The position numbers were made by a program, and so were the translations under genes. The notes under the pieces are model-generated. The model worked only from the letters and a program-made list of their open reading frames with translations. It had not been told where the DNA came from and did not search any database. Below are positions 1-64,000 of a DNA stretch of 64,000 bases, in pieces. Source of the DNA: Devosia sp. A16 (GTDB lineage Bacteria > Pseudomonadota > Alphaproteobacteria > Rhizobiales > Devosiaceae). Where the stretch lies: positions 558,001-622,000 of the forward strand of contig NZ_CP012945.1 of assembly GCF_001402915.1 (NCBI RefSeq). The letters run 5' to 3'. Each line of letters opens with the position of its first letter. Positions within the stretch are counted from its first letter, which is position 1.

Positions 1-1
1 C

Positions 2-88
2 CGCAAGGCTACCCCGGTCGAGGCGGAAGGCGAGGTGTCGAGCCCCGAGCAACTGCTGGGCTGGGCGGAGTTCAAGCGCGGGCTGTGA
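2..88 (+). CDS. C-terminal end of an unidentified protein (cut by window start)
   Basis: An open frame runs from base 2 to a TGA at 86-88 and gives 28 residues ending in LLGWAEFKRGL. Codon use is GC3-rich like the real genes nearby. No family can be recognised from this tail. The 250 bases that follow, up to the convergent Crp/Fnr gene, show no gene. Confidence 0.5.
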   Translation, partial: RKATPVEAEGEVSSPEQLLGWAEFKRGL

Positions 89-338
89 GCGCGCCTGGCG
101 CGTTCACGGCCAGGTTGACCGGCCGGGGTTATTGAGGGCCATCAGCCGCTTTACCGGCTCCATCACCGGGTAACCCCGCGAAAGCAGGGCCCCCCGTTTG
201 CGATGTTGCGTGGGGACAGGAAAACAGAGGTTCCCGCCTTCGCGGGAATGACCCGGTGGTTAGGCACAGGGGGAGCAGATCCTGGGGTCCGTGCTTCGCG
301 GCGACGACGACGATGAGTTGGTCCCGCGGTGAAGTACT

Positions 339-1079
339 CTAGCGCGGCAGCTTCTCCAGATGCAGGTAGGTCGGGTCGAACTGCGCCAGTTCCATCAGCT
401 GCGGCCAGTTGTGGATTGTCACCACGCCGCCCTCCCAGTCCAGCGCTCCGGTGCGCCTGAGCCGCTGCAACGTGCGGTTGGTGTGGACCTGGGACAGGCC
501 GAGCGCATCGCCGAATTCAGCCTGCGTCAGCGGGAACGGATAGGATTTGCTGGTACCGAGGCCCGCCGTGCGGGCCCGCACGAACTGTTCGCAGAACAGG
601 TGCGCCATCTGCTCGTCAGCGGTCAGGCGCCCCTTGGCCACCATCCACTGCCGGTGGATGGCCCCGTCGAGCAGCGTGAGCATCCACAAGACCCGCGTCA
701 GGTGCGGATGCTGCTCGGTGATCTCGATGAGTCGCGCATGCGGAAAGCTCACCACCTCGACCGGCCCGATCGCCGTGACGGCGTGGTCCATCACCTTGAG
801 CGGAAACGAATGCAGATCGACGAAATCCCCCGCCAGATGCAACCCGGTGATCTGCCGGCCGCCGTCCTCGACGGTGGAGTAGCGCGCCGTCATCCCCCGG
901 GTCAGCAACGTGCTCGATGACGGCCGCTCGCCCTGGTCGACGATGTCTTCGCCGGGGGCGAAGCTGCGCACCTCGCCGGCGGCGGCAAGGATGGTGTGGC
1001 GCTCCGCATCCGAGAGCGTATCGCGCACCGAGACCATGGCGAAAAACGGCTCGAACGCCTCTGCGTGCGGCCTCGCCAT
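339..1079 (-). CDS. Crp/Fnr family transcriptional regulator
   Basis: This 246-residue protein has an N-terminal cyclic-nucleotide-binding-like beta-roll (about residues 35-125), a long dimerisation helix, and a C-terminal winged helix-turn-helix (about 185-215, with LTQAEFGDALGLSQVHTNRTL). This is the Crp-type DNA-binding domain. No Fnr-type N-terminal cysteine cluster is visible, so an oxygen-sensing iron-sulfur centre is unlikely and the signal is unknown. It lies directly downstream of a DUF6894 gene on the same strand with no gap, so the two are probably cotranscribed. Two other Crp/Fnr genes of the same style occur near 15 and 18 kb. Confidence 0.93.
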   Translation of the reverse strand: MARPHAEAFEPFFAMVSVRDTLSDAERHTILAAAGEVRSFAPGEDIVDQGERPSSSTLLTRGMTARYSTVEDGGRQITGLHLAGDFVDLHSFPLKVMDHAVTAIGPVEVVSFPHARLIEITEQHPHLTRVLWMLTLLDGAIHRQWMVAKGRLTADEQMAHLFCEQFVRARTAGLGTSKSYPFPLTQAEFGDALGLSQVHTNRTLQRLRRTGALDWEGGVVTIHNWPQLMELAQFDPTYLHLEKLPR

Positions 1080-1328
1080 CTACGAGCGCTCCTGTTTGCG
1101 CAGGTGCTCGAGCTCATAATCGAGCGTCACGTCGAGCTGCGGCCCCTCGTCGGTGCGGACGTGGATGGCAAGCCTGCGCTCGTCGCCGTTGCGCGGCAGG
1201 TAGTCGCGGGCCATCTCGGTCAGCGCGATCGTCGCCTGCAGGCGTGCGGCGTTGAGATCGGGCAGCTCGACGCCGGCGTCGTCTTCGGTGAACTCATCGC
1301 CGTCCCGGATGTCGAAGTAAAACCTCAT
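1080..1328 (-). CDS. DUF6894 family small protein
   Basis: An 82-residue protein opens with MRFYFDIRDGDEF, followed by an acidic segment and an amphipathic helix. This is the hallmark of the DUF6894 family, whose function is unknown. A longer upstream frame exists but is low-complexity, and the ATG at 1328 matches the family's usual N terminus. The stop abuts the start of the downstream Crp/Fnr gene. Two relatives lie in the tRNA island at 41244 (frameshifted) and 45604. Confidence 0.8.
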   Translation of the reverse strand: MRFYFDIRDGDEFTEDDAGVELPDLNAARLQATIALTEMARDYLPRNGDERRLAIHVRTDEGPQLDVTLDYELEHLRKQERS

Positions 1329-1443
1329 GTTGCGCCCTGCTCCTGCTGTTGGTGCAGCAACGATGCATGCCCGCTTCTGTTCCCGCCGCAACCAATCGCC
1401 GGCACCGAGGTTGGCTCCCTCGAGCAACCGAGGAACCGCCATC

Positions 1444-1767
1444 ATGTCGACTGACCTCCCCACCCCGGCGCCGACGCCGCGCCCGGCCCCGCCCCCGGAG
1501 GGAGCGCCCGAACCGCCGAGCCGCGAAATCGAGGAACTGGGTGACGACGAAGACCTCCCCACCGAACCGGGCCGGGACGGCGAAGTGATCTCGGACGGCG
1601 ATCAATCGAGCCAGGAGGGCGCAGCGACAGCCGGCGAGCCCATGACCTTCCGCGATGCGGACGGGCGCGTCCACCTGAGCGCCGACATGCACCCGGCCGA
1701 CCGCCGCCGCGCCGAAGACGCCCCGGCTGTATCACGGACGCCTCTGCTGGGGCTGCTCAGGGCTTGA
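1444..1767 (+). CDS. Proline-rich acidic hypothetical protein
   Basis: A 107-residue protein begins at an ATG with GAGGAA about 10 bases upstream. The first 30 residues are mostly Pro/Ala/Thr/Arg, followed by an acidic stretch (EELGDDEDLP) and a charged tail. There is no signal peptide and no membrane segment. It looks intrinsically disordered. I do not recognise a family. It is divergent from the DUF6894/Crp pair, with 115 bases between them. Confidence 0.55.
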   Translation: MSTDLPTPAPTPRPAPPPEGAPEPPSREIEELGDDEDLPTEPGRDGEVISDGDQSSQEGAATAGEPMTFRDADGRVHLSADMHPADRRRAEDAPAVSRTPLLGLLRA

Positions 1768-1839
1768 GCCGCTTCGCTCACGCCACTCAGGTTGCTCCGA
1801 AGCGTAAGCGTGCGACCCTTGAGATCGCACGCCGCTGAC

Positions 1840-2139
1840 TCAACGCTCGTCGGCCTCCTCGAGCGCGTCGAGCATCCGGATGACGCGTTCGACACGGGCT
1901 TTCCAGCTGCGCAGCTCGATCACGCTGTCCGATACCTGGCGGGGATCGCGCTTGCTGAGCGCCACCAGTTCGGCCTCGATCAGGTCGAGCGAGCACTCCG
2001 CTTCCACCTTGGTCCACGGGTCGGCACGGCTGGCCGCAGCTGCTGCCTTGGCCTCCCGTTCCAGCCGCTGCACATCGAGCTGCCAGTCGAACAACCGCTG
2101 CGGCGCGGCGCTGCTGTGAGAACCCAGGCTCATCTGCAT
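1840..2139 (-). CDS. Hypothetical protein, helical
   Basis: This 99-residue, mostly helical, charged protein has a heptad-like middle section. The ATG at 2139 is preferred because GGAGG lies five bases upstream. A GTG at 2154 would overlap the upstream stop. It is the last gene of a three-gene minus-strand cluster (DUF982 gene, then 2151-2438, then this gene) with overlaps or tiny gaps, so it is probably one operon. No function can be assigned. Confidence 0.6.
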   Translation of the reverse strand: MQMSLGSHSSAAPQRLFDWQLDVQRLEREAKAAAAASRADPWTKVEAECSLDLIEAELVALSKRDPRQVSDSVIELRSWKARVERVIRMLDALEEADER

Positions 2140-2150
2140 CTCACCCTCCC

Positions 2151-2438
2151 TCACCAGGACGGCCGGGCGCCGGGGGTGCCGTGTGCCATCGCCGCCGCGT
2201 CGACCTCATCGTCGAGTGCGGCCAGAGCATCCAGCAGGCTGTCGATCGAAACGCTGACTCCACGGGCGTTGCGGAGCGAGGGCGTGCCGGCCACAGCGTG
2301 GATATCCGAGGCCCAGTGCGCCAGCAGCGCCCGCTTGCGCGTCACCGACAGCGCGGGATCGTTGAGGATATCCGAAGCCTTCCAGTACCCGACGAGGTCG
2401 GCATCGGTCACCTCGTCGAAATCGGTGTTGACCATCAT
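2151..2438 (-). CDS. Hypothetical protein
   Basis: This 95-residue protein begins MMVNTDFDEVTDADLVGYW. The start overlaps the stop of the upstream DUF982 gene as ATGA (2435-2438), which supports translational coupling and this start rather than longer frames. A motif around ALSVTRKRALLAHWASDIHAV recurs in small rhizobial proteins of unknown role, and I cannot name the family with confidence. Confidence 0.65.
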   Translation of the reverse strand: MMVNTDFDEVTDADLVGYWKASDILNDPALSVTRKRALLAHWASDIHAVAGTPSLRNARGVSVSIDSLLDALAALDDEVDAAAMAHGTPGARPSW

Positions 2439-2752
2439 GCGACCTCCACGGTTTGTGACGCCGGCAGCGCAGCGTAGCCGGTGTTGACCGGCGCGCCCTC
2501 CGCTTCCCACTTGTAGGCGAGCAATCCGGCGCGCTGCGCGGCGTCGATGACGGCGAGGCGGGCGGATTCGGCGCCGATCAGGCCTTCGACCGCCGACCGG
2601 CAGAGGCGCAGGGCATGACGATAGTGCGAACTGTGCGGAGCGGACCAATGGCGCTCGAGATACTCCATCGCATCCCAGGCGGTTTGCGCCTGGAAGTTTC
2701 CGGTCCTGTGGAGCTTCAGGAAAACAGGTTTGGAGAAGGGTTCGTGTCCCAT
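2435..2752 (-). CDS. DUF982 family protein
   Basis: A 105-residue protein starts at an ATG with GAGGA nine bases upstream. The centre (TAWDAMEYLERHWSAP through the HYRHALRLCRSAVEGLIG stretch) matches DUF982, a small family widespread in Rhizobiales with no known activity. It leads a short minus-strand operon with the two genes at 2151 and 1840 and lies just upstream of, and co-directional with, the tail of the hsp20 transcript. Confidence 0.75.
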   Translation of the reverse strand: MGHEPFSKPVFLKLHRTGNFQAQTAWDAMEYLERHWSAPHSSHYRHALRLCRSAVEGLIGAESARLAVIDAAQRAGLLAYKWEAEGAPVNTGYAALPASQTVEVA

Positions 2753-2840
2753 CACTTCCTCGGTTGTCTGAACAAGCGATGCGGGTATTCCGCGATGCAA
2801 CGGCCCCCGGCATCTGCCGGGAGCCTCGGAAGCTGCCGGA

Positions 2841-3314
2841 TCAGGCGGCCAGCTTTGGCGTCTCTGCGATCTGCTTCTGGTCGTCGGTCGCCACGGTGCC
2901 CGACCCGGTGCCGATCGCGATGCGCCGCGGCTTCAGCTGCTCGGGAACTTCGCGCACCAGGCTGATGGCCAGCAGCCCGTTCTCCAGCGAGGCGCCGGCG
3001 ACCCGGACGTGGTCGGCCAAGCTGAAGGTCTGCTTGAAGCTGCGGTTGGCGATGCCGCGATGCAGGTACTCCTGCTTGTTTCCCTCGGCCTGTCGCTTGG
3101 CGCCGGAAACCAGCAGGGTATTGCCTTCCTGCGTCAGCTCGATCTCCTCTTCTGAGAAGCCGGCGACCGCCATGCTGATGCGATACTCGTCCTCACCGAC
3201 CTTCTCGATGTCATAAGGCGGCCAGTCGGGACGAATTGAGCTGTCGAGCATGTCGAACAGCCGATCGAAGCCGACAGTGGAACGATAAAGCGGTGTGAAA
3301 TCGAAGGTTCTCAT
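2841..3314 (-). CDS. Hsp20/alpha-crystallin small heat-shock protein (IbpA-like), copy 1
   Basis: This 157-residue ATP-independent holdase chaperone binds unfolding proteins in the cytoplasm. The alpha-crystallin domain spans about residues 35-130. It contains the IbpA-type N terminus MRTFDFTPLYRSTVGFDRLF and the ENGLL segment before the I-x-I-like C-terminal tail. The ATG at 3314 is chosen because AAGGAG precedes it, although a GTG lies two codons upstream. It is about 80% identical by eye to the second copy at 53743 and shares its promoter and ROSE leader, so the two are heat-shock paralogues. Confidence 0.93.
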   Translation of the reverse strand: MRTFDFTPLYRSTVGFDRLFDMLDSSIRPDWPPYDIEKVGEDEYRISMAVAGFSEEEIELTQEGNTLLVSGAKRQAEGNKQEYLHRGIANRSFKQTFSLADHVRVAGASLENGLLAISLVREVPEQLKPRRIAIGTGSGTVATDDQKQIAETPKLAA

Positions 3315-3377
3315 AACCACATTCTCCTTGGAGCAACATAGGTACGAGGGACGGTCCGTCTCAGCGGGCCACCCCGT
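3315..3377 (-). promoter_or_regulatory. ROSE-like RNA thermometer in the hsp20 leader
   Basis: The leader ends TTGCTCCAAGGAGAATGTGG before the ATG. The conserved ROSE signature (TTGCT facing the Shine-Dalgarno AAGGAG) can fold into a CTC-CAAG-GAG hairpin that hides the ribosome site at low temperature. ROSE elements are known to control rhizobial hsp20 genes. The block is nearly identical to 53681-53742 in front of the other hsp20 copy. Confidence 0.8.
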
Positions 3378-3412
3378 TGAACCAGCCCCGCGACCGGCGG
3401 CTGGCAGCTTCG

Positions 3413-3440
3413 ATTTAGGAGCACCCGCGACAGGGTCAAG
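3413..3440 (-). promoter_or_regulatory. Putative heat-shock promoter of hsp20 copy 1
   Basis: On the minus strand CTTGAC is followed after 16 bases by CTAAAT. The same pair with the same spacing precedes the second hsp20 (53621-53648), and a close variant precedes groES (53188-53216). The conserved CTTGA plus CTCC(C)TA layout suggests an RpoH-type or shared housekeeping promoter. It has not been tested. Confidence 0.55.
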
Positions 3441-3607
3441 AGGCCAAAAGCCAAAAAAACACGCTGCCCGGCGCGGGTGTCGCTACATCGAATCCGTAAC
3501 GGAACCGCAGCCGGGTCTTCGGTCTTTTCTGATTGCGTTATCATGGGTTAATGCCCTTACCGCCACGAGCGTCGAGGATACCCGTCTATGCGGAAAGGGA
3601 CGATCTG

Positions 3608-3973
3608 ATGAATACTCCTGAAGTTCGCCATCGCCGGGCAACCAATGTCGACGTCCATCTGAACCGTCAGGTGGTAGAAACGGTTCACTCGGTGCGCGAG
3701 AGGATCGGCACCTGGCAATCCGCGGCGGTGCGCCTGAAGACCCGCTACCAGTTTGAGCCCTCTGGCGCCGGCAAGCAGAAGCTGGCGCATGAAGCGCATG
3801 AGTTGCTGCAGGAGATCACCAGAACAGCCGACGAGTTGAGCGCCGAAGCCGTCGCCCTGCCGGAGGCCGTCACCCGGCATTCGCGCTTCCAGGACGTGGT
3901 ACGCGCGCTGCAATCGGTCCAGGCGACGCTCGAGAGCTTCGCGGCGCCGCATCGGCAGACGCCTCCGCACTGA
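3608..3973 (+). CDS. Hypothetical protein, alpha-helical
   Basis: A 121-residue soluble protein starts at an ATG with AAAGGGA upstream. It is predicted largely helical with long amphipathic stretches (residues 15-45, 55-80, 90-110) and a basic/Pro tail. There is no signal peptide and no known motif. It is divergent from hsp20, and the shared upstream region (3378-3607) contains the hsp20 promoter. Function unknown. Confidence 0.6.
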   Translation: MNTPEVRHRRATNVDVHLNRQVVETVHSVRERIGTWQSAAVRLKTRYQFEPSGAGKQKLAHEAHELLQEITRTADELSAEAVALPEAVTRHSRFQDVVRALQSVQATLESFAAPHRQTPPH

Positions 3974-4080
3974 GCCTGTTCGGCCCTGATTGGCGCGAGG
4001 CAGGGGGTGCCCGTGCCCCTTGACGACCTCGCGATCGCCCCTAGATTTTTTCGTTTACGCGAACCGAAAGGAGGTTTCAC

Positions 4081-4287
4081 ATGTCGAAAGTCCTGGACTG
4101 GATCGATGGCTGGCAAATCCGGCTTCGCGACGACCGGGGATACGGCGTTTATGACGACCACGGCCTCGTCGCCGGGCCCTTCGGTACCGAGGAGGCCGCC
4201 ATCCAGGCCGCATTGCTGCTACCCAAGAAGCAGGGTCGGGCCCCTGCCCCCGCTCCCGCGGTGCCCCCATCTCGATCTTCGCCCTAG
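4081..4287 (+). CDS. Small hypothetical protein
   Basis: A 68-residue protein has a strong ribosome site (AAAGGAGG six bases before the ATG). It has the pattern DGWQIRLRDDRGYGVYDDHG-x-VAGPF, a small beta-rich domain seen in short Rhizobiales proteins, and a Pro/Ala/Ser tail. No function is known. The two-gene operon to its right is transcribed toward it. Confidence 0.65.
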   Translation: MSKVLDWIDGWQIRLRDDRGYGVYDDHGLVAGPFGTEEAAIQAALLLPKKQGRAPAPAPAVPPSRSSP

Positions 4288-4300
4288 GAAGCGAGCGGGC

Positions 4301-4768
4301 TCATTCGCCAGCGCCTCTCGGCCCGGCGCGCATTGCGGTTTGCTGCAGCTTGGTCCTGATCAGCTCGATCTCGGCGCGGCGCTGCACCTCGTCGCCGGCG
4401 ACTGGGGAGCTTGGCTCACCCGCCCCATACCCCGCGATGACCGCCTTGATGGCCGCTGGGCTCAGAGGCTTGCGCACGAATCCCGCGCCGGGAAACAGCT
4501 GCGGCTCGGTGCGGTCGCCGGGCTGGACAATAAAGGCATAAGGAATGGCCGCTGCCGACATCCGTTCCGCGATCGGGGTTGCGTCGGTGCCGTCCCCCAG
4601 GTCGCGCTCCAGCAGCGCGAAATCCACTGCCTCGAGCGGCGCCTCGATGGCTTCCTCCAGCGAATGGGCAAGCCGCACCACGCGGTGTCCGCACTGCGTG
4701 AGCAGGGCGGCGACCGCCCCCGCCTCGATCGGGTCCCGTTCGAGCAGGAAAATCCCCCTGCTCTGCAT
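4301..4768 (-). CDS. Response-regulator receiver-like protein (degenerate)
   Basis: The first ~120 of 155 residues resemble a CheY-like receiver: IFLLERDP at strand 1, FALLERDLGDG where the phosphoacceptor should lie, and VRKPLS with the conserved Lys-Pro. The phosphoacceptor position and the acidic pair are partly replaced (ERD rather than DDD or DVD), so phosphorylation is uncertain. The C-terminal ~30 residues form a charged helix. It starts one base after the stop of the upstream gene at 4770, so the two form an operon. Confidence 0.7.
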   Translation of the reverse strand: MQSRGIFLLERDPIEAGAVAALLTQCGHRVVRLAHSLEEAIEAPLEAVDFALLERDLGDGTDATPIAERMSAAAIPYAFIVQPGDRTEPQLFPGAGFVRKPLSPAAIKAVIAGYGAGEPSSPVAGDEVQRRAEIELIRTKLQQTAMRAGPRGAGE

Positions 4769-4769
4769 G

Positions 4770-5087
4770 TCAGTCAACCTTGAGGCCCTGGTAATCGGGC
4801 GGAAAGACGAAGGCACCACGGAGCACCCGCACCGGTCCGGTGTCGTCGAACGTGCCGCTGTCGTCTTCGATGACGGTATAGAGCTTCTCATTGCGGAAGG
4901 CGCTGGCGACGACCTGCGTGGTGGTCGGTGGCACGCCCTTCGCCCGGATGCTGGCTTCCTCGAGCGCGGACACCGCCCGCGCCTCACCGCTTGAATGGGC
5001 GCGCACCACCACCTCGCCGTGGTTGATGGCGAGGTCCCAGCCGGGGTCGTCGGCAGGCGCCGAGGGCACGAGGCGGTAGATGGTCAT
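4770..5087 (-). CDS. Hypothetical protein
   Basis: A 105-residue protein of mixed alpha/beta composition begins MTIYRLVPSAPADDPGWDLA. It carries the segment HGEVVVRAHSSGEARAVSALEEASI, which resembles the small sugar- or amino-acid-pattern proteins common in Rhizobiales but matches no family I can name. It is the first gene of a two-gene operon with the receiver-like protein and is divergent from the hybrid kinase at 5287. Confidence 0.6.
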   Translation of the reverse strand: MTIYRLVPSAPADDPGWDLAINHGEVVVRAHSSGEARAVSALEEASIRAKGVPPTTTQVVASAFRNEKLYTVIEDDSGTFDDTGPVRVLRGAFVFPPDYQGLKVD

Positions 5088-5286
5088 CTGCTGTCACCTT
5101 GATCGGAGGCATCGCACCGCGGTTCAACGCCGCTCGCGCTCTCCCGTTGCATCGCCGCTGCCCACGAACGCCGGCGGCTGCAACACCAGAAAATGGCCCT
5201 CGGATGGACGCAACCAAATCGCCGCATTGCAGTTTACACACGATGGTTTGCATTGCATTCGCATGTCCAGGGGGCCGGACACACGT

Positions 5287-6843
5287 ATGAACAACTCGGA
5301 TAATTTCGACGCGTCGCTCAGTGACGACGGGCGCTATCGGCTACTCGTCGAGGCGATCAGCGACTACGCCATCTACATGCTCGACCCGAACGGCATCGTC
5401 AGCAACTGGAATTCCGGGGCGCAACGCTTCAAGGGCTATGCCCCACACGAGATTATCGGCAAGAGCTTCTCGCTGTTCTACACCGACGAGGACAGGGCGG
5501 CCGGCAAGCCCGCCATTAATCTGCGGCGTGCGGCCGAGGAAGGGCGGCTTGAGGAAGAAGGCTGGCGCGTCAGGAAGGATGGCAGCCGCTTCTGGGCCCA
5601 TGTCGTCATCGATCGTATCCGCGATCCCTCCGGTGCGCTGGTCGGCTTTGCCAAGATCACTCGCGACCTGACCGAGCGCCGGCAGGTCGAGGAAGAGCTG
5701 AACCGAGCCAGGGAGGCGCTTTTCCATGCGCAGAAGATGGAGTCGATCGGGCAGCTGACGGGTGGCGTGGCGCACGATTTCAACAACCTGCTGATGGCGG
5801 TCATCGGCAGCCTCGAGATCGTCCAGCGTCGCATGGCGCCCGACCCGGCCATCACCCCGTTCATCGACAACGCCCTGCAGGGCGCGCGACGCGGGGCGAT
5901 CCTGACCCAGCGCATGCTCGCCTTCGCGCGGCGCCAGGAGCTGCAGATGGGGGCGGTAGACCTCAAGACCACGGTTAACGGCATGACCGACCTGCTGCAT
6001 CGTTCGATCGGCCCGAGCATCCTGATCCGCAACGATTTTCCCATGGACCTGCCGAGCGTGCGCACCGATATGGCGCAACTGGAAACCGCCATCCTCAACC
6101 TGGTGGTGAATGCCCGCGACGCCATGCCAGCGGGCGGGACGATCCGCCTCGCCGCCCGGCGTCAGGCAGGCCGCCCGGACCGCCCCGGCAACTTCGTGGT
6201 GCTCAGTGTCGCCGATGACGGCGAGGGCATGGATGCCGCAACGCTCGCCAAGGCGACCGAGCCCTTCTTCACCACCAAGGGCGTCGGCAAGGGCACCGGG
6301 CTCGGCCTGTCGATGGTGCATGGTCTCGCCGAGCAGTCCGGCGGCTTCCTCGAGCTGACCAGCCGGCGGGGGGCGGGCACTACCGCCGAGATCTGGCTCC
6401 CGGTCGCCGACAGCGAAGCCGACGCCCGGCCCGCCGCCACACCTGCTTCGACGGCAATCGAAAGCAAGCCGCTGCGGGTGCTCACGGTCGATGACGATGC
6501 CCTCGTGCTGATGAACACCGTGGCAATGCTGGAAGAGCTCGGCCATGAGGTCGAATCCGCCTATTCGGGGGCCGAAGCGCTGCAAATGCTTGAAGCGGCG
6601 CCCTTCGACCTCCTCATCACGGATCAGGGCATGCCGAAGATGACCGGCACCGAGCTGGCCGAGGCAGCCGGCGCCCGCTGGCCAGAAATGCCCATCATCG
6701 TTGCCACCGGTTACGCCGAACTTTCCGACAAGGCCCGCGCTCTCCCCCGCCTCACCAAGCCATTCAGCCAACGGGACCTTGCGGCGGCCATCGCCGGCAG
6801 CGTCGGGGCCGATGCCAAGCGCCTCGCCGGCACTGCCGCCTGA
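5287..6843 (+). CDS. Hybrid sensor histidine kinase (PAS-HisKA-HATPase-REC)
   Basis: This 518-residue soluble kinase has a PAS domain (about 15-130, sensing ligand unknown), HisKA with the phosphoacceptor His163 in GGVAHDFNNLL, and an HATPase domain (N-box VVNARDAM, G-box ADDGEGMD, and GKGTGLGLSMV). A C-terminal receiver follows (about 395-510) with its aspartate in LLITDQGMPKM. It has no membrane segments and is therefore cytoplasmic. A start at 5263 is also possible. No cognate output regulator adjoins it. The divergent receiver-like gene at 4301 is a candidate partner by position only. Confidence 0.92.
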   Translation: MNNSDNFDASLSDDGRYRLLVEAISDYAIYMLDPNGIVSNWNSGAQRFKGYAPHEIIGKSFSLFYTDEDRAAGKPAINLRRAAEEGRLEEEGWRVRKDGSRFWAHVVIDRIRDPSGALVGFAKITRDLTERRQVEEELNRAREALFHAQKMESIGQLTGGVAHDFNNLLMAVIGSLEIVQRRMAPDPAITPFIDNALQGARRGAILTQRMLAFARRQELQMGAVDLKTTVNGMTDLLHRSIGPSILIRNDFPMDLPSVRTDMAQLETAILNLVVNARDAMPAGGTIRLAARRQAGRPDRPGNFVVLSVADDGEGMDAATLAKATEPFFTTKGVGKGTGLGLSMVHGLAEQSGGFLELTSRRGAGTTAEIWLPVADSEADARPAATPASTAIESKPLRVLTVDDDALVLMNTVAMLEELGHEVESAYSGAEALQMLEAAPFDLLITDQGMPKMTGTELAEAAGARWPEMPIIVATGYAELSDKARALPRLTKPFSQRDLAAAIAGSVGADAKRLAGTAA

Positions 6844-7018
6844 TCGGTGAACGGTGAGGGGTCGCCAGCCGCGGCCCCTTCAGCTGCCGTCAAGATATGG
6901 AGCGGGGCCAGCCCGCCCTCGTCCCGTTGTGCATGGGCCGCAGCGCGAGCCGGCCGGAACCTAACGTTTCCGGCACCGTTTATGGCCAGGCGGCAAACGC
7001 CTTAGCAGGGGCATCGGC

Positions 7019-7954
7019 GTGCCGCAGACAAAATTCCACATCGTGCTCAATCCGAACTCCGGCGCTGCTCTGCGAGACGGCATCACCGCCGAGCGGCTGC
7101 ATCGGCTGTTTGCCGAGCGCGGCATTTCGATCAGCGTCGATGCGGACGCCGAGCGTCCCTTCGAGGAGCGGATACAGACAGCCCGGCAAAGTGGGGCCGA
7201 GATGTTGCTGTCGGCCGGCGGCGACGGCACGGTCACCGCGCTGGCCGAGGTGGCCATGGAAACCGGAAGAACCCTTGCCGTCCTGCCCCTCGGAACGGCA
7301 AACCTCCTCGCCCGCGACCTCTCCATCCCCATCGCTATCGAAGCCTGGTTCGACGCACTCGAACAGATGACGCCGCGCCGCATCGACGTGGGCGAGGTAA
7401 ATGGCCGGATCTTCCTCCACAAGGTGGTGATCGGCGCAGTGCCCGGCATCGCAGCGGCGCGCGAGAAGCTGCGCGGGCGAGCCGAACTCGCCGCCCGGAT
7501 CGGCTTTCTCGGCCATTTCATTCGACGGCTGTCGCGGCTGCGCCGCTTTGCCGTCGAGATCACCCCGCGCTCGGGCGAGCCGCGGATCGAGCGGGTGCAA
7601 TCGATCGCCATTGCCAACAACGATTACGCAGAGGGTCTGGGCCAGGTGTTTCATCGCCCGCATCTCGACGAGGGCACGCTGAGCCTCTACCTGCTGCGCC
7701 AGCTGCGCTTTACCGATGCCTTGCGTCTCGCCATCGAGATGGTGCTGGGCAACTGGCGCAATGACGACGTACTGGAGGTCGAGCATGTCCGCGCCCTGAC
7801 CGTGCGCACCCGCCGCCGCCTGGTCCGCGCCATGCTCGATGGCGAGATCGTCTCCTTGAGCAGCCCGTTGCGCTTCCGCATCCTGCCGCTCGCCCTGTCG
7901 ATCCTGGCGCCGCCCGCCCCTGCCGAGACCGCGGCCCCGCTCGAGGCCAGCTGA
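7019..7954 (+). CDS. Diacylglycerol kinase family lipid kinase
   Basis: This 311-residue protein has the DAGK catalytic pattern: NPNSG at 11-15, the nucleotide-binding loop GGDGT at 67-71, and LPLGTANLLARDL at about 88-100. Family members phosphorylate lipid or sphingoid substrates with ATP at the membrane face, and the substrate here is unknown. GTG is the start. It ends two bases before the metallophosphoesterase gene, so the two are cotranscribed. That pairing recurs in other alphaproteobacteria and suggests joint lipid-phosphate metabolism. Confidence 0.9.
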   Translation: MPQTKFHIVLNPNSGAALRDGITAERLHRLFAERGISISVDADAERPFEERIQTARQSGAEMLLSAGGDGTVTALAEVAMETGRTLAVLPLGTANLLARDLSIPIAIEAWFDALEQMTPRRIDVGEVNGRIFLHKVVIGAVPGIAAAREKLRGRAELAARIGFLGHFIRRLSRLRRFAVEITPRSGEPRIERVQSIAIANNDYAEGLGQVFHRPHLDEGTLSLYLLRQLRFTDALRLAIEMVLGNWRNDDVLEVEHVRALTVRTRRRLVRAMLDGEIVSLSSPLRFRILPLALSILAPPAPAETAAPLEAS

Positions 7955-7956
7955 CC

Positions 7957-8784
7957 ATGCGCATCTGCCATCTTTCCGATCTCCATTTCGGGCACCATGA
8001 CGAACGGTTGGCTGCCGGCCTCGCCGCCGACCTCGCGGCGCAGAGCCCGGACCTGGTGGTGGTCAGCGGCGACTTCACGCAAGTCGGTTCCGAGAGCGAG
8101 TTCCGTGCCGCCCGGGCTTTTCTCGATACGATCGAGGCGCCGGTGTTTGCCGTGCCCGGCAACCATGACGTGCCGGCGATGAACCTGATGCGTCGGTTTC
8201 TCGATCCCTATGGGCTCTATCGGCGCTACATCGATGCCGAGCTCGAGCCCTTCGTCGAGATCGGCGGGGTCGCCATTGCCGGGGTCAAGACCTCACGGCG
8301 ACTGCGAGCCGGGCTGAACTGGGCGCATGGCGCAATCAATCGCCGCCAGCTGCGGACTTTGGAGCAGCGCTTCGCGAACGCCGCGCCGGACGCCCTGAGG
8401 ATCGTCGTCGCCCACCACCCGCTGATGCAGCCCGAAGCCGCGGCCGAAAAGCCGATGCGGCTGGTGAAGCGGGCCGACCTCGCGCTGCGCACCTTTGCCG
8501 ACCTGGGCGTGCGCCTGGTGCTGTCCGGTCATTTCCACCTCTCCTATGTGCGCAGGCACGAGCACCCCGGCAGCATCGGGCATGGTGCGCCGCACGGCCT
8601 GCGCCGCGCCGCGCATGCCCCGATCCTGGTGGCCCAGGCGTCCTCCACCATCTCGACGCGGCTGCGCGGTGAGCCCAATGGCTACAATCTGATCGACATC
8701 GAGGACGGAAGAATTTCAGTGACGGTGCGCGACTGGAGCAGCGACCGCTGGGTGACACGCGAAACCGCCTCCGGCCTCACCTGA
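7957..8784 (+). CDS. Calcineurin-like metallophosphoesterase
   Basis: This 275-residue enzyme carries all the binuclear metal motifs: D8-L-H10 in LSDLHFG, GDFTQ near 39, GNHD near 68, a VAHHP His near 150, and GHFHLS near 190. Class III nucleotide cyclase-like phosphodiesterases (CpdA type) and phospholipid phosphodiesterases share this layout. The substrate cannot be fixed from sequence. It is coupled to the lipid kinase just upstream. Confidence 0.9.
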   Translation: MRICHLSDLHFGHHDERLAAGLAADLAAQSPDLVVVSGDFTQVGSESEFRAARAFLDTIEAPVFAVPGNHDVPAMNLMRRFLDPYGLYRRYIDAELEPFVEIGGVAIAGVKTSRRLRAGLNWAHGAINRRQLRTLEQRFANAAPDALRIVVAHHPLMQPEAAAEKPMRLVKRADLALRTFADLGVRLVLSGHFHLSYVRRHEHPGSIGHGAPHGLRRAAHAPILVAQASSTISTRLRGEPNGYNLIDIEDGRISVTVRDWSSDRWVTRETASGLT

Positions 8785-8847
8785 AGCGGCCATGGCGAAG
8801 GGCAGAGCCTAGCCGGGCTGCGGCGCCGCGCGGCGCCACGGCCGACG

Positions 8848-8988
8848 TTACATCTGGCTCAGCGCAGCAAAAATAACCGCCGTCCACACCGCAGCTCCGA
8901 ACGCGAAGCAGGCGATCCAGATCCAGCCCTTGGCGTTAAGCCCAAGGTGAACCCGCGGAAGTTCGCGATCTGTCGAAAGATCGACCAT
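8848..8988 (-). CDS. Small single-span membrane protein
   Basis: A 46-residue open frame runs from ATG at 8988 to TAA at 8848. A polar N terminus (MVDLSTDRELPRVHLG) is followed by a hydrophobic span of about 22 residues (WIWIACFAFGAAVWTAVIFA). The codon positions look GC3-biased like real genes. The ribosome site is weak. The layout resembles other short stress membrane proteins in alphaproteobacteria, but no family is recognised. Confidence 0.5.
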   Translation of the reverse strand: MVDLSTDRELPRVHLGLNAKGWIWIACFAFGAAVWTAVIFAALSQM

Positions 8989-9123
8989 TTACAAGCTCGT
9001 CAACTCTAGTGGAGCTACAGGCTAGCAAAGGCAGCGTTCTGTCGGCGTTATTCAACTAAGCTTGAACCTAAGTCTAAGCAGCGGCGCTATGGCGGCAGCC
9101 GCCGGGCGGCGCACGGCGCAACG

Positions 9124-9312
9124 TCAGCTGGTTATGGTGAGCGCGACGCGGATGGCGATGCTCAACCCGAACAGCAGCAGGCCGAGATAACCGAGCAGCG
9201 GGTCGGCATCGGCGCGTCCGACCAGCGGCACTTCCCTGGGCAAACCGTATTTCACCATCACTGCGACGCCGATGATGTTCAACGCCACCAGAAGCCAAGG
9301 CACCCACTGCAC
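9124..9312 (-). CDS. Small two-span membrane protein
   Basis: A 62-residue protein has a GTG start preceded by AGGGGGA at good spacing. Two hydrophobic helices (about 4-20 and 40-60) flank a short polar loop with REVPLVGRADADP. No family can be named. It probably sits in the inner membrane. Confidence 0.6.
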   Translation of the reverse strand: MQWVPWLLVALNIIGVAVMVKYGLPREVPLVGRADADPLLGYLGLLLFGLSIAIRVALTITS

Positions 9313-9736
9313 GACGATTCCCCCTTGGCCCGGCGGGGCCGATGGACACTAGCCAGGGTCAGCGCGCAATTTGCAATATCCAGTGTTAACCGGAACAGCC
9401 CGGGCGAGCTGACTCTCGCGACGATACTGTGCGGCTAGTTCTGGAGAGAAGAACCGCGCTATCCGCCGTTGCGGCATCGTCGTGCAAAATCCATGATCGG
9501 TATGCCCGGAACGCCTGCCGCACCACGGCAAATTCTGCGGCATGGCAGAATTACCTTGTTATTGCGAGCGGATCGGCGCAGAGTGTGTAGCGCTTCGCTG
9601 ACATCTCGCGACACCATCGGGCTTTGGCCCTGGCCTCCTTGATATTGTGAACGTTTAGGCCCGATTGGCATGTCGCCGTCGGGGACGGGCGGTCGCATGC
9701 GTTGCGTATCGCTGCAATTCAGGAAAGGCCCCAACC
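9313..9736. other. Intergenic region and likely long 5' leader of the cold-shock gene
   Basis: There is no convincing gene in these 424 bases. The half next to the cold-shock gene probably includes its promoter and a long 5' untranslated leader, as is usual for csp mRNAs whose leaders fold differently in the cold. AGGAAAGG precedes the start. No specific promoter was assigned. Confidence 0.4.
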
Positions 9737-9940
9737 ATGCAGGGCACCGTAAAGTTCTTCAACACCACCAAGGGTTTTGGTTTCATCCAGCCGGATGACG
9801 GCACCAAGGACGCCTTCGTGCATATCAGCGCCGTCGAGCGCGCCGGCCTCGGCAGCCTGCATGAAGGCCAGAAGCTGAGCTACGAGCTCGAGAGCGGTCG
9901 CGACGGCAAGGTTTCGGCGACCAACCTCGCAGCGCTCTGA
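9737..9940 (+). CDS. Cold-shock protein (CspA family)
   Basis: This 67-residue single cold-shock domain has both RNA-binding motifs, KGFGFI (RNP1) and DAFVHI (RNP2), and the N-terminal MQGTVKFFN. It acts as an RNA chaperone. The ATG at 9737 is chosen over the longer frame because it gives the exact family length. It lies upstream of a run of small genes including an S21 gene, a grouping seen in many rhizobia. Confidence 0.95.
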   Translation: MQGTVKFFNTTKGFGFIQPDDGTKDAFVHISAVERAGLGSLHEGQKLSYELESGRDGKVSATNLAAL

Positions 9941-10002
9941 CGGGCGGCTTCGGCACCGGCAGATCGCGGGATCAAACGTTCAGCCTCCAAAGGAAGCGTG
10001 AC

Positions 10003-10257
10003 ATGTCACACCGCTATGCCGTGGGCCAGTTGCTCGATATGCGCTCGTCCCCGCACACCAACACCCGTCCGGCGGGCCCGTGTGAAGTGGTATTTCGGCT
10101 GCCGCATGATCACGGACCGGTGCTCTATCGGGTGCGACCGCTGAACGAGAAGATCGAGCGGGTCGTTGCCGAGGCGGATCTCTTCCCCAGTGACGCGACC
10201 AAGCCGCAGAGCGAGAATCGCCCTGCGGCATTCACTGTCGCCATCCACCGCAAATGA
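10003..10257 (+). CDS. Conserved hypothetical protein
   Basis: An 84-residue protein has AAAGGAAG upstream. It contains YAVGQLLDMRSSPHTN and VVFRLPHDHGPVLYRVR followed by a basic end, a short beta-rich domain common in Rhizobiales. It overlaps the next gene as ATGA (10254-10257), so they are co-translated. Function unknown. Confidence 0.7.
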   Translation: MSHRYAVGQLLDMRSSPHTNTRPAGPCEVVFRLPHDHGPVLYRVRPLNEKIERVVAEADLFPSDATKPQSENRPAAFTVAIHRK

Positions 10258-10502
10258 CCGAGGCGGTCGACTATCTGGCGAGTGCCGAACTCTATGCGGT
10301 CGGCACCAGCCGCCTGCTCGGCGCCAGCCGCTACATGCGGTTCGCCTCGGTTGCAGAGGCTCTGCGCTACGCAGTGGAGCAGGTACCGGTCGAGCAGTTG
10401 CGGGCCCTCACCATCGAAGCGGGCGAGGCGCGCTACGATGGCAAGGCGATCCGCGCGCTGTACGATGCACCGGCCTACCCGCTGCAGCGCCCCCTCCCCT
10501 GA
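10254..10502 (+). CDS. Conserved hypothetical protein
   Basis: This 82-residue protein is translationally coupled to the gene before it through an ATGA overlap. The motif [19 protein letters not shown]-x-AL-x-LTIE recurs in short rhizobial proteins of unknown function. There is no signal peptide and no membrane helix. It lies between the cold-shock and S21 genes. Confidence 0.7.
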
Positions 10503-10569
10503 TCGGGCGGCCATCGGTCGCCCTCTACCCGCCACCGCTCGAGGTGTGCGCCACTACGTTAGGAAGCTC

Positions 10570-10818
10570 ATGCAAGTCATGGTTCGCGACAACAATGTCG
10601 ACCAAGCCCTTCGCGTTCTGAAAAAACGCCTGCAACGCGAGGGTGTGTTCCGCGAAATGAAACTGCGGAAATACTACGAGAAGCCGTCCGAAGCACGGGT
10701 GCGCGAGAAAGCCGAGGCGGTTCGCCGCAGCCGCAAGGCGGCCCGCAAGCAAGCCATTCGCGAAGGACTGATCGCGGCCCCCAAACCACGGCCGGGAACT
10801 CCGGCACGGGGGCGGTGA
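10570..10818 (+). CDS. rpsU: 30S ribosomal protein S21
   Basis: This 82-residue basic protein begins [19 protein letters not shown] and has the S21 core [21 protein letters not shown]21 joins the 30S subunit near the mRNA entry and anti-Shine-Dalgarno region. The C-terminal extension is typical of alphaproteobacteria. The next gene follows after one base. Its position beside a cold-shock gene suggests a growth-transition or cold-linked copy, which is an inference. Confidence 0.93.
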
Positions 10819-10819
10819 C

Positions 10820-11011
10820 GTGGAGGCCGGCAAGTCGACGCTGGAACGCGCGTTCGAACTGGCTCGCTCCGGCCGCTACACCACGCTGGTCGATCTGAAG
10901 CGGGCGGTGCTTGCCGAGGGATATGACCGCAAGCAGCTCGAAGGCGGCGCGCTGGGCCGCCAACTGACGACCGTGATCAGGGCGGCGACTGCGCCCCGCC
11001 AGATATCCTGA
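10820..11011 (+). CDS. Conserved small protein downstream of rpsU
   Basis: A 63-residue protein has a GTG start one base after the rpsU stop. The pattern LERAFELARSGRYTTLVDLKRAVLAEGYD resembles a short helix-turn-helix-like protein often found beside rpsU in Rhizobiales. No function is established. It is almost certainly cotranslated with rpsU. Confidence 0.7.
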   Translation: MEAGKSTLERAFELARSGRYTTLVDLKRAVLAEGYDRKQLEGGALGRQLTTVIRAATAPRQIS

Positions 11012-11094
11012 GCGTCGGGCCTGCCGCAGCGCCCCAGGCGAACCTTTCGCCATCAACGAACTTTTCCATGTTGGACACCACCATGGAGGAAACG

Positions 11095-11568
11095 ATGACC
11101 TTTCCCGCCAATCCCGCTGAACGGCAACCCAAGGGCGACCATAATCGCCGCTTGTCGCTGGGGCTCGACCCCGAGAGTTTTGCTGCCGCGGCAGGCATTA
11201 CGGTCGAGGAACTCAAGGACTACGAGAACACCTGGCCGGACCACGAGTTCAGCCCGATGGTGGCCGAGCGCGTCGGCGAAGCGCTCGAGCGGCTCGAGAA
11301 CCAGCTCCCGAACTCGGAGGCGGCAGGCATCCGGCAGGTCCGCGAGGGCGATGCTGTCGACGGACCGGTGCTGCTGGCGCCCGAGCAGAGTTTCGAGCAG
11401 CAGGTACGCGACACCGCCTATTTCATGTGGGAGGCCGATGGCCGCCCGTCCGGCCGCGACGAGGAGTACTGGCACCGCGCCCGCGAAGCCTGCATGGGGC
11501 AGTTCAGGCTGGACGAGCAGTTCGAGGACGCGGTTTCGGAGGAAGATCAAGACCCGCGGCTGACGTAG
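11095..11568 (+). CDS. HTH-like and DUF2934 domain protein
   Basis: A 157-residue protein has GAGGAAACG before the ATG. Residues about 15-50 (LSLGLDPESFAAAAGITVEELKDYE) look like an Xre-type helix-turn-helix. The C-terminal third (VRDTAYFMWEADGRPSGRDEEYWHRA) is a DUF2934 motif, also found alone at 21360. The fusion suggests a small regulator or adaptor. Nothing more can be assigned. Confidence 0.75.
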   Translation: MTFPANPAERQPKGDHNRRLSLGLDPESFAAAAGITVEELKDYENTWPDHEFSPMVAERVGEALERLENQLPNSEAAGIRQVREGDAVDGPVLLAPEQSFEQQVRDTAYFMWEADGRPSGRDEEYWHRAREACMGQFRLDEQFEDAVSEEDQDPRLT

Positions 11569-11594
11569 CTCGACGTCTGAGCACGGCTCTCTCA

Positions 11595-11768
11595 GTGGTC
11601 CTCCCCCGTATCACGGGGAGAGGGCGCCGGAGCGGTGCAAGGGAGGCGGGACATGCGATGTTTGGGGCCGGCCCCTCCCAGCCTTGCTGGTCCCCTCTCC
11701 CCCGCCACGCGGGGGAGGACCACGGAGAGGACATGCGATCGTCCTCCCCCCAACTGGGGGGAGGACTC
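11595..11768. repeat. Intergenic GC-rich palindromic repeats
   Basis: Several near-palindromes with cores CTCCCCCG...CGGGGGAG lie in the convergent gap (about 11600-11622, 11692-11722 and 11742-11765). Related cores occur at 31585-31730 and 35509-35535. They may serve as bidirectional terminators or REP-like elements. Confidence 0.6.
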
Positions 11769-11785
11769 ATGACTGTGGAAGAAGG

Positions 11786-12736
11786 CTAGTGCACGCCGCG
11801 CGGGGTCTCGCGCAGCTCGTCATAGAGCTGCGTCGCCCCTTCCTTGCCCTTCTCGTAGAGCTCTGCCGCCTTTTCCTTGCCCGCTTCATAGAGCTCGGAT
11901 GCGGCACTCGCGGCTTGCTCCCTGGTCTTGTCGGCCATTTCGCCGAGCAGCTTGTCTTCCTCGCGAGTGTGCGGCAACACGCTCCCGAGCGCTGCACCGG
12001 CAGCGAAGGCCAGGGCCCCGGCGACCAGCGGCTGGCTTTCGAAGGCTGAGCCGACCATGCTGCCCGCCCGGTTGAGCTGGTGCTGCGTACCGCTCGCCAG
12101 GTGCCGGGCCTGCTGGCCGGCCTGGTCCAGCGCCGCGCCGATGCCGGCCTCGATGTCGTGCCAGCGGTGCGACGCCCAGCCTGCCGCCTCCTCCAGCCGG
12201 TTACCCGCTTCGTCCTGGAAGTCGCTTACCCGGTGGCCCGTCTCGTCGATGAAGCCGCCGAACTTGCGTCCCGCCTGGTCGACAAACGCCCCCAGCCGAT
12301 GTCCAAGCGCGTTGGACTCGGCCTTGTAGCGCTTGCCGCCCGAATCCTCGAACTCGCTGTGCCACTTGCCGGCTTCGTCGGCCGCGAGGCTGATCCGCCG
12401 CATCCGCCCGCCGGTCACCGTGGCATAGGGATATTCCGGCTCGTAGCGCTGCGTCGGCCGCTGCTCCGGCTGGGCCAGCGGGTTGCTGCCGCGCCCCGAC
12501 ATCAGCCAGACCAGGCTGATGCCCAGTAGCGCCGCCGGCAGAGGGTTGCTGGTGACGGTCTGGCCGAGGCTGGCGGCGAAATGCTTGCCGCCATCCTTGG
12601 TGTAGCTCAGCACTTCATCGACCAGTTGTCCGGGCGAAAGACGCTCGCGGATCTCGCCGATGCGGCTTTCGACGCGGCGGCGCTGCTCTTCCACTTCCCG
12701 CTCGAGTTGGGCGGAATCCTTGCCGAAGCTGCTCAT
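11786..12736 (-). CDS. DUF3618 domain protein with LEA-like repeats
   Basis: In this 316-residue protein residues 1-50 form a DUF3618-type charged helix (LEREVEEQRRRVESRIGEI). A central 110 residues repeat DEAGK/DQAGR/DETGH/DEAGN every 13-15 residues, giving an LEA- or apolipoprotein-like amphipathic helix. A hydrophobic span (PLVAGALAFAAGAALG) and a KEKAAELYEKGKEG tail follow. It is likely membrane-associated and stress-protective. It overlaps the holin-like gene by one base as TGATG. Confidence 0.75.
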   Translation of the reverse strand: MSSFGKDSAQLEREVEEQRRRVESRIGEIRERLSPGQLVDEVLSYTKDGGKHFAASLGQTVTSNPLPAALLGISLVWLMSGRGSNPLAQPEQRPTQRYEPEYPYATVTGGRMRRISLAADEAGKWHSEFEDSGGKRYKAESNALGHRLGAFVDQAGRKFGGFIDETGHRVSDFQDEAGNRLEEAAGWASHRWHDIEAGIGAALDQAGQQARHLASGTQHQLNRAGSMVGSAFESQPLVAGALAFAAGAALGSVLPHTREEDKLLGEMADKTREQAASAASELYEAGKEKAAELYEKGKEGATQLYDELRETPRGVH

Positions 12737-13152
12737 CAGAAGCTCTCCTTTACGACCTCGGCGTCACGCGCGAGGGAATTGGTGGTGCGGTTGAGATTGA
12801 GACGCGAGGCCTTCCAGGCCTCGAGGCTCTTCGAGATGAAGCTCCAGGCGATGCCGCCGACGACGAGGGCCACCGCTATCGCGGCAACGAAATCGGCGGC
12901 CGTTTCGGACATGCCCAGAGCCATCAGCAGCCATGAAAGCCCGGTCACCAGGGCCGCGAGGAAGACCCCGATGGCGCCGATGGCGAGCACCGCGCCGATG
13001 GCGAGACCTTTGGACGCCGCCAGCGCATCGTCGAGCTTTTCGCTCGCTTCGGCCTTGGCCAGTTGCACCTCCTTGCGGAACAGCCCGGAGATGTCGCCGG
13101 CAAGCGAGCCGAGGAGGTCCGTCAAGCTGTGCGGCTGCTCAAATCCGGACAT
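12736..13152 (-). CDS. Phage-holin-like inner-membrane protein (YqjE family, DUF1469)
   Basis: A 138-residue protein has an N-terminal amphipathic region (SLTDLLGSLAGDISGLFRKE) and two transmembrane helices (about 50-75 and 85-108). It matches the holin-superfamily YqjE-type proteins that sit with DUF883- and DUF3618-type genes in stress operons. It overlaps both neighbours, so all three are co-translated. Its role is probably envelope stress, and true phage lysis is unlikely here. Confidence 0.8.
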   Translation of the reverse strand: MSGFEQPHSLTDLLGSLAGDISGLFRKEVQLAKAEASEKLDDALAASKGLAIGAVLAIGAIGVFLAALVTGLSWLLMALGMSETAADFVAAIAVALVVGGIAWSFISKSLEAWKASRLNLNRTTNSLARDAEVVKESF

Positions 13153-13714
13153 CGCTACCTCCCGTGCCGCCGCTCACGCTGGCATAGGGGCTGGGTTCCA
13201 CCGATGTGGTATCGGCGGCGATAGTGCTGCGCGGCGACCGGCTAGCGCTCGCCGAGACAAAGCGGCTGGCGGCAAAGCCGAGCAGCGCGGCCAGACCGAG
13301 AAACGCCGCGGGCTGCTTGCGGCCGAAATCCTGGGCAATGGCAAGGATGTCGTCGACGCTGTTGTCGTTGAGCGTACTGGTGAGCCGCTGCGCGCCATCG
13401 GCCATCATCCGCACATAGCGCGCACTGGCTTCGTTATTGCCCGAAAGCTCTTCAGCCACGCGGTTGAGGGCTTGAGAAACTCCGCTGACCTGGCTCGCCA
13501 GCAATTCCTTCTGCTCGTCCGCCAGGCCTTTGGCCTTGTCGGCCAGCTCGCCGATCTGCGCCTGCGCCTCCTGGCCCAGCGCGGCGGCTTGCTGGCTGAC
13601 TTCTTCACCGAGCCCGGCGAGGTCAGTCCGGGCAGTATCGGCGAGGCCGCTGCCATCGCCCGTGCCCTCCGCCTGGCCGGAGGCGTTGTTCTGGAATGTA
13701 TCGGAAGCGCTCAT
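13139..13714 (-). CDS. Nutrient-deprivation-like membrane-anchored protein
   Basis: A 191-residue protein carries a long amphipathic helix (about 35-115, with repeating QAAALGQEAQAQIGELADKA) and one hydrophobic segment near 140-160 (AAFLGLAALLGFAASR). The pattern resembles nutrient-deprivation-induced proteins of rhizobia. The start at 13714 has GGAG nine bases upstream. Its end overlaps the holin-like gene. Confidence 0.65.
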   Translation of the reverse strand: MSASDTFQNNASGQAEGTGDGSGLADTARTDLAGLGEEVSQQAAALGQEAQAQIGELADKAKGLADEQKELLASQVSGVSQALNRVAEELSGNNEASARYVRMMADGAQRLTSTLNDNSVDDILAIAQDFGRKQPAAFLGLAALLGFAASRFVSASASRSPRSTIAADTTSVEPSPYASVSGGTGGSDVRI

Positions 13715-13834
13715 CGTGAAATGCTCCATCAAGAGAGTTCGACAGGGCCAGCGGACAGCGTCCGGGGCCGGCTCACGAACTCAATGTCGCTGTTAAAGCG
13801 CGGTTCCGCCGGGCCGCGAGAAAACGCCCGTCGA

Positions 13835-13987
13835 TCAGGCCGGCGGGGAGGCCAGCAGGGCCGCGACCAGGGAGACGCCGACGATGCCGATGGCGATGAG
13901 CGCCGCCATGACCACCCACCAGATCAGCGCCTGCACGATACCGTGCCGCTGCAACTCGGCTTCTGCACGTGTGTGCTCATTGGGCAT
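13835..13987 (-). CDS. Small single-span membrane protein
   Basis: A 50-residue protein has GGAGG nine bases before its ATG. A charged N terminus (MPNEHTRAEAELQRHG) precedes one hydrophobic helix of about 25 residues (ALIWWVVMAALIAIGIVGVSLV). It is transcribed toward the same operon as the holin-like cluster and is likely part of it. No family recognised. Confidence 0.65.
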   Translation of the reverse strand: MPNEHTRAEAELQRHGIVQALIWWVVMAALIAIGIVGVSLVAALLASPPA

Positions 13988-14053
13988 GATGGTGCCTCCG
14001 GTGCAGCCAAGGCTGCACCCGCCCGCACGGGCTCGCATTAACATTGGGCAGTG

Positions 14054-14419
14054 TCAGGCGCGGCGGTCGGAACCGGAGAGGCTCTCCAGCAGCCGCGCGG
14101 CGTCGAACGGCTTCTGCCAGCGCGGCCGGTCGGCATGACGCGGCGGAATGACGCCCTGGTCGTAGCCGGTGGCGAACACGAATGGCAGGCCGCGCGCCGC
14201 CAGAGCGTCGGCGACGGCAAAGCTGATGCCGCCCTTGAGGTTGATATCGAGGATGGCGAGGTCGGGGGTGCCGCCGTCAAGCAGGCCCAGCGCCGCCTCG
14301 GCATTCGAGGCCGGCCCGATCACCACCGCGCCAAGCGCGGTCAACGCCTACACGAAGTCGGCGGCGAGGAAGTACTCGTCTTCGACGATGAGGATTCGCT
14401 GCCCTGCAAGATTGCTCAT
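14054..14419 (-). pseudogene. Receiver-domain response regulator broken by an in-frame TAG
   Basis: Reading from the ATG at 14419 gives MSNLAGQRILIVEDEYFLAADFV, then TAG (14348-14350). The same frame continues with ALTALGAVVIGPASNAEAALGLL, DLAILDINLKGG (phosphoacceptor Asp) and PFVFATGYDQG to a normal stop. Apart from the stop, all receiver motifs are intact, so this is a recent nonsense mutation, a sequencing error or recoding. The Crp/Fnr gene 107 bases away on the other strand carries the same kind of lesion. Confidence 0.8.
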
Positions 14420-14525
14420 GACACCCTTCATCTCGGATACGTGAAGGCGGCAACTGCCCGCTGCACTAACATAGGTTGGTATGCAGCGAGCTGCGATAGG
14501 CCTAACGTGCGGGTTGGAGGAAGCG

Positions 14526-15269
14526 TTGCCCAACCCGCTCATTGAAAAGCTCGGTCACTTCGTCAAGCTTGCCTCACCCGACGAGGTCATGCTCCGCCGC
14601 ATCAGCGGCGACCGGGTCCGGCACTACGGCGCCCGCGAGGATATTGTCCGTGAAGGCGACAAGCCTTAATACATCAACCTGATCCTGTCGGGCTGGGCCT
14701 GTCGCTACAAGGTGCTGGAGGATGGACGTCGGCAGGTCATCGCCTTCTTCCTGCCCGGCGACCTCTGCGACCTCAACATTTTCGTGCTGCGCCAGATGGA
14801 TCATTCGATCGGCTCCATCACCGGCGTATCGGTGTCGGAAATCTCGCGCCATGGCTTTGACGAGCTGATGCTGGCGCATCCGCGCGTCACCCAGGCGCTG
14901 TGGTGGGAAGGCCTCGTGGCGATGGCGACGCAGCGCGAATGGGCGGTCAACCTCGGCCAGCGCGACGCTACCGAGCGGATCGCGCATCTGTTCTGCGAGC
15001 TGTTCATTCGTCTGAAGACAGTGGGCCTGACGCGCGGCCTGAGCTTCGACATGCCGCTCACCCAATCCGAACTCGGGGAAGCGACCGGGCTGTCGGCAGT
15101 GCATGTCAACCGCACCCTGCAGGAACTAAGGGCCCTCGGGCTGATTGTGCTCAAGGATCGCACGCTGACGATTTCCAGCTTCGAGGCGCTGGCGCGCACC
15201 GCCCTGTTCACCGCCAACTATCTGCACCTCGAGCGCGAGGGAAGGCACCTCGATGCCAATGACCCGTGA
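14526..15269 (+). pseudogene. Crp/Fnr family regulator broken by an in-frame TAA
   Basis: A TTG start with GGAGGA upstream (or an ATG at 14481) gives LPNPLIEKLGHFVKLAS. After REGDKP a TAA occurs at 14667-14669, where relatives have a Glu codon (GAA). The frame then continues through the beta-roll and a complete C-terminal HTH (LTQSELGEATGLSAVHVNRTL) to 15269. A GTG at 14712 could restart an N-truncated protein. The 3' end overlaps the HWE kinase gene by 17 bases, so the pair was one operon. Confidence 0.82.
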
Positions 15270-17592
15270 CGAGGAGCTGCAGGCCACCATCGACGCGCTA
15301 CGCGCCAGCGAGGCGAGATATCGCTCGCTGTTTCAATCGGTCGATAGCGGCTACTGCCTCGTGGAGGTCATCTTCGACGCCCGTCGCCGCCCGGTGGACT
15401 ACATCTTTGTCGAGGTCAATCCGGCCTTCCTGAAGCTGACCGGGGTTGGCGATGTCGCCGGCCAGTCGGCCCGCTCCGCCATGCCGGGGCAGGCGCCATT
15501 GTGGCTGGAGAGCTATGGGCAGGTGGCGAACACCCGCAAGCCCGAGCGGTTCGAGCATCGCGTCGACGCCCTTGATCGCTGGTACGTTGTGTCGGTCTTC
15601 CCGGTCGGTGCACCCGGGGAGAACCAGGCAGCGGCGGTGCTTGAGGATATCACCGCACGCAAGCTGGCCGAACGGCGACAGCTCGATAGCGACGACGATC
15701 AGGCCTTCCTCCTCGAACTCAGCGACACGCTACGCCCGCTCGACGACCCTGCTTCGGTCCGGCAACAGGCCTGCCGGTTGCTGGGCGAACACCTGAAGGC
15801 CGATCGGGCCTATTTCGTCGACTACGAAGTGGAGAAAGGCTTCGGCGTCGTCGTCGACGACTACTCGGCCCAAGGCGTGCCGAGCGTTGCCGGCCGCTAT
15901 CCCTACGAGGCATTCAGCACGACCTATGATCGCATCGCCAGCGGCCGGACCTGGGTGGTGCGGAACGCCGCCCTCGACACCGAGATCGCTGCCGCGGAGC
16001 GCGATTTCTTTCTTTCCAGGCAGGTGGTGGCCTGGATCGACGTACCGCTGGTCAAATCCGGGCGGTTGCTGGCGATCTTCTGCGTCGTCCAGACGCAGCC
16101 GAAAGCTTGGACCGACCGCGAGATCGACCTGGTCGAACAGACAGCCGAGCGGCTCTGGGCGGCGGTGGCCCGTGCCCGGGCCGAAGCGGGCCTGCGCGAG
16201 AGCGAGGAGCGGCTCAGGATCGCCCTCGAGGCCGGACGCATGGGCACCTATCGGCTCGACCTCGCCACCGGCGAGCAACAATGGAGCGACGGGCAGTACG
16301 AAATTTTTGGCCTGACCAAGGGTGTGGACATCCCGAGCCGCGAGCTGTTCATGTCGCTGGTGCATCCCGACGACCACCATCGGGTGGCCTTCAGTCCCGA
16401 GGACATCCGCACCCCCGGCACGTACCTCGACAGCGAATTCCGGATCACCCGGCCCGATGGCGAGCAGCGCTGGATCGTTGCCCACGCCCTCGCCGTGTTC
16501 GGCCCCGATGGCCGGCCGGCCCAGCTGATCGGCGTCAACCAGGATGTCACCGAGCAGCGCAGGCTCCTTGCGGCCATGCATTCGAGCGAAGAGCAACTCA
16601 ACCAGTTCAGCGAGGCAAGCTCGGACATCCTGTGGATCCGGCGCGCCTCCGACTACCAGTGGGAATATCTGAGCCCGGCCTTCCACCGCATCTACGGCAT
16701 CTCGCGGCTGGATGCGCTGCGCGGCGACAACTACCGCTCCTGGATCGATCTGATCGTGCCCGAGGATCGCCCCAGGGCCCTTGCCAGCATCGAGCGGGTA
16801 ATGAATGGCGAGCGGGTGGCATTCGAGTATCGTGTGTGCCGCCCCGAGGACGGCGAAATCCGCTGGCTGCGCAACACCGATTTTCCGATCCGCGACGAGA
16901 CCGGCACGGTGGTGCGGATCGGCGGCATCGGCCATGACATCACCCCGATGAAGCTGGCCGAGGAGCACCAGCGCCTGCTGCTGCACGAGCTGCAGCACCG
17001 GGTGCGCAACACCCTCGCGGTGATCCGCTCGATCACCCGCCGCACCGCCGCCACGACCGAGAGCAAGGATGAGTTCTTCATGCACCTCGATGGCCGGATC
17101 GACTCCTTCGCCCGGGCCCAGGCGGCAGTGACGCGCGACCCAACCGGCGGCGTCGACCTCGCCTTTCTGGTGGCCGAGGAGCTGCGCGTCGTCGGCGCGC
17201 AGGAAGGCCAGGCGCTGACCATCGACGGCCCGCCGGTGGCGCTGCGCTCCAAGGCTGCCGAGACCATCGGGCTCGCCATTCACGAACTCACCACCAACGC
17301 CATGAAGCACGGCGCCCTGGCCTGGCCGCAGGGCCGGATCGAGGTGAGGTGGCTGCTGCGCGACGGCGAGCTGCAGTTGGACTGGATCGAAACCGGCCTC
17401 AAGAACCTGCCGCCCAAGCCGGCGCGCAGCGGCTTCGGCACTGAAATCCTCAAGCAGACGCTGACCTATGAGTTCGGGGCCAGCTCGACGCTGGACTATC
17501 GCCCCAGCGGGCTCAACTGTCGCATCGTGCTGCCGCTGAGCCAGACGGTGGAGACCCGCTCGCAGGGGGTCGGCCAGCACGGGCACATGTGA
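15253..17592 (+). CDS. HWE-family histidine kinase with PAS and GAF domains
   Basis: This 779-residue cytoplasmic sensor has an N-terminal PAS (about 20-135), a GAF domain (about 150-315), PAS (about 320-440) and PAS-PAC (about 450-570). An HWE kinase core follows, with the phosphoacceptor His582 in ELQHRVRNTLAV and the HELTTNAMKHGAL N-box. HWE kinases include light and general-stress sensors of Rhizobiales. It has no membrane helices. It overlaps the disrupted crp gene and probably depends on that gene's promoter. Confidence 0.9.
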   Translation: MPMTRDEELQATIDALRASEARYRSLFQSVDSGYCLVEVIFDARRRPVDYIFVEVNPAFLKLTGVGDVAGQSARSAMPGQAPLWLESYGQVANTRKPERFEHRVDALDRWYVVSVFPVGAPGENQAAAVLEDITARKLAERRQLDSDDDQAFLLELSDTLRPLDDPASVRQQACRLLGEHLKADRAYFVDYEVEKGFGVVVDDYSAQGVPSVAGRYPYEAFSTTYDRIASGRTWVVRNAALDTEIAAAERDFFLSRQVVAWIDVPLVKSGRLLAIFCVVQTQPKAWTDREIDLVEQTAERLWAAVARARAEAGLRESEERLRIALEAGRMGTYRLDLATGEQQWSDGQYEIFGLTKGVDIPSRELFMSLVHPDDHHRVAFSPEDIRTPGTYLDSEFRITRPDGEQRWIVAHALAVFGPDGRPAQLIGVNQDVTEQRRLLAAMHSSEEQLNQFSEASSDILWIRRASDYQWEYLSPAFHRIYGISRLDALRGDNYRSWIDLIVPEDRPRALASIERVMNGERVAFEYRVCRPEDGEIRWLRNTDFPIRDETGTVVRIGGIGHDITPMKLAEEHQRLLLHELQHRVRNTLAVIRSITRRTAATTESKDEFFMHLDGRIDSFARAQAAVTRDPTGGVDLAFLVAEELRVVGAQEGQALTIDGPPVALRSKAAETIGLAIHELTTNAMKHGALAWPQGRIEVRWLLRDGELQLDWIETGLKNLPPKPARSGFGTEILKQTLTYEFGASSTLDYRPSGLNCRIVLPLSQTVETRSQGVGQHGHM

Positions 17593-17778
17593 GAAAACTC
17601 CGTGCCTTAGCTTTTGTTAATGGGGGCAATCGGGACTGAGGCTAGTGCTTTGACCAGCGCAAGCAACGACGGAACCCATGCCCGATTTCGGTACCAGCCG
17701 ACGCCCTTCTACCGGCCGCCGCCTCTCCTGCGGTCCGTCGCTTCCGCGTATCGTGCAACCTGATGCGTCAGCTGCCTC

Positions 17779-18486
17779 ATGGACCTGACGCGGTTTTCGT
17801 CTTTTGCCGCGCTGGAGCCGGACGACCTCAGGAGCCTCGAGCTGATCAGCGGCCCGCCGAGGACCGTGCGGCGCGGCGCCTATCTGCGGCATGAAGGGGC
17901 TCCGGACCCCGAGGTCTATCGCCTGCGCTCGGGCTGGCTCGCCTGCAGCCTGTCGACGGCCGAGGGCGGCCGCCAGATCACCCGGTTCCATGTCGCCGGC
18001 GATCTCGTCGGACTGCCGAGCTTTGCCGGGCACTCCGCCGCCGAGACCGTTCAGGCGCTGACCGAAGTCGAGATCGAGACCATTCCGCTGCAGGCCTTCG
18101 GCCGGGCCTTCCGCGAATACCCGCGGCTGGCCGCCCTGCTCTTCCTGTGGGCGCAGGAAGACAGCGTGCAGCTGATGAACCTGCTCGCCCTGGTAGGCCG
18201 CATGCCGGGGCATCGCCGGGTCGCGGCGCTGATCCTCATCCTGCATCGCCGGCTGCGGCTCAACGACCCCGACCAGGGGCTGAGCTTCAATGCGCCGCTG
18301 ACCCAGCAGGATGTGGCCGATGCTACCGGAATGAGCATCGTCCATGCCAATCGCACGCTCCGGGCGCTGCGCAGCCGCGGCATCGCCACCTGGCAGGATG
18401 GGCTGGTCACCATCCACGATGCGGCAAAGCTGGCCCAGTTGGTCAACCTGCCGTCATCTCCGATGCGCAGCCTGCACTGGCTTTAG
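17779..18486 (+). CDS. Crp/Fnr family transcriptional regulator
   Basis: A 235-residue regulator has a beta-roll effector domain (about 25-115), dimer helix and winged HTH at about 170-205 (LTQQDVADATGMSIVHANRTLRAL). It lacks Fnr cysteines. It follows the HWE kinase after 186 bases and precedes a DUF892 gene. The signal and targets are unknown, and the neighbourhood suggests stress control. Confidence 0.92.
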   Translation: MDLTRFSSFAALEPDDLRSLELISGPPRTVRRGAYLRHEGAPDPEVYRLRSGWLACSLSTAEGGRQITRFHVAGDLVGLPSFAGHSAAETVQALTEVEIETIPLQAFGRAFREYPRLAALLFLWAQEDSVQLMNLLALVGRMPGHRRVAALILILHRRLRLNDPDQGLSFNAPLTQQDVADATGMSIVHANRTLRALRSRGIATWQDGLVTIHDAAKLAQLVNLPSSPMRSLHWL

Positions 18487-18617
18487 GGGGCAAACAGCGG
18501 GGTAGCGACTACAAGCGACCGGTCGCTACTCGCCATCCGCTTTCCCCGCAGGGGAACCACTCCGCCTCAACGAAATTCTCCGAACAGCGTCACCCCATTG
18601 CCCAACGGAGAATCATC

Positions 18618-19109
18618 ATGGCCACTGAGAAGACCCTGGACGACCTGTTCCTCGACACTCTCAAGGACATCTACTACGCCGAAAAGCAGATCCTCAAAGC
18701 CCTGCCCAAGATGGCCAGGGCCGCGCAGTCGCCCGAACTCAAGGCCGGCTTCGAGCAGCACCTCGAGGAAACCGAGGGCCATGTCGAGCGGCTCGAACAG
18801 GTGTTCGAACTGATCGGCAAGCCGGCGCGCGGCAAGACCTGCGAGGCGATCCTCGGCATTATCGAGGAAGGCAAATCCATCATGGACGAGTTCAAGGGCA
18901 CCCCGGCGCTCGATGCCGGGCTCGTCTCGGCCGCGCAGGCAGTCGAGCACTATGAGATTGCCCGCTACGGCACGCTCAAGACCTGGGCCGGCCAGATGGC
19001 CCTCAAGGACGCGGTATCGCTGCTCGACGCCACGCTCAAAGAGGAAGTCGCCACCGACGAGAAACTCTCCAAGGTCGCGATCTCCCAGGTCAACCTCAAG
19101 GCCGCCTGA
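18618..19109 (+). CDS. DUF892 (YciE/YciF-type) ferritin-like protein
   Basis: This 163-residue protein is a four-helix bundle of the DUF892 family. It has the family signature LDDLFLDTLKDIYYAEKQI and the conserved helices with E and H residues (EQHLEETEGHVERL, AVEHYEIARYGTL) that form a di-iron-type centre in relatives. Such proteins are induced by stress. The ATG follows ACGGAGAATCATC, with GGAG spaced nine bases. Confidence 0.9.
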   Translation: MATEKTLDDLFLDTLKDIYYAEKQILKALPKMARAAQSPELKAGFEQHLEETEGHVERLEQVFELIGKPARGKTCEAILGIIEEGKSIMDEFKGTPALDAGLVSAAQAVEHYEIARYGTLKTWAGQMALKDAVSLLDATLKEEVATDEKLSKVAISQVNLKAA

Positions 19110-19188
19110 CCTCAGGCGTCGATCCCCGTCGTACGGCGACGGGGATCGCTCTCATTCACCCAACCATGACCGGAGGAAAAGAGCACCC

Positions 19189-19557
19189 ATGTCGGTGTTC
19201 AGGAAGTTTGGTTTTGCCTGGGTCACCCTGGGCTTTCTGCTGATCAGCCTCGTGGGCCACTGGGTGTTCGGCTGGTTTGCCTATGTCGACGAGCAGACCA
19301 TGCACCATGCCCCCATCGAAGTCCGCGGCTACCTCGTCGAACTGCTGCGCCAGACGTTCGAGAACTGGCAGTCGGAGTTCCTGCAGCTGCTCTGGCAGGT
19401 CGTCGGCCTGACGATCCTGCTCTATGTCGGCTCGCCCCAATCCAAAGACAGCGAGGACCGATCGGAAGCCAAGCTCGACGCGATCCTGCGCCGGGTCGAC
19501 CCCGAAGGCGCCGAGAAGATTCTCTCCGAGCTCTCCCAGAGGTACCCCGAGAAATGA
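19189..19557 (+). CDS. DUF6766 family membrane protein
   Basis: A 122-residue protein has GGAGGAAAAG upstream. Two transmembrane helices (about 8-30 and 65-82) flank an outer loop with VDEQTMHHAPIEVRGYLVELL. A cytoplasmic tail follows with PQSKDSED and a charged helix. This matches DUF6766, an uncharacterised stress-linked membrane family. The stop overlaps the treZ start (ATGA at 19554-19557). Confidence 0.8.
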   Translation: MSVFRKFGFAWVTLGFLLISLVGHWVFGWFAYVDEQTMHHAPIEVRGYLVELLRQTFENWQSEFLQLLWQVVGLTILLYVGSPQSKDSEDRSEAKLDAILRRVDPEGAEKILSELSQRYPEK

Positions 19558-21353
19558 CCATGGAACTCGACCGCGAGGCAGCGGAGCCGGCGGCCGGAAC
19601 CGCTCGTTTCGGCCCAGTCCTCACCGAGCGCGGCGCCACTTTCAGGCTGTGGGCCCCCGGCCGCCAGAGCATCGAGCTGCGGATCGAGGGTCGCGATCCA
19701 ATGGTGGCCCAAGGCTCCAAGGATGGGCTGTTCAGCTTCGAGGTGGAAGGCGCGGGACCTGGCACGCGCTACCTGTTCCACTCCGGCGGCCTCAGCTTTC
19801 CCGATCCCGCATCGCGCCAGCAACTGGCCGACACCAGCGGCTGGAGCGTAGTAGCGGCACCATTGCCCGGTCCGACCCAGCGCACGCTAGTTCGTCCATG
19901 GCACGAGAGCGTTATTGCCGAAGTGCATGTCGGCGCCGCCACGCCCGAGGGCACGTTCAGCGCGCTCGCCGGCCGGCTCGAACATTTTCGCGATGCCGGA
20001 TATACCTGCCTCGAGATCATGCCGGTCAATGCGTTTCCCGGGCAGCGCGGCTGGGGATACGACGGCACGCTGATCTTCGCCCCGGCCCCCGCCTACGGCA
20101 CCCCCCAGGAGCTGCGCGCCCTGGTCGATCGTGCGCACGAGCTCGGCCTCACCATGATCCTCGACGTGGTCTACAACCACTTCGGCGAGACCGATAACTA
20201 CATCCCGCACTATGCGCCCAGCTTCTTCCGCGACGACATTCGCACACCCTGGGGACCGGGCATCAACTTCGACGAACCGATGGTCCGCCAGTTCTACTAT
20301 GAGAACGCCATGATGTGGCTGAGCGCGTGCGATTTCGACGGACTGCGCTTTGACAGCATCCACGAGATCCGGACCGACAGCCGCGCGCGCTTTCTCGGCG
20401 AGCTGGCCGCTGCGGCCCGGTCGGTCAAGCCCGATGCCGCGCTGATCGTCGAGAATGTTCGCAACAATTTCGAGCTCCTGGAGCGCGACGACGGCAACCG
20501 GCCGATGCAGTATTCGGCGCAATGGAACGACGACATGCACCACGTGCTGGCCTTCCTCGTCACCGGCGAGGGGGCGCGGACCGGCTATGACGATCCCGAC
20601 AAGGATCCTTATGCCGACCTCGAGAAGGCGCTGGCCGACGGCTTCGTGCATGACCCGTCGGAAGGTGATGGCAGCGACGGCCGTACGCGCGGCGGCGACG
20701 GCGCCAAGCTCCCGCCCGACAGCTTCATCACCTACCTGCAGAACCATGACCAGTTGGGCAACCGTTCGGACGCCAAGCGACTGTCGCTGCGCATCAGCCC
20801 AGAACAGCTCGACTTCGCGCATTTCGTTAAATTCCTCGCCCCGCAGATCCCGCTCTGCTTCATGGGCGACGAGGCCAATCTCGAGACCGGCTTTCCCTAC
20901 TTCGTCGACCTCCCCGAGGCGGCCGGCAGGGCCAAGGCCGCGGAGCGCTACCGCCAGATGGAGGAAATGTTCCACGACGACGTCGAGCCCGGCGGCTTGC
21001 CCGATCCCAACGATCCGGCAACCTTCGAAATGGCCAGGCTGCGCTGGGATGACTATCAGAAGCCGGAGCACCGGGCCGCGCTCGAGCGCTTCCGCACGCT
21101 GGCGCGCTGGCGGCGCGAAAAGCTCTGGCCGTTGGCCGCGACGCCGTGCCTCGACGCCCGCACGGCTCGGCAGGGCGACTGCCTGATCGTCAACTGGGTC
21201 TTTGAAGCCGGCACGCTTCGGATGGCGCTCAATCCCACCCCTTCCGCCTGCCTCATCGACTGCGTCGTCGGCCCGGCTCCCGTGGCGAGCGGCAGCTTCT
21301 CCCAACAGGACCGGCAGTTGCGGCTGGAACCCTGGTCGGCAGTGGCCTGGTAG
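19554..21353 (+). CDS. treZ: Malto-oligosyltrehalose trehalohydrolase
   Basis: This 599-residue GH13 enzyme releases trehalose from maltooligosyl-trehalose. An N-terminal CBM48-like domain (about 20-105) precedes the barrel. The nucleophile is Asp267 in GLRFDSIHEI, the general acid Glu300 in ALIVENVRN, and the transition-state Asp399 in LQNHDQLGNR. No treY, treX or glg gene lies in this window, so the partner synthase must be elsewhere. Translational coupling to the DUF6766 gene suggests a combined osmotic or desiccation response. Confidence 0.93.
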   Translation: MTMELDREAAEPAAGTARFGPVLTERGATFRLWAPGRQSIELRIEGRDPMVAQGSKDGLFSFEVEGAGPGTRYLFHSGGLSFPDPASRQQLADTSGWSVVAAPLPGPTQRTLVRPWHESVIAEVHVGAATPEGTFSALAGRLEHFRDAGYTCLEIMPVNAFPGQRGWGYDGTLIFAPAPAYGTPQELRALVDRAHELGLTMILDVVYNHFGETDNYIPHYAPSFFRDDIRTPWGPGINFDEPMVRQFYYENAMMWLSACDFDGLRFDSIHEIRTDSRARFLGELAAAARSVKPDAALIVENVRNNFELLERDDGNRPMQYSAQWNDDMHHVLAFLVTGEGARTGYDDPDKDPYADLEKALADGFVHDPSEGDGSDGRTRGGDGAKLPPDSFITYLQNHDQLGNRSDAKRLSLRISPEQLDFAHFVKFLAPQIPLCFMGDEANLETGFPYFVDLPEAAGRAKAAERYRQMEEMFHDDVEPGGLPDPNDPATFEMARLRWDDYQKPEHRAALERFRTLARWRREKLWPLAATPCLDARTARQGDCLIVNWVFEAGTLRMALNPTPSACLIDCVVGPAPVASGSFSQQDRQLRLEPWSAVAW

Positions 21354-21359
21354 CGGCGC

Positions 21360-21563
21360 TCAGTCGTTGGCGGGCTTTGGCGGCGGCGCCTCGGCGCCGC
21401 CATGCGTCCTGTCGCGCGCCGCGAGCTGCGCCTCGAGCGCCCGGAACCAGTATTCCTTCTCGCTGCCGAACGGTCGGCCGTCCTGCTCCCACAGCAGATA
21501 GGCCGCCTGCCGCACATTCTGCTCGAAGTCGAGGTCCACGAATTTGTCGGTGTCCTGGTACAT
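21360..21563 (-). CDS. DUF2934 protein
   Basis: A 67-residue protein (MYQDTDKFVDLDFEQNVRQAAYLLWEQ) contains the DUF2934 motif DGRPFGSEKEYWFRALE. GGAG precedes the ATG. The domain is also the C-terminal part of the protein at 11095. No function is known. It is convergent with treZ. Confidence 0.8.
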   Translation of the reverse strand: MYQDTDKFVDLDFEQNVRQAAYLLWEQDGRPFGSEKEYWFRALEAQLAARDRTHGGAEAPPPKPAND

Positions 21564-21642
21564 GTCGCGCTCCTTTCGAGGGGAACGCTTATCCGGCGGG
21601 AGCGATCCATCGATCGTGCAAGGGCCGGCATGATCACCCGTC

Positions 21643-22779
21643 CTAGCGCAGCAGCGCCTCGTATCGGTCCCCGATCCGCTCCACCTCGAACTCCGCCGCC
21701 CGTTCCGCCAGCAACGCCGGATCGGTCGGCGCATCGAGCATCGCCGCCATCGCCCCGGCCAGCGCTTCGGCATCGCGGACCGGCACCAGGGTTCCGTATT
21801 TCCCGTCGGCAAGGATTTCGCGTGGGCCGTGCGGGGCATCGGTGGAGACCACCGGAACCCCGGCCGCCATGGCCTCGATCAGCACATTGCCGAACCCCTC
21901 GCTGGTGGAGCTGAGGGCGAACAGATCGGCAGCGGCGTAGCACGCGGCCGGATCGTTCACGTAGCCGGCGAACAACACCCGCGAAGCGATTCCAAGCGCT
22001 CGGCTTTCCGCTTCGAGCTCGGCGCGCAGCGGGCCCTCGCCGAACAGCACCAGGCGGGCCGGCCGCGAGCTGAGCAGCCTGGCGAAGGCGCTGAGCAACG
22101 TCGCGTGGTCCTTGACCGCCACCAGCCTGCCGGCCGTGGCGATCACCGGCCCCTCGCCCAGCGCCGCCAGTTCCCCCTGCCAGGGGTAGCGCGGCGCTGA
22201 CCCTGGAGAGACGGGGTCTCGCCCTCGAGAGACATCCCCGGGGGGCAGCGGGTTGTTGATCACCACCACCTTGTCATCGGGGACGCCGCGCGCCGCGATG
22301 TCGCGCCCGACCCCCGCCGACACGGCAATCGCCTTGCGCACCCGCGCGGCGACCAGCCCAGACAGCAGCACCGCCAGCTTCGAGCCGAAATCATTCGAGG
22401 GGATCGACGCCGCGGCATGAAAGCTCGGAAAGAACCAGGCGCGGCTGAAGCCGAGGGTGAGCGCCAGGGCGGTGATCAGGTTGGCGAATTCGGGCGCGCT
22501 GAACACCGCATCGGGCTTGAGCCGCCGGTAGAACCCGGCGCTGCGCAGCAGCCCACCCAGCGTCGCCGGCTTGCCGAAGCCGTCGCCGCGGATCGCGATG
22601 CCGAGATCGACCAGGTGCACCGCGTCGGAGCGGAGCGCCGCATTGGGCCCCTCGCCGTTCCAGGTGAACAGCGTTACCTCGTGGCCGCGGCGCGCCATCT
22701 CGTTGGCCATCAGCACGAACACGCGTTCGGCGCCGCCGCCCCTGAGGCTCGGGACGTGGAAGACGATGCGCTTGCGCAT
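21643..22779 (-). CDS. GT4 family glycosyltransferase
   Basis: This 378-residue GT-B retaining glycosyltransferase has an N-terminal Rossmann half (VFHVPSLRGGGAERVFVLMANEMARRG) and a C-terminal half with the E-x7-E motif (SSTSEGFGNVLIEAMAAG). It adds a sugar to the polysaccharide repeat unit at the cytoplasmic face. A Pro/Gly/Arg-rich insert (SRGRDPVSPGSAPR, about 183-196) is unusual. It is cotranscribed with the Wzz-like gene four bases upstream. Confidence 0.88.
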   Translation of the reverse strand: MRKRIVFHVPSLRGGGAERVFVLMANEMARRGHEVTLFTWNGEGPNAALRSDAVHLVDLGIAIRGDGFGKPATLGGLLRSAGFYRRLKPDAVFSAPEFANLITALALTLGFSRAWFFPSFHAAASIPSNDFGSKLAVLLSGLVAARVRKAIAVSAGVGRDIAARGVPDDKVVVINNPLPPGDVSRGRDPVSPGSAPRYPWQGELAALGEGPVIATAGRLVAVKDHATLLSAFARLLSSRPARLVLFGEGPLRAELEAESRALGIASRVLFAGYVNDPAACYAAADLFALSSTSEGFGNVLIEAMAAGVPVVSTDAPHGPREILADGKYGTLVPVRDAEALAGAMAAMLDAPTDPALLAERAAEFEVERIGDRYEALLR

Positions 22780-22783
22780 CGGC

Positions 22784-24328
22784 TCAGGCGGTGGCTGAAG
22801 CGGTCCGCCGCCGTGGCGACTGCCGCATGTCGCGGATCATGCCGAACAGCACTGCCAGCAGCATGCCGGCAACGAACCCGGCCACAGCCCCTGCCCCCAG
22901 CATCACCACGGTGCGCGGCGGCCAGGCGCGGGCCGCCGGCGGCACGGCGGTGGAGATCACCCGCACATTGGTGGTGTCGAGCTGCTCGCGCTCGGTCACC
23001 TGCCGGGCCCGGCTGAGGAAGGCCTCGTAGATGGTGGATTTCGAGGTGGCGTCGCGCTCCAGTTCGCGCAGCGTCACCAGCGCTTCGTTGTCGCCGAAGA
23101 CGTTGCTCTTCAATTCCTCCGCCCGGGCGGACAGCGCCGCGGCGGCGGTCTTGGCTTCCTCGAGCGACACTTTGGCGGCAGCGACGATCCGTCCGATCTC
23201 GGCTTCGAGCTGCGCATTGACGGCGGCAAGCTCGGTATTGAGCCTGACGATGGTGGGGTGGCGCGGGCCATAGACCATCGACTGCGCATCGAGCTGCTGC
23301 TTGAGCGCCCCGGCGCTGGCCCGCAACGCGGTGAGCGCTGCCGAACCCTGCGTGTCGGCGGTATTGGCGTTGCGGCCCGCGGCGACCAGCTCGTCATAGC
23401 TCGACTGCGCCGCGATGACGCGCGACTGCGCCTCGACCACCTGCTGGTTGAGCTGGGCCATGGTCTGGGTGTTGACCAGCTCGCCCGAGCTGGTGGCGAG
23501 GTTGTGCTCGCGCTTATAGGCCTCGACCTTCTCCTCCGCCTGCTTCACCGCGGTCTTCAGCTCATCGAGCCGGTCGTTGAGCGCCGCCGCGGTGCGGCCT
23601 GCCCCATCGGCTTCCGCCGTCGCCAGCTCGGCCTTGAAGGCATCGACCATGGCCGACGAGATCATGATCGACTTGTCGGGCGTTTCCGACGAGACGCGCA
23701 GCGTCGCGACGAACGATTTCTCGTCGGCACTGGTGCTGACCCGGGCGCTGAGCGCCGACAGCGCCGCGAGCCTGGGGTCGGCGGGTTTCTCGTCCTTGCT
23801 CGCACCCAGCAGGCCCGAGAGCAGCCCGGGGCTCGGGTTCGGGTTGTAGAATTCCTTGTCGGCAACGAGGTTGAGCTTGTCGACCACACGCGACAGCACG
23901 TTGCCGGAAGTCAGCACGCGCAGCTTGCTGCCCGCGGTCAGCAGCGCATTGTCGACCTGGCCCGGCTGCTGGAACAGATCGTCGCTCACCACCTGCAGGT
24001 TCGCCGGATCGATCAGGATATCGGTGGCGACGGTATATTTGGGCGGGCTCAGCACCGCATAGGCGCCGCCGGCCGCGGCGCCGAGGCCGGCCAGCGCCAC
24101 CGAAGCGAGGAGCCCCCTCCTCAGCCATACGAACAGCCGACCCAGGTCGAGCTCGAGGAAATCGCCGATCTTGCCCAGCGTCACGGTCTCCACCGGCTCG
24201 GGCTGCTGCCGCGGCGCCTGCGGCGCCGGCGCGACCTCGTCATTGGCAGGCCGGCCACCCAGCCGTGCAAAGGCGCGCGCCCCGGAAGTGGCGCTCTGCG
24301 GATGCGGCCCGTCGGTCAGCAGGGACAT
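22784..24328 (-). CDS. Wzz/GumC-type polysaccharide co-polymerase
   Basis: This 514-residue protein has a cytoplasmic N-terminal tail, a first TM near 70-90, and a large periplasmic coiled coil (about 200-440) with the usual YGPRHPTIVRL motif. A second TM lies near 470-495, and the short tail lacks the Walker motifs of a BY-kinase. It controls chain length and couples to export. No separate tyrosine kinase or OPX export gene is seen in this window. Confidence 0.9.
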   Translation of the reverse strand: MSLLTDGPHPQSATSGARAFARLGGRPANDEVAPAPQAPRQQPEPVETVTLGKIGDFLELDLGRLFVWLRRGLLASVALAGLGAAAGGAYAVLSPPKYTVATDILIDPANLQVVSDDLFQQPGQVDNALLTAGSKLRVLTSGNVLSRVVDKLNLVADKEFYNPNPSPGLLSGLLGASKDEKPADPRLAALSALSARVSTSADEKSFVATLRVSSETPDKSIMISSAMVDAFKAELATAEADGAGRTAAALNDRLDELKTAVKQAEEKVEAYKREHNLATSSGELVNTQTMAQLNQQVVEAQSRVIAAQSSYDELVAAGRNANTADTQGSAALTALRASAGALKQQLDAQSMVYGPRHPTIVRLNTELAAVNAQLEAEIGRIVAAAKVSLEEAKTAAAALSARAEELKSNVFGDNEALVTLRELERDATSKSTIYEAFLSRARQVTEREQLDTTNVRVISTAVPPAARAWPPRTVVMLGAGAVAGFVAGMLLAVLFGMIRDMRQSPRRRTASATA

Positions 24329-24467
24329 CGTGTTACCATCTCGTTTCGAAAGTGGTCTGGCGTTAGCGCTTTATATACCGGTGCTCGAAGCGCGCTCGCG
24401 GAATGGCCTTTCTTGGTAAATCCGTACCGGAAACCACGTGGAGGCGTTATCGCACCATGATTGCGTC

Positions 24468-24658
24468 GGGCACCTCTTGCCTTCTCCCCTTGTGGGAGAA
24501 GGTGGCGCGCAGCGCCGGATGAGGGGTCCGCGCAACGAAGTGTAGCGCGCTCGGAGCGTCAGCGACGAGCGATCCCGTACGCGGAGAGAACCCCTCATCC
24601 GCCCTTCGGGCACCTTCTCCCACAAGGGGAGAAGGCAACCCAACTACTGTCAGTGCTC
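24468..24658. repeat. ~190 bp intergenic palindromic repeat, copy 1
   Basis: This fills most of the 366-base gap upstream of the Wzz-like gene. Outer arms CTTCTCCCCTTGTGGGAGAAGG repeat in reverse at the other end, with inner arms GGATGAGGGGT and ACCCCTCATCC. The core CGCGCAACGAAGTGTAGCGCG is shared with the copy at 29774-29961. Spurious frames read through it. Confidence 0.85.
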
Positions 24659-24694
24659 TCTTTACGATTGCCCCCCATGAGGGAGGCAAGAAGC

Positions 24695-26191
24695 TCACCC
24701 GCAGCTATCCACCACTTCCAGCCGGCCTGCGCGGCTGAGCGTATGGATCCCCCTGCCGCCCCAGGCCGCGCCCGACGTCACCGGCCTTACCGGTCCGAAC
24801 CGCACCTCGTCGTCGTTCAGCACCTCGAGCTCGGCAATGCCGAGGCCGCCGCCATAGGTCTCGGTGCCATCCTGCAGCGGCAGGAAGGCGCGCCCGTCGG
24901 CAGCCACGATGAATGGCCCGCCGGGGCGGGCGGCGCGCCGATCGACGAGGATCGGGTTCATCGCATGCGGCGTCCACGGACCGGCCAGCGCCTGCGCCGA
25001 ATAGACCACCATGGTGTCCGACGCGCTGCCGGCGCCCCGCTGCTCGGTACCGATCAGCCAGAAGCGATCATCGCGGATGAGCAGCGTCATGTCGTTGAGC
25101 TTCCTATCGGCGACCAGCACCGCCTCGCGCACCCAGTTATGCGGGAACTGCTCGGCCCGATACAGCACCAGCTCGTTGCCACCGCTCGACTCCGGGATCA
25201 TGTAGACCTCGCCGTCATGCGCGAAGACCTGCGGGTAGCTCAGGTGGTGCGCCTCCTCGAGCACCACGCGCGGCGCCTCCATGCTGCCGTCGGCCCGGCA
25301 CTCGGCGACCGAGAGGACGCCGCGACCGAGCGCATAGGCGTATTCCTCGACGAACAGGTAGAGCCGGTCCTGCCACTCGAACGCGAACGGGTCGGCATAG
25401 AAGCGCTGCCCGTCATCGACGAGCTCGACGAAAGGGGGCTCGGCCAGCCCCTGCCCTTCGGCCAGGCCCGGCCCCGCGATCAGCCGATGCGCCGTCCGCC
25501 AGTAGAACGGACGGCTGCCGCTCAGCCGCCCCAGGGCCCGTCGCGCGAGCCCGGCCGCGAGGTGCGGCAGGTAGCGCCACAGCAGGTCGCGTCCCTGCTG
25601 CTGCGGCGCCGGCGGCACTGGGGCCGCCATCGGCAGGAGCCGGCCCGCGGCGAAGCGCGTGACGCACATTTCGATCAGCGTCACCGCCCCGGCCAGCAGG
25701 TCCGAGCCGGCCCGGCTCAGCCAGACGCGGTCGCCGATCATCGGTCGCGCCGTGGCGACGGCCACGCCATTGAGCCGCGCCGTCAGCTCGGGCCGCATGC
25801 CCCCCGCCAGCATGGCGGCGAGGCCGGCCTCGAGCCCGCGCTGGCCATCGAAATCCACCGTCAGCACCGGCGCATGGCCATGCGCGGTGCAGCCGGTGAG
25901 ATCGATGGTGAGGTCGGGGTTCGCCTGGCCGGCAATGGCCGGCAGCGGCGGCGCGGGCCGGAGCAGCGAGCCCGGCGCCCGCGCGCCCTCGAGTTTTTCG
26001 AGCAGTGCCAGTGGCCCCGGTCGTTGGCCCGCCCCGGCGACCTGCCGGACGGCGATCCGGTGCCCGGCGGCAACCAGCCGCTCAAATAATTCCGCCTGCC
26101 AGGCATAAGCGCCGACAGTTTCCACAATGATTAAAATTGTAATCAAATTGCTACTGCCACGATTCCGCCTTAGCCGCGGCCTGTAGCGCAT
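24695..26191 (-). CDS. GINT1-like N-terminal / glycan-transfer-associated protein
   Basis: This ~498-residue protein's C-terminal half (FYADPFAFEWQDRLYLFVEEY, LSYPQVFAHDGEVYMIPES) matches the beta-propeller domain of glucosamine inositolphosphorylceramide transferase 1-type proteins. The N-terminal half resembles a formyltransferase-like Rossmann domain. Bacterial members sit in polysaccharide clusters. The start is uncertain: 26212, 26191 and a TTG at 26146 are all possible. It is divergent from wecB. Confidence 0.65.
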   Translation of the reverse strand: MRYRPRLRRNRGSSNLITILIIVETVGAYAWQAELFERLVAAGHRIAVRQVAGAGQRPGPLALLEKLEGARAPGSLLRPAPPLPAIAGQANPDLTIDLTGCTAHGHAPVLTVDFDGQRGLEAGLAAMLAGGMRPELTARLNGVAVATARPMIGDRVWLSRAGSDLLAGAVTLIEMCVTRFAAGRLLPMAAPVPPAPQQQGRDLLWRYLPHLAAGLARRALGRLSGSRPFYWRTAHRLIAGPGLAEGQGLAEPPFVELVDDGQRFYADPFAFEWQDRLYLFVEEYAYALGRGVLSVAECRADGSMEAPRVVLEEAHHLSYPQVFAHDGEVYMIPESSGGNELVLYRAEQFPHNWVREAVLVADRKLNDMTLLIRDDRFWLIGTEQRGAGSASDTMVVYSAQALAGPWTPHAMNPILVDRRAARPGGPFIVAADGRAFLPLQDGTETYGGGLGIAELEVLNDDEVRFGPVRPVTSGAAWGGRGIHTLSRAGRLEVVDSCG

Positions 26192-26212
26192 AGCATCGTC
26201 GGCTACAAACAT

Positions 26213-26348
26213 CGAAATGCATATGGGTAAACGCGTTTTCGGTATTAATCATAGCTTAAGAGTTATGGCGACCGGAGGACCGAGTCAGGAGTATGTGCTG
26301 CAGCATCAACGCGTAGGTGACGCGTGACATTTCGTAGTGCGGTGCGAC
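26213..26348. promoter_or_regulatory. AT-rich divergent promoter region
   Basis: The 136 bases between the GINT1-like gene and wecB are clearly more AT-rich than the flanks, with runs such as TTAATCATAGCTTAAGAG. This is the natural place for the divergent promoters of the two EPS transcripts. No specific -35/-10 pair was assigned. Confidence 0.4.
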
Positions 26349-27503
26349 ATGAACTTCCACTCCCCTCCTGAACGTCCCCGGCGGCAGCGCCTGTTGATCG
26401 TGTTCGGCACCCGGCCGGAGGCGCTGAAGTGCTTTCCCGTAGCGCAGGCGGCGCTGCAAAGCCCGCATTTCGATACCCAGGTCTGCGTCACCGCCCAGCA
26501 CCGCGAAATGGTCGACCAGGTGATCGCGCTGACCGGCATGCCGGTGGATTACGACCTCAACGTGATGTCGGCGGGCCAGACGCTGTTCGACGTGACCTCC
26601 AGGGTGCTGCTCGGCATGGCCGAGGTGCTCGAAAAGTCCAAGCCCGACATCGTCATGGTGCAGGGCGACACCACCACCGCCATGACCGCGGCGCTGGCCG
26701 CCTTCTACAAGCGCATCCCGGTGGCCCATATCGAGGCGGGGCTCAGGAGCCACAATATCGACAGTCCCTTCCCCGAGGAGCTGAACCGGCTGATTGCCGG
26801 CAACATCGCCACCTGGCACTTCGCCCCCACTCCCGAGGCGCGGGAAAACCTGATCGCCGAGGGCAAGGACCCGGCGCGCATCTTCGTCACCGGCAACACG
26901 GTGATCGATACACTGCTGCATTTTTCCGGGGCGCTGGACGAGGACAAGCTGCTGAGTGCCGAGCTGGCGGCGCGCTTCCCGTTCCTTGATTCAAAACGGA
27001 AGCTGATCCTCGTAACCGGCCATCGGCGCGAGAATTTCGACGGCGGCATCGAGCGCATCTGCACCGCGCTGAAGGTGCTGGCGACGCGCGGCGACGTGCA
27101 GATCGTCTACCCGGTGCACCCCAACCCCAATGTGCGTGGCGTCGTCAACGCGGCGCTCGCCGGGGTGCCCAATATCCACCTGATCGAGCCGCAGGATTAT
27201 CTGCCGTTCCTCTACCTGCAAAAGCAGAGCTACCTGGTGCTGACCGACAGCGGCGGGGTGCAGGAAGAAGCGCCGTCGCTCGGCAAGCCGGTGCTGGTGA
27301 TGCGCGAGAACACTGAGCGTCCCGAGGGGGTGGCAGCCGGCACGGCCCGCCTCGTCGGCACCGATATCGACCAGATCCTTTCCAACGCCAACCGCCTGCT
27401 CGACGACCCGGCCGCCTATCGCGGCATGGCCGAAAAGCACAACCCATATGGCGACGGCCGGGCCAGCCTCCGGATCGTCGAGGAGCTATCGCGGCATGTC
27501 TGA
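26349..27503 (+). CDS. wecB: UDP-N-acetylglucosamine 2-epimerase (non-hydrolysing)
   Basis: This 384-residue GT-B-fold epimerase converts UDP-GlcNAc to UDP-ManNAc. It has the family signatures FGTRPEALKCFPV at the start, QGDTTTAM, HIEAGLRSHN, DSGGVQEEAPSLGKPVLVMRENTERPEGV. wecC overlaps its end by eight bases, so UDP-ManNAc feeds straight into UDP-ManNAcA. Confidence 0.95.
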   Translation: MNFHSPPERPRRQRLLIVFGTRPEALKCFPVAQAALQSPHFDTQVCVTAQHREMVDQVIALTGMPVDYDLNVMSAGQTLFDVTSRVLLGMAEVLEKSKPDIVMVQGDTTTAMTAALAAFYKRIPVAHIEAGLRSHNIDSPFPEELNRLIAGNIATWHFAPTPEARENLIAEGKDPARIFVTGNTVIDTLLHFSGALDEDKLLSAELAARFPFLDSKRKLILVTGHRRENFDGGIERICTALKVLATRGDVQIVYPVHPNPNVRGVVNAALAGVPNIHLIEPQDYLPFLYLQKQSYLVLTDSGGVQEEAPSLGKPVLVMRENTERPEGVAAGTARLVGTDIDQILSNANRLLDDPAAYRGMAEKHNPYGDGRASLRIVEELSRHV

Positions 27504-28854
27504 CAAGAGCACTGAAATCCGGACCGTTTCCGTCATCGGCATGGGCTATATCGGCCTGCCGACCTGCGCCATTTTCGCCAGCCGCGACCTCGACGTCATC
27601 GGCATCGACGTCAACCCCTCGGTGGTCGAGAAGGTCAACCGCGGCGAGATCCACATCGTCGAGCCCGACCTCGACGGGCTGATCCAGAAGGTGGTGGCCA
27701 ATGGCCGGTTGCGCGCCTCGACCGCGCCGCTACCGGCCGACGCCTTCATCATCGCCGTGCCCACTCCGATCACCGAGGACCACAAGCCCGACATCAGCTA
27801 CGTGCTGTCGGCCGCCCAGTCGATCGCCCCGGTGCTGAAGTCCGGCGACCTGGTGGTGCTGGAATCGACCTCGCCGGTGGGCACCACCCGCACCATGACG
27901 GCGCTGCTCGCCGAGCTCCGCCCCGACCTGAAATTCCCGCACGCCCATGGCGAGGAGGCCGACGTGCTGGTGGCCTACAGCCCCGAGCGCGTGCTGCCGG
28001 GCAAGGTGCTGACCGAGCTGATCAACAACGACCGCTCGATCGGCGGGCTGTCCAGGCGCTCCTCGGCCCGCGCGGTGGAGCTCTATTCGAGCTTCGTCGC
28101 CGGCGACCTGTTCATCACCTCGGCCGAGAGCGCCGAACTGGTGAAGCTGACCGAGAACGCCTTCCGCGACGTCAACATCGCCTTTGCCAACGAGCTGGCC
28201 GCGGTGTGCCAGGACCTCGGCCTCAACGTGTGGGAAGTGATCGAGCTGGCCAACCGCCATCCGCGCGTCAACATCCTGCAGCCGGGCCCGGGCGTCGGCG
28301 GCCACTGCATCGCGGTCGACCCCTATTTCATCATCGACGCGGCGCCGGACAGCACCCGCCTGATGAGCTCGGCCCGCCGCATCAACTCCGAACGGCCGCA
28401 CGCCGTGGTGCGCGAGATCGAGGCGGTGCTCGACCCCACCCGACGGCAGACGGTTGCCTGCCTGGGCCTGAGCTTCAAGCCCAATATCGACGACGTGCGC
28501 GAAAGTCCGGCGGTCGAGGTGGTGAAGCTCCTCGCCGACCTGCCCGGTATCAGGCTGATCGCCGCCGAGCCACACATCCAGGCACTGCCGCGCGAGCTCG
28601 AGGGCAAGGGAATCGTCTTCACCGATGCGCTGAGCGCCATCGACAAGGCCGATATCGTGGTGCTGCTGGTCGACCACCGCCAGTTCTCGCTGATCGACCC
28701 CGAGGCGCTCAAGGACAAGGAACTGATCGATACCCGGGGGCTGTGGACCTGGCGCAAGGCCAAAAAGCCCGATGCCCGCATCGAAGGCAGGAAGGCGCGC
28801 GAGGATCGCCAGCGCGGCTTCCCGCTCCGCCGCGTCACGGATCGCGCGGCATGA
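27496..28854 (+). CDS. wecC: UDP-N-acetyl-D-mannosamine dehydrogenase
   Basis: This 452-residue NAD-dependent enzyme oxidises UDP-ManNAc to UDP-ManNAcA. It has the Rossmann motif VIGMGYIGLP (13-22) and the catalytic Cys271 in GVGGHCIAVDPYF. The middle and C-terminal UDPGP_MGDP_dh domains follow (SFKPNIDDVRESPAVEV). Its start overlaps the wecB end and its stop overlaps the wecG start. Confidence 0.95.
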   Translation: MSDKSTEIRTVSVIGMGYIGLPTCAIFASRDLDVIGIDVNPSVVEKVNRGEIHIVEPDLDGLIQKVVANGRLRASTAPLPADAFIIAVPTPITEDHKPDISYVLSAAQSIAPVLKSGDLVVLESTSPVGTTRTMTALLAELRPDLKFPHAHGEEADVLVAYSPERVLPGKVLTELINNDRSIGGLSRRSSARAVELYSSFVAGDLFITSAESAELVKLTENAFRDVNIAFANELAAVCQDLGLNVWEVIELANRHPRVNILQPGPGVGGHCIAVDPYFIIDAAPDSTRLMSSARRINSERPHAVVREIEAVLDPTRRQTVACLGLSFKPNIDDVRESPAVEVVKLLADLPGIRLIAAEPHIQALPRELEGKGIVFTDALSAIDKADIVVLLVDHRQFSLIDPEALKDKELIDTRGLWTWRKAKKPDARIEGRKAREDRQRGFPLRRVTDRAA

Positions 28855-29642
28855 GCGAGGACACCCAGAGTTGGCGTGAGCATCCGCTGCTCGCCGAGCG
28901 CCGCCGTGAGTTCCTCGGCTCGCCTGTCCATGCCCTGACCATGTCCGAGACGCTGGCCCTCGCCAACGAGGCGATGGCTCGCCGCCGGCCGCTGCACCAC
29001 ACCGTGGTCAATGTGGCCAAGCTCGTGAACATGAAGCAGAATGCCGAGCTGCGCGAGGACGTGGCCAGCGCCGACCTGATCAATGTCGATGGCGCCGGCG
29101 TCGTCTGGGGCGCACGGCTCTGCGGCGTCGAGGTGCCCGAGCGGGTGGCCGGCGTAGACATCATGACCAACCTGTTCGCGCTGTGCGCCCGCAACGGCTA
29201 TCGGCCCTACCTGCTCGGCGCCGAGGCGCACGTCCTGCAGGCCGTCGACATGCAACTCGCCAAGGATCATCCCGACCTGGTGGTCGCCGGCATGCACGAC
29301 GGCTATTTCAAGCCGGAAAACGAGGCGGCGGTGGTCGAGGCGATCAATCTGAGCAAGGCCGATTGCCTGTTCGTCGCCATGCCGACCCCGCGCAAGGAGC
29401 GGTTCCTCAAGCAGTATCGCGACGTCCTGACGCCGAGCTTCGTCATGGGCGTCGGCGGCAGCTTCGACGTCTATGGCGGCAAGGTCGCCCGCGCCCCGGT
29501 GCTGGTGCAGAAGCTCGGCCTCGAATGGCTGTTCCGCGTGGCGCAGGAACCGCGCCGCCTGTGGCGCCGCTACTATGAGACCAACACGGCCTATGTCGGC
29601 CTGCTGTGGCGCGAACTGCGCCAGCGCCGCCGCTCGGCCTGA
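28851..29642 (+). CDS. WecG/TagA/CpsF family glycosyltransferase
   Basis: This 263-residue GT26 enzyme transfers a ManNAc(A)-type sugar to the lipid-linked acceptor. It has the family motifs VVNVAKLVNMKQN, INVDGAGVVWGARL, YLLGAEAHVLQ and GVGGSFDVYGGKVARAP. The last helices are amphipathic and may bind the membrane. It starts within the wecC stop codon (ATGA). The gene order wecB-wecC-wecG makes ManNAcA a likely sugar of this polymer. Confidence 0.92.
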   Translation: MSEDTQSWREHPLLAERRREFLGSPVHALTMSETLALANEAMARRRPLHHTVVNVAKLVNMKQNAELREDVASADLINVDGAGVVWGARLCGVEVPERVAGVDIMTNLFALCARNGYRPYLLGAEAHVLQAVDMQLAKDHPDLVVAGMHDGYFKPENEAAVVEAINLSKADCLFVAMPTPRKERFLKQYRDVLTPSFVMGVGGSFDVYGGKVARAPVLVQKLGLEWLFRVAQEPRRLWRRYYETNTAYVGLLWRELRQRRRSA

Positions 29643-29773
29643 AAGGCAGGTTCCGGGGGAGCGAGGGGCCCGTGCCGGGGGAGCACGGGTCCCTCTGCTA
29701 TTTGGCTGCACTGCGATGGTCCAGTCGGCGGCCCCTCCCCCGTAAACACAGGGCAATCGCATATGGCTTTGGA

Positions 29774-29961
29774 GGGCACCTCTTGCCTTCTCCCCTTGTG
29801 GGAGAAGGTGCCCGAAGGGCGGATGAGGGGTCCGCGCAACGAAGTGTAGCGCGACCTGAGCGTAGCGAGGGGCGACTGGGTACGCGGAGAGAACCCCTCA
29901 TCCGGCCTTCGGCCACCTTCTCCCACAAGGGGAGAAGGCACTCCAACTACTGTCCGTGCTC
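29774..29961. repeat. ~190 bp intergenic palindromic repeat, copy 2
   Basis: This lies in the 379-base gap between wecG and wzx, which holds no gene. It is about 85% identical by eye to 24468-24658, in the same orientation, with the same outer and inner arms and the same start (GGGCACCTCTTGCCTTC) and end (CCAACTACTGTC). It is probably a mobile REP-like element. Confidence 0.85.
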
Positions 29962-30021
29962 CATATGCGGATCGCCCGCCCCGTAAACGGAAGGCAGTCC
30001 CGACTGCCGAGTTTTGAGGCC

Positions 30022-31461
30022 TCACGCCATCCCCAGCTTGGCCCGGAGTTTCCCCGCCAGCGCCCGCGTCTCCTCGGGGTGCAGCAGCGACTGCAGCCCC
30101 AGGAACACCAGCCCGCCGGCGAAACCGCCCGCCATCAGCTTGAAAAGCGGCCAGGTTTCGCCTAGCAGCGCGCTGGCGGTCCAGGCGGCAAGTCCGCTGG
30201 CTGCGGCGACGCCGAGCGACAGCCCGAGATCGGCCCAGGGGATCGGCACCGGAGTCAGCCGGTGGCTCACCGCCCAGGCGGCGAGCAGCCCCACCAGCGT
30301 GCCGCCGCAGAGCGCCAGCGCCGCGCCGATCTCGGCATAAGCGGGGATCAGCAATAGCGACAACGCCACGGTGGCGGCCGAACCGGGCGCCAGCGCCACC
30401 ATCTGCAGCCACGGCTTCTTGTGGGCGTGAAACACGTTCTCGAACACGAAGCTGGTGAAGTTGGTGCCGAGCACGCTGAGCGCGATGATCGGGAACAGCA
30501 GCCCCAGGTTCTGGTGGTAGTCGGCCGGCAGCAGCAGCCCGCCGATCTCGTTGGGCAACGCCACCAGCATGGCGACGACCGGAAAGGTGAGGCGCGCCAT
30601 CATCGCCATCTGGTGGCCGAGGAACCGCCCGGCCGCGGCCGAGCCCTCGGTATCGAAGCGGCTCACCAGCTCGGGGAACGCGCCCATGTTGATGGCATTA
30701 GAGATGGTGTCGATCGGCTGCCGGGCCAGCGCATAGACGGCAGCGAACACCGCCACGGCGCCGGCATCGTAGTAAAGCTTGAGCAGCACCCGCTCGGCGC
30801 TGTTGAGCCCGAAGCTGATGATCGCCACGGCGATCAGGGGGATGCCGAGCGCCAGCAGCTCGCGATGGCTGAAGCGCGAGGGGCCGATGACGGTGCGGCG
30901 CCCCGCCAACCCCAGCGCGATGCTGCCGGCAATCAATACGCCCAGGCTCGAGGCCAGCGACACCGCAAGGAAGCTGTTGCGGAAGGCATAGATGGCGCCC
31001 ACCGCGAGGCCGAGCTGCAGCACCGCGCGCAGGAACTCGAGCAGCGAATAGGCGGTGTGCCGTTGCTGCATCTGCAGCAGCGTCAGGGCAAAGCGGCTGA
31101 GCGCCCCCACCGCGAGATAGGTGCCCACGGCCAGCGCGAACTCGACCCAGCGCTCGGGCGCGACGAGAAACGAGCCCGCCACCGAGACCACGAGGCCCAG
31201 CAGCGTCGTCACCACCAGCACGCGCGCCGCCAGCCTGACGCTGCCGCGGCTGATCTCGCCCTTCCCCCCCAGCCGGAGCAACGCGATGCGCAGCCAGCTG
31301 CTGACGGCGGAGTCGGTGAGCTCCCCCACCGTGACCACCAGGGTCAACAGCCCATACTCGGTCTGGTCGATCAGCCGCGTGGCGATGATCAGCATGAGCA
31401 GCGCGGAAACGCGCGTCAGCAGGATCGCCGGGGCATAGATCAGGGTCGAGCGCAGCAGCAC
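30022..31461 (-). CDS. Polysaccharide flippase (Wzx, MOP family)
   Basis: This 479-residue protein has 12-14 hydrophobic helices and moves lipid-linked repeat units across the inner membrane. It has the N-terminal topogenic pattern LLRSTLIYAPAILLTRVSALLMLIIATRL and the polysaccharide-synthase middle region. It is convergent with wecG, on its own strand. A Wzy polymerase is not found in this window. Confidence 0.9.
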   Translation of the reverse strand: MLLRSTLIYAPAILLTRVSALLMLIIATRLIDQTEYGLLTLVVTVGELTDSAVSSWLRIALLRLGGKGEISRGSVRLAARVLVVTTLLGLVVSVAGSFLVAPERWVEFALAVGTYLAVGALSRFALTLLQMQQRHTAYSLLEFLRAVLQLGLAVGAIYAFRNSFLAVSLASSLGVLIAGSIALGLAGRRTVIGPSRFSHRELLALGIPLIAVAIISFGLNSAERVLLKLYYDAGAVAVFAAVYALARQPIDTISNAINMGAFPELVSRFDTEGSAAAGRFLGHQMAMMARLTFPVVAMLVALPNEIGGLLLPADYHQNLGLLFPIIALSVLGTNFTSFVFENVFHAHKKPWLQMVALAPGSAATVALSLLLIPAYAEIGAALALCGGTLVGLLAAWAVSHRLTPVPIPWADLGLSLGVAAASGLAAWTASALLGETWPLFKLMAGGFAGGLVFLGLQSLLHPEETRALAGKLRAKLGMA

Positions 31462-31584
31462 GGAATGGGCACCTAAGGGTCTTCAGCTTCGCTTAACCCT
31501 TTCGGCCCGCCTCCGACAGCGCTTTGGCGCGAGGTGGTGAATCCCGGCAATTGTATCGAGTTACTTGGGTAGCGCCGGCCGTTC

Positions 31585-31730
31585 CCTGATCCTCCCCCGC
31601 GTGGCGGGGGAGGGGATGAGGCCAGAGGCCTCACCCCGGGGGGACCAGCGAAGCTGGTGGAGGGGGAGCCAAGAGTCACCGGTGATCTCCTGATCCCCCC
31701 ACCAGCTTCACTAGTCATCCTCCTCGCTCG
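31585..31730. repeat. Intergenic GC-rich palindromic repeats
   Basis: This lies in the 357-base gap between the divergent wzx and GT genes. Cores CCTCCCCCGCGTGGCGGGGGAGG and GACCAGCGAAGCTGGTGGAGGGGGAG recur here in the style of 11595-11768 and 35509-35535. No gene or clear promoter was seen in the rest of the gap. Confidence 0.55.
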
Positions 31731-31818
31731 TGAGCGATCAACTGAGCCCAGCACACGCTGTAAACCTTGACCCCAGCCTTCGCTTCCCCCTCGTTGCTGC
31801 GGACGCTATGGCTCGCTC

Positions 31819-32916
31819 ATGCTGCAGCGCAACGCCCAGACCAAACCCCTCGACGTACTGGTCGCGACCCCCTCGGGCGGCGCCGGCCAGGGCGGCATCG
31901 ATCGGGTGATGGGTGGGCTCAGGGACGAACTGAGGCGCCAGGCGCCCGCCGGCTTGACGGTGCGCTTCGGCGCCACCCGCGGCAGCGGCCATATTGCGCT
32001 GTCGCCGCTCCATCTGGGCAGCTTCCTCTTGCGCATGCTCGGGCTCAAGGCCGCCGGCAGGCTCGATGTGGTGCACATCAACCTCGCCAGCGCCGGCAGC
32101 ACCTTTCGGAAGCTCCAGGTCGCGCGCGCCGCCCGCTGGCTCGGCGTGCCCTATGTGCTGCACCTGCATGGCGGCGACTATCCCAATTTCTGGAAGCCCG
32201 ACGACAGCCGGCTGAGCCGCGCCATCCGCCGGATGTTCGCCGGCGCGGCCCGCATCATCGTCCTGGGTGAAACCTGGCGCCGCTTCGTCAGCAGCCGCGC
32301 CCCGGAAGTGGCCGACAAGATTGTCGTTCTGCCCAATGCGGCGGCACAGCCCAGCCTGCCGCATGTCGGCGGCGGCGAGCGCGTGCACATCCTGTTTCTC
32401 GGCCGCATCGGCGATCTGAAGGGCGTGCCGCAACTGGGCGAAGCGCTCAACCGCATGCGGCATCTCGAGGGCTGGCGCGCCACCATTGCCGGCGATGGCC
32501 ATGTCGAGGCGGCGCGCGCCAAAGCCGCCGAGTACGGCCTCGCCGAGCGCGTCGACCTGCCGGGCTGGGTCGATGGCCAGCGGGTCGCCGAGCTGATCGC
32601 TTCGGCCGATATCCTGGTGCTGCCCTCGTTCACCGAGAACCTGCCGCTGTCGATCATCGAAGCCATGGCCTCGGGCCTCGCCGTGGTCGCGACCCCGGTC
32701 GGCGCGGTGCCCGATATCGTGAGGGACGGCGAGACCGGGCTGCTGGTGCCGGCCGGCGACGTCGAGGCGCTGACCGCCGCCCTGACCCGGCTGGCCGAGG
32801 ACAAGCCGCTGCGCGAGCGGCTGGGGGCGGCGGCCCTGCAACTGCATCGCGAGCGCCTCGATCTCGCCCCCTACGCCCGCGCTGTCGCCGACGTCTGGTC
32901 GGCCGCGGCGCGTTAA
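31819..32916 (+). CDS. GT4 family glycosyltransferase
   Basis: This 365-residue GT-B protein has the N-terminal glycine loop ATPSGGAGQGGIDRVMGGL. Its C-terminal half has FLGRIGDLKGVPQL and the E-x7-E motif (FTENLPLSIIEAMASG), followed by PVGAVPDIV. It adds a sugar to the repeat unit in the cytoplasm. It is the first of three co-directional genes with the FemAB-like and CapK-like proteins. Confidence 0.9.
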   Translation: MLQRNAQTKPLDVLVATPSGGAGQGGIDRVMGGLRDELRRQAPAGLTVRFGATRGSGHIALSPLHLGSFLLRMLGLKAAGRLDVVHINLASAGSTFRKLQVARAARWLGVPYVLHLHGGDYPNFWKPDDSRLSRAIRRMFAGAARIIVLGETWRRFVSSRAPEVADKIVVLPNAAAQPSLPHVGGGERVHILFLGRIGDLKGVPQLGEALNRMRHLEGWRATIAGDGHVEAARAKAAEYGLAERVDLPGWVDGQRVAELIASADILVLPSFTENLPLSIIEAMASGLAVVATPVGAVPDIVRDGETGLLVPAGDVEALTAALTRLAEDKPLRERLGAAALQLHRERLDLAPYARAVADVWSAAAR

Positions 32917-33002
32917 CACTAAGGTAACCTTTTGATTTCCAGTTCCGATGCCCGGGACTACCACCATCCGGCGCGCGCCGCGGGCTTCGCCGGCGCTTGG
33001 GA

Positions 33003-34007
33003 ATGCGGCAAATGAGCTATGACGTCGCCGGCGCCGTCAGCAGGGTTTCTCCGGTGAAGACCGGCGAAGCGCGGGCGGCGATTGCCGTCCAGCTGGTGAC
33101 CGACAGCGCGCGCTGGGACGAGCTCGTCACCGCCTGCCCCACTCCGCATCTGCCGCAGGCCTATGCCTATGGCGAAGGCAAGGCCGCCAGCGGTTGGACG
33201 GTGCGGCGCGCCCTGTTCGTCGAGGCCGGCCGCCCGGTGGCGATCGCCACCGTGCTCGAGCTCCGCCGCTTCGGCCTCCACCTCCTCAACCGCGTCAACC
33301 GCGGTCCGCTGTTTCTCGACGCCGCGCCCAGCGAGGCCGATCGGCTTGGCGTCTATGCGGCGCTCCGCCGGCGTTGGGGCCGGCTCTGGACCGCCCCGCT
33401 GCTGATCGCCCCTGCCCTGCCCTTCGGCCCTAAAAGCGATGCCCTGCTGCGCCGCGCCGGTTACCGGCTGCGCCACCGCCGCTCCTGGCAGTCGGGCCGC
33501 ATCGATCTGAGCGTCGGCGAGGATGCGCTGTGGGCCGGGCTCGCCTCCAATTTCCGCAACCGGGTGCGCAATGCCGAGAAGGCCGGCGCCCGCTTGCGCA
33601 TTGCCGAAGACGCCGAAACCTATGAGTGGATGCTGGCCCGCCATGCCGAGAACATGGCCGAGCGCGGTTTTTCCGCCGCCGGCCCCGACCTGCTGCGCGC
33701 CCTGCGCGATGCCGCACCGCAGACCGTATCGGTGTTTCAGCTGCTGCAGCGCGACGAGCCGGTCGCCGGCATGTCGGTAGTGCGCTTCGGCACCCATGCC
33801 GAATATCACGTCGGCTGGTTCGGCCCCGCCGGCCGCAAACTCAATGCCGGCAATTTCCTGATGTGGCAGGTGCTGCGCGAGATGCATCGCCGCGGCGTCT
33901 CGAGCTTCGATGTCGGCGGGCTGAAGCCCGGCGACGGCTATACGCGGTTCAAGCAGACGATGAAGCCGGTCGAGTACCAGCTCGCCGGCGAATGGATGAG
34001 CTGGTGA
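33003..34007 (+). CDS. FemAB-like acyl/aminoacyl transferase
   Basis: A ~334-residue GNAT-fold protein of the Acetyltransf_6/FemAB type has GRIDLSVGEDALWAGLASNFRNRVRNAEKAG as the typical entry to the second GNAT lobe. The C-terminal GLKPGDGYTRFKQTMKP matches the FemABX end (F.KxG-type). Family members in EPS loci are thought to modify sugars with acyl or amino acid groups. The start is unclear (32997, 33003 or 33012). Confidence 0.8.
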   Translation: MRQMSYDVAGAVSRVSPVKTGEARAAIAVQLVTDSARWDELVTACPTPHLPQAYAYGEGKAASGWTVRRALFVEAGRPVAIATVLELRRFGLHLLNRVNRGPLFLDAAPSEADRLGVYAALRRRWGRLWTAPLLIAPALPFGPKSDALLRRAGYRLRHRRSWQSGRIDLSVGEDALWAGLASNFRNRVRNAEKAGARLRIAEDAETYEWMLARHAENMAERGFSAAGPDLLRALRDAAPQTVSVFQLLQRDEPVAGMSVVRFGTHAEYHVGWFGPAGRKLNAGNFLMWQVLREMHRRGVSSFDVGGLKPGDGYTRFKQTMKPVEYQLAGEWMSW

Positions 34008-34066
34008 GCGAGGGGGCTGGCGATGAAACGCAGCGGGATGGCGCGCCGCGCCGAGGGGGAACTGGG

Positions 34067-35482
34067 ATGAGCCTGATGGATGTGGCGCGCGGCGCCTATG
34101 TGCGGAGCCCCGAAGTGGTGCGGCGTTCGCTCGCCCCGCTGGTCTCGCTGGTGCCGACCGGGCTGAAGTTCGGCGGCAACTATCGCCGCTGGCGCGAGCG
34201 CATCGCCCGCGCCGCCGCCGACCCCGCCTATGCCGCTACCGAGCACCTCGCGGCGCTGCGCGCCATCGTCGGGCGCGCCCATGCGCTGAGCCCGTTCTAT
34301 CGCGAGCTGATCGAGCGTGCGCTCGGCAGCGGGTTCGACGCCACGACGTTCGAGCTCGCCGACCTCCAGCGCCTGCCGATCCTGCGCAAGGAAGAGCTGC
34401 GCCAGGCCGGCGAGGCGGCGCTGACGGTGCCGCGCGCCGAGGCCGACCGCGGCGACACCAGCGGCTCGAACGGCGAGCGGCCGTTCACCTTCTACCTCGA
34501 CAAGGATCGCAGCGCCCGCGAGATGGCGTTCGTCTACGACAACTGGAGCCGCATCGGCTTCACCGAAAAGACCGGCAAGGTCGTACTGCGCGGCTTCGGG
34601 CTCCATCCCAAGGGCACCAGCATCTCGCAATGGGAGCCGGCGCTGCGCGAGTTGCGCTTGTCGGTGTTCCCGATGACGCATGACGACGTGCGCACCTATG
34701 TCGAGCTGATCGACCGCTATGAGCTTGAATATCTCTACGGCTATCCCTCCGCGATCGAACTGATGTGCCGGCACATGTGCCGTATCGGCCGCGTGCCCAG
34801 GCGCCCGCTCAAGGGCATCCTGCCGATCTCCGAACCGCTCTATGCGCACCAGCGCCGCATCATCGCCGCGGTGTTCGGCGACGTGCCGATCGCCAATTTC
34901 TACGGGCTCAGCGAAAAGGTGCTGTTCGCGCGCGAGATCAACAGCGACGGCTTCTATCAGTTCGACCCGCTCTACGGCCGCGCCGAGCTGGTGGATGACG
35001 ATGGCCGGCCGATCACCGAGACCGGTCGCGAGGGCCGGCTGGTCGGCACCGGCTTCACCGGCCGCAGCATGCCGTTCCTGCGCTACGACACCGAGGATCG
35101 CGCCACCCTGGTGGAGCTGCCGAACGCCGTTAACGGCCAGCGCCTGACGGTGGAGCGGCTGACCCCGCGCCGCAAGCCCGATTTCCTCGTCTCGGCCGAC
35201 GGCAACCGCGTCGTCACCATCGATTTCACCCCAGAAAACCCGCGATACTTCGAGGGCATCGAGGAATACCAGTTCTACCAGGATCGGCCGGGTTACAGCA
35301 CCATCCGCTACATTCCCACCGCCGATGGCGGCGAGGCCGACGCGCTGCGCGTCGCCAGCGGCCTGACCCAGCGCACCCACGGCAAGATCGTATTCGCCAT
35401 CGAGCAGGTGGACCGCCTCGCCGGCGGCCGCGCCGGCAAACGCGCCTTCATCGACCAGCGGCTGGATATCTCGAAGTACTGA
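34067..35482 (+). CDS. CapK/PaaK-like adenylate-forming protein
   Basis: This 471-residue protein of the PaaK/CapK superfamily, often found in capsule clusters, has DTSGSNGERPFTFYLDKD (phosphate-binding loop), YLYGYPSAIELM, and FYGLSEK (the adenylate motif). The activated acid is unknown. It follows the FemAB-like gene by 59 bases, so a joint role in modifying the polymer with an acyl group is plausible. Confidence 0.85.
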   Translation: MSLMDVARGAYVRSPEVVRRSLAPLVSLVPTGLKFGGNYRRWRERIARAAADPAYAATEHLAALRAIVGRAHALSPFYRELIERALGSGFDATTFELADLQRLPILRKEELRQAGEAALTVPRAEADRGDTSGSNGERPFTFYLDKDRSAREMAFVYDNWSRIGFTEKTGKVVLRGFGLHPKGTSISQWEPALRELRLSVFPMTHDDVRTYVELIDRYELEYLYGYPSAIELMCRHMCRIGRVPRRPLKGILPISEPLYAHQRRIIAAVFGDVPIANFYGLSEKVLFAREINSDGFYQFDPLYGRAELVDDDGRPITETGREGRLVGTGFTGRSMPFLRYDTEDRATLVELPNAVNGQRLTVERLTPRRKPDFLVSADGNRVVTIDFTPENPRYFEGIEEYQFYQDRPGYSTIRYIPTADGGEADALRVASGLTQRTHGKIVFAIEQVDRLAGGRAGKRAFIDQRLDISKY

Positions 35483-35508
35483 GAGAACCGGGCCCTAGCC
35501 TCTCCGTG

Positions 35509-35535
35509 CTCCTCCCCCGCGTGGCGGGGGAGGGT
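35509..35535. repeat. Short GC-rich palindrome
   Basis: TCCTCCCCCGCGTGGCGGGGGAGG forms a perfect stem of nine GC-rich pairs in the convergent gap between CapK-like and GH5 genes, and could end both transcripts. The same core occurs at 31588. Confidence 0.6.
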
Positions 35536-35564
35536 TCGCCACAGCCGCCGCTGTAATCTACGCC

Positions 35565-36803
35565 CTACAACCCCAGCGCCCGCAGCATCTCACGATCCGG
35601 CACCGCCGGGCCGCTGGGCGCGAGAACGCTCATGCCGTAGGGGTTGGCATATTCCCAGATCGCCCAGGCGATGCCGTTGGCCTCCGCCGCCTGCCGCGCG
35701 GCGCTCAGGTAGCGCAGCCGGTCGGCGTTGAAGGCCCCCATCCGGCCATCGGCGCTCATCAGGATGGCGCCGAACTCGCCCATGAACAGCCGCGTCGGCG
35801 GAATGCCGTTGGCCCTGGCCCAGGCCACCGCCTCGCCGATGCGCGCCGTGAGCTGCGCCTCGCCCCAGTCCTCGGCGAAATACGTCTCGATCGCTCGGCC
35901 AACCGCCGCGAGGTTCCGCGCCTGTTCGGCCTCGTTGAGTCCGGCCGCCAGCATGTGGGCCTTCAGCATTTCGACCGTCAGCTCGGCCGAGCCGGCGCTC
36001 GCCGGCCAGGGCAGGCCCGAGGCGAAATCGCCTTCGCTGTCGGCCCGCTGGTGCGTGAAGCTATGCGGTTCGTACATGTGGAAGCTGTAGAGGATATCGG
36101 GGTCGTCGAAGTCGGGCCGGATGTCGGTGAGCCCGGTGACGCTGCCGCCGCAGGCGCCGGTGGCGACGATGGTGATGTCGGCGCTGACGGCGCGGATCGC
36201 CGCGACCGTCGCAGCCATGATCTCCTGCCAGTCCTCGCTGCCCGAGGCATCGCAGGGGTAGTGCGCGGGCTCGTTATAGGGCTCGATCGCCACCCGATCG
36301 GTGCCGAGCGGCGTCAGCATCTGAGCGACCTCCGCCACCATGGCGATGTAGCCGGCGACCTGCGGAGAGCCGGCCGGCGCGTTGATCACGTCGGGGCCGT
36401 TTTGCGGCACCTGCGACACCGAGTGGAGGTTGAACACCACCTTGAGGTCGGCGGCGAGCAGGCGGTCGACGGCCTCGGCCAGCACCGCCAGCGCCTCGGC
36501 GCGCCGCGCCCCCGCGCTCGCCAGCAGCGGGCCGGGATCCACCGTCAGCCGCACATAGTCGAAGCCCAGCGCGCGCAGATCGGCAAAAGGGTCGGTCGCC
36601 GGCCAGTCGCTCGCCGGGCGCCCCCCTGCCTGCCACTCCGCGACCGAGCGATAGGGCGGCCAGCGATAGCTGCCGTCTTCGGCGAGCGGCGACCAGTTGA
36701 GCCATTCGTGGAGGTTCACCCCGCTTGCCAGCGGCAACGGCGCGGCCGCCGCGGCGCCGGCCAGCAGCAGCGTCAGCAGCATCGCTCTCAGGATCATCCT
36801 CAT
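35565..36803 (-). CDS. Secreted GH5 family glycanase
   Basis: This 412-residue glycoside hydrolase has a signal peptide (residues 1-21, ending AGAAAAAP). The GH5 acid/base is Glu178 in EPYNEPA, and the nucleophile Glu343 is in RLFMGEFG. It is exported and may trim or release the polysaccharide made by this locus. The substrate is unknown. It is convergent with the CapK-like gene and divergent from the lyase gene. Confidence 0.88.
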   Translation of the reverse strand: MRMILRAMLLTLLLAGAAAAAPLPLASGVNLHEWLNWSPLAEDGSYRWPPYRSVAEWQAGGRPASDWPATDPFADLRALGFDYVRLTVDPGPLLASAGARRAEALAVLAEAVDRLLAADLKVVFNLHSVSQVPQNGPDVINAPAGSPQVAGYIAMVAEVAQMLTPLGTDRVAIEPYNEPAHYPCDASGSEDWQEIMAATVAAIRAVSADITIVATGACGGSVTGLTDIRPDFDDPDILYSFHMYEPHSFTHQRADSEGDFASGLPWPASAGSAELTVEMLKAHMLAAGLNEAEQARNLAAVGRAIETYFAEDWGEAQLTARIGEAVAWARANGIPPTRLFMGEFGAILMSADGRMGAFNADRLRYLSAARQAAEANGIAWAIWEYANPYGMSVLAPSGPAVPDREMLRALGL

Positions 36804-36916
36804 CGCCTTCTCCCCGCTTCCGCGCCGATGTTAACCGCCCCATGCGAAAGCCGGGTTTCGCCGGCGCTGAAATCGCCCTCTATGGTGTATGGGAGGTCAA
36901 ACCCCGGGGGGCGCCG

Positions 36917-38830
36917 ATGAGGCTCGGCTGGTATATCAACCGACTGCGCAGCATGGAGCCGGCCGAGGTGCTGCACCGCCTCGGCGAGGCGGCGCGCAAA
37001 CGCGCCTCGAAAGGCCGGCACGAAGGTTGGGCCCGCTACCCCGCCGCCGACAGGCTCCCTACCCTCCCCGGCCTCGCCGAACGGCTGACGGAAGCGGATC
37101 CGGCAACCCGCGCCGCCATCGCCGCTGCCGCTGCCGAGACCCTCGCCGGCCGCTTCAGCGCCCTTGGCCGCCACTGGCCGCAGCGCGATCCGGCCGACCT
37201 CTTTCCCCTCACGCTGTGGCGCTTCGATCCGGTGACCTCGGGCGCCTGGCCGGGCCCCGAGGCCTATGCGCCCGACATCGACTTCCGCCACGACGGCCAC
37301 CGCGGCGACGTGAAATATGTGTGGGAGATCAACCGGCTGCAGTTCCTCGTTGCCTTGGCGGCCGAAGTGCTGCTGGCCGAGAATGCCGAGGCGCTGGCCG
37401 CCATCGAGGCCGCCATCGCCAGCTGGCATGCCGCCAATCCGCCGTTTCGCGGCGTCGGCTGGGCCTCGGGCATCGAGGTGGCGCTGCGCGCCATCAGCCT
37501 GATCGTCACCGCGAGCCTCGTCGGGGACCGGCTGAGCCCGGCGGCGCGGCGGCAGCTCGGCGAGATCGTCGCCGCCAGCCGGTTCTGGCTGGCGCGTTTT
37601 CCCTCGCGCTTTTCCTCGGCCAACAACCACCTCGTCGCCGAACTCGCCGGCGAGTACCTGATCGGGCTCGCCCTCGGCGTCGAGCCGCAGGCCGTCCGCG
37701 CCGCGCTCATCGCCGAGATCGATCGGCAGATTCTCCCCGATGGCAGCGGCGCCGAGCAGACCCCGACCTACGCCGCCTTCACCGTCGAGCTGGCCTTGCT
37801 CTGCGCCCTGGCGGCGCGCGGCGCCGGCCGACCGTTCCCCAACACTTTCGACAAGCGGATCAGCGCCTTCGCCGACTTTGTTGATTCACTCGGCGACCCT
37901 ACCCCGGCGCTAGGCGACGACGACGAGGGCCGGGTGCTGGCGCTTGGCGACGATGCCTCGGGCTATGCCCGCTCCGTCGCCGCGGCCATTGCCGGCTTCG
38001 TCGGCCGCCCCGGCATCGCCACCACGCCGGGCGACCTGCGCGCCGCGCTCTTCGGCCGCCCGCCTGCCGCCGCGGTGCCGCCCGAGGGCCTCACCACCTT
38101 TTCCGACGGTGGCCTCACGGTATGGCGCGGCCCGCTGGCCGGGCGTGCCGCCACGCTCACTTTCGACCACGGCCCGCTCGGCTATCTGTCGATCGCCGCG
38201 CATGGCCATGCCGATGCGCTTTCGGTGACGCTGTCGCTCGATGGCCGACCGGTGCTGGTCGACCCCGGCACCTGGCTCTACGGCTCGGGCGGCAAATGGC
38301 GCGACTGGTTCCGCGGCACCGCCGCCCACAACACGCTGAGCCTTTACGGCCACAACCAGAGCCGCATTGCCGGCGCCTTCAACTGGTCCGACAAGGCAGT
38401 GGCGCGCTGGCTCGGTCCACTGCACGCCAGCCATGACGGCTACCGGAAACTGTTCGAGGTGACGCATGAGCGTCGCATCGCGCTCGACGCCGACGGCTTC
38501 GACATCATCGACCGGCTGCTCGGCGGCACCGAAGAGGCCGAGCTCAGCTTCCAGCTCGCCCCCGATCTCGAGGCGCGCGCCCAGGGCGAGTCCGTCATGG
38601 TCGCCCGCGCCGGCGCGCCGCTGCTGACGCTGCGCTTCCCCTCCCCCGCCATCGCCATCGCCCGCGGCGGCGACACCCCGGGCCCCGGCGGCTGGGTCGC
38701 GCCGCGCTTCGGCGAAAAACGCCCGGCCGACCGTATCGTCTGGCGCGGCAATGTCGGCCCCGACGGGGTCGTCACCAATGTTCGCGTCGCAACGCCGGCA
38801 GCGCTTGACACCCACCCCCGCCAAACCTAA
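36917..38830 (+). CDS. Heparinase II/III family polysaccharide lyase
   Basis: This 637-residue protein has an N-terminal alpha/alpha-toroid (about 20-330, WASGIEVALRAISLIVTA) and a C-terminal heparinase beta-sandwich (GHGHADALSVTLSLDGRPVLVDPGTWLYG). It starts at an ATG rather than the longer upstream frame. No clear signal peptide is seen, though relatives in EPS clusters act in the periplasm on uronate-containing polymers. It fits a ManNAcA polymer. The tRNA promoter overlaps its stop. Confidence 0.88.
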   Translation: MRLGWYINRLRSMEPAEVLHRLGEAARKRASKGRHEGWARYPAADRLPTLPGLAERLTEADPATRAAIAAAAAETLAGRFSALGRHWPQRDPADLFPLTLWRFDPVTSGAWPGPEAYAPDIDFRHDGHRGDVKYVWEINRLQFLVALAAEVLLAENAEALAAIEAAIASWHAANPPFRGVGWASGIEVALRAISLIVTASLVGDRLSPAARRQLGEIVAASRFWLARFPSRFSSANNHLVAELAGEYLIGLALGVEPQAVRAALIAEIDRQILPDGSGAEQTPTYAAFTVELALLCALAARGAGRPFPNTFDKRISAFADFVDSLGDPTPALGDDDEGRVLALGDDASGYARSVAAAIAGFVGRPGIATTPGDLRAALFGRPPAAAVPPEGLTTFSDGGLTVWRGPLAGRAATLTFDHGPLGYLSIAAHGHADALSVTLSLDGRPVLVDPGTWLYGSGGKWRDWFRGTAAHNTLSLYGHNQSRIAGAFNWSDKAVARWLGPLHASHDGYRKLFEVTHERRIALDADGFDIIDRLLGGTEEAELSFQLAPDLEARAQGESVMVARAGAPLLTLRFPSPAIAIARGGDTPGPGGWVAPRFGEKRPADRIVWRGNVGPDGVVTNVRVATPAALDTHPRQT

Positions 38831-38833
38831 GAA
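38805..38833 (+). promoter_or_regulatory. Promoter of the tRNA-Met gene
   Basis: TTGACA (38805-38810), a spacer of exactly 17 bases, then TAAGAA (38828-38833) gives a near-consensus sigma70 promoter 50 bases before the tRNA. The -10 includes the stop codon of the lyase gene. Confidence 0.7.
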
Positions 38834-38882
38834 GGCGCCGCGCATAGCGCCCCGCCGGCGGTTCGAACCGCCCGCGCTTCGG

Positions 38883-38959
38883 GGCGGAGTAGCTCAGTTG
38901 GTTAGAGCAGCGGAATCATAATCCGTGTGTCGGGGGTTCAAATCCCTCCTCCGCTACCA
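38883..38959 (+). tRNA. tRNA-Met (CAT), elongator
   Basis: This is a 77-base cloverleaf: acceptor GGCGGAG paired with CTCCGCT (one G-T), D-arm GCTCAGTTGGTTAGAGC, anticodon stem GCGGA/TCCGT with loop ATCATAA (anticodon CAT), T-arm GGGGG/CCCTC, and encoded CCA. The sequence matches alphaproteobacterial elongator tRNA-Met rather than tRNA-Ile2. Its 3' end is the left att of the island. Confidence 0.93.
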
Positions 38960-38965
38960 AAATTC
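38949..38965 (+). repeat. Left attachment-like direct repeat (attL)
   Basis: This is the tRNA-Met 3' end plus six bases. It matches 49409-49425 at 16 of 17 positions, and the first 12 bases are identical. Confidence 0.7.
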
Positions 38966-39000
38966 GACCTGCTGAACCGTCGTCAGGTACTGATCCGCCG

Positions 39001-39306
39001 ATCAGGGCGTGGTGGCTGCGCCGCTTCATCGAGTTCGGGCCGATCGTCTCTGGTGCCCTGTCCTGGTTCCTCAACCAGCCATCCGAGGTGCAGCAGACCA
39101 TCCTCGCCCTTCTTCAGGGGAACTGGGTCACTGTAACACTCGGCACCATCATCACCATCGGCGGCGATGTCGGGTCCGTCATCAGCACCTGTCGCAACCA
39201 GGTGATGATCGACGGCCAGCAGATCCCGCAGAAGGTGGCGGTCGAGGATATCACCCGCACTGCCATCCAGAAGCGCAGCCGGACCCTTGCTGAACTGCTC
39301 GCCTAG
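39001..39306 (+). pseudogene. N-terminally truncated phage-like membrane protein
   Basis: The open frame reaches back to the tRNA end without an ATG, with only a GTG at 39088. It encodes WWLRRFIEFGPIVSGALSWF, then a hydrophobic stretch (WVTVTLGTIITIGGDVGSVIS) and a charged tail. It looks like the C-terminal part of a phage holin or lysis-type protein whose beginning was lost at the island edge. Confidence 0.55.
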
Positions 39307-39323
39307 AAACTGGGACGGCGCCC

Positions 39324-39653
39324 GTGACCGTCGAGACCACCATCAACCTGCCGACAGTCATCACCCTCGGGCTGGCGATCATCGGGCTCATCGTCTGGCT
39401 CGCCCGTCTCGAGGGGAGGGTCAGCAGGGCGGCCGAAGACGTGAAGGGGCGGAACACCTCGTTCGGCGCCCTCCAAGCACTGGTCACGCTCCATAAGGAG
39501 CAGTTCCACGACTATCAGTTCCAGGTCGCGAGGGACTATGTCACCCAAGCCGGTGTCTCCGAACTGAAGCGGGACATCATCACCGAGCTAGGGCGCGTCG
39601 AGCAGCGAGTAGAGGCACAGATAGACCGGCTGATGGAGGCCCGCCCATCCTGA
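39324..39653 (+). CDS. Phage-spanin-like membrane coiled-coil protein
   Basis: A 109-residue protein has a GTG start. One N-terminal TM (about 8-27, PTVITLGLAIIGLIVWLA) is followed by a long charged coiled coil to residue ~105. This resembles i-spanin or holin-accessory proteins of tailed phages. It follows the truncated gene at 39001 by 17 bases, so the pair may be a decayed lysis cassette. Confidence 0.55.
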   Translation: MTVETTINLPTVITLGLAIIGLIVWLARLEGRVSRAAEDVKGRNTSFGALQALVTLHKEQFHDYQFQVARDYVTQAGVSELKRDIITELGRVEQRVEAQIDRLMEARPS

Positions 39654-39654
39654 C

Positions 39655-39695
39655 GCCCTTCATGTCGAGATCCGACATCTTGCGGGTCCAATCGC
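39655..39695 (+). repeat. Island repeat R1, partial copy
   Basis: CTTCATGTCGAGATCCGACATCTTGCGG resembles the sequences at 43968-44030 and 45440-45500. Each follows the end of a short coiled-coil gene. Confidence 0.55.
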
Positions 39696-39701
39696 TCGAA
39701 G

Positions 39702-39944
39702 TCAGTCCAAGTGTAAATCCTTGGCACCTAGAGCAGCTAGACACTGGAGAAAAAACGCCGCGCTGAATCCACCGCGACTGATTTTATTGGTGAGATTGCG
39801 TTCGGTTTCTCGAATTTGCATCTCGGCGAGCCTCTCCACCAGATCCGAGTAGCCAAGTCCCCTTCTCTTTAGCTCGGCCTTCAGCAGGTTCTTGGCGGTC
39901 GCCTCCCAACGGCTCGCTATTGGGTCGCCCTTCTTTGTCCCCAT
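39702..39944 (-). CDS. DUF6471 domain protein (phage-type HTH)
   Basis: This 80-residue protein reads MGTKKGDPIASRWEATAKNLLKAELKRRGLGYSDL, then ETERNLTNKISRGGFSAAFFLQCLAALGAKDL. It matches DUF6471, a small Xre-like domain common in phage-derived regions. GGGAG precedes the ATG. It is divergent from the beta-barrel gene at 40161, with an operator-like repeat between. Confidence 0.8.
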   Translation of the reverse strand: MGTKKGDPIASRWEATAKNLLKAELKRRGLGYSDLVERLAEMQIRETERNLTNKISRGGFSAAFFLQCLAALGAKDLHLD

Positions 39945-39992
39945 TTCACTCCCGTAGCAGTGCATCATCACAAACGATGACATTTGTACACA

Positions 39993-40022
39993 CTATCGAT
40001 GCAAGTATATCGTCTATCGATG
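39993..40022. promoter_or_regulatory. Operator-like direct repeat CTATCGATG
   Basis: CTATCGATG occurs at 39993-40001 and 40014-40022, exactly 21 bases apart (two helical turns), in an AT-rich divergent promoter region. It is a good candidate for repressor binding, possibly by the adjacent DUF6471 protein. Confidence 0.45.
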
Positions 40023-40160
40023 AGGCGTATATCCCGGGCAATCCATAGTGCATTTTGCCTATACCGGTCGCTTTTCCCTTCTTGTTGCAGAATAGTGACA
40101 GGAATCGAAATTGAACGCGTCTACTGTTCCGTTAGATTACGTAACAGGGGGTTTCGACAT

Positions 40161-40937
40161 ATGAAGCGATTACTGATTTGCCTCGCGATGGTTGCTGCAG
40201 TGAGTCCGACGTACGCGGCGGACCTGCTTGTGGCGGAAGGCCCCGCAGTTGAGGTCAGCGATGACCTGTTCGATTGGACCGGTTTGTACGTTGGCCTACA
40301 GGCAGGCTACGTAACGGGTCACGTCGAGACCGAGGATTATTTCTGCGTCAACAACCCGGAGGAGTGCTACGAGGCTCCCGGGGACCGCTACTTCGCCGAT
40401 CTCGACATCGCGGGCTTCAAGGGCGGAGCTCACATTGGCTACAACCATCAGTTTGGGTCACTGGTGGTCGGCGCGGAATCGCAGCTTAATCTGGGTGGCG
40501 GGAGCGGCGAGGGAGCCTTCACGTATTTCGACGAAAGCGAAGGGGAGGACTTCCCGAGCGACGATGAGTCAGCGACTTTCGACACATTGTGGGAAGGGTC
40601 TACTCGCCTCAAGGTTGGCTTCGCGCTCGATCGGCTGATGCCCTATGTCACCGCTGGCCTCGCCTATGGTCAGGCGGATATTACGGCCCACCGCGAGTTC
40701 CAAGAGGGACCATTCGACTTCGAATACTCTGACATCAACTTGATCGGCTATACGATCGGGCTGGGTGCTGCATACGCCGTAACGGATCAGGTTATTGTCC
40801 GGGGGGAGGCCAACTACACTGACTACGGCTCGACGACGGCTGCAGGCGTCGATCCCCTGACGCTGAATACGCACGACATCGAAGTAGTTGGCCCCAAGAA
40901 TATCAGCGTCGAGGCCGGTATCTCTTTCAAGTTTTAG
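40161..40937 (+). CDS. Outer-membrane beta-barrel protein
   Basis: This 258-residue protein has a signal peptide (residues 1-19, ending PTYAAD). A porin-like eight-stranded barrel of the rhizobial Omp25/RopB style follows, with the entry motif DWTGLYVGLQAGYVTG and a C-terminal phenylalanine (GISFKF). It sits in the outer membrane and is probably a structural or surface protein. It is cargo of the island. Confidence 0.88.
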   Translation: MKRLLICLAMVAAVSPTYAADLLVAEGPAVEVSDDLFDWTGLYVGLQAGYVTGHVETEDYFCVNNPEECYEAPGDRYFADLDIAGFKGGAHIGYNHQFGSLVVGAESQLNLGGGSGEGAFTYFDESEGEDFPSDDESATFDTLWEGSTRLKVGFALDRLMPYVTAGLAYGQADITAHREFQEGPFDFEYSDINLIGYTIGLGAAYAVTDQVIVRGEANYTDYGSTTAAGVDPLTLNTHDIEVVGPKNISVEAGISFKF

Positions 40938-40998
40938 TCGCGCCCCCCTCCAGCCAGACCCGCTCTGCGGTATGCAGTGTCGTCTCGCGCCAAACACG

Positions 40999-41030
40999 GG
41001 CCCCGGCTCCGAAAGGACCGGGGCCTTATT
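40999..41030 (+). terminator. Intrinsic terminator, island hairpin copy 1
   Basis: GGCCCCGG and CCGGGGCC flank CTCCGAAAGGA, followed by TTATTGCTTT. It ends the beta-barrel transcript. The same hairpin recurs at 43126, 44031 and 45499. Confidence 0.7.
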
Positions 41031-41039
41031 GCTTTCAGC

Positions 41040-41135
41040 GCTTCCGCAATTCCTGATGCCGGCTACCAAGGCATGGTGCGCGAACATATCAACCAGGCGA
41101 CTAGCAGGCTGAAGCGGCGCGGTCTCGTCACCTAA
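41040..41135 (+). pseudogene. C-terminal fragment of a small island protein
   Basis: The frame ends ...SRLKRRGLVT-stop, very like the C terminus of the genes at 43187 and 44092 (LQRRGLVA, LQRRGLIK). It follows a hairpin copy, as those genes do. The N-terminal half is missing. Confidence 0.4.
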
Positions 41136-41243
41136 TGCGCGTACTGCTCCTAAGAGGACCGGGCCCTTTCGTTCGTGGTCGGAACGGAACGCTATCAGGA
41201 TACCTAGCTTCTCCCAACTTCAACCACATAAGGGCGCTCGAGT

Positions 41244-41494
41244 GATGCCGCGGTTCTACTTTGACCTTTGAGAACGACGAGCTGTACGTCGATCACGAGG
41301 GGGCGGCTATGCAGGGGATGCTGGAGGCGCGGCGAGAGGCGGGACGCGTCTTAGCCGGCATAGCCCACGACAATTTTCTACCGGACGGGCTACGGCCGCC
41401 CGTTCTCCGGATCGTGGTCCGATCCCAAGACGGGGAACATCTTTGGGAAACGGTGCTGCGTTGGGAGGAACGTCAGCTATCGCGTCCAGACTAG
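41244..41494 (+). pseudogene. DUF6894 paralogue with frameshift
   Basis: It begins ATGCCGCGGTTCTACTTTGACC like the intact gene at 45604, but two bases (AT of TTATGAG) are missing, so the frame stops at once. The rest continues in another frame as ENDELYVDHEGAAM to 41494. A TTG restart (41261) would give 77 residues lacking the conserved N terminus. Confidence 0.8.
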
Positions 41495-41507
41495 CGCAGC
41501 CGTCGGC

Positions 41508-41717
41508 TCACTCGACAGTCGGTCCCTTGACCAGCCAGACCCGTCCATGCCGCTCGAAGGGCTCGTCTTCCTCCTCGAGCCCGAGCCAGCCCAGCCAATA
41601 GCGGTATTCCTTCCGCTGCTCGGCCGGGTCGTCGCTGGCGAAAGTCCAGCGCTGAACGCCGGGTTCCGGAGATTCCACCTTCGGCATGCCGGGCTTGGAT
41701 CGGTCATGGGCGATCAA
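41508..41717 (-). pseudogene. Paralogue of the small protein at 45863, start shifted
   Basis: The C-terminal 60 residues (VESPEPGVQRWTFASDDPAEQRKEYRYWLG) match 45863-46066. The aligned ATG is out of frame because four bases are lost between it and the shared AAGCCCGGC. A TTG could still start a 69-residue protein. It overlaps 41714-41983 by four bases. Confidence 0.6.
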
Positions 41718-41983
41718 TCCAACTGGACCAGGAGCGGACCCAGCACCAAGAGCAGCCCCAGCGCAGCCAGCGCTGCAGCGCCTTTGAGCCAGCGTCGCTC
41801 AACCTTGTTGCTCGGGTCGCGCACCTCGACAGCAAACCTTACCCAAAAGCTATCCCCATCCTGTTCCGGCACCAGAACCACGTAGGGGCCGGCCTTCAAA
41901 TGCCAGCCGACTAACGCTTCAGCGCAACAAAAGAGGGCCCCAACCAAGAACCCAAAGCCGGCAAAGAGCGCTATCCACGTCAC
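41714..41983 (-). CDS. Small two-span membrane protein
   Basis: An 89-residue GTG-start protein has TM helices at about 2-25 and 68-86, joined by a loop with YVVLVPEQDGDSFWVRFAVEVRDPS. Its end overlaps the gene at 41508. No family recognised. Confidence 0.55.
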   Translation of the reverse strand: MTWIALFAGFGFLVGALFCCAEALVGWHLKAGPYVVLVPEQDGDSFWVRFAVEVRDPSNKVERRWLKGAAALAALGLLLVLGPLLVQLD

Positions 41984-42216
41984 AGCTGTGTCCTTAAATG
42001 CGACTCCCGAACGTATGTAGGATTTGTCGGTTCCTTAGGCGATTCGAATCGCCGGTATGCTGCGTCGCTATGGGAGAAGCCGACATCATCCTGTCCTGCT
42101 GGCGGAGCCTCGTAGGCGAACGGGAAGTCGAACGTTGGCCCGGTGGACTGCGCGCCACTTGGCGCACGCTCAGCAAGGGTAGGCAAGACTCAGATCTGCC
42201 TCGCCACCAAAAGCAA

Positions 42217-42242
42217 AGGGGGGGCCGGAACCGGCCCCCCCC
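42217..42242. terminator. Strong GC hairpin terminator
   Basis: GGGGGGGCCGGAACCGGCCCCCCC forms a perfect 11-pair stem just after the 42269 gene stop. On the minus strand it is followed by CTTTGCTTTTGG. It may serve both directions. Confidence 0.75.
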
Positions 42243-42268
42243 TATCGTTGAAGCTCTATGGGCAGACG

Positions 42269-42949
42269 TCAGAACGACCAGTTCAGACCGGCACGAACCA
42301 CATGCGCGCTCGAGGTAAAGTCTATCGGCGTATCAGAGTCATCGAGCACGGTCTCAGTCGGCAGCCCGATGTAGAGGTATTCCGCCTTTACCGACATATT
42401 GTCCGAGAGAGCGTATTCGGCACCGACGCCAGCGGTCAGGCCAACCTGAATGCCGTCAAACGATGCAAAGTCATCCACATAGCCATAATAGTAGCTGGTG
42501 TCGACGAACGCGGCACCCGCCGTTGCGTAGATCAGAGCCTGGTCGACGGCGAGGCCGGCGCGGGCGCGCAAGGTGCCATACCAATTCCAATCCACGTTGT
42601 TTTCGATGTCGCCACCATCCCAACTAGAAGATGTGCTGAGACCCGACCAGTTGATGTCCGCCTCGACGCCGACAACTCCAGCACCGAACTGAGCGTTCGC
42701 GCCGATCGTCGCGCCGACGGAGGCGCCAAAGCCACTCGCGGAAAAGTCACCGTAGTCCCAGATGTTGCCTTCGTATTCCGTTGTCGTATGCGAAAGCAGG
42801 CCAACGCCGGCGTTGAGACCGATATAGAAGCCACTCCAATCATAAGACGCCGAATCAGTGACGACTACCGGCTCCATGAAGTCCGCCGCCACCGCAGGTG
42901 CAGCGACGCAGATCGTCAGCGCCGACACCAAAATTGCTAGTTTGTTCAT
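42269..42949 (-). CDS. Outer-membrane beta-barrel protein
   Basis: This 226-residue protein has a signal peptide (1-21, ending APAVAAD). The barrel motif YDWSGFYIGLNAGVGLL follows, and the C-terminal strand ends HVVRAGLNWSF. AGGAG precedes the ATG at 42949. It is of the same class as the 40161 protein but not a recent duplicate. Confidence 0.88.
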   Translation of the reverse strand: MNKLAILVSALTICVAAPAVAADFMEPVVVTDSASYDWSGFYIGLNAGVGLLSHTTTEYEGNIWDYGDFSASGFGASVGATIGANAQFGAGVVGVEADINWSGLSTSSSWDGGDIENNVDWNWYGTLRARAGLAVDQALIYATAGAAFVDTSYYYGYVDDFASFDGIQVGLTAGVGAEYALSDNMSVKAEYLYIGLPTETVLDDSDTPIDFTSSAHVVRAGLNWSF

Positions 42950-43125
42950 TGCCTCAACTCCTGAAGGTCTATGACGGTCTTCTATCCAGCGCGTCCGAAT
43001 GCAACAAATCACGAATTGCCAACGGGATAGTCTGCGCAGCGTCTGTGGCGTTTGAGCCACATCTCTTACAACGGTGCCCGGTTTAGCTGTGAGCGCCCTC
43101 AAGGTCCAAAGGCTCTGCAAGGTAC

Positions 43126-43158
43126 GGCCCCCGGGTCCGAAAGGACCGGGGCTTTTTG
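43126..43158 (+). terminator. Intrinsic terminator, island hairpin copy 2
   Basis: GGCCCCCGGGTCCGAAAGGACCGGGGC plus TTTTTGCTTTT. It lies directly before the small gene at 43187. Confidence 0.7.
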
Positions 43159-43186
43159 CTTTTCGGGAATCTGCTACGCCAGCGGC

Positions 43187-43384
43187 ATGCAGGACTATGA
43201 CCTTCCCCAGCACGTCATCGACGAACTGATCCGGCTGAGCAAAGAGGTCGGCTCGCCGATGGAGGATCGGCCCGAGTTTCAGGTGCTGTGGGACGAACGG
43301 CTGATCATGGGCGGCGACAAGAAGCGCGTGCACATCACGCAGCGCGGCAACAGCTGGCTGCAGCGGCGCGGGCTGGTCGCCTGA
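43187..43384 (+). CDS. Small island protein, paralogue of 44092
   Basis: A 65-residue charged protein (MQDYDLPQHVIDELIRLSKEVG through KKRVHIT) is about 88% identical to the one at 44092. There is no clear Shine-Dalgarno, and both copies follow a terminator hairpin by 28-36 bases. No family recognised. The C terminus looks like a helix-turn-helix end (LQRRGLVA). Confidence 0.65.
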   Translation: MQDYDLPQHVIDELIRLSKEVGSPMEDRPEFQVLWDERLIMGGDKKRVHITQRGNSWLQRRGLVA

Positions 43385-43669
43385 CGAGGTGGGCGCCGAG
43401 TTCGTTGAACATAGCGCCCTCCCGTTCCTGGCGTTGTGGACGCGCCGTCAGGAGCGGCTGCCGTAGTCAGAACGACGGTCGGTGCCAAATACTAGCAAAT
43501 CGCGGCAGATAGGAGTACTGTCCCGGTCGGATCGGCTCTGCAGAAGGGGCTGAGCTGGATCCTCAGGCGGCTTCGGCAGCGGTCTCTAGTGGACGCGAGA
43601 CCGCCTCCAGTAACGAGTGTGCGAGGCTCCGCTTGGTGGCCCTGGCGTCGAGCCTCGCCGCACTCGCCC

Positions 43670-43954
43670 GTGACGATACGCACCTTGGTCAGCCACATCC
43701 AGGCCCACCTCAGCAACTACCTGGCCTCGCAGACTGCCGCCATGGAGGTTTTTGGCAGGCGGGTTTCAGCCGTAGAGGATGCCAGCGGCGCGGTGGCGAC
43801 GCGGGTCACTACCATCGAAACCCGGATCAGCCTCGGGCAACAGCAGCAGGACGATTTCCAGCGGCGCACCGACGGCACGCTGGACGAGCTGCGGAAACAG
43901 AACCTCGCCATCCTGCAGGCGATTGCCCGGCTGGAGGCCCAGGGCGGCAGGTAG
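43670..43954 (+). CDS. Coiled-coil protein, possibly truncated
   Basis: A ~94-residue helical protein (from GTG 43670 or ATG 43742) with heptads around VSAVEDASGAVATRVTTIETR ends ARLEAQGGR. It lacks the TM seen in the 39324 protein but has the same position before repeat R1. The start is uncertain and it may be decayed. Confidence 0.45.
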   Translation: MTIRTLVSHIQAHLSNYLASQTAAMEVFGRRVSAVEDASGAVATRVTTIETRISLGQQQQDDFQRRTDGTLDELRKQNLAILQAIARLEAQGGR

Positions 43955-43967
43955 CCATCACATTCTG

Positions 43968-44030
43968 GCGCTTCCTGTCACTCTCTGTCGAAATCTGACA
44001 CCTTGCGGCCCAGACGCTCCGCAAGGCACT
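43968..44030 (+). repeat. Island repeat R1, copy 2
   Basis: CGCTTCCTGTCACTCTCTGTCGAAATCTGACACCTTGCGGCCCAG is about 80% identical to 45440-45500 and partly to 39655-39695, and it runs into a terminator hairpin. Confidence 0.65.
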
Positions 44031-44061
44031 GGCCCCGGCTCCGAAGAGGACCGGGGCTTTT
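44031..44061 (+). terminator. Intrinsic terminator, island hairpin copy 3
   Basis: GGCCCCGG-CTCCGAAGAGGA-CCGGGGC followed by TTTTTGCG. It precedes the small gene at 44092. Confidence 0.7.
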
Positions 44062-44091
44062 TGCGTTTCAGGAATCTGCTACGCCACCGGC

Positions 44092-44289
44092 ATGCAGGAC
44101 TACGACCTTCCCCAGATCGCGATCGACGAGCTGATCCGCTTGAGCAAGGAGGTCGGCAGTCCGATGGAGGATAGACCGGAGTTCCAGATCCTCTGGGACG
44201 AGCGGCTTGTGATGGGCGGCGACAAGAAGCGGGTCCACATCACGCGGCGCGGCAAGAGCTGGCTACAGCGACGCGGGTTGATCAAGTAG
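44092..44289 (+). CDS. Small island protein, paralogue of 43187
   Basis: A 65-residue protein (MQDYDLPQIAIDELIRLSKEVG...RGLIK) differs from 43187 at eight positions. Both frames are intact, which suggests selection or a recent duplication. Function unknown. Confidence 0.65.
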   Translation: MQDYDLPQIAIDELIRLSKEVGSPMEDRPEFQILWDERLVMGGDKKRVHITRRGKSWLQRRGLIK

Positions 44290-44326
44290 GCGCGTGCCTT
44301 CTCTCACGCCGATAGAAAGCTCGCCT

Positions 44327-44545
44327 TCACTGGCGTGAGGATAGAGAATCGAAAACCAGAGCCTCGTGGCCGTCCGACCAAATATATACCGTGGCGCGGC
44401 CGCCGTTCATGGTGTGGTACTTCTTGGCAGCCTCGATCCCCTCGGCAACCGCCGCCGCCTGGGTGTCACAAAAGCGCAATTCTGGACCGCTTTGGGTAAC
44501 CACCCAGTGTCCATTGTACCGCAGCACTTCGATCCGAATGTCCAT
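44327..44545 (-). CDS. Hypothetical protein, DUF2188-like
   Basis: A 72-residue protein has the layout of DUF2188-type small domains: HWVVTQSGPELRFCDTQAAAVAEGIEAAKKYH followed by ATVYIWSDGHEALVF. No function is known. It lies between the 44092 gene and the Crp/Fnr fragment. Confidence 0.5.
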   Translation of the reverse strand: MDIRIEVLRYNGHWVVTQSGPELRFCDTQAAAVAEGIEAAKKYHTMNGGRATVYIWSDGHEALVFDSLSSRQ

Positions 44546-44603
44546 GCCCGCACGATAGGAACATCACGGCCGGTGCCCTTGAGGTAGATCAATTCAGGAC
44601 ACG

Positions 44604-44762
44604 ATGGCCTCGGTACTGGGCCTGTCCAGTGTGCATGTGAACCGAACCCTGCAGGAGTTACGCCAGCTGGTCGACCACTCCAACTTCGAACCGAGGATTT
44701 ACTACTTCGACAGCCTGGCCTTAATGGGTCACTTCAATGACGCCTACCTCACTCCGGTTTGA
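44604..44762 (+). pseudogene. C-terminal fragment of a Crp/Fnr regulator
   Basis: It encodes VLGLSSVHVNRTLQELR, the recognition helix of a Crp-type HTH, then a diverged end to TGA. The effector domain and dimer helix are absent. It closely resembles the HTH of the disrupted gene at 14526, so it is a relic, perhaps captured by the island. Confidence 0.7.
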
Positions 44763-45029
44763 GGTCCGTCCTTCAGTAGCCGCGGAAGCCCCAGGGGGCG
44801 CTGAGGCCGCAATAGGCGGCGACTGGGGCGAGGCGCCGCCGACAGGTCAAGCGGTGTGGACGCGAGACGAGTCGCCTGACTGATAGCCCAGCGAACCTGT
44901 GATGCAGCTGACATCGACGGACCATCCTCCGATCAACTGGAACCGCAGCGCTGGAGCTGACCACTCCTCGGGATCAATTGGTCCCGGCAAGCGTTTACTA
45001 GCCGCAGGGAACTAACGCGGAAGACTGTC

Positions 45030-45353
45030 ATGGCCCATCAGAAGCGAACGCAGGTTGCAGAAGTTGTCGCGCGTCGGGCTGCCAAGGCCCTTGCCTCTCC
45101 CTACCTGGGAAACCTCGCAGAATGGCAGCAACAACTTGCGAGGTTGCGAGTGCAGAAGAGCGGATCACGTTTTTCAGAGGGGGAGCGCCTGCAGGCCCGG
45201 ATGCAGTTGGGAGAGCTTCTCGACACGGTTCAACAGCGACGACTGGAGTTCCATCAAGCTATCAAAGATCATCCAATGGTTGGCGCTCTCGCGGATCTGG
45301 ATCGCTCGCTTGATAGACTCTCGGACGACCTTCAGCATGAACTACGGAGCTAG
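45030..45353 (+). CDS. Hypothetical helical protein
   Basis: A 107-residue soluble, charged protein (MAHQKRTQVAEVVARRAAKALASPYLG) has coiled-coil-like helices at about 55-105. It has no signal peptide and no family I recognise. It ends before repeat R1, in the same position as the coiled-coil genes at 39324 and 43670. Confidence 0.5.
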   Translation: MAHQKRTQVAEVVARRAAKALASPYLGNLAEWQQQLARLRVQKSGSRFSEGERLQARMQLGELLDTVQQRRLEFHQAIKDHPMVGALADLDRSLDRLSDDLQHELRS

Positions 45354-45439
45354 CCTCCGGGTAGCCTTGCCTCATAGAGGAAATGGGTTCGGCAGCGCTC
45401 CTAGCTGAGAGAGCCCGCGCTCGGGTCATGCATTCCTAG

Positions 45440-45500
45440 CGCTTCCTGTCACTTCATGTCGAAACCTGAGACCTTGTGGCTCAGCCCCGCAACGCGCTGG
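45440..45500 (+). repeat. Island repeat R1, copy 3
   Basis: CGCTTCCTGTCACTTCATGTCGAAACCTGAGACCTTGTGGCTCAG leads into hairpin copy 4. Compare 43968-44030. Confidence 0.65.
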
Positions 45501-45530
45501 CCCTGGCTCCGAAAGGATCGGGGCTCTTTC
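45499..45530 (+). terminator. Terminator-like hairpin copy 4
   Basis: GGCCCTGGCTCCGAAAGGATCGGGGC plus TCTTTCGTTC. The stem has two imperfect pairs. Confidence 0.55.
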
Positions 45531-45603
45531 GTTCGTGGTCGGAACGGAACGCTATCGGGATATCTAGCTTGTCCCCTTGCAACCACATAAGGGCGCTCGA
45601 ACG

Positions 45604-45852
45604 ATGCCGCGGTTCTACTTCGACCTTTATGAGGACGACGTGCTGTTAGTCGATCACGAAGGAGGCGTTCTGCGGGACGCGCTGCTGGCGCGGCGGGAGG
45701 CAGGACGGATACTTGCCGCCATCGCCCGCGACAATTATCGTCCCGAGGGACCGTGGCCCACTCTACGCATCGTGCTTAGATCCCACGATCGCGAGGGTCT
45801 ATGGGAAACGGTGCTGCGTTGGGAGGAACGTCAGCTATCGCGTCTCAACTGA
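45604..45852 (+). CDS. DUF6894 family small protein (intact)
   Basis: An 82-residue protein (MPRFYFDLYEDDVLLVDHEG) has the usual DUF6894 start and the C-terminal WETVLRWEERQLSRLN. It is the intact copy of the segment duplicated at 41244. Upstream GGTCGGAACGGAACGCTATC is also conserved in both copies and may hold the promoter. Confidence 0.75.
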   Translation: MPRFYFDLYEDDVLLVDHEGGVLRDALLARREAGRILAAIARDNYRPEGPWPTLRIVLRSHDREGLWETVLRWEERQLSRLN

Positions 45853-45862
45853 TGCCGTCGGC

Positions 45863-46066
45863 TCACTCGACAGTAGGGCCCCTTACCAGCCAGACGCGCC
45901 CGTGCCGCTCGAAGGGCTCCACATCCTCTTCGAGCCCGAACCAGCCCAGCCAATAGCGGTATTCCTTCCGCTGCTCGGCGGGGTCGTCGCTGGCGAAGGT
46001 CCAGCGCTGCACGCCGGGTTCCGGCGACTCGACCAACGGCATGCCGGGCTTGGGCAGGTTGGCCAT
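45863..46066 (-). CDS. Small hypothetical protein (intact paralogue)
   Basis: A 67-residue protein (MANLPKPGMPLVESPEPGVQRWTF) with RKEYRYWLGWFGLEEDVEPFERHGRVWLV is convergent with the DUF6894 gene. The same two-gene pair is at 41244-41717 in damaged form. No function known. Confidence 0.6.
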   Translation of the reverse strand: MANLPKPGMPLVESPEPGVQRWTFASDDPAEQRKEYRYWLGWFGLEEDVEPFERHGRVWLVRGPTVE

Positions 46067-46125
46067 GGCCGATCACTCCATGTCCGAATGCAAGGCCTCG
46101 GGGACGGCGACGTCCCCACTAAGGC

Positions 46126-46299
46126 TTACTTCCCCAGTTTTTCCTCGACCTTCTTGCGGCTGTTGCCGGCCGACTTCACCGCTGCTTTCACGTCTTCCTT
46201 GCTGGCGCCGGTCTTCTTGGCTTCGTAGCGGACTTCGTGATCCTGCCCACCGGCAACTTTCGCCCGGTCCTGAGCGCGGCCTCGCGTGGTGGTAGCCAT
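46126..46299 (-). CDS. DUF3606 domain protein
   Basis: A 57-residue basic protein (MATTTRGRAQDRAKVAGGQDHEVRYEAKKTG) has the DUF3606 core EVRYEAKKTGASKEDVKAAVKSAGNSRKKVE. These small proteins are common in Rhizobiales and are of unknown role. The ATG at 46299 is preferred to an upstream frame. Confidence 0.8.
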   Translation of the reverse strand: MATTTRGRAQDRAKVAGGQDHEVRYEAKKTGASKEDVKAAVKSAGNSRKKVEEKLGK

Positions 46300-46425
46300 C
46301 GTGCTTCTCCATTGCATTTGGGACCGGTCCAACGTCCTTCCGCAGGGATAGGTTCAAATTGCCGGCAGGGGCTGGCAACCGAACCGCGTTGGCGGCATTG
46401 ATTCGCCGATGTTCACGAGTTCCCC

Positions 46426-47460
46426 ATGCCGGCCGTAAAGGCCGCCCTCCGCACGAAGCGGCCAAGCCGCAGGGACTCGGAATCTACCCCTCTCGTCCTC
46501 CCCCAGTTTCGGCCGCCTCAACTGGCCACGCTCGAACGCCGCGTCCCCACCGGGGATAACTGGCTGTTCGAGATGAAGCTCGACGGCTACCGAATGCAGG
46601 CGGCCATCGCCGGTGACCAGGTGCGGCTCTATACCCGCAAGGGCCATGACTGGACGCGGCAGTTCGGCTACGTGGCGCCGGCGCTCTCAAGGCTCACCAA
46701 GGGTACCGCCCTGATCGACGGCGAACTCTGCGCCATCGACGAGCACGGTCGGACCAATTTCACGCTCCTCAAAAACAGCCTCGATGGGCATAAGCCCGTC
46801 GTCTTCTACGCCTTCGATCTGCTGGAGCAGGACGGCGAGGATCTGGCGCCGCTGCCGCAGCTCGAGCGCAAGGCGCGGCTCGAGGCGCTGCTCTCCGATC
46901 TCCCGGATGATGCCCCGATCGCCTATTCGGATCACATCGTCGGCGATGGCGAGGCCGTCTTCCGCGCGATGTGCGAGGGCGGGCACGAGGGGGTGATCGC
47001 GAAGGCGATCAACGCTCGCTACTACGGCGGCGATCGGTCGACCGCCTGGCAGAAGATCAAGTGCGTGCAGCGCCAGGAGTTCGTCGTCATCGGCTGGCGC
47101 CCGCCGGAGTATGGCGTCGACAACGTCCGGGGCCTGTTCCTCGCCACCTATGAGGACGGCAAGCTCGTCTACCGTGGCGGCGTTGGAACGGGCTTCACCG
47201 ACAAGCTGCGGCGAGATGTCTGGGAAGTGCTGCAACTGATCCGCACCGACGAGCGGCCGCCCGTGGTGGGTATGCCGCGGACCGAGATGCGGGTCGCGCG
47301 CTGGGTCGAGCCGCGGCTGCTCGCCGAAGTCGAATATACCGAGATCACCCCGGATGGCCTGATCCGCCATCCATCGTTCAAGGGCCTCCGAGAAGACAAG
47401 CCAGCCTCCGAGGTCCACCTTGAGGAGGCCGAAGATGCCCACAACACATCGTCTCTCTGA
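46426..47460 (+). CDS. ATP-dependent DNA ligase, LigD-type ligase domain
   Basis: This 344-residue ligase has the nucleotidyl-transfer motif EMKLDGYR with catalytic Lys51, motif III-like VVFYAFDLLEQDG, motif IV EGVIAKAINARYYGG, motif V WQKIKC, and a C-terminal OB-fold. It lacks the polymerase and nuclease domains of full LigD, and no Ku gene lies nearby. It seals nicks, perhaps in end joining. It overlaps the next gene by 26 bases. Confidence 0.9.
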   Translation: MPAVKAALRTKRPSRRDSESTPLVLPQFRPPQLATLERRVPTGDNWLFEMKLDGYRMQAAIAGDQVRLYTRKGHDWTRQFGYVAPALSRLTKGTALIDGELCAIDEHGRTNFTLLKNSLDGHKPVVFYAFDLLEQDGEDLAPLPQLERKARLEALLSDLPDDAPIAYSDHIVGDGEAVFRAMCEGGHEGVIAKAINARYYGGDRSTAWQKIKCVQRQEFVVIGWRPPEYGVDNVRGLFLATYEDGKLVYRGGVGTGFTDKLRRDVWEVLQLIRTDERPPVVGMPRTEMRVARWVEPRLLAEVEYTEITPDGLIRHPSFKGLREDKPASEVHLEEAEDAHNTSSL

Positions 47461-47677
47461 AGCTGAAGCCAAGCTCGGCCGCCAGCCCGTGAGCGCCGAC
47501 GACATCGTCGTGATGGTCTCGGACGTCCTCTACGACTATCTGTCATCGGACAGCGGCATGAGCCGAGAGGAAACCATCACCCGGCTGCTCGAAATCATCG
47601 AGAGCCCGCTAGCGCTCGAAATCTACGAGCAGGAGATGCAGCGGCGGAACCCGCGCGATGTGGACCGGTGGCATTGA
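47435..47677 (+). CDS. Hypothetical protein coupled to the ligase
   Basis: An 80-residue acidic helical protein (MPTTHRLSEAEAKLGRQPVSADD) starts inside the ligase gene end. The frame is open with typical codon use, but no family is recognised. It overlaps the following start by one base (TGATG). Confidence 0.5.
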   Translation: MPTTHRLSEAEAKLGRQPVSADDIVVMVSDVLYDYLSSDSGMSREETITRLLEIIESPLALEIYEQEMQRRNPRDVDRWH

Positions 47678-47880
47678 TGCGCCGGCCGAACGTGGCTCAC
47701 AAACCGGCGGCGCCAAGCGTCCGCGAGACCGTCGGTCCAGCCATCGAACGCAGCCGCAGCCTCATAACCGGCGAGCATCCCATGACTGAAAGTGAGCTGA
47801 TCGAGGACATCATCGCAAAGCTGCCTGACTTACCGCCGTCGGTAGCGGCACGGCTAAGGGAGCGGCGCAAGCCCGAATAG
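47677..47880 (+). CDS. Small hypothetical protein
   Basis: A 67-residue protein is coupled to the previous stop. The last third (MTESELIEDIIAKLPDLPPSVAARL) may be the real product, since an ATG at 47782 also fits. No family can be assigned. Confidence 0.4.
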   Translation: MRRPNVAHKPAAPSVRETVGPAIERSRSLITGEHPMTESELIEDIIAKLPDLPPSVAARLRERRKPE

Positions 47881-47885
47881 GCCTG

Positions 47886-48143
47886 CTACTCCATGTCGGG
47901 GATAGCGCCCCACTGGAATATCACCTCAGGGTCGCCGAACACCCCGTTAGTTAAGTCGGCTGACCTCGACCAGGCAATCGCACCGACGTACTGTCCAGAA
48001 CTCGCCCACAACCGAGCTTCTCTGCCGGCGCGCTCCTCGCTCTGCATCTCGCGCGGCTCGAACGCTGGGCGCAGCTCGCCCTCCTCGTCGCGAACGAAGG
48101 CCATGGCGACGATGAGCTTGGTCGGCTTGATCTGGGGTTCCAT
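47886..48143 (-). CDS. Hypothetical protein
   Basis: An 85-residue protein has AGGAGG five bases before its ATG (48143). The sequence MEPQIKPTKLIVAMAFVRDEEGELRPAFEPREM has a beta-rich look. No family recognised. It is convergent with the genes before it. Confidence 0.55.
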   Translation of the reverse strand: MEPQIKPTKLIVAMAFVRDEEGELRPAFEPREMQSEERAGREARLWASSGQYVGAIAWSRSADLTNGVFGDPEVIFQWGAIPDME

Positions 48144-48261
48144 CGGGTCCTCCTGCAAGCATGGTAGCGTTGCGTCGGAAGGGCCTACAACCCCTCGTGG
48201 CTTGCACGGGTCAAAGACCGGCGCATAGCGTTCAGGACTCCAGACAATCGGAGTTCAGGCC

Positions 48262-48486
48262 ATGGCCAAAGAAACCTATGGCGCCCCTGGCGGTGCCCAC
48301 AGCATGAGCATCGTGACCACAACAGTGGAAGAAGCGACGGCGCATGCTCTCGAAATACGAGCTCGTGACCGCGCCATCGAAGGCTCGGCCGCCTGGCGGG
48401 AGGATCAGCGGGTCAAGGCCGCGATCGAGAAAGCCAAGAGGGCCAAAGAGCAGCGACGGGCCCGGAGGCCCTACGACTTCGGCTAG
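48262..48486 (+). CDS. Small basic helical protein
   Basis: A 74-residue protein (MAKETYGAPGGAHSMSIVTTTVEE) ends in a charged helix (KAAIEKAKRAKEQRRARRPYDFG). GGAGTTCAGGCC precedes the ATG. It ends convergently with the SRAP gene, overlapping it by four bases. No function known. Confidence 0.5.
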   Translation: MAKETYGAPGGAHSMSIVTTTVEEATAHALEIRARDRAIEGSAAWREDQRVKAAIEKAKRAKEQRRARRPYDFG

Positions 48487-49289
48487 AACAAATCCTGCTG
48501 CGCCGGAGGGGCGGGAAAGTTCTCCTCCGGCGGGTCTTCCTTGTTCCCGACCGAGACCACCTGCAGCACGCCATCGGGGAGCGGCCGCTGCAGCTTCTGC
48601 GCTTCCTCCCATGGGGCCGTCATCCAGATCTCTGTCTCTTCAGGCGTTCGCAGGATCACCGGCATGGCGTCGGGATTGGCGACGGCGACGACATTGTTCG
48701 GGTCGGTCGTGAGGAAGGCGAAGAGGTCAGTGGTGATCAACCCCTCCGAGGTCTTCCGGACGCTTGTCCATTGCGGTGCGAAGATACCGGCGAAGAACGC
48801 AAGCGGCCGGCTGTCGTTGAAGGCGAACCAGGTGTTGCCCAGCTTCTTGCCGTCCGGTCCGATCTCGCTGCTCACCTCGGCGAAGCTGGTGAACGGCACG
48901 ATGCATCGGAACTCCGGCCCCAGCCATCGCTTCCAGTGCTGGCTCTTAGTGTTCCGGACGTTGTGCGTGCCACGGTCGGGCTCCATCCGCAGCAGCTCGG
49001 CGAACTCATCGGCGGTTAGGTCCCTGCCCTGCTTCTTGGCGATCTTGTCGGCGCGAGCCTGCGCCGCCTGGTAGAGGGCTTGCGACGAGGTAGGCATGCC
49101 CCATCGAACCTTAACCAGCTCTCGCTCGAGCCCCGGGCGGTTCCGGATGATCGGCGCCAGCATGTCCGGGTAGACGCCCGTTTGCGGCGCCAGGTTGCCG
49201 ATGTTGGCCGCCACGTCGAAGCGGAAAATGGTCTGCACCATCTGGCGAATGGCTTCGATGTTGGTGGTGACAGAGTAAGCGTGGCACAT
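48483..49289 (-). CDS. SRAP family protein (YedK/HMCES-like)
   Basis: This 268-residue protein keeps the SRAP catalytic Cys2 (MCHAYSV), the Asn/Arg motif NVRNT at 110-113 and the glutamate in PFTSFAE (138). It forms a DNA-protein crosslink with abasic sites in relatives. The expected active-site histidine of the I-H-x-x-MP motif is Asn205 in VANPDAMPVIL, which may impair crosslink release. It is the last gene before the right att repeat. Confidence 0.88.
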   Translation of the reverse strand: MCHAYSVTTNIEAIRQMVQTIFRFDVAANIGNLAPQTGVYPDMLAPIIRNRPGLERELVKVRWGMPTSSQALYQAAQARADKIAKKQGRDLTADEFAELLRMEPDRGTHNVRNTKSQHWKRWLGPEFRCIVPFTSFAEVSSEIGPDGKKLGNTWFAFNDSRPLAFFAGIFAPQWTSVRKTSEGLITTDLFAFLTTDPNNVVAVANPDAMPVILRTPEETEIWMTAPWEEAQKLQRPLPDGVLQVVSVGNKEDPPEENFPAPPAQQDLF

Positions 49290-49408
49290 GGGCGGACGCT
49301 ACTGGTGGTATCGGCCAGTGGCAAGGTGAGCTTCCTAACCTACGGCGCGATGCGTTTCCGATGAAAAGAGAGCGGTAGCAGCGACGTGGGGGATCGCTGG
49401 TGTCACAT

Positions 49409-49425
49409 CTCCGCTACCAACATTC
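49409..49425 (+). repeat. Right attachment-like direct repeat (attR)
   Basis: CTCCGCTACCAACATTC matches the tRNA-Met 3' end (38949-38965) at 16 of 17 bases in the same orientation. No tRNA body is present here. Confidence 0.7.
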
Positions 49426-49578
49426 ACCGGCAGAATCAGTGGGTATGACGCACGTAAAGTTCTCTCGCGCAGCAAGCCTGGGCTCCGGGTAACGCATGGG
49501 TTCGCAGTCTCCGCTTTGCGCCAGAAGCAGAAGTCACGGCACGCGTCGGACGCAGCGAATTTCGGGGCGATGTTGGAA

Positions 49579-49610
49579 CTCTCACGCCCCCATATTGGGC
49601 GTGGGAGTTG
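49579..49610. repeat. Inverted repeat, terminator-like
   Basis: AACTCTCACGCCC and GGGCGTGGGAGTT form a 12-pair stem with a CATATT loop. It lies between the island edge and the esterase gene. The adjoining 237-base gap has no gene. Confidence 0.45.
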
Positions 49611-49662
49611 GTCTTGTAAGCTTCCGTTGCGAGAACAATCGCTGGTGCCGCCTGCGCAGAGG

Positions 49663-50469
49663 TCAGGCCGCCACTTGCAGAGCGTGGCCGATGAACCTGA
49701 TTGCAGATGCCTGCCGTCCGATCGCATGGGCGTCTGCGTGGCCTGCGCCCGGGATCGGATGAAATTCGTGTGGCACCGAGAGCTTCGTCAGCACACGATC
49801 CAGGTACCTTGCGCCGTCGAGGAGGCCATACTCGTCCAGCTCGCCGCAATCGATGAACATACCGAGGTTCGCGCTGCGGACCGCACCCAGGTTGCTCTGC
49901 AGGACGCTGTAGACGCTGCATGCATCGTAGCCAGCTGATCCCATGGCCTGGTTGAGTTCGTTAAGAACCGCTGGCCGGTTCCGTGCTGGCACACTCGCCA
50001 GGTCCTCGGCTGGAAACACCGTCGGGCAAAGTGCCGCCACAGCCTGGTAGGCATCCGGACGCCGCAAAGCCATCTTGAGCGCCCCGTAGCCGCCCATTGA
50101 AAATCCTATCGCAGCCCGGCGGGAAGCGAGCTGATGGTGCTTCGCCAGATAGTCGGGCAACTCTTGCGCCACCAGAGTTTCCCAAAGCGGCCCGCCGGGA
50201 TAGTCGATGTAGAAGCCGCCTTGGGTCGGCGTTGACGCACAAGCGACGAGTGCGGGAGGCAGGTCGCCTGCGACCCAGGCGGCCTCGTATGCCGCGCGTG
50301 CCATTTCCAGTGACGCAGCGGACGACATCGCGCCGTGCAAGTGGAGAATGAGAGGAAGCGGTTGATCCGCAGATACATGCGCCGGTGCAAGTGTCTTGCA
50401 CTCGACCTCAGTGGAGGTAGACCGGGCAAAAAAACGATAAGACTCGAGTTTGGCGACAGACGTCGACAT
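49663..50469 (-). CDS. Alpha/beta-hydrolase esterase (PF00756-like)
   Basis: This 268-residue esterase has the nucleophile elbow GFSMGGYGA with Ser124, the oxyanion region LILHLHGAMSS, an acidic residue in FIDCGELDEYG, and the catalytic His in GAGHADAH. It resembles S-formylglutathione hydrolase and acyl esterases. It has no signal peptide. The ATG at 50469 has AAGG upstream, and the longer frame is spurious. Confidence 0.85.
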   Translation of the reverse strand: MSTSVAKLESYRFFARSTSTEVECKTLAPAHVSADQPLPLILHLHGAMSSAASLEMARAAYEAAWVAGDLPPALVACASTPTQGGFYIDYPGGPLWETLVAQELPDYLAKHHQLASRRAAIGFSMGGYGALKMALRRPDAYQAVAALCPTVFPAEDLASVPARNRPAVLNELNQAMGSAGYDACSVYSVLQSNLGAVRSANLGMFIDCGELDEYGLLDGARYLDRVLTKLSVPHEFHPIPGAGHADAHAIGRQASAIRFIGHALQVAA

Positions 50470-51093
50470 TTGATTACCTTGGTGAGAGTTGAGCAGTCGC
50501 AGATGCGTTCGGCCATCAGCAGCGCTTGTCGAAGGCGTGCGGTGTAACGAGGCCAATCTCTGACGACGACCACTGTCCGTACCAAGGGACCCGAAGTCTT
50601 CGGTGTAATTGGAGAACGTGCTCCAATTTGCGTCATCGCTCCGATCGAATGGACTGTCAAGCGGCCTCAGGCGCCAGCGCCCATGACCGCGCCGCGCCAA
50701 ATGCGGACCACGGCGCCAAACGCGATGTCGCTGAACCGCGCCGGCCCACCCAGTAACTGGGGCGCTGTTCCGTTCGCAGCGAAAGTGCGTCGCCGCCGAT
50801 CGCGGGAACACGGCCACAAGACCCCTGCTGGTTCGATTGGATGGCGCTGCCTGCCCTTTTGCCGGCAACGCGATACGCCACGAGGTCCGCTGGCACAAGC
50901 AAAGCGAAATGCCCGCTCCCAGGCAACCCGGCCGGTTCCGGAAGCGTCGAGTAATGTGTCTGACCGACGTGAATGGGCCTCACCGCCAACTCGGCGCAGT
51001 TCTTGGTGGGGTCCGCCTCGGGCCAGAGCCAGGCCTCAAGCTGTGGCCACTGTGCGCCCGCTGCGGTCATCGAAGGTCATGAACACGTAAAGA
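50470..51093. other. Gene-poor or degraded stretch
   Basis: There are about 620 bases with no convincing gene. Short overlapping frames on both strands, including one with a hydrolase-like end (GSGHFALLVPADLVA), have weak starts and may be decayed. The end contains the groEL terminator. Confidence 0.4.
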
Positions 51094-51118
51094 AAAGGGC
51101 CGGTCGAAACCGGCCCTT
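51094..51118 (-). terminator. groEL terminator hairpin
   Basis: AAGGGCCGGTCGAAACCGGCCCTT is a perfect stem after the groEL stop. On the minus strand it is followed by TTCTTTACG. Confidence 0.8.
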
Positions 51119-51123
51119 CCAAC

Positions 51124-52755
<1,632 letters not shown>

Positions 52756-52803
52756 TCACTCCTTGAGACGTAACGAGATTTGACTCTGGGTGGAATGAAG
52801 GCC

Positions 52804-53133
52804 TCAGGCGGCCTTCCTGACTTCAGCGGCGGGCTCGATCACGCCCATGATGTCGCTTTCCTTCATGATCAGGAGCTCTTGGCCATCGAGCTTGACCTCG
52901 GTGCCGCTCCACTTTCCGAACAGCACCCGGTCGCCGGGCTTGAGTTCGGTGGCAACCAGCTCGCCGCGCTCGTTGCGGGCGCCAGGCCCGACGGCGACGA
53001 CTTCGCCTTCCTGCGGCTTCTCCCTGGCAGTGTCGGGGATGATGATGCCCCCGGCGGTCTTCTGCTCCGCGTCGATGCGCTTGACCACGACTCGGTCATG
53101 CAAAGGACGGAACTTCGTCAAAGCTTCCTCCAT
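52804..53133 (-). CDS. groS: Co-chaperonin GroES
   Basis: This 109-residue lid protein has [12 protein letters not shown], the mobile loop [13 protein letters not shown], and [15 protein letters not shown] short extra N-terminal MEEALT and C-terminal PAAEVRKAA are variants on the usual ~95 residues. It is the first gene of the groESL operon. No CIRCE element was found upstream. Confidence 0.96.
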
Positions 53134-53187
53134 TGAAATGCAACGATGTGAGTGTCGCCCGGACGCGCCCGCGCCCGAGCGAAAATG

Positions 53188-53216
53188 AACTAGGAGCGCG
53201 ATTTTTCGCGTTCAAG
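53188..53216 (-). promoter_or_regulatory. Putative heat-shock promoter of groESL
   Basis: Minus-strand CTTGAA (53216-53211) and CTCCTAGTT frame a spacer with the inverted repeat CGCGAAAAATCGCG. Compare the hsp20 promoters. Probably sigma32-type. Confidence 0.5.
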
Positions 53217-53319
53217 AGGCTCCGCCAAGATTTTTTTGGAACCAAGCTACCGCCTTGAAATCAATCGCCATCAGCCTCAATCTGGCTTCCGGCTACACTG
53301 CAAAACCAGAGGTTTTAGG

Positions 53320-53583
53320 ATGTCTTCCTGGTCTTCCGATGAGCAAGCCAATGTCGGCTACGGGCTGACCACCGCGCAGATCGTCTACCGGATGCCCGAC
53401 CATCGCCACCTGTTCCAGGATTTCATCTGGCAGCGCTACGACACCTATCCGAGCTTCCCGGCGCTCGGCGCCTTTCTGACGTTTTGGGAGGAGACGATCG
53501 AGGGTCCGATACACTCGGTCACGGTGGCGCATGCGCGGCTGATCCGGCCCACCGATCTGGTGGCCATCCGACGCGCCCACTGA
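53320..53583 (+). CDS. Usg family protein
   Basis: An 87-residue protein has the Usg pattern LTTAQIVYRMPDHRHLFQDF, then FPALGAFLTFWEETIEGPIHSV. Usg was named for its place upstream of trp genes in Caulobacter, and its function is unknown. Here it sits between groES and hsp20. GAGG precedes the ATG. Confidence 0.85.
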   Translation: MSSWSSDEQANVGYGLTTAQIVYRMPDHRHLFQDFIWQRYDTYPSFPALGAFLTFWEETIEGPIHSVTVAHARLIRPTDLVAIRRAH

Positions 53584-53620
53584 TCGCGCCTGAGTGCACG
53601 CCACAGCGTGAATCTCGCCC

Positions 53621-53648
53621 CTTGACGACGGCAACGCGCTCCCTAAAT
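53621..53648 (+). promoter_or_regulatory. Putative heat-shock promoter of hsp20 copy 2
   Basis: CTTGAC, 16 bases, then CTAAAT, the same spacing as at 3413-3440. It precedes the ROSE element. Confidence 0.55.
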
Positions 53649-53680
53649 CAACTCCGTCGGTGCCTTCGGGGCCGATGAAA

Positions 53681-53742
53681 ACGGGGTGGCCCGCAGGTGG
53701 GTCCGTCCCTCGTATCTATGTTGCTCCAAGGAGAATGTGGCT
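53681..53742 (+). promoter_or_regulatory. ROSE-like RNA thermometer of hsp20 copy 2
   Basis: ACGGGGTGGCCCGC ... TCCGTCCCTCGTATCTATG then TTGCTCCAAGGAGAATGTGG. The ROSE signature sequesters the Shine-Dalgarno, and only a few bases differ from copy 1. Confidence 0.8.
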
Positions 53743-54216
53743 ATGAGAACCTTCGACTTCGCACCTCTCTATCGTTCCACGGTCGGCTTCGACCGGCTGT
53801 TCGACATGCTGGACAGCAGCATTCGCCCGGACTGGCCGCCCTACGACATCGAAAAGCTCGGCGAGGACAGCTATCGCATCAGCATGGCGGTTGCCGGTTT
53901 CTCGGCCAGCGAGATCGAGCTGACGCAGGAAGGTACCGCGCTGCTCGTGACTGGCTCCAAGACGCGAGACGATGACAAGCGGCAATACCTGCATCAGGGG
54001 ATCGCAAACCGCAGCTTCAAGCAGACTTTCAGTCTCGCCGACCATGTAAAGGTGGACGGCGCCTCGCTCGAAAACGGTCTGCTCACGATCACCCTCGTCC
54101 GCGAGGTACCGGAGCAGTTGAAGCCGCGACGCATCGCGATCGGAAACGCGCCAGCCGGAGCGAGCCTCGGCCAGCAGCCCCAGCAGATCGAGCAGACGGC
54201 GCGGGCCGCGGCCTGA
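53743..54216 (+). CDS. Hsp20/alpha-crystallin small heat-shock protein, copy 2
   Basis: A 157-residue holdase begins MRTFDFAPLYRSTVGFDRLFDML. Its alpha-crystallin domain (about 35-130) differs from copy 1 mainly at the EGTALLVTGSKTRDDDK loop and the tail (NAPAGASLGQQPQQIEQ). It follows usg and lies near groESL. Shared promoter and thermometer suggest the same regulon. Confidence 0.93.
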   Translation: MRTFDFAPLYRSTVGFDRLFDMLDSSIRPDWPPYDIEKLGEDSYRISMAVAGFSASEIELTQEGTALLVTGSKTRDDDKRQYLHQGIANRSFKQTFSLADHVKVDGASLENGLLTITLVREVPEQLKPRRIAIGNAPAGASLGQQPQQIEQTARAAA

Positions 54217-54265
54217 CTCACGCTTGAGAACTGGTCCTCCCGGCAAGCTCCGGGAGGGCGAGCGC

Positions 54266-54478
54266 ATGGTGAAGATGATGAGCTTTTACCCCTCTGATGA
54301 ATATGACAGCTCGGAGCTCGAGCGCGAACGCGCATCTGGGGCGAAGTGGCACCTCAAGCGGTGGTTCGGTCGCAGTCGCCAGGATGATGACGACGACGAT
54401 CCCCCGCCAGTGCCGGCTGGGGCCCGCAGGCCCCTGCCCCCGCTGCCACTTGCTGGCGCCGCCGCTGAGGCGGCCTGA
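54266..54478 (+). CDS. Small acidic-proline-rich hypothetical protein
   Basis: A 70-residue protein starts at ATG with GGAGG nine bases upstream. The middle has a six-residue aspartate run (RQDDDDDDPPPVP) followed by Pro/Arg and Ala. It looks disordered, with no family. It may be cotranscribed with hsp20 and ends before a terminator hairpin. Confidence 0.5.
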   Translation: MVKMMSFYPSDEYDSSELERERASGAKWHLKRWFGRSRQDDDDDDPPPVPAGARRPLPPLPLAGAAAEAA

Positions 54479-54484
54479 TCACCG

Positions 54485-54513
54485 GAAGGGCGGGCGGTTT
54501 CCGTCCGCCCTTT
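54485..54513 (+). terminator. Intrinsic terminator
   Basis: GAAGGGCGGGCGG and CCGCCCTTTCC form a GC stem with a TTTCCGT loop, then TCC. It ends the hsp20/54266 transcript. Confidence 0.65.
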
Positions 54514-54602
54514 CCTCGCGGCTTCGCCGCGTCGCTCTTTCGACAGCCCCTCAGTAGCCGGAGTTGGTGGGAGCCGGCGTGACGCCGGCATGCCCGCAAA
54601 AC

Positions 54603-55514
54603 TCACAGGTCGCAGACGTAAATCCCTATCGTGGTGTCAGCGGGGTGCGGCTGGAACTTGCCCGTTACGCCGTATCGGGCAATGGCGACCGTATTGCTCC
54701 AGCGCGGTGTCGCCGGTTCGAAAACCAGCGCCGGACGGTCGGACAGGAAGACCTGGTGGTCCAGCACCCACTGCAATTGGGCGCGGACAAGGGCTGGCTC
54801 GAGCAGCGGATTGCGCGCCGTGACCGCCGCGACGCCAAGTTCGGGGGCCTGGCGGCAGTCTTGCCAGGCTTGACGGAACACGGCGGCGAGGGCGGCGGAG
54901 GTTTCCCCGATTTTTGCCCGGTCGTAGATCACGGCGCTCGAATAGCTGTCGAGGCCGTGGTCGGCGAAATAGAGGAACTCGATGTCGGAGCTGTCGTGGC
55001 CCCGCATCGGCATGGCGAACTTGAGCGTGGCGTCAAAGCAGGTTGCGGCGAGAACTTCGTGGTTCGCCACCATGCGGTCGCGCTCCTCGGGCGTCACCGT
55101 CACGAAATCGTAGTGCAGGTCCGCGAGCCCGTTGAGGGCGAGCAGTGCGGGCAGCAGGCGGGCCGAGGTATCGCCTTGCGGGCCGCAGAGCCTCGCGCCG
55201 CCGAGGTCGCTGAGCGCGAGGGGAGGCACGCTGTGATGGTAGCCGAGCGCGCAGGGTGAGCGGGCATAGATGGGGAGCAGGCAACGGATGGATGTGTCGC
55301 CATTGGTCATGGCGTGCTGAATGACGGACGTGACGTCGCCGAAGCCGATGTCGGCGCCACCTTCCACGATCGCCCGTGTCACCTGGGAAGAGCTGAAGCC
55401 TTCGATGAAATCCATCTCGATGCCCGCGTCTGCCAGAAGCCCGGCATCGGCGGCGTAGAGGAACGGAGCGTTCTGGCCCTGGTAGTAGTGGTTGAGCTTG
55501 AAGCGCAGCCGCAT
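54603..55514 (-). CDS. NMT1/THI5-like substrate-binding-fold protein without signal peptide
   Basis: This 303-residue protein has the periplasmic-binding type II fold of SsuA/NMT1/THI5 proteins: LNHYYQGQNAPFLYAADAGLLADAGIEMDF, IVEGGADIGFGDVTSV. It starts three bases after the cyanuric acid hydrolase stop and has no signal peptide or lipobox, unlike normal ABC receptors. It may act in the cytoplasm or the enzyme may use it as a partner. The ligand is unknown. Confidence 0.75.
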   Translation of the reverse strand: MRLRFKLNHYYQGQNAPFLYAADAGLLADAGIEMDFIEGFSSSQVTRAIVEGGADIGFGDVTSVIQHAMTNGDTSIRCLLPIYARSPCALGYHHSVPPLALSDLGGARLCGPQGDTSARLLPALLALNGLADLHYDFVTVTPEERDRMVANHEVLAATCFDATLKFAMPMRGHDSSDIEFLYFADHGLDSYSSAVIYDRAKIGETSAALAAVFRQAWQDCRQAPELGVAAVTARNPLLEPALVRAQLQWVLDHQVFLSDRPALVFEPATPRWSNTVAIARYGVTGKFQPHPADTTIGIYVCDL

Positions 55515-55517
55515 GGA

Positions 55518-56636
55518 TCAGCCGACTTCGACGACGGCGGCCACCGTGCCGCCACCGGCGGGGCCCTGGTGCGTCGCCGAACCGGATATCCAGACGAGGT
55601 TGTCCTGGAGGATCGAGGCAAACATGCCGCCGATCGCCGCCTTCTTCTGGTTCATGTATTCGGGGCTCTCGATGATCTGCCGGCGCCCGCGCATCTTGCC
55701 GTCGACCGGCCCGCTGAACTTCGCATAGACGGCGACGACCTTGGCGGTTTGCTCGGGGGTCAGCGAGCCCTCCCCGACCGCGAGCCCGGCGCGGCGCAAC
55801 GCCCGGCGCAAGGCGTCGGCGTCGAGCCCATCGGTCATCGCAGCGTGCCCGACGCGCAGCCGGCCACCAGCTCCGGCGGTGTTGCCGAGCACCACGAACT
55901 GGGTCTGCGGCGCGCCGCCGGCGAATTCCCACTCGTTGGCCGAGACCGCAACCTTGCCCGACCAGAGATCGAGGCGAGTGCCGATCTCATCGGCCAGCGG
56001 CATGGGCAGGCCGTCGGCGGCAACGGCGACCGCAAGGCCAGCCGAGCCGCTGGCCTTGCGAAACAGGACGCGCGGCTCGAGCTCGGGGATGACCTGCCCG
56101 GCGGCGCGGGCATCGGCGAAATCCTGTTTGGTGGGATAGTAGGCCTTGCCGACCACATATTCGATCTCGGCGGTGGCCATTCCGGCCCCGGTGGCGGCTT
56201 CGCGCAGCGCGGCGGCATTGGCTTCGAGCAGCTGCGTGGTGGCCATCCATTCGGGCCGGATGACGGCGGACCGGGCGACGCCGACGGCGAGGCGGCCGCT
56301 ACCATCGGTTGCAGGGGCAGCGCTCGAGCGGACATAAAGCACGATATGCGGGGTGAGGATGCCGATGCCGCCGGTGGTAAAGACCATCGGGATCTGGTCG
56401 ATGACGCCGGCGGGGCGCGTGCCGTTGTCGAGCAGGAAGCGGCGGATGGCGCGATCGGCGTCGACGCGGCTGGTCTCGTCGGGGCCCCAGCCCTCGGTCT
56501 TTCCGGTGACAGCTATGACGTCGTCGGGCTTCAGCCGCCCTTCGCCGAGGAGGCGCTGCAGGCCGCTGGTATCGGACGTGTTGTCGAGGGTGACCCGAAA
56601 GGCGTCGATGCTGGGGACCAGGCCGTCTACCGTCAT
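55518..56636 (-). CDS. Cyanuric acid amidohydrolase / barbiturase family enzyme
   Basis: This 372-residue enzyme of the AtzD/TrzD/barbiturase family opens a cyclic imide ring. It has three pseudo-repeats with lysines in VTGKTEG (K46), VVGKAYY (K164) and VYAKFSGPV (K306), and the C-terminal SGSATHQGPAGGGTVA with the third-repeat serine. The length fits the family. Whether the substrate is cyanuric acid, barbiturate or another imide cannot be told. A GTATAC operator lies 66 bases upstream of its start. Confidence 0.85.
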   Translation of the reverse strand: MTVDGLVPSIDAFRVTLDNTSDTSGLQRLLGEGRLKPDDVIAVTGKTEGWGPDETSRVDADRAIRRFLLDNGTRPAGVIDQIPMVFTTGGIGILTPHIVLYVRSSAAPATDGSGRLAVGVARSAVIRPEWMATTQLLEANAAALREAATGAGMATAEIEYVVGKAYYPTKQDFADARAAGQVIPELEPRVLFRKASGSAGLAVAVAADGLPMPLADEIGTRLDLWSGKVAVSANEWEFAGGAPQTQFVVLGNTAGAGGRLRVGHAAMTDGLDADALRRALRRAGLAVGEGSLTPEQTAKVVAVYAKFSGPVDGKMRGRRQIIESPEYMNQKKAAIGGMFASILQDNLVWISGSATHQGPAGGGTVAAVVEVG

Positions 56637-56701
56637 GCTTCTGCTCTCGAGTGTCGTCGATGTGTATCGGTACGACGGCGCTCGTGCCATCGCTTGCGCG
56701 A

Positions 56702-56719
56702 TGATTGTATACATAATCA
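56702..56719. promoter_or_regulatory. Candidate GntR/FCD operator
   Basis: TGATTGTATACATAATCA contains the perfect palindrome TGTATACA. FadR-subfamily GntR regulators often bind such TTGTATAC-type sites. It is in the gap between the GntR gene and the amidohydrolase gene. Confidence 0.5.
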
Positions 56720-56834
56720 CGTACATTGGAATGCAAAAACTGCGCGACCCGTGCACCTATTTTCCGTGCACGTCGCGCGCCAACGCAAGGGGCCCCGTCG
56801 CGACGGGGCCGCTGCAGGCGCGGATGGCAGCGGC

Positions 56835-57548
56835 TCAGCGCTGGCTGCGGAGGATCTCGGACAGGCGGCGGTGCGGCGCCGCGCTCTCGGAGACATCGAT
56901 GCCGGAGAGCAGATCGACCAAGTGGCTGGTCATCAGTTCGGAGGCATCGAGCTCGCTGTTCTTGGCGATGGCATCGACGAGCGCGTGGTGGGCGTGGCTT
57001 TCGCAGAAGGCGTCGGCGCGCTTGGAATAGAGCGAGATGATCAGGGTCGAGCGCGAGCAGAGCGAGCGGATGATTTCGGTGAGGATCGTCTGTCCGGCGA
57101 TCTCGGCGATACCTTCGTGGAAACGGGCGGAGAGCATGATGGCGTCGCCCTGCCGGCCGTCGTGGATGGCCTTGTGCTCCTCGTCGAGATGCTTGCGCAG
57201 CACCTTGACGTCGGCCGGTTTGGCGATGGCGGCGGCCATGGCCGCGACCTTCGGCTCGATGATGGCACGGGCCTCGAACACCTCGCGCGCCTCGCGCTTG
57301 GTGGGCTTGGCGACAAAGGCACCGCGATTGGGTTCGAGCTGGACCAGACGATCATGCGCAAGCGCCTGGAGGGCGGCGCGCACCAGCGTGCGGCTGACCG
57401 AATAGACCTCGCCGAGCTCGTCTTCGGGCAGCTTGGTGCCCGGCGCGATGGCGTGCGCGAGGATCGCAGCCTTCAGGTCGTCGTAGATTTGAGTCCAGCG
57501 GGCACTGGTAACGGTCGCGGAGGCGCGGTCTTCGTTTGTTTTCAGCAT
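56835..57548 (-). CDS. GntR family regulator (FadR/FCD subfamily)
   Basis: A 237-residue regulator has a winged HTH (about 17-80, LPEDELGEVYSVSRTLVRAALQALAHDRLV). An FCD effector domain (about 90-225) has the metal-type His residues in ARFHEGIAEIAGQ and FCESHAHHALVDAI. It lies between the catabolic genes and is the likely repressor of the cluster. Probable ligand: a pathway metabolite. Confidence 0.9.
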   Translation of the reverse strand: MLKTNEDRASATVTSARWTQIYDDLKAAILAHAIAPGTKLPEDELGEVYSVSRTLVRAALQALAHDRLVQLEPNRGAFVAKPTKREAREVFEARAIIEPKVAAMAAAIAKPADVKVLRKHLDEEHKAIHDGRQGDAIMLSARFHEGIAEIAGQTILTEIIRSLCSRSTLIISLYSKRADAFCESHAHHALVDAIAKNSELDASELMTSHLVDLLSGIDVSESAAPHRRLSEILRSQR

Positions 57549-57627
57549 ACTGATCCCCTCCGCGCTACATAGGTTGCCTGCAACGGTCGCGCAAGATTGG
57601 ATTCATTTCGCTAGCCTTCCGCACACA

Positions 57628-59091
57628 TTAATCGTGCACCGGGAAGGTTGGCGGAAAAATCTCGGTGGTTGGGCGGCGCAGGTAGTCGCGCTCGGAATAG
57701 CCGGCCTGCATGGCAGCGTAGTAGCTCGCGAGCCGCTCACGCATGCCTCGCGCGTCGACCCCCGGCAGCACGCGATCCTCCATCACGGTGCGGCCGTTGA
57801 CGATCACCGTGGTGATGTCGGCCCCGGTGCAGTTCATGTGCAGCGTGCGGATCGGATCCTCGACCATGCCGACGCGAGGGTCGGTGAGGTCGACGATGAT
57901 CAGGTCGGCCCTGGCGCCCACCGCGATGCGGCCGAGATCGTCGCGGCCGAGGGCTTGGGCGCCTCCCAGCGTCGCGGCACGGTAGATGTCGGCGGCGCTG
58001 CCGGCATCGGTGCGCCCTTCGATGACCTTGGGCATGTGCACGCCGATGTCGATGTTGCGGATCATGTCGGGTGGGAAGGAGTCGGTGCCAAGCGCGAACT
58101 TCACTCCGGCGGCGCGGTATTTGGGGAAGCTCTCGAGCGCCGTGCCATAGCGGAACGAGGTCATCGGGCAATGGATGACGGTAGCGCCGCTCCTGGCCAG
58201 CAGTTCCAGCTCGCCGTTGCCGGGGTTGGGGTTGCGGCTATGGAGGTCGAGATAGACGGCGTGCGGGATAAGGAGATCGGGGCCGAGCAGACCAGTTTCG
58301 TCGAGCAGCTGCAGCGGCGTCTTGCCGTACCACTCGCGCAAGAGGCGCAGTTCCCTGAGGCCTTGCAGGCAGTGGAGGCGGACTTTTACGCCGAGGCGCC
58401 TTGCCGCCTCGCCGGTGCGGCGCATCAGTTCGGGCCGCATGGTTTCGATGCGGGCGGGGAGGAGGACGCCGCGGATCAGGCCGTCATGGGCACCGTCAAA
58501 GTCTTGGATGAAGCGGATGGCGTCGTCGAGGCCGGCTTCGCCCAGCGCTTCGTTCCAGAGTACGTCGCGGCTGCCGTCGGCACGGACGACGTTGACCCCG
58601 GCACGATAGCTGGGACCGGCGTAGAGGCGGAGGCCGAGGCGAGCGGCGATACCGGCCGCGCCGGCCCACTCGTCGTAGGTTTCGCACCACTCGTTGTGCA
58701 TCTCGCCGCCGATGGGCATGGCAGTGGTGACGCCGTTGCGTATCAGCTGGGTAAAGGCGAACTCGTGCCGGAAATCGCGATCCTCGGGCGCAAAGAAATC
58801 GCGCCGGCGGTTGCGGAAGTAATCCTCCGACCAGTCGAGGCCGGTCGCGGTGTCGGAGCCGTGCCAGCTGTCGATCAGGGCATGGTCGATATCGGCCAGT
58901 GCATCGAGATCGATGAAGCCCGGGCTGAGGATGGCTTCGCCCGCATCGATCACCCGGTCGGGCGTGCCGGAAAACGCCTTGCCAACGAAGACGATGCGAT
59001 CGCCCTCGTAGGCGACTTCGCCGTTGCGGATGATGGCGTGGTCGCCGTGCTCGTAGGCGACGACGAAGCGGGCGCGGACCAGGGTAATCAT
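57628..59091 (-). CDS. Amidohydrolase-superfamily protein lacking the HxH motif
   Basis: This 487-residue barrel with a flanking sandwich is of the chlorohydrolase/TrzA/AtzC type. It has RLHCLQG, LIPHAVYLD and LGTDSFPPDM, but the usual PGFIDxHxH after strand 1 reads PGFIDLDALADIDHA (D63 and L65). It may bind metal differently or lack hydrolase activity. It overlaps the amidohydrolase upstream by ATGA. Confidence 0.85.
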   Translation of the reverse strand: MITLVRARFVVAYEHGDHAIIRNGEVAYEGDRIVFVGKAFSGTPDRVIDAGEAILSPGFIDLDALADIDHALIDSWHGSDTATGLDWSEDYFRNRRRDFFAPEDRDFRHEFAFTQLIRNGVTTAMPIGGEMHNEWCETYDEWAGAAGIAARLGLRLYAGPSYRAGVNVVRADGSRDVLWNEALGEAGLDDAIRFIQDFDGAHDGLIRGVLLPARIETMRPELMRRTGEAARRLGVKVRLHCLQGLRELRLLREWYGKTPLQLLDETGLLGPDLLIPHAVYLDLHSRNPNPGNGELELLARSGATVIHCPMTSFRYGTALESFPKYRAAGVKFALGTDSFPPDMIRNIDIGVHMPKVIEGRTDAGSAADIYRAATLGGAQALGRDDLGRIAVGARADLIIVDLTDPRVGMVEDPIRTLHMNCTGADITTVIVNGRTVMEDRVLPGVDARGMRERLASYYAAMQAGYSERDYLRRPTTEIFPPTFPVHD

Positions 59092-60563
59092 TCGGCGGTC
59101 GCCGGCGGCAACGGCAGGTCGATGGGGGCGTCGAAAGTGCGCTGGATCATCCCCCAACCGGGGCCGGTGAGGTGTTTTTCGAGCCCGCCACGCTTCACGA
59201 CCGCCCAGGATTGCGCCTCGGCTTCGGCGAGAACGGCGTCAACGTCGACGGTGAGGACGCGCTTGTCTTCCATCAGCAGCTTGCCGTCGACGATCACCGT
59301 GTCGACATCCTGCCCAACCGCCTGCAGGATCAACCGGTGGATGACCATCCAGTTGGGGACGAGGTGGGCCTTGCGGAGGTTGACGATAGTGACATCGGCC
59401 TTCTTGCCCGCTTCGAGCGAGCCGACTTCGTCCTGCATGCCGAGCGCCCTGGCGGCATCGACGGTGATCATCTCGAACAGTTTGCCGGGCGGCAGGAGAT
59501 AGGCGTCCTGGTTGCGCCAGCGGTGGGCGAGTTGGGCGAGCTTGGCGGCCTGCAGCAGGTCGAAGGTGGCCCACGGGGCCGCGCCGTCGGTGGTGATGGC
59601 AACGTTGACGCCACGCTGCATCATCTCGATCACCGGGGCACGACCGCCAGGCGAATGGGTCATGCTGGTGCCGGTCTCGGCGAGGATGTCGACCTCGTCG
59701 AGGCTCAGACCGATGCAGTGCTGCAGGTGGACGTTGGGCCCGAGGATGGCGGTCTCGGGGTCCTGCCAGGCCATGCGGACATGGCCGGCGAAGGCATCGG
59801 AATGGATGCGGGTGTTGTACTTTGCCGCCAGTTCCTTGACGCGACGGCCCTGCATGCGGTCCTCGGCGGTCGAACGGGTGGCGCGATCGGGCGTCGTCGG
59901 GTTCGATGGATCGATCGAGGGCATGATGGTGAAGGGCGTTACGAAGGCCTTGATACGCCCGTCATGCGTGTCGTTGACGGTCTGGATCACGGCCTCGACC
60001 CCGGCCATCAGTTCATCGAAGCTCACCGCGTGGCGGGTCGGCTTGCCGTCGACCCAGCGCGTGGTCGGGTGTGGCCAGGGGAGGCCCGCAGGGCCCGCGC
60101 AGACGATGTCGCGGAGGCCTACATCGGCGTACCCCTTGGTCTGGTTGATGGCGAAGGTGGGGTCGTCGCTGCGCGGGGCGGAGCCGACGACGCTCACCGA
60201 CGTGGTGACGCCCATCTGTAGCCGGTTGACGGCAGAGATATAGCCGTCGGCGAGCCAGAACTCGGGCGTCGTGTAGTGGAAGTACATCGGCGTGACGATG
60301 CGCATCCAGACCGATGGCGTATCGGCGCCCAGCGTCTTGACGATCGAATGGCCGGCGTGGCCGTGCGCATCGACCAGGCCGGGGATCACCGCCTTGCCGG
60401 CGCAGTCGATCTGCTTGTGGTTGGGGTGTTTCGGCAGCAGGTCGGCAGTTGTGCCGACGGCTGCGATGCGGTCGCCGGTGATCGCCACCGCGCCATCCTC
60501 GATGATGGCGCGCTCGGCGTTCATGGTCACCACGGTGCCGTGGACGAGCAGCAGGTCAGTCAT
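59088..60563 (-). CDS. Amidohydrolase-superfamily enzyme (TrzA/AtzA/SsnA-like)
   Basis: This 491-residue metalloenzyme retains HxH (H67, H69 in PGLVDAHGHAGHS), RIHSDAFAG, LQHCIGLS, and TTDGAAPW with the catalytic Asp. Such enzymes hydrolyse C-N or C-Cl bonds of heterocycles and guanidines. It is the upstream partner of the HxH-less paralogue. Confidence 0.88.
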   Translation of the reverse strand: MTDLLLVHGTVVTMNAERAIIEDGAVAITGDRIAAVGTTADLLPKHPNHKQIDCAGKAVIPGLVDAHGHAGHSIVKTLGADTPSVWMRIVTPMYFHYTTPEFWLADGYISAVNRLQMGVTTSVSVVGSAPRSDDPTFAINQTKGYADVGLRDIVCAGPAGLPWPHPTTRWVDGKPTRHAVSFDELMAGVEAVIQTVNDTHDGRIKAFVTPFTIMPSIDPSNPTTPDRATRSTAEDRMQGRRVKELAAKYNTRIHSDAFAGHVRMAWQDPETAILGPNVHLQHCIGLSLDEVDILAETGTSMTHSPGGRAPVIEMMQRGVNVAITTDGAAPWATFDLLQAAKLAQLAHRWRNQDAYLLPPGKLFEMITVDAARALGMQDEVGSLEAGKKADVTIVNLRKAHLVPNWMVIHRLILQAVGQDVDTVIVDGKLLMEDKRVLTVDVDAVLAEAEAQSWAVVKRGGLEKHLTGPGWGMIQRTFDAPIDLPLPPATAE

Positions 60564-60576
60564 TTCGTGCTCCGGA

Positions 60577-61653
60577 TCAGGCGGCGAGCTTGCGCAGCGG
60601 CAGGTTGAGATCTTCGCAGATGCCGCGCAGGTGGTCGCGACTATGGAGGATGTCGGCGACGGCATCGTCGAAGGTGAAGTCGCGCACACCTTCGGTCATG
60701 GGCGGCACTTCGCCCGAGGCGACGCGCTTTTCGTAGTCGTGGATCATGGCGACGAAGTCGGCATATTCCTCGACGCTGACGTCCGGGTGCGCGGCGAGGA
60801 AGGCGGGCTCAGCCAGTTCGAGCGTGTTGAACCGCACGAGTCTCGGACCGTTTTCGAACGGCTCGGAGTTCTCGATGGTAATGTTGAGTTCGGGCTGCAC
60901 GCCGGCCAGGATTTTCAGAATCGCGGCGAAATCGACGATGCCCTTGCCGCACGGCCGCCAGGCCATACCAACATTGCGGCCCACGAAGATGGCGCCTGAG
61001 TCCTTGAAGTGGGTCTGACGGGTGTAGGGGGCGACGCGCCTCGCCACCCAGACCGGATGCTCGAGCCGCTGCAGGCCGTTACTGGTGTCGTAGACGATCC
61101 CGAAGGCGTCCGGGCCACAGACTTCGACGAGGCGCACCACTTCAAAGCTGGTGATCTCTTCATGCGTCTCGATATTGATGTGGATGCCCAGATCGAGCGC
61201 GATCGGCTTGAGCTTTTTCAGCAGCTTCGCGATGGCATCGAGCTGGTCGGCCCAGTCCACGTCGGTACGGAACCGGTCGGTGCCGAAGCGCCCCGGATAG
61301 TCCTTGTGATTGGCGGTGCCGACCCAGAGCTCGCGGCAGTCGATCGCGGCGCAGGCCTCCATCATGCGGCGGAAGCCGAGCAGCGTGTCGCCGTCGCCGA
61401 TCGCCCGCATCTCGGGCGTCTCCGGCAAGGCGTAGGGGTTCACCTTGCCCAGGCCCATCTCGATGTACATGCCGAGCTCGTCGGCGCGCTGGCGGATGGC
61501 GCGCAGCACGCCGGGGTCGAGCGTCGGTGCGACGTCGAGCACGGTGCGGTAGAACAGACCGTCCATGCCCAGTTGCCTGCCATGATCGAGGCTCGCGACA
61601 CCGCCACGCTTCTTCGCTTCGGGAATTTTGCGCCCGTCTATGCCTAGCCGCAT
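60577..61653 (-). CDS. Sugar-phosphate isomerase/epimerase family (TIM barrel)
   Basis: This 358-residue AP-endonuclease-2-like TIM barrel has metal ligands visible as INIETHEEI, IVYDTSNG, THFKDSG and ITIENSEPF. Relatives include hydroxypyruvate isomerases and inosose dehydratases. Here it could process a hydrolysis product. It lies 13 bases upstream of the amidohydrolase gene in the operon. Confidence 0.8.
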   Translation of the reverse strand: MRLGIDGRKIPEAKKRGGVASLDHGRQLGMDGLFYRTVLDVAPTLDPGVLRAIRQRADELGMYIEMGLGKVNPYALPETPEMRAIGDGDTLLGFRRMMEACAAIDCRELWVGTANHKDYPGRFGTDRFRTDVDWADQLDAIAKLLKKLKPIALDLGIHINIETHEEITSFEVVRLVEVCGPDAFGIVYDTSNGLQRLEHPVWVARRVAPYTRQTHFKDSGAIFVGRNVGMAWRPCGKGIVDFAAILKILAGVQPELNITIENSEPFENGPRLVRFNTLELAEPAFLAAHPDVSVEEYADFVAMIHDYEKRVASGEVPPMTEGVRDFTFDDAVADILHSRDHLRGICEDLNLPLRKLAA

Positions 61654-61662
61654 GGTTAGCCC

Positions 61663-62859
61663 TCAGTCGAGCCGCACGATTTCGCGCGGGGTGTTGGTGA
61701 TCCACTTCGCGCCGGTCGCGGTGACCAGCGCCATGTCGCCGACGCAGATGTGGCCGAGGCCGGGGATGGTGAAGTTGGGGTGGATTTCGAAGATCTGGTT
61801 CTCGGCGATGAGCGGTAGCGAGCCATCCTTGCTGCGGTCGCGCTCCGGATTCACCGCCTGCACGTAGCTGGGGTCCGAGTAGTTGATGCCGAGCGAGTGG
61901 CAGGACTGGAAGCGGAACGGGTCGGTGGCGCGGGTGAAAGGGCAGAAGGCGTCGATATCGGCTTCGAGCCTATCGACGAGGTTCTGCATCGGGGCGCCGG
62001 GGACGAGGGTGGCGAGTGCGCGATCCTGCATCTCGATCATGCGATCCCAGGCGCTCTGCATTGCGGGCGAGATGCCGCCGCGCACGCCGGTGCGCAGACA
62101 CTGGCCGAAATGGCCCTCATAGGTGACGGTGGCGCCAAGCTGCACGCGGTCCTTCGGACCGATCGCCGGGTTGAGCTCGAAGAGCTCGAAATAGGTGGTG
62201 GGCGGCTCCTCGCCGGTGGCGAGCCAGATGCTGGCGGAGTCCGCGCCGAGTTTGCGCCCGGCGAGTTCGGCTTCGATCATCAGGTCGGACGGGGTGGTGC
62301 TGGGAAGGCGCGCCAGTTCCATGACCCGCTCGACCATGGCAACGGAGATGTCGGCGGCGTGCTGGTGCATTCGCACTTCGTCGTCGAAGCGCACGAGGCG
62401 CAGCGCATCGAGCGCATCGCCGAGGAACACCTGCTCCTTGACGTACCCATCGAGGGCGGCGCGCAGCGGAGCCGGCATGTAGGGGGTACCGGAAACGCCA
62501 ATCTTGCCGCCGGCGACGCCGAATTCGCCGAGGGCCACACCGAGCAGCTTTTCGAGCGAAGCGTTGGGACCGTAGGCGCGGGCATCGGCGAAGAAGCCGC
62601 AGCGCTGGTTGAAGACACGGGTGTTGTTCGGCCCTGCCGAGAGGATGATCCCCCTGCCCTGCCTGGGCAACAGCAGGATGGTGCCGGCGCGCGCGGCCCA
62701 GCCCGCGAGGTACTGCAGCACGCCGCCACCCGGCTTGGGGTGCGAGTAGACCATCAGCACCTCGACCCCGGCATCGGCCATGATGGCGCGAGCCTTGCCG
62801 ATGCGTTCGGTAAGGCGATCGTCGGAGATGCGATCGAGGGTGGCAAGCAGAGTGGTCAT
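61663..62859 (-). CDS. M24-family creatinase/aminopeptidase-P-like protein
   Basis: A 398-residue pita-bread-fold protein has an N-terminal creatinase domain (about 15-150) and a C-terminal domain with SCHSLGINY and EIHPNFTIPGLGHI. The two metal-binding aspartates of true aminopeptidases are replaced (LGATVTYEGHFGQCLRTG), as in creatinase, which needs no metal. It may hydrolyse a small C-N compound. It shares a base with the permease stop upstream (TGATG). Confidence 0.82.
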   Translation of the reverse strand: MTTLLATLDRISDDRLTERIGKARAIMADAGVEVLMVYSHPKPGGGVLQYLAGWAARAGTILLLPRQGRGIILSAGPNNTRVFNQRCGFFADARAYGPNASLEKLLGVALGEFGVAGGKIGVSGTPYMPAPLRAALDGYVKEQVFLGDALDALRLVRFDDEVRMHQHAADISVAMVERVMELARLPSTTPSDLMIEAELAGRKLGADSASIWLATGEEPPTTYFELFELNPAIGPKDRVQLGATVTYEGHFGQCLRTGVRGGISPAMQSAWDRMIEMQDRALATLVPGAPMQNLVDRLEADIDAFCPFTRATDPFRFQSCHSLGINYSDPSYVQAVNPERDRSKDGSLPLIAENQIFEIHPNFTIPGLGHICVGDMALVTATGAKWITNTPREIVRLD

Positions 62860-63755
62860 CAGCGAATTCCAGAACTCATGAGGCCGCGCACATAGTAGCG
62901 CTGCAGGATGATCGCGAGGGCGACCAGCGGAATGGTAACGACGGTGACGCCGGCGAACAGCGGCCCGTCGAGCGGGAAGTTGGGGACGCTCTTGAACCCC
63001 GAGATGGCCACTTGGGCGATCTGCATGTTGGGATCCTGGATGATGACGAGCGGCCAGAGATAGGCGTTCCAGCTCCAGATGAACTGGATGAGAACGAGCG
63101 TTGCCAGCGCCGGCTTCACGTTGGGAAGCGCGATGCGCCAGAAGATCCTGAGCGTCGAGGCACCGTCGACGCGGGCAGCATCGTCGAGCTCGACCGGGAT
63201 CGACTGGAAGGCCTGCCGCATTAGGAAGATGCCGAACGGGCTGCAGGCGAAGGGCAGGAACAGCGCCGGATAGGTCGAGACCAGCCCCATGCCGCGCACC
63301 ACCTCGTAGAGCGGCACCAGGATCACCTCCAGCGGCACGAACGACGTCAGCAGCAGGATGACGAAGATGGTGTTGCGCAGTGGGAAGCGCAGGCGGGCGA
63401 AGGCGTAGCCGGCCAGCGTTGAGGTCAGCACCGCGATGATCACCTGCCCGCCGCTCGCGACAATGGTGTTGAACAGCGTGCGGCCAAAATTCAGCTGCGT
63501 GAACAGCGCCGTGTAGTTCTCGAGCGTCGGGAATGGCGGCAGGAAGGTCCAGATGGTCAGCGGGTAGCGAAACTTCACCACATCGTCGGTGGATTTGAGC
63601 GACGAGAGCGCCGACCAGACGATGGGGAACGCGAAGATCACCGTGATGATGAGGAGCGTGATCGCCCCGAACACCATGCGCGAGTTCCACACCGTCTTCG
63701 ATTTGGCGGCGGCCGTAGTGGCAGCGGCGGGGGCGGAAATTGCCTGGTCGGTCAT
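62859..63755 (-). CDS. ABC transporter permease (MalG/UgpE-like)
   Basis: This 298-residue inner-membrane permease has six TM helices and the EAA loop ELDDAARVDGASTLRIFWRIALP. It belongs to the carbohydrate-uptake family, though some import other small solutes. It overlaps the second permease (TGATG). Confidence 0.92.
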   Translation of the reverse strand: MTDQAISAPAAATTAAAKSKTVWNSRMVFGAITLLIITVIFAFPIVWSALSSLKSTDDVVKFRYPLTIWTFLPPFPTLENYTALFTQLNFGRTLFNTIVASGGQVIIAVLTSTLAGYAFARLRFPLRNTIFVILLLTSFVPLEVILVPLYEVVRGMGLVSTYPALFLPFACSPFGIFLMRQAFQSIPVELDDAARVDGASTLRIFWRIALPNVKPALATLVLIQFIWSWNAYLWPLVIIQDPNMQIAQVAISGFKSVPNFPLDGPLFAGVTVVTIPLVALAIILQRYYVRGLMSSGIR

Positions 63756-64000
63756 CAGGATGCTCCACGCTTGCCGCGCAGGGCGAGGCCTTGGATGACG
63801 GTGATCACGACCAGCATCAGCAGCATGACGACAACGCTGGCTGCCGCCTGGCCGGGCGAATTGAAGAGGAAGGCCTGGGCGTAGGAGAAGTACGCGAGGT
63901 TGGAGGTCTGCCCGTTCGGCCCGCCGGAGGTGAGGATCTGGATCGGGGTGAAGAGGCGCGCCGCCGCGATGGTGGTCATGAACAGCGAGAGCACGATGCT
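63755..64000 (-). CDS. ABC transporter permease (MalF/UgpA-like), cut by window end
   Basis: The C-terminal ~81 residues (LFTPIQILTSGGPNGQTSNLAYFSYAQAFLF then two hydrophobic stretches) match the end of MalF-type permeases. The rest lies past the window. It is the first visible gene of the catabolic operon, and the binding protein and ATPase must be further upstream. Confidence 0.85.
   Translation of the reverse strand, partial: SIVLSLFMTTIAAARLFTPIQILTSGGPNGQTSNLAYFSYAQAFLFNSPGQAAASVVVMLLMLVVITVIQGLALRGKRGAS

Follow-up and report, generated by a model that had tools for sequence, protein, structure and literature searches.

What compound do the genes at the end of the window (the whole 64,000-nucleotide stretch of Devosia sp. 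A16 DNA analysed here) take up and break down, and do these genes belong together? An earlier note described eight complete genes and a ninth cut by the window end, all on the minus strand between positions 54603 and 64000, and suggested a single operon for the import and stepwise C-N cleavage of a cyclic nitrogen compound. Our analysis finds the open reading frames as described, and profile searches (Pfam for 20 genes in the full cluster described below, NCBIfam for its MFS gene) bear out the note's family assignments. We think it probable that these genes belong to a regulon under GntR control that serves to take up and break down a ring compound rich in nitrogen, which would be opened to a ureido acid and then cleaved with release of urea.

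Gene content and layout

The nine genes were correctly delimited inside the window, but the cluster goes on for about 14.5 kb past it, with 12 further genes up to window-equivalent position 78469 (given below in L002 coordinates). In all it comprises 21 genes over about 24 kb, and those of the window make up its left end. It encodes two ABC importers, two amidohydrolases (A and B), a PF09663 hydrolase (CAH), an M24 protein and two TIM-barrel proteins, as well as a relative of hydantoin/allantoin racemases and HMGL-like, MFS and GntR/FCD proteins.

54603..55514, minus strand: NMT1/THI5-like protein, 303 amino acids (PF09084, 56.9 bits)
55518..56636, minus strand: CAH, PF09663 ring-opening hydrolase of a distinct clade, 372 amino acids (PF09663, TIGR02714, tree, residues)
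56705..56714: operator-like palindrome TTGTATACAT upstream of CAH, one of three genomic places
56835..57548, minus strand: GntR/FCD regulator (PF07729 and PF00392)
57628..59091, minus strand: amidohydrolase B, PRK06151 "chlorohydrolase family" (NF004801, 649.7 bits)
59088..60563, minus strand: amidohydrolase A, TRZ/ATZ-deaminase type (PF01979)
60577..61653, minus strand: TIM1, xylose-isomerase-like TIM barrel (AP_endonuc_2; PF01261, 65.5 bits)
61663..62859, minus strand: M24 protein, creatinase-like in metal-ligand loss (PF00557, 51 bits)
62859..63755, minus strand: ABC permease, MalG type (PF00528)
63755..64000, minus strand: ABC permease, MalF type, cut by the window end (complete at window-equivalent 63755-64660, L002:2755-3660; PF00528)
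Outside the window:
L002:3744-5171: SBP1
L002:5273-6343: MalK
L002:6704-7645, plus strand: TIM2
L002:7650-8354: AMD/EutA-like
L002:8351-9160: DppF
L002:9160-10176: DppD
L002:10180-11028: DppC
L002:11025-12056: DppB
L002:12062-13642: SBP5
L002:13970-14755, plus strand: Rac
L002:14773-16050, plus strand: HMGL
L002:16057-17469, plus strand: MFS

The gaps between genes, from the NMT1-like gene to the second permease, are 3, 198, 79, -4, 13, 9, -1 and -1 bp. Because CAH is preceded by the 198-bp gap, in which an operator-like palindrome of its own is located, the CAH and NMT1-like genes are probably a unit apart from the remaining genes, so the single operon of the earlier note is probably not correct. 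No signal peptide is obvious by eye in the NMT1-like protein. The closest solved relatives of Rac carry the names hydantoin racemase and allantoin racemase; TIM1 has no solved relative at 1e-3, and AMD scores 70.3 bits against the TIGR02990 (EutA, ectoine utilisation) cutoff of 318. Among the 21 genes we found no match to amidase or isochorismatase-type families (including AtzE, AtzF, BiuH and allophanate hydrolase; Pfam, with NCBIfam for the MFS gene), no glycosidase or sugar kinase match, no oxidising enzyme, and neither allantoinase nor OHCU decarboxylase; the window genome's OHCU decarboxylase lies outside the cluster at C1:394802.

Conservation and regulation

Twenty of the 21 genes are in synteny in Devosia RYN_494 and all 21 in Rhizobiales AFS059704; the counterparts of the GntR/FCD regulator in these clusters are 77% and 90% identical to it. 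The NMT1-like gene has no match in the RYN_494 stretches read. Its AFS059704 copy, of which 175 residues can be read before the stretch ends, is 71% identical over that length. The pattern TTGTATACAW, chosen from these very promoter regions, is present at three places in the 5.03-Mb window genome, all in promoter gaps of the cluster, and RYN_494 has three sites at the homologous gaps, including that of its relocated CAH gene. AFS059704 has one true match; a reversed control pattern matches too (once forward and once reverse in G000, once reverse in AFS059704). In G202 the pattern was not found genome-wide, and TGTATACA lies upstream of CAH as the sole copy in 20 kb. The GntR protein would be the binder of the palindrome (TTGTATACAA). 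Since the set is conserved in two genomes and the palindrome is confined to the cluster, the grouping goes beyond chance.

The M24 clade is present in all six genomes known to carry the CAH clade. It is rare: two of the 397 genomes of the order have it, both with the CAH clade, as does one of 384 in the class of Propionicimonas, namely Propionicimonas itself. There the genes for UraD and glycerate kinase flank the M24 gene, and those for Gcl, AllB and carbamate kinase are close by. In G202, where CAH is about 565 kb from the M24 locus, the M24 gene adjoins that of a PuuE allantoinase which also carries a domain resembling OHCU decarboxylase, and malate synthase G is about 4 kb away. Thus the view that the genes belong together is upheld by synteny, the shared palindrome and the co-occurring clades. 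The neighbourhood comparison that the earlier note proposed, with independence of the genes elsewhere as the outcome that would tell against it, has a mixed result: the set is whole in two genomes, but parts of it stand apart in G202 and on rhizobial plasmids. Four rhizobial plasmid regions carry amidohydrolase A with relatives of B and have no CAH or M24 match at 1e-8; a plasmid search matched amidohydrolase A in 21 records, each at <60% identity, and left M24 and CAH unmatched at 1e-30. Neither amidohydrolase A nor B has a match in the stretches read from actinobacteria, and deamination may therefore not be a step that all these systems share. A urease alpha subunit scores above cutoff in five of the six genomes (and in 3 of 14 controls), and OHCU decarboxylase is present in all six (and in 4 of 14 controls).

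The hydrolytic enzymes

CAH exceeds the cutoffs of PF09663 (214 bits, cutoff 25) and TIGR02714 (207 bits, cutoff 153.1), and its start is backed by the G202 and AFS059704 relatives. It aligns with AtzD and barbiturase (Bar) by profile over about 360 residues and has all three active-site lysines, Ser344, and the Lys162/Ser233 dyad (AtzD numbers; Lys156/Ser226 in Cho et al. 2014, who describe it as conserved family-wide). The lysines, Ser233 and Ser344 are retained in six of six clade members, the dyad and thus the catalytic machinery included, and this suggests a conserved hydrolytic role. The earlier note was right about the family. As for activity, we rejected both cyanuric acid hydrolase and barbiturase proper as readings of CAH, on the grounds of cutoff, residues and tree. 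It scores 212.5 bits against the NF052395 equivalog cutoff of 360. The five positions given for cyanuric acid hydrolases by Peat et al. (2013) (Arg195, Thr321, Arg325, Gly345, Gly346) are Ser, gap, Lys, Gly and Ser in CAH, so that Gly345 alone agrees; of the barbiturase set (Asn195, His321, Lys325, Val345, Ser/Ala346) it has two, Lys325 and Ser346. Its clade also has Thr in place of Ser85 in five of six members. In the tree the clade is separate (support 100/100) and its stem is long, at 1.91 changes per column; its tie to the Bar side is weakly supported (86/62). Judged from these sequences, CAH represents a branch not seen before among the enzymes that open cyanuric acid and barbiturate rings.

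Peat et al. (2013) recognise two activities in this Toblerone-fold family, the hydrolysis of cyanuric acid and that of barbiturate. They also describe two groups that resemble neither type, and the sole member tested from these was inactive on both compounds. Their Group V, whose substrate is not known, lacks residue 195 and has Lys/Arg325, Gly/Ala345 and a conserved Gly346; the CAH clade has Lys325 and Gly/Ala345 in six of six members and Gly346 in two of six, in a tree without named Group V sequences. An orphan Toblerone-fold clade hereby gains a conserved set of partner enzymes.

Amidohydrolase A has the HxH/His/His/Asp metal set, and its best solved relative is the atrazine chlorohydrolase 4v1x (1.9e-39). 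Amidohydrolase B passes the NF004801 cutoff of 416 bits; in it DxDA replaces the HxH metal motif and the later His, His and Asp are retained, so, lacking HxH, it may not be a deaminase.

Metal-dependent M24 peptidases have five ligands, Asp, Asp, His, Glu and Glu. Relative to prolidase 3q6d, the cluster's M24 protein has Gly242 and Gln253 for the two Asp and Gly374 for the last Glu, and retains His321 and Glu358; all five residues are invariant across seven homologues. Creatinase 1chm and the solved ectoine hydrolase are both among its profile matches, but distantly (1.6e-5, a weak match, and 2.2e-7), and prolidases score higher. Predicted structures, which we set aside, have mean pLDDT 52.2 for CAH (alignment of 5) and 33.5 for M24 (alignment of 2). 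In two phyla, a rare M24 subfamily without the full metal site is linked to genes for ring opening and for ureide metabolism; it may be a new enzyme that releases urea. The adjoining PuuE gene in G202 raised the idea that M24 generally replaces allantoicase; we rejected it, as Propionicimonas (on the M24 contig itself) and Microbacterium encode allantoicase. PF03561 has no match in G000, G202, G777 and G778, in a genome-wide search for allantoicase (as distinct from AllC-type M20 allantoate amidohydrolases).

A candidate pathway and its alternatives

Building on the directly established gene content, synteny, palindrome distribution, co-occurrence, clade status and M24 ligand loss, we propose the following, in the order we infer for the steps. 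Two ABC importers, of sugar type and peptide type, would take up the ring compound; amidohydrolases A and B would strip exocyclic amino groups to give an oxo-ring (a cyclic imide or ureide); CAH would open this presumably barbiturate- or hydantoin-like ring to a ureido (N-carbamoyl) acid; and M24, by analogy with creatinase, which turns creatine into sarcosine and urea, would split that acid and release urea. The racemase, TIM-barrel and HMGL-like enzymes would handle the residual carbon skeleton, and the end product would probably be either a malonate-type acid or an oxo acid, for instance glyoxylate. The enzyme families are consistent with the import and stepwise C-N hydrolysis first suggested, and the claim that no described pathway has the whole set stands, in that no paper on this gene set is among the matches listed in our literature search. 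A bare heterocycle leaves the sugar-type importer and the two sugar-isomerase-like proteins unexplained.

The Atz pathway of Pseudomonas ADP consists of atzABC and atzDGEHF. The cluster shares with it same-superfamily amidohydrolases and an AtzD-type ring opener, but has a GntR regulator, two ABC importers, M24 and a racemase, and lacks an AtzE/AtzF-type enzyme; the sequences are best read as a scheme like that of Atz whose lower pathway differs. The Atz operon is the subject of PMC6219798. In the oxidative pyrimidine pathway, according to PMC3758960, barbiturase opens the ring and ureidomalonase then cleaves the resulting ureido acid, with urea and an acid as products, the same logic that we propose here; the cluster differs in having no oxidising enzyme and only the partial barbiturase signature.

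A true s-triazine (cyanuric acid type) pathway like atzABC-atzDEF would account for the AtzD-family protein and two TRZ/ATZ-superfamily amidohydrolases, but the missed NF052395 cutoff, the single matching specificity residue and the want of amidase, biuret hydrolase and allophanate hydrolase among the 21 genes make it very improbable. Scavenging of allantoin or a near relative, with CAH, M24 and the racemase as extra enzymes of the allantoin/urate branch, has more in its favour: allantoinase, allantoicase, OHCU decarboxylase and glyoxylate genes share the Propionicimonas M24 contig, PuuE and malate synthase G lie in the G202 cluster, Rac resembles hydantoin and allantoin racemases, and OHCU decarboxylase is in every CAH-clade genome (though also in controls). 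Yet AllB, PuuE, UraD and Gcl are all absent from the window cluster, the OHCU decarboxylase gene being elsewhere, and allantoin breakdown is not known to need a Toblerone-fold ring opener or deaminases of the A/B type, and we consider this explanation unlikely. Quite unlikely is a system mainly for import and sugar- or opine-type catabolism, its hydrolases acting on acyclic amidino or acylated conjugates and its ring-opening fold recruited to another amide; the MalFGK- and Dpp-type importers, the two xylose-isomerase-like barrels and a second M24-TIM-Dpp cluster of the window genome (with a PIG-L-type deacetylase, and no CAH or amidohydrolase A/B match in the 20 kb read) fit it, but the active-site residues kept throughout the CAH clade and the absence of glycosidase and sugar kinase matches do not.

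Our proposal of ring opening followed by urea release also has a narrower form, which we regard as doubtful: a natural-heterocycle pathway in which the two amidohydrolases make a barbiturate-type ring from an amino-substituted one, a third Toblerone-fold specificity class opens it, and M24 without its full metal site yields urea and a malonate-type acid. Candidates for the starting ring include guanine-derived pyrimidines and diaminopyrimidines, among the latter divicine, an aglycone from plants. The divicine idea is a speculation from chemistry; among the matches listed in the vicine/divicine literature none contained "barbitur". If true, this form would supply a gene for a ureidomalonase-like activity. 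The cluster also offers, in the binding proteins of its importers, proteins that can be screened, and a small regulon usable as an inducer reporter.

Extent and layout of the cluster

The genome of Devosia sp. A16 is a single contig (C1) of 5,032,994 bases, in which the window is C1:558001-622000. Re-reading the window bore out the earlier note on 54603-64000: the region holds eight complete genes of the families it named and a ninth cut by the window end, all on the minus strand. We traced the cluster past the window in L002 (the stretch C1:619001-639000) and found 12 additional genes, for a total of 21 genes in about 24 kb. The parts discussed here are as follows.

54603-55514, minus strand: NMT1/THI5-like protein (NMT1)
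55518-56636, minus strand: PF09663 ring-opening hydrolase (CAH)
56835-57548, minus strand: GntR/FCD regulator
57628-59091, minus strand: amidohydrolase B
59088-60563, minus strand: amidohydrolase A
60577-61653, minus strand: TIM barrel (TIM1)
61663-62859, minus strand: creatinase-like protein (M24)
Past the window, in order: SBP1, MalK, TIM2, AMD (AMDase/EutA-like), DppF, DppD, DppC, DppB, SBP5
Last three genes, plus strand: Rac (Asp/Glu/hydantoin racemase relative), HMGL-like, MFS

SBP1 and MalFGK form a sugar-type importer, and SBP5 and DppBCDF a peptide-type one. Neighbouring genes are separated by -4 to 17 bp in 14 of the 20 gaps and by 79, 83 and 101 bp in three more; the remaining three gaps, of 198, 360 and 327 bp, are wide. 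By eye no signal peptide stands out in the NMT1/THI5-like protein, which may therefore be located in the cytoplasm instead of serving as a binding protein in the periplasm.

Distribution of the cluster and its parts

Among the open-access papers that our searches listed, none appears to describe this gene set; a description could exist in subscription papers, which lay mostly outside the search. A contig search with the window and G202 (a genome of the same family) gave four loci, in Rhizobiales AFS059704 and Devosia RYN_494 (both at 73% identity), Propionicimonas (60%) and Microbacterium ASV81 (52%). AFS059704 has all 21 genes at 59–91% identity, with CAH on the opposite strand and with NMT1 covered for 175 of its 303 residues, at which point the stretch stops. 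Devosia RYN_494 has 20 of the 21 at 73–90%, with CAH past the cluster's other end and no NMT1 match within the stretches read. About 6 kb from CAH in AFS059704, past a Dpp-type importer, lie two tandem, similar proteins of 331–335 aa (L056:1607-3621); the one scanned against NCBIfam has no match at 1e-8.

G202 carries a diverged cluster with M24 (42–43%), amidohydrolase A (62%), amidohydrolase B (43%), SBP1, MalF, MalG, SBP5, DppB, DppC, TIM2, Rac and two GntR genes; HMGL and MFS have no match in it, and CAH is about 565 kb from it. It also encodes malate synthase G and a PuuE allantoinase whose C-terminal domain resembles OHCU decarboxylase (84.7 bits, below the NCBIfam cutoff of 96.25 and above the Pfam cutoff), the two domains being one ORF that adjoins the M24 homologue (L068:6603-8012).

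In Propionicimonas, CAH shares a contig with DppBCDF, a TIM barrel, SBP1, MalF and MalG, and a second contig holds M24, SBP5, HMGL (36%) and a weak Rac match (24%); since DppB at the end of the first and SBP5 at the end of the second match in orientation, the two may adjoin in the genome. The M24 contig also encodes carbamate kinase, OHCU decarboxylase, glycerate kinase, glyoxylate carboligase, tartronate semialdehyde reductase, AllB, allantoicase, a PRK05985-like amidohydrolase (398.2 bits, just below the cutoff of 408) and, both under cutoff, hydroxypyruvate-isomerase-like and carbamoyltransferase-like proteins. The HMGL-like ORF there (L074:2852-4618) has a C-terminal OHCU-decarboxylase-like stretch (69.4 bits). 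In Microbacterium ASV81, HMGL (44%), TIM1 (58%), DppFDCB, SBP5 and M24 are grouped, with CAH on a separate scaffold. Across both phyla, then, the common parts are CAH, M24, a TIM barrel, the SBP5-Dpp importer and HMGL.

PF09663 is present in 67 of 397 genomes of the order, and the CAH clade, by score and tree, only in Devosia sp. A16 and G202. The tree included 17 other PF09663 loci of the order and both copies of genome G206 (247 and 200 bits), which fell outside the clade; for the genomes outside the tree the criterion was the PF09663 score, and theirs are higher (at least 350 bits) or spread over fragments. With up to four candidates scored per genome at E ≤ 1e-40, the M24 clade is found in the same two of 397 genomes, and in one of 384 in the class of Propionicimonas, which is Propionicimonas itself; the searches were centred on it and on Devosia sp. 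A16, and without these the counts are 1/396 and 0/383. The M24 and PF09663 counts in the order have equal genome and genus numbers and presumably come from one draw. All six CAH-clade genomes have the M24 clade, four of them having been chosen by CAH alone. The surroundings of eight further PF09663 members, truncated by a contig start in one case, contain no M24 match at 1e-12; two of the eight have amidohydrolase matches of 24–28%, one has a match to NMT1 (24%) and one to HMGL (25%). The two G206 proteins are very divergent, lie about 7 kb apart (L034, 6128-7180 and 13550-14578) and have Phe and Tyr in the Ser233 column; near them are an M20 protein resembling allantoate amidohydrolase, an orotate phosphoribosyltransferase and what by eye is a TRAP-type importer.

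Four plasmid regions, of 21 records with amidohydrolase A, were read; they carry amidohydrolase A (58–60%), one or two relatives of amidohydrolase B (35–41%) and a Dpp-type importer, with no match to CAH or M24. The window cluster thus looks like the union of a deaminase-importer module with a CAH-M24-TIM-HMGL-importer module. Plasmid clusters of this type (L083-L086) occur in Sinorhizobium, Agrobacterium and Nitratireductor. In the S. meliloti region, the sole one profile-scanned, two proteins score above the PRK06151 cutoff and one above that of PRK05985, and BiuH-like and RutB-like cysteine hydrolases, both far below cutoffs, are nearby.

A palindrome in the wide gaps

The palindrome TTGTATACAA emerged when the stretches between genes in the cluster and in its relatives were compared. 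In the window genome TTGTATACAW occurs at three places, which are the cluster's three wide gaps.

C1:614705 (window 56705): upstream of CAH
C1:625645: between MalK and TIM2
C1:632952: between SBP5 and Rac

Read backwards as a control, it has one forward and one reverse match, so about one to two chance matches per genome are expected. With one mismatch allowed, L002 has five matches (three sites, as a perfect palindrome scores on both strands) against 0.12 expected, and none of 200 shuffles reached five; the window has two (one site) against 0.40, and 12 of 100 shuffles reached two. Because the pattern was picked from these same regions, its weight lies in its recurrence at all three gaps and in relatives. 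The Devosia RYN_494 sequence examined has three places (control, none), and the contig with the cluster holds them all. One is upstream of the relocated CAH, another lies between Rac and SBP5, and the third separates TIM2 from MalK. In AFS059704 the single match falls between MalK and TIM2 (control, one). The G202 genome has none (control, none), and has TGTATACA 57 bp upstream of CAH, its sole occurrence in 20 kb. We infer that the cluster-encoded GntR/FCD protein binds the palindrome.

Enzymes and a possible course of reactions

CAH passed the PF09663 and TIGR02714 profile tests; as a cyanuric-acid-hydrolase equivalog it failed (212.5 bits against a cutoff of 360). Its solved relatives are barbiturase (5hwe, 1e-55), cyanuric acid hydrolase (6dhj at 7.8e-42, others weaker) and the "ring-opening amidohydrolase" 5hy0 (8.4e-26). 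In a tree of 45 rows its clade has six members, 100/100 support and a stem of 1.91 changes per column, and is weakly tied to the barbiturase side (86/62). At the specificity positions, Peat et al. 2013 (PMC3758960) give Arg, Thr, Arg, Gly, Gly for cyanuric acid hydrolase and Asn, His, Lys, Val, Ser/Ala for barbiturase; the window protein has Ser, a gap, Lys, Gly, Ser. Thr stands at the Ser85 position in five of six clade members, and since the three Lys, Ser233 and Ser344 are retained in all six, the clade is likely hydrolytic with a changed pocket.

Amidohydrolase A has the HxH, His, His and Asp residues, and its nearest solved structure is atrazine chlorohydrolase. Amidohydrolase B passes PRK06151 ("chlorohydrolase family"), and its chemistry may differ, because DxDA stands for the superfamily HxH metal motif in all six aligned homologues (window 57628-59091 and L083:2118-3611 and 8664-10154 among them); the beta-5 His column is misaligned there for amidohydrolase B, and His240 is invariant in a separate four-sequence comparison. 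M24, whose profile matches include creatinase and ectoine hydrolase (both weak), has Gly242, Gln253 and Gly374 at metal-ligand positions of prolidase 3q6d and retains His321 and Glu358, all five invariant across seven homologues. The nearest entries to Rac are named hydantoin racemase and allantoin racemase.

The family assignments and gene-to-gene links are shown by these results; from them we infer a course of reactions, with its order of steps, that would fit most parts: substrate import, then deamination, ring opening, cleavage of a ureido acid with putative release of urea, and processing of the carbon skeleton. Urease alpha is above cutoff in five of six CAH-clade genomes, which is compatible with, and not specific to, urea as a product. 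The sugar-type importer and the two TIM barrels may point to a glycoside as substrate or to the formation of a sugar-like acid.

At 9561-10745 of L067 (C1:888001-908000) the window genome encodes another M24 (44% to the one in the cluster); CAH and amidohydrolases A and B have no match within the 20 kb read there. Two TIM barrels, Dpp-type importers and, by eye, a ROK-like regulator accompany it, together with a PIG-L-type deacetylase that weakly matches bacillithiol deacetylases.
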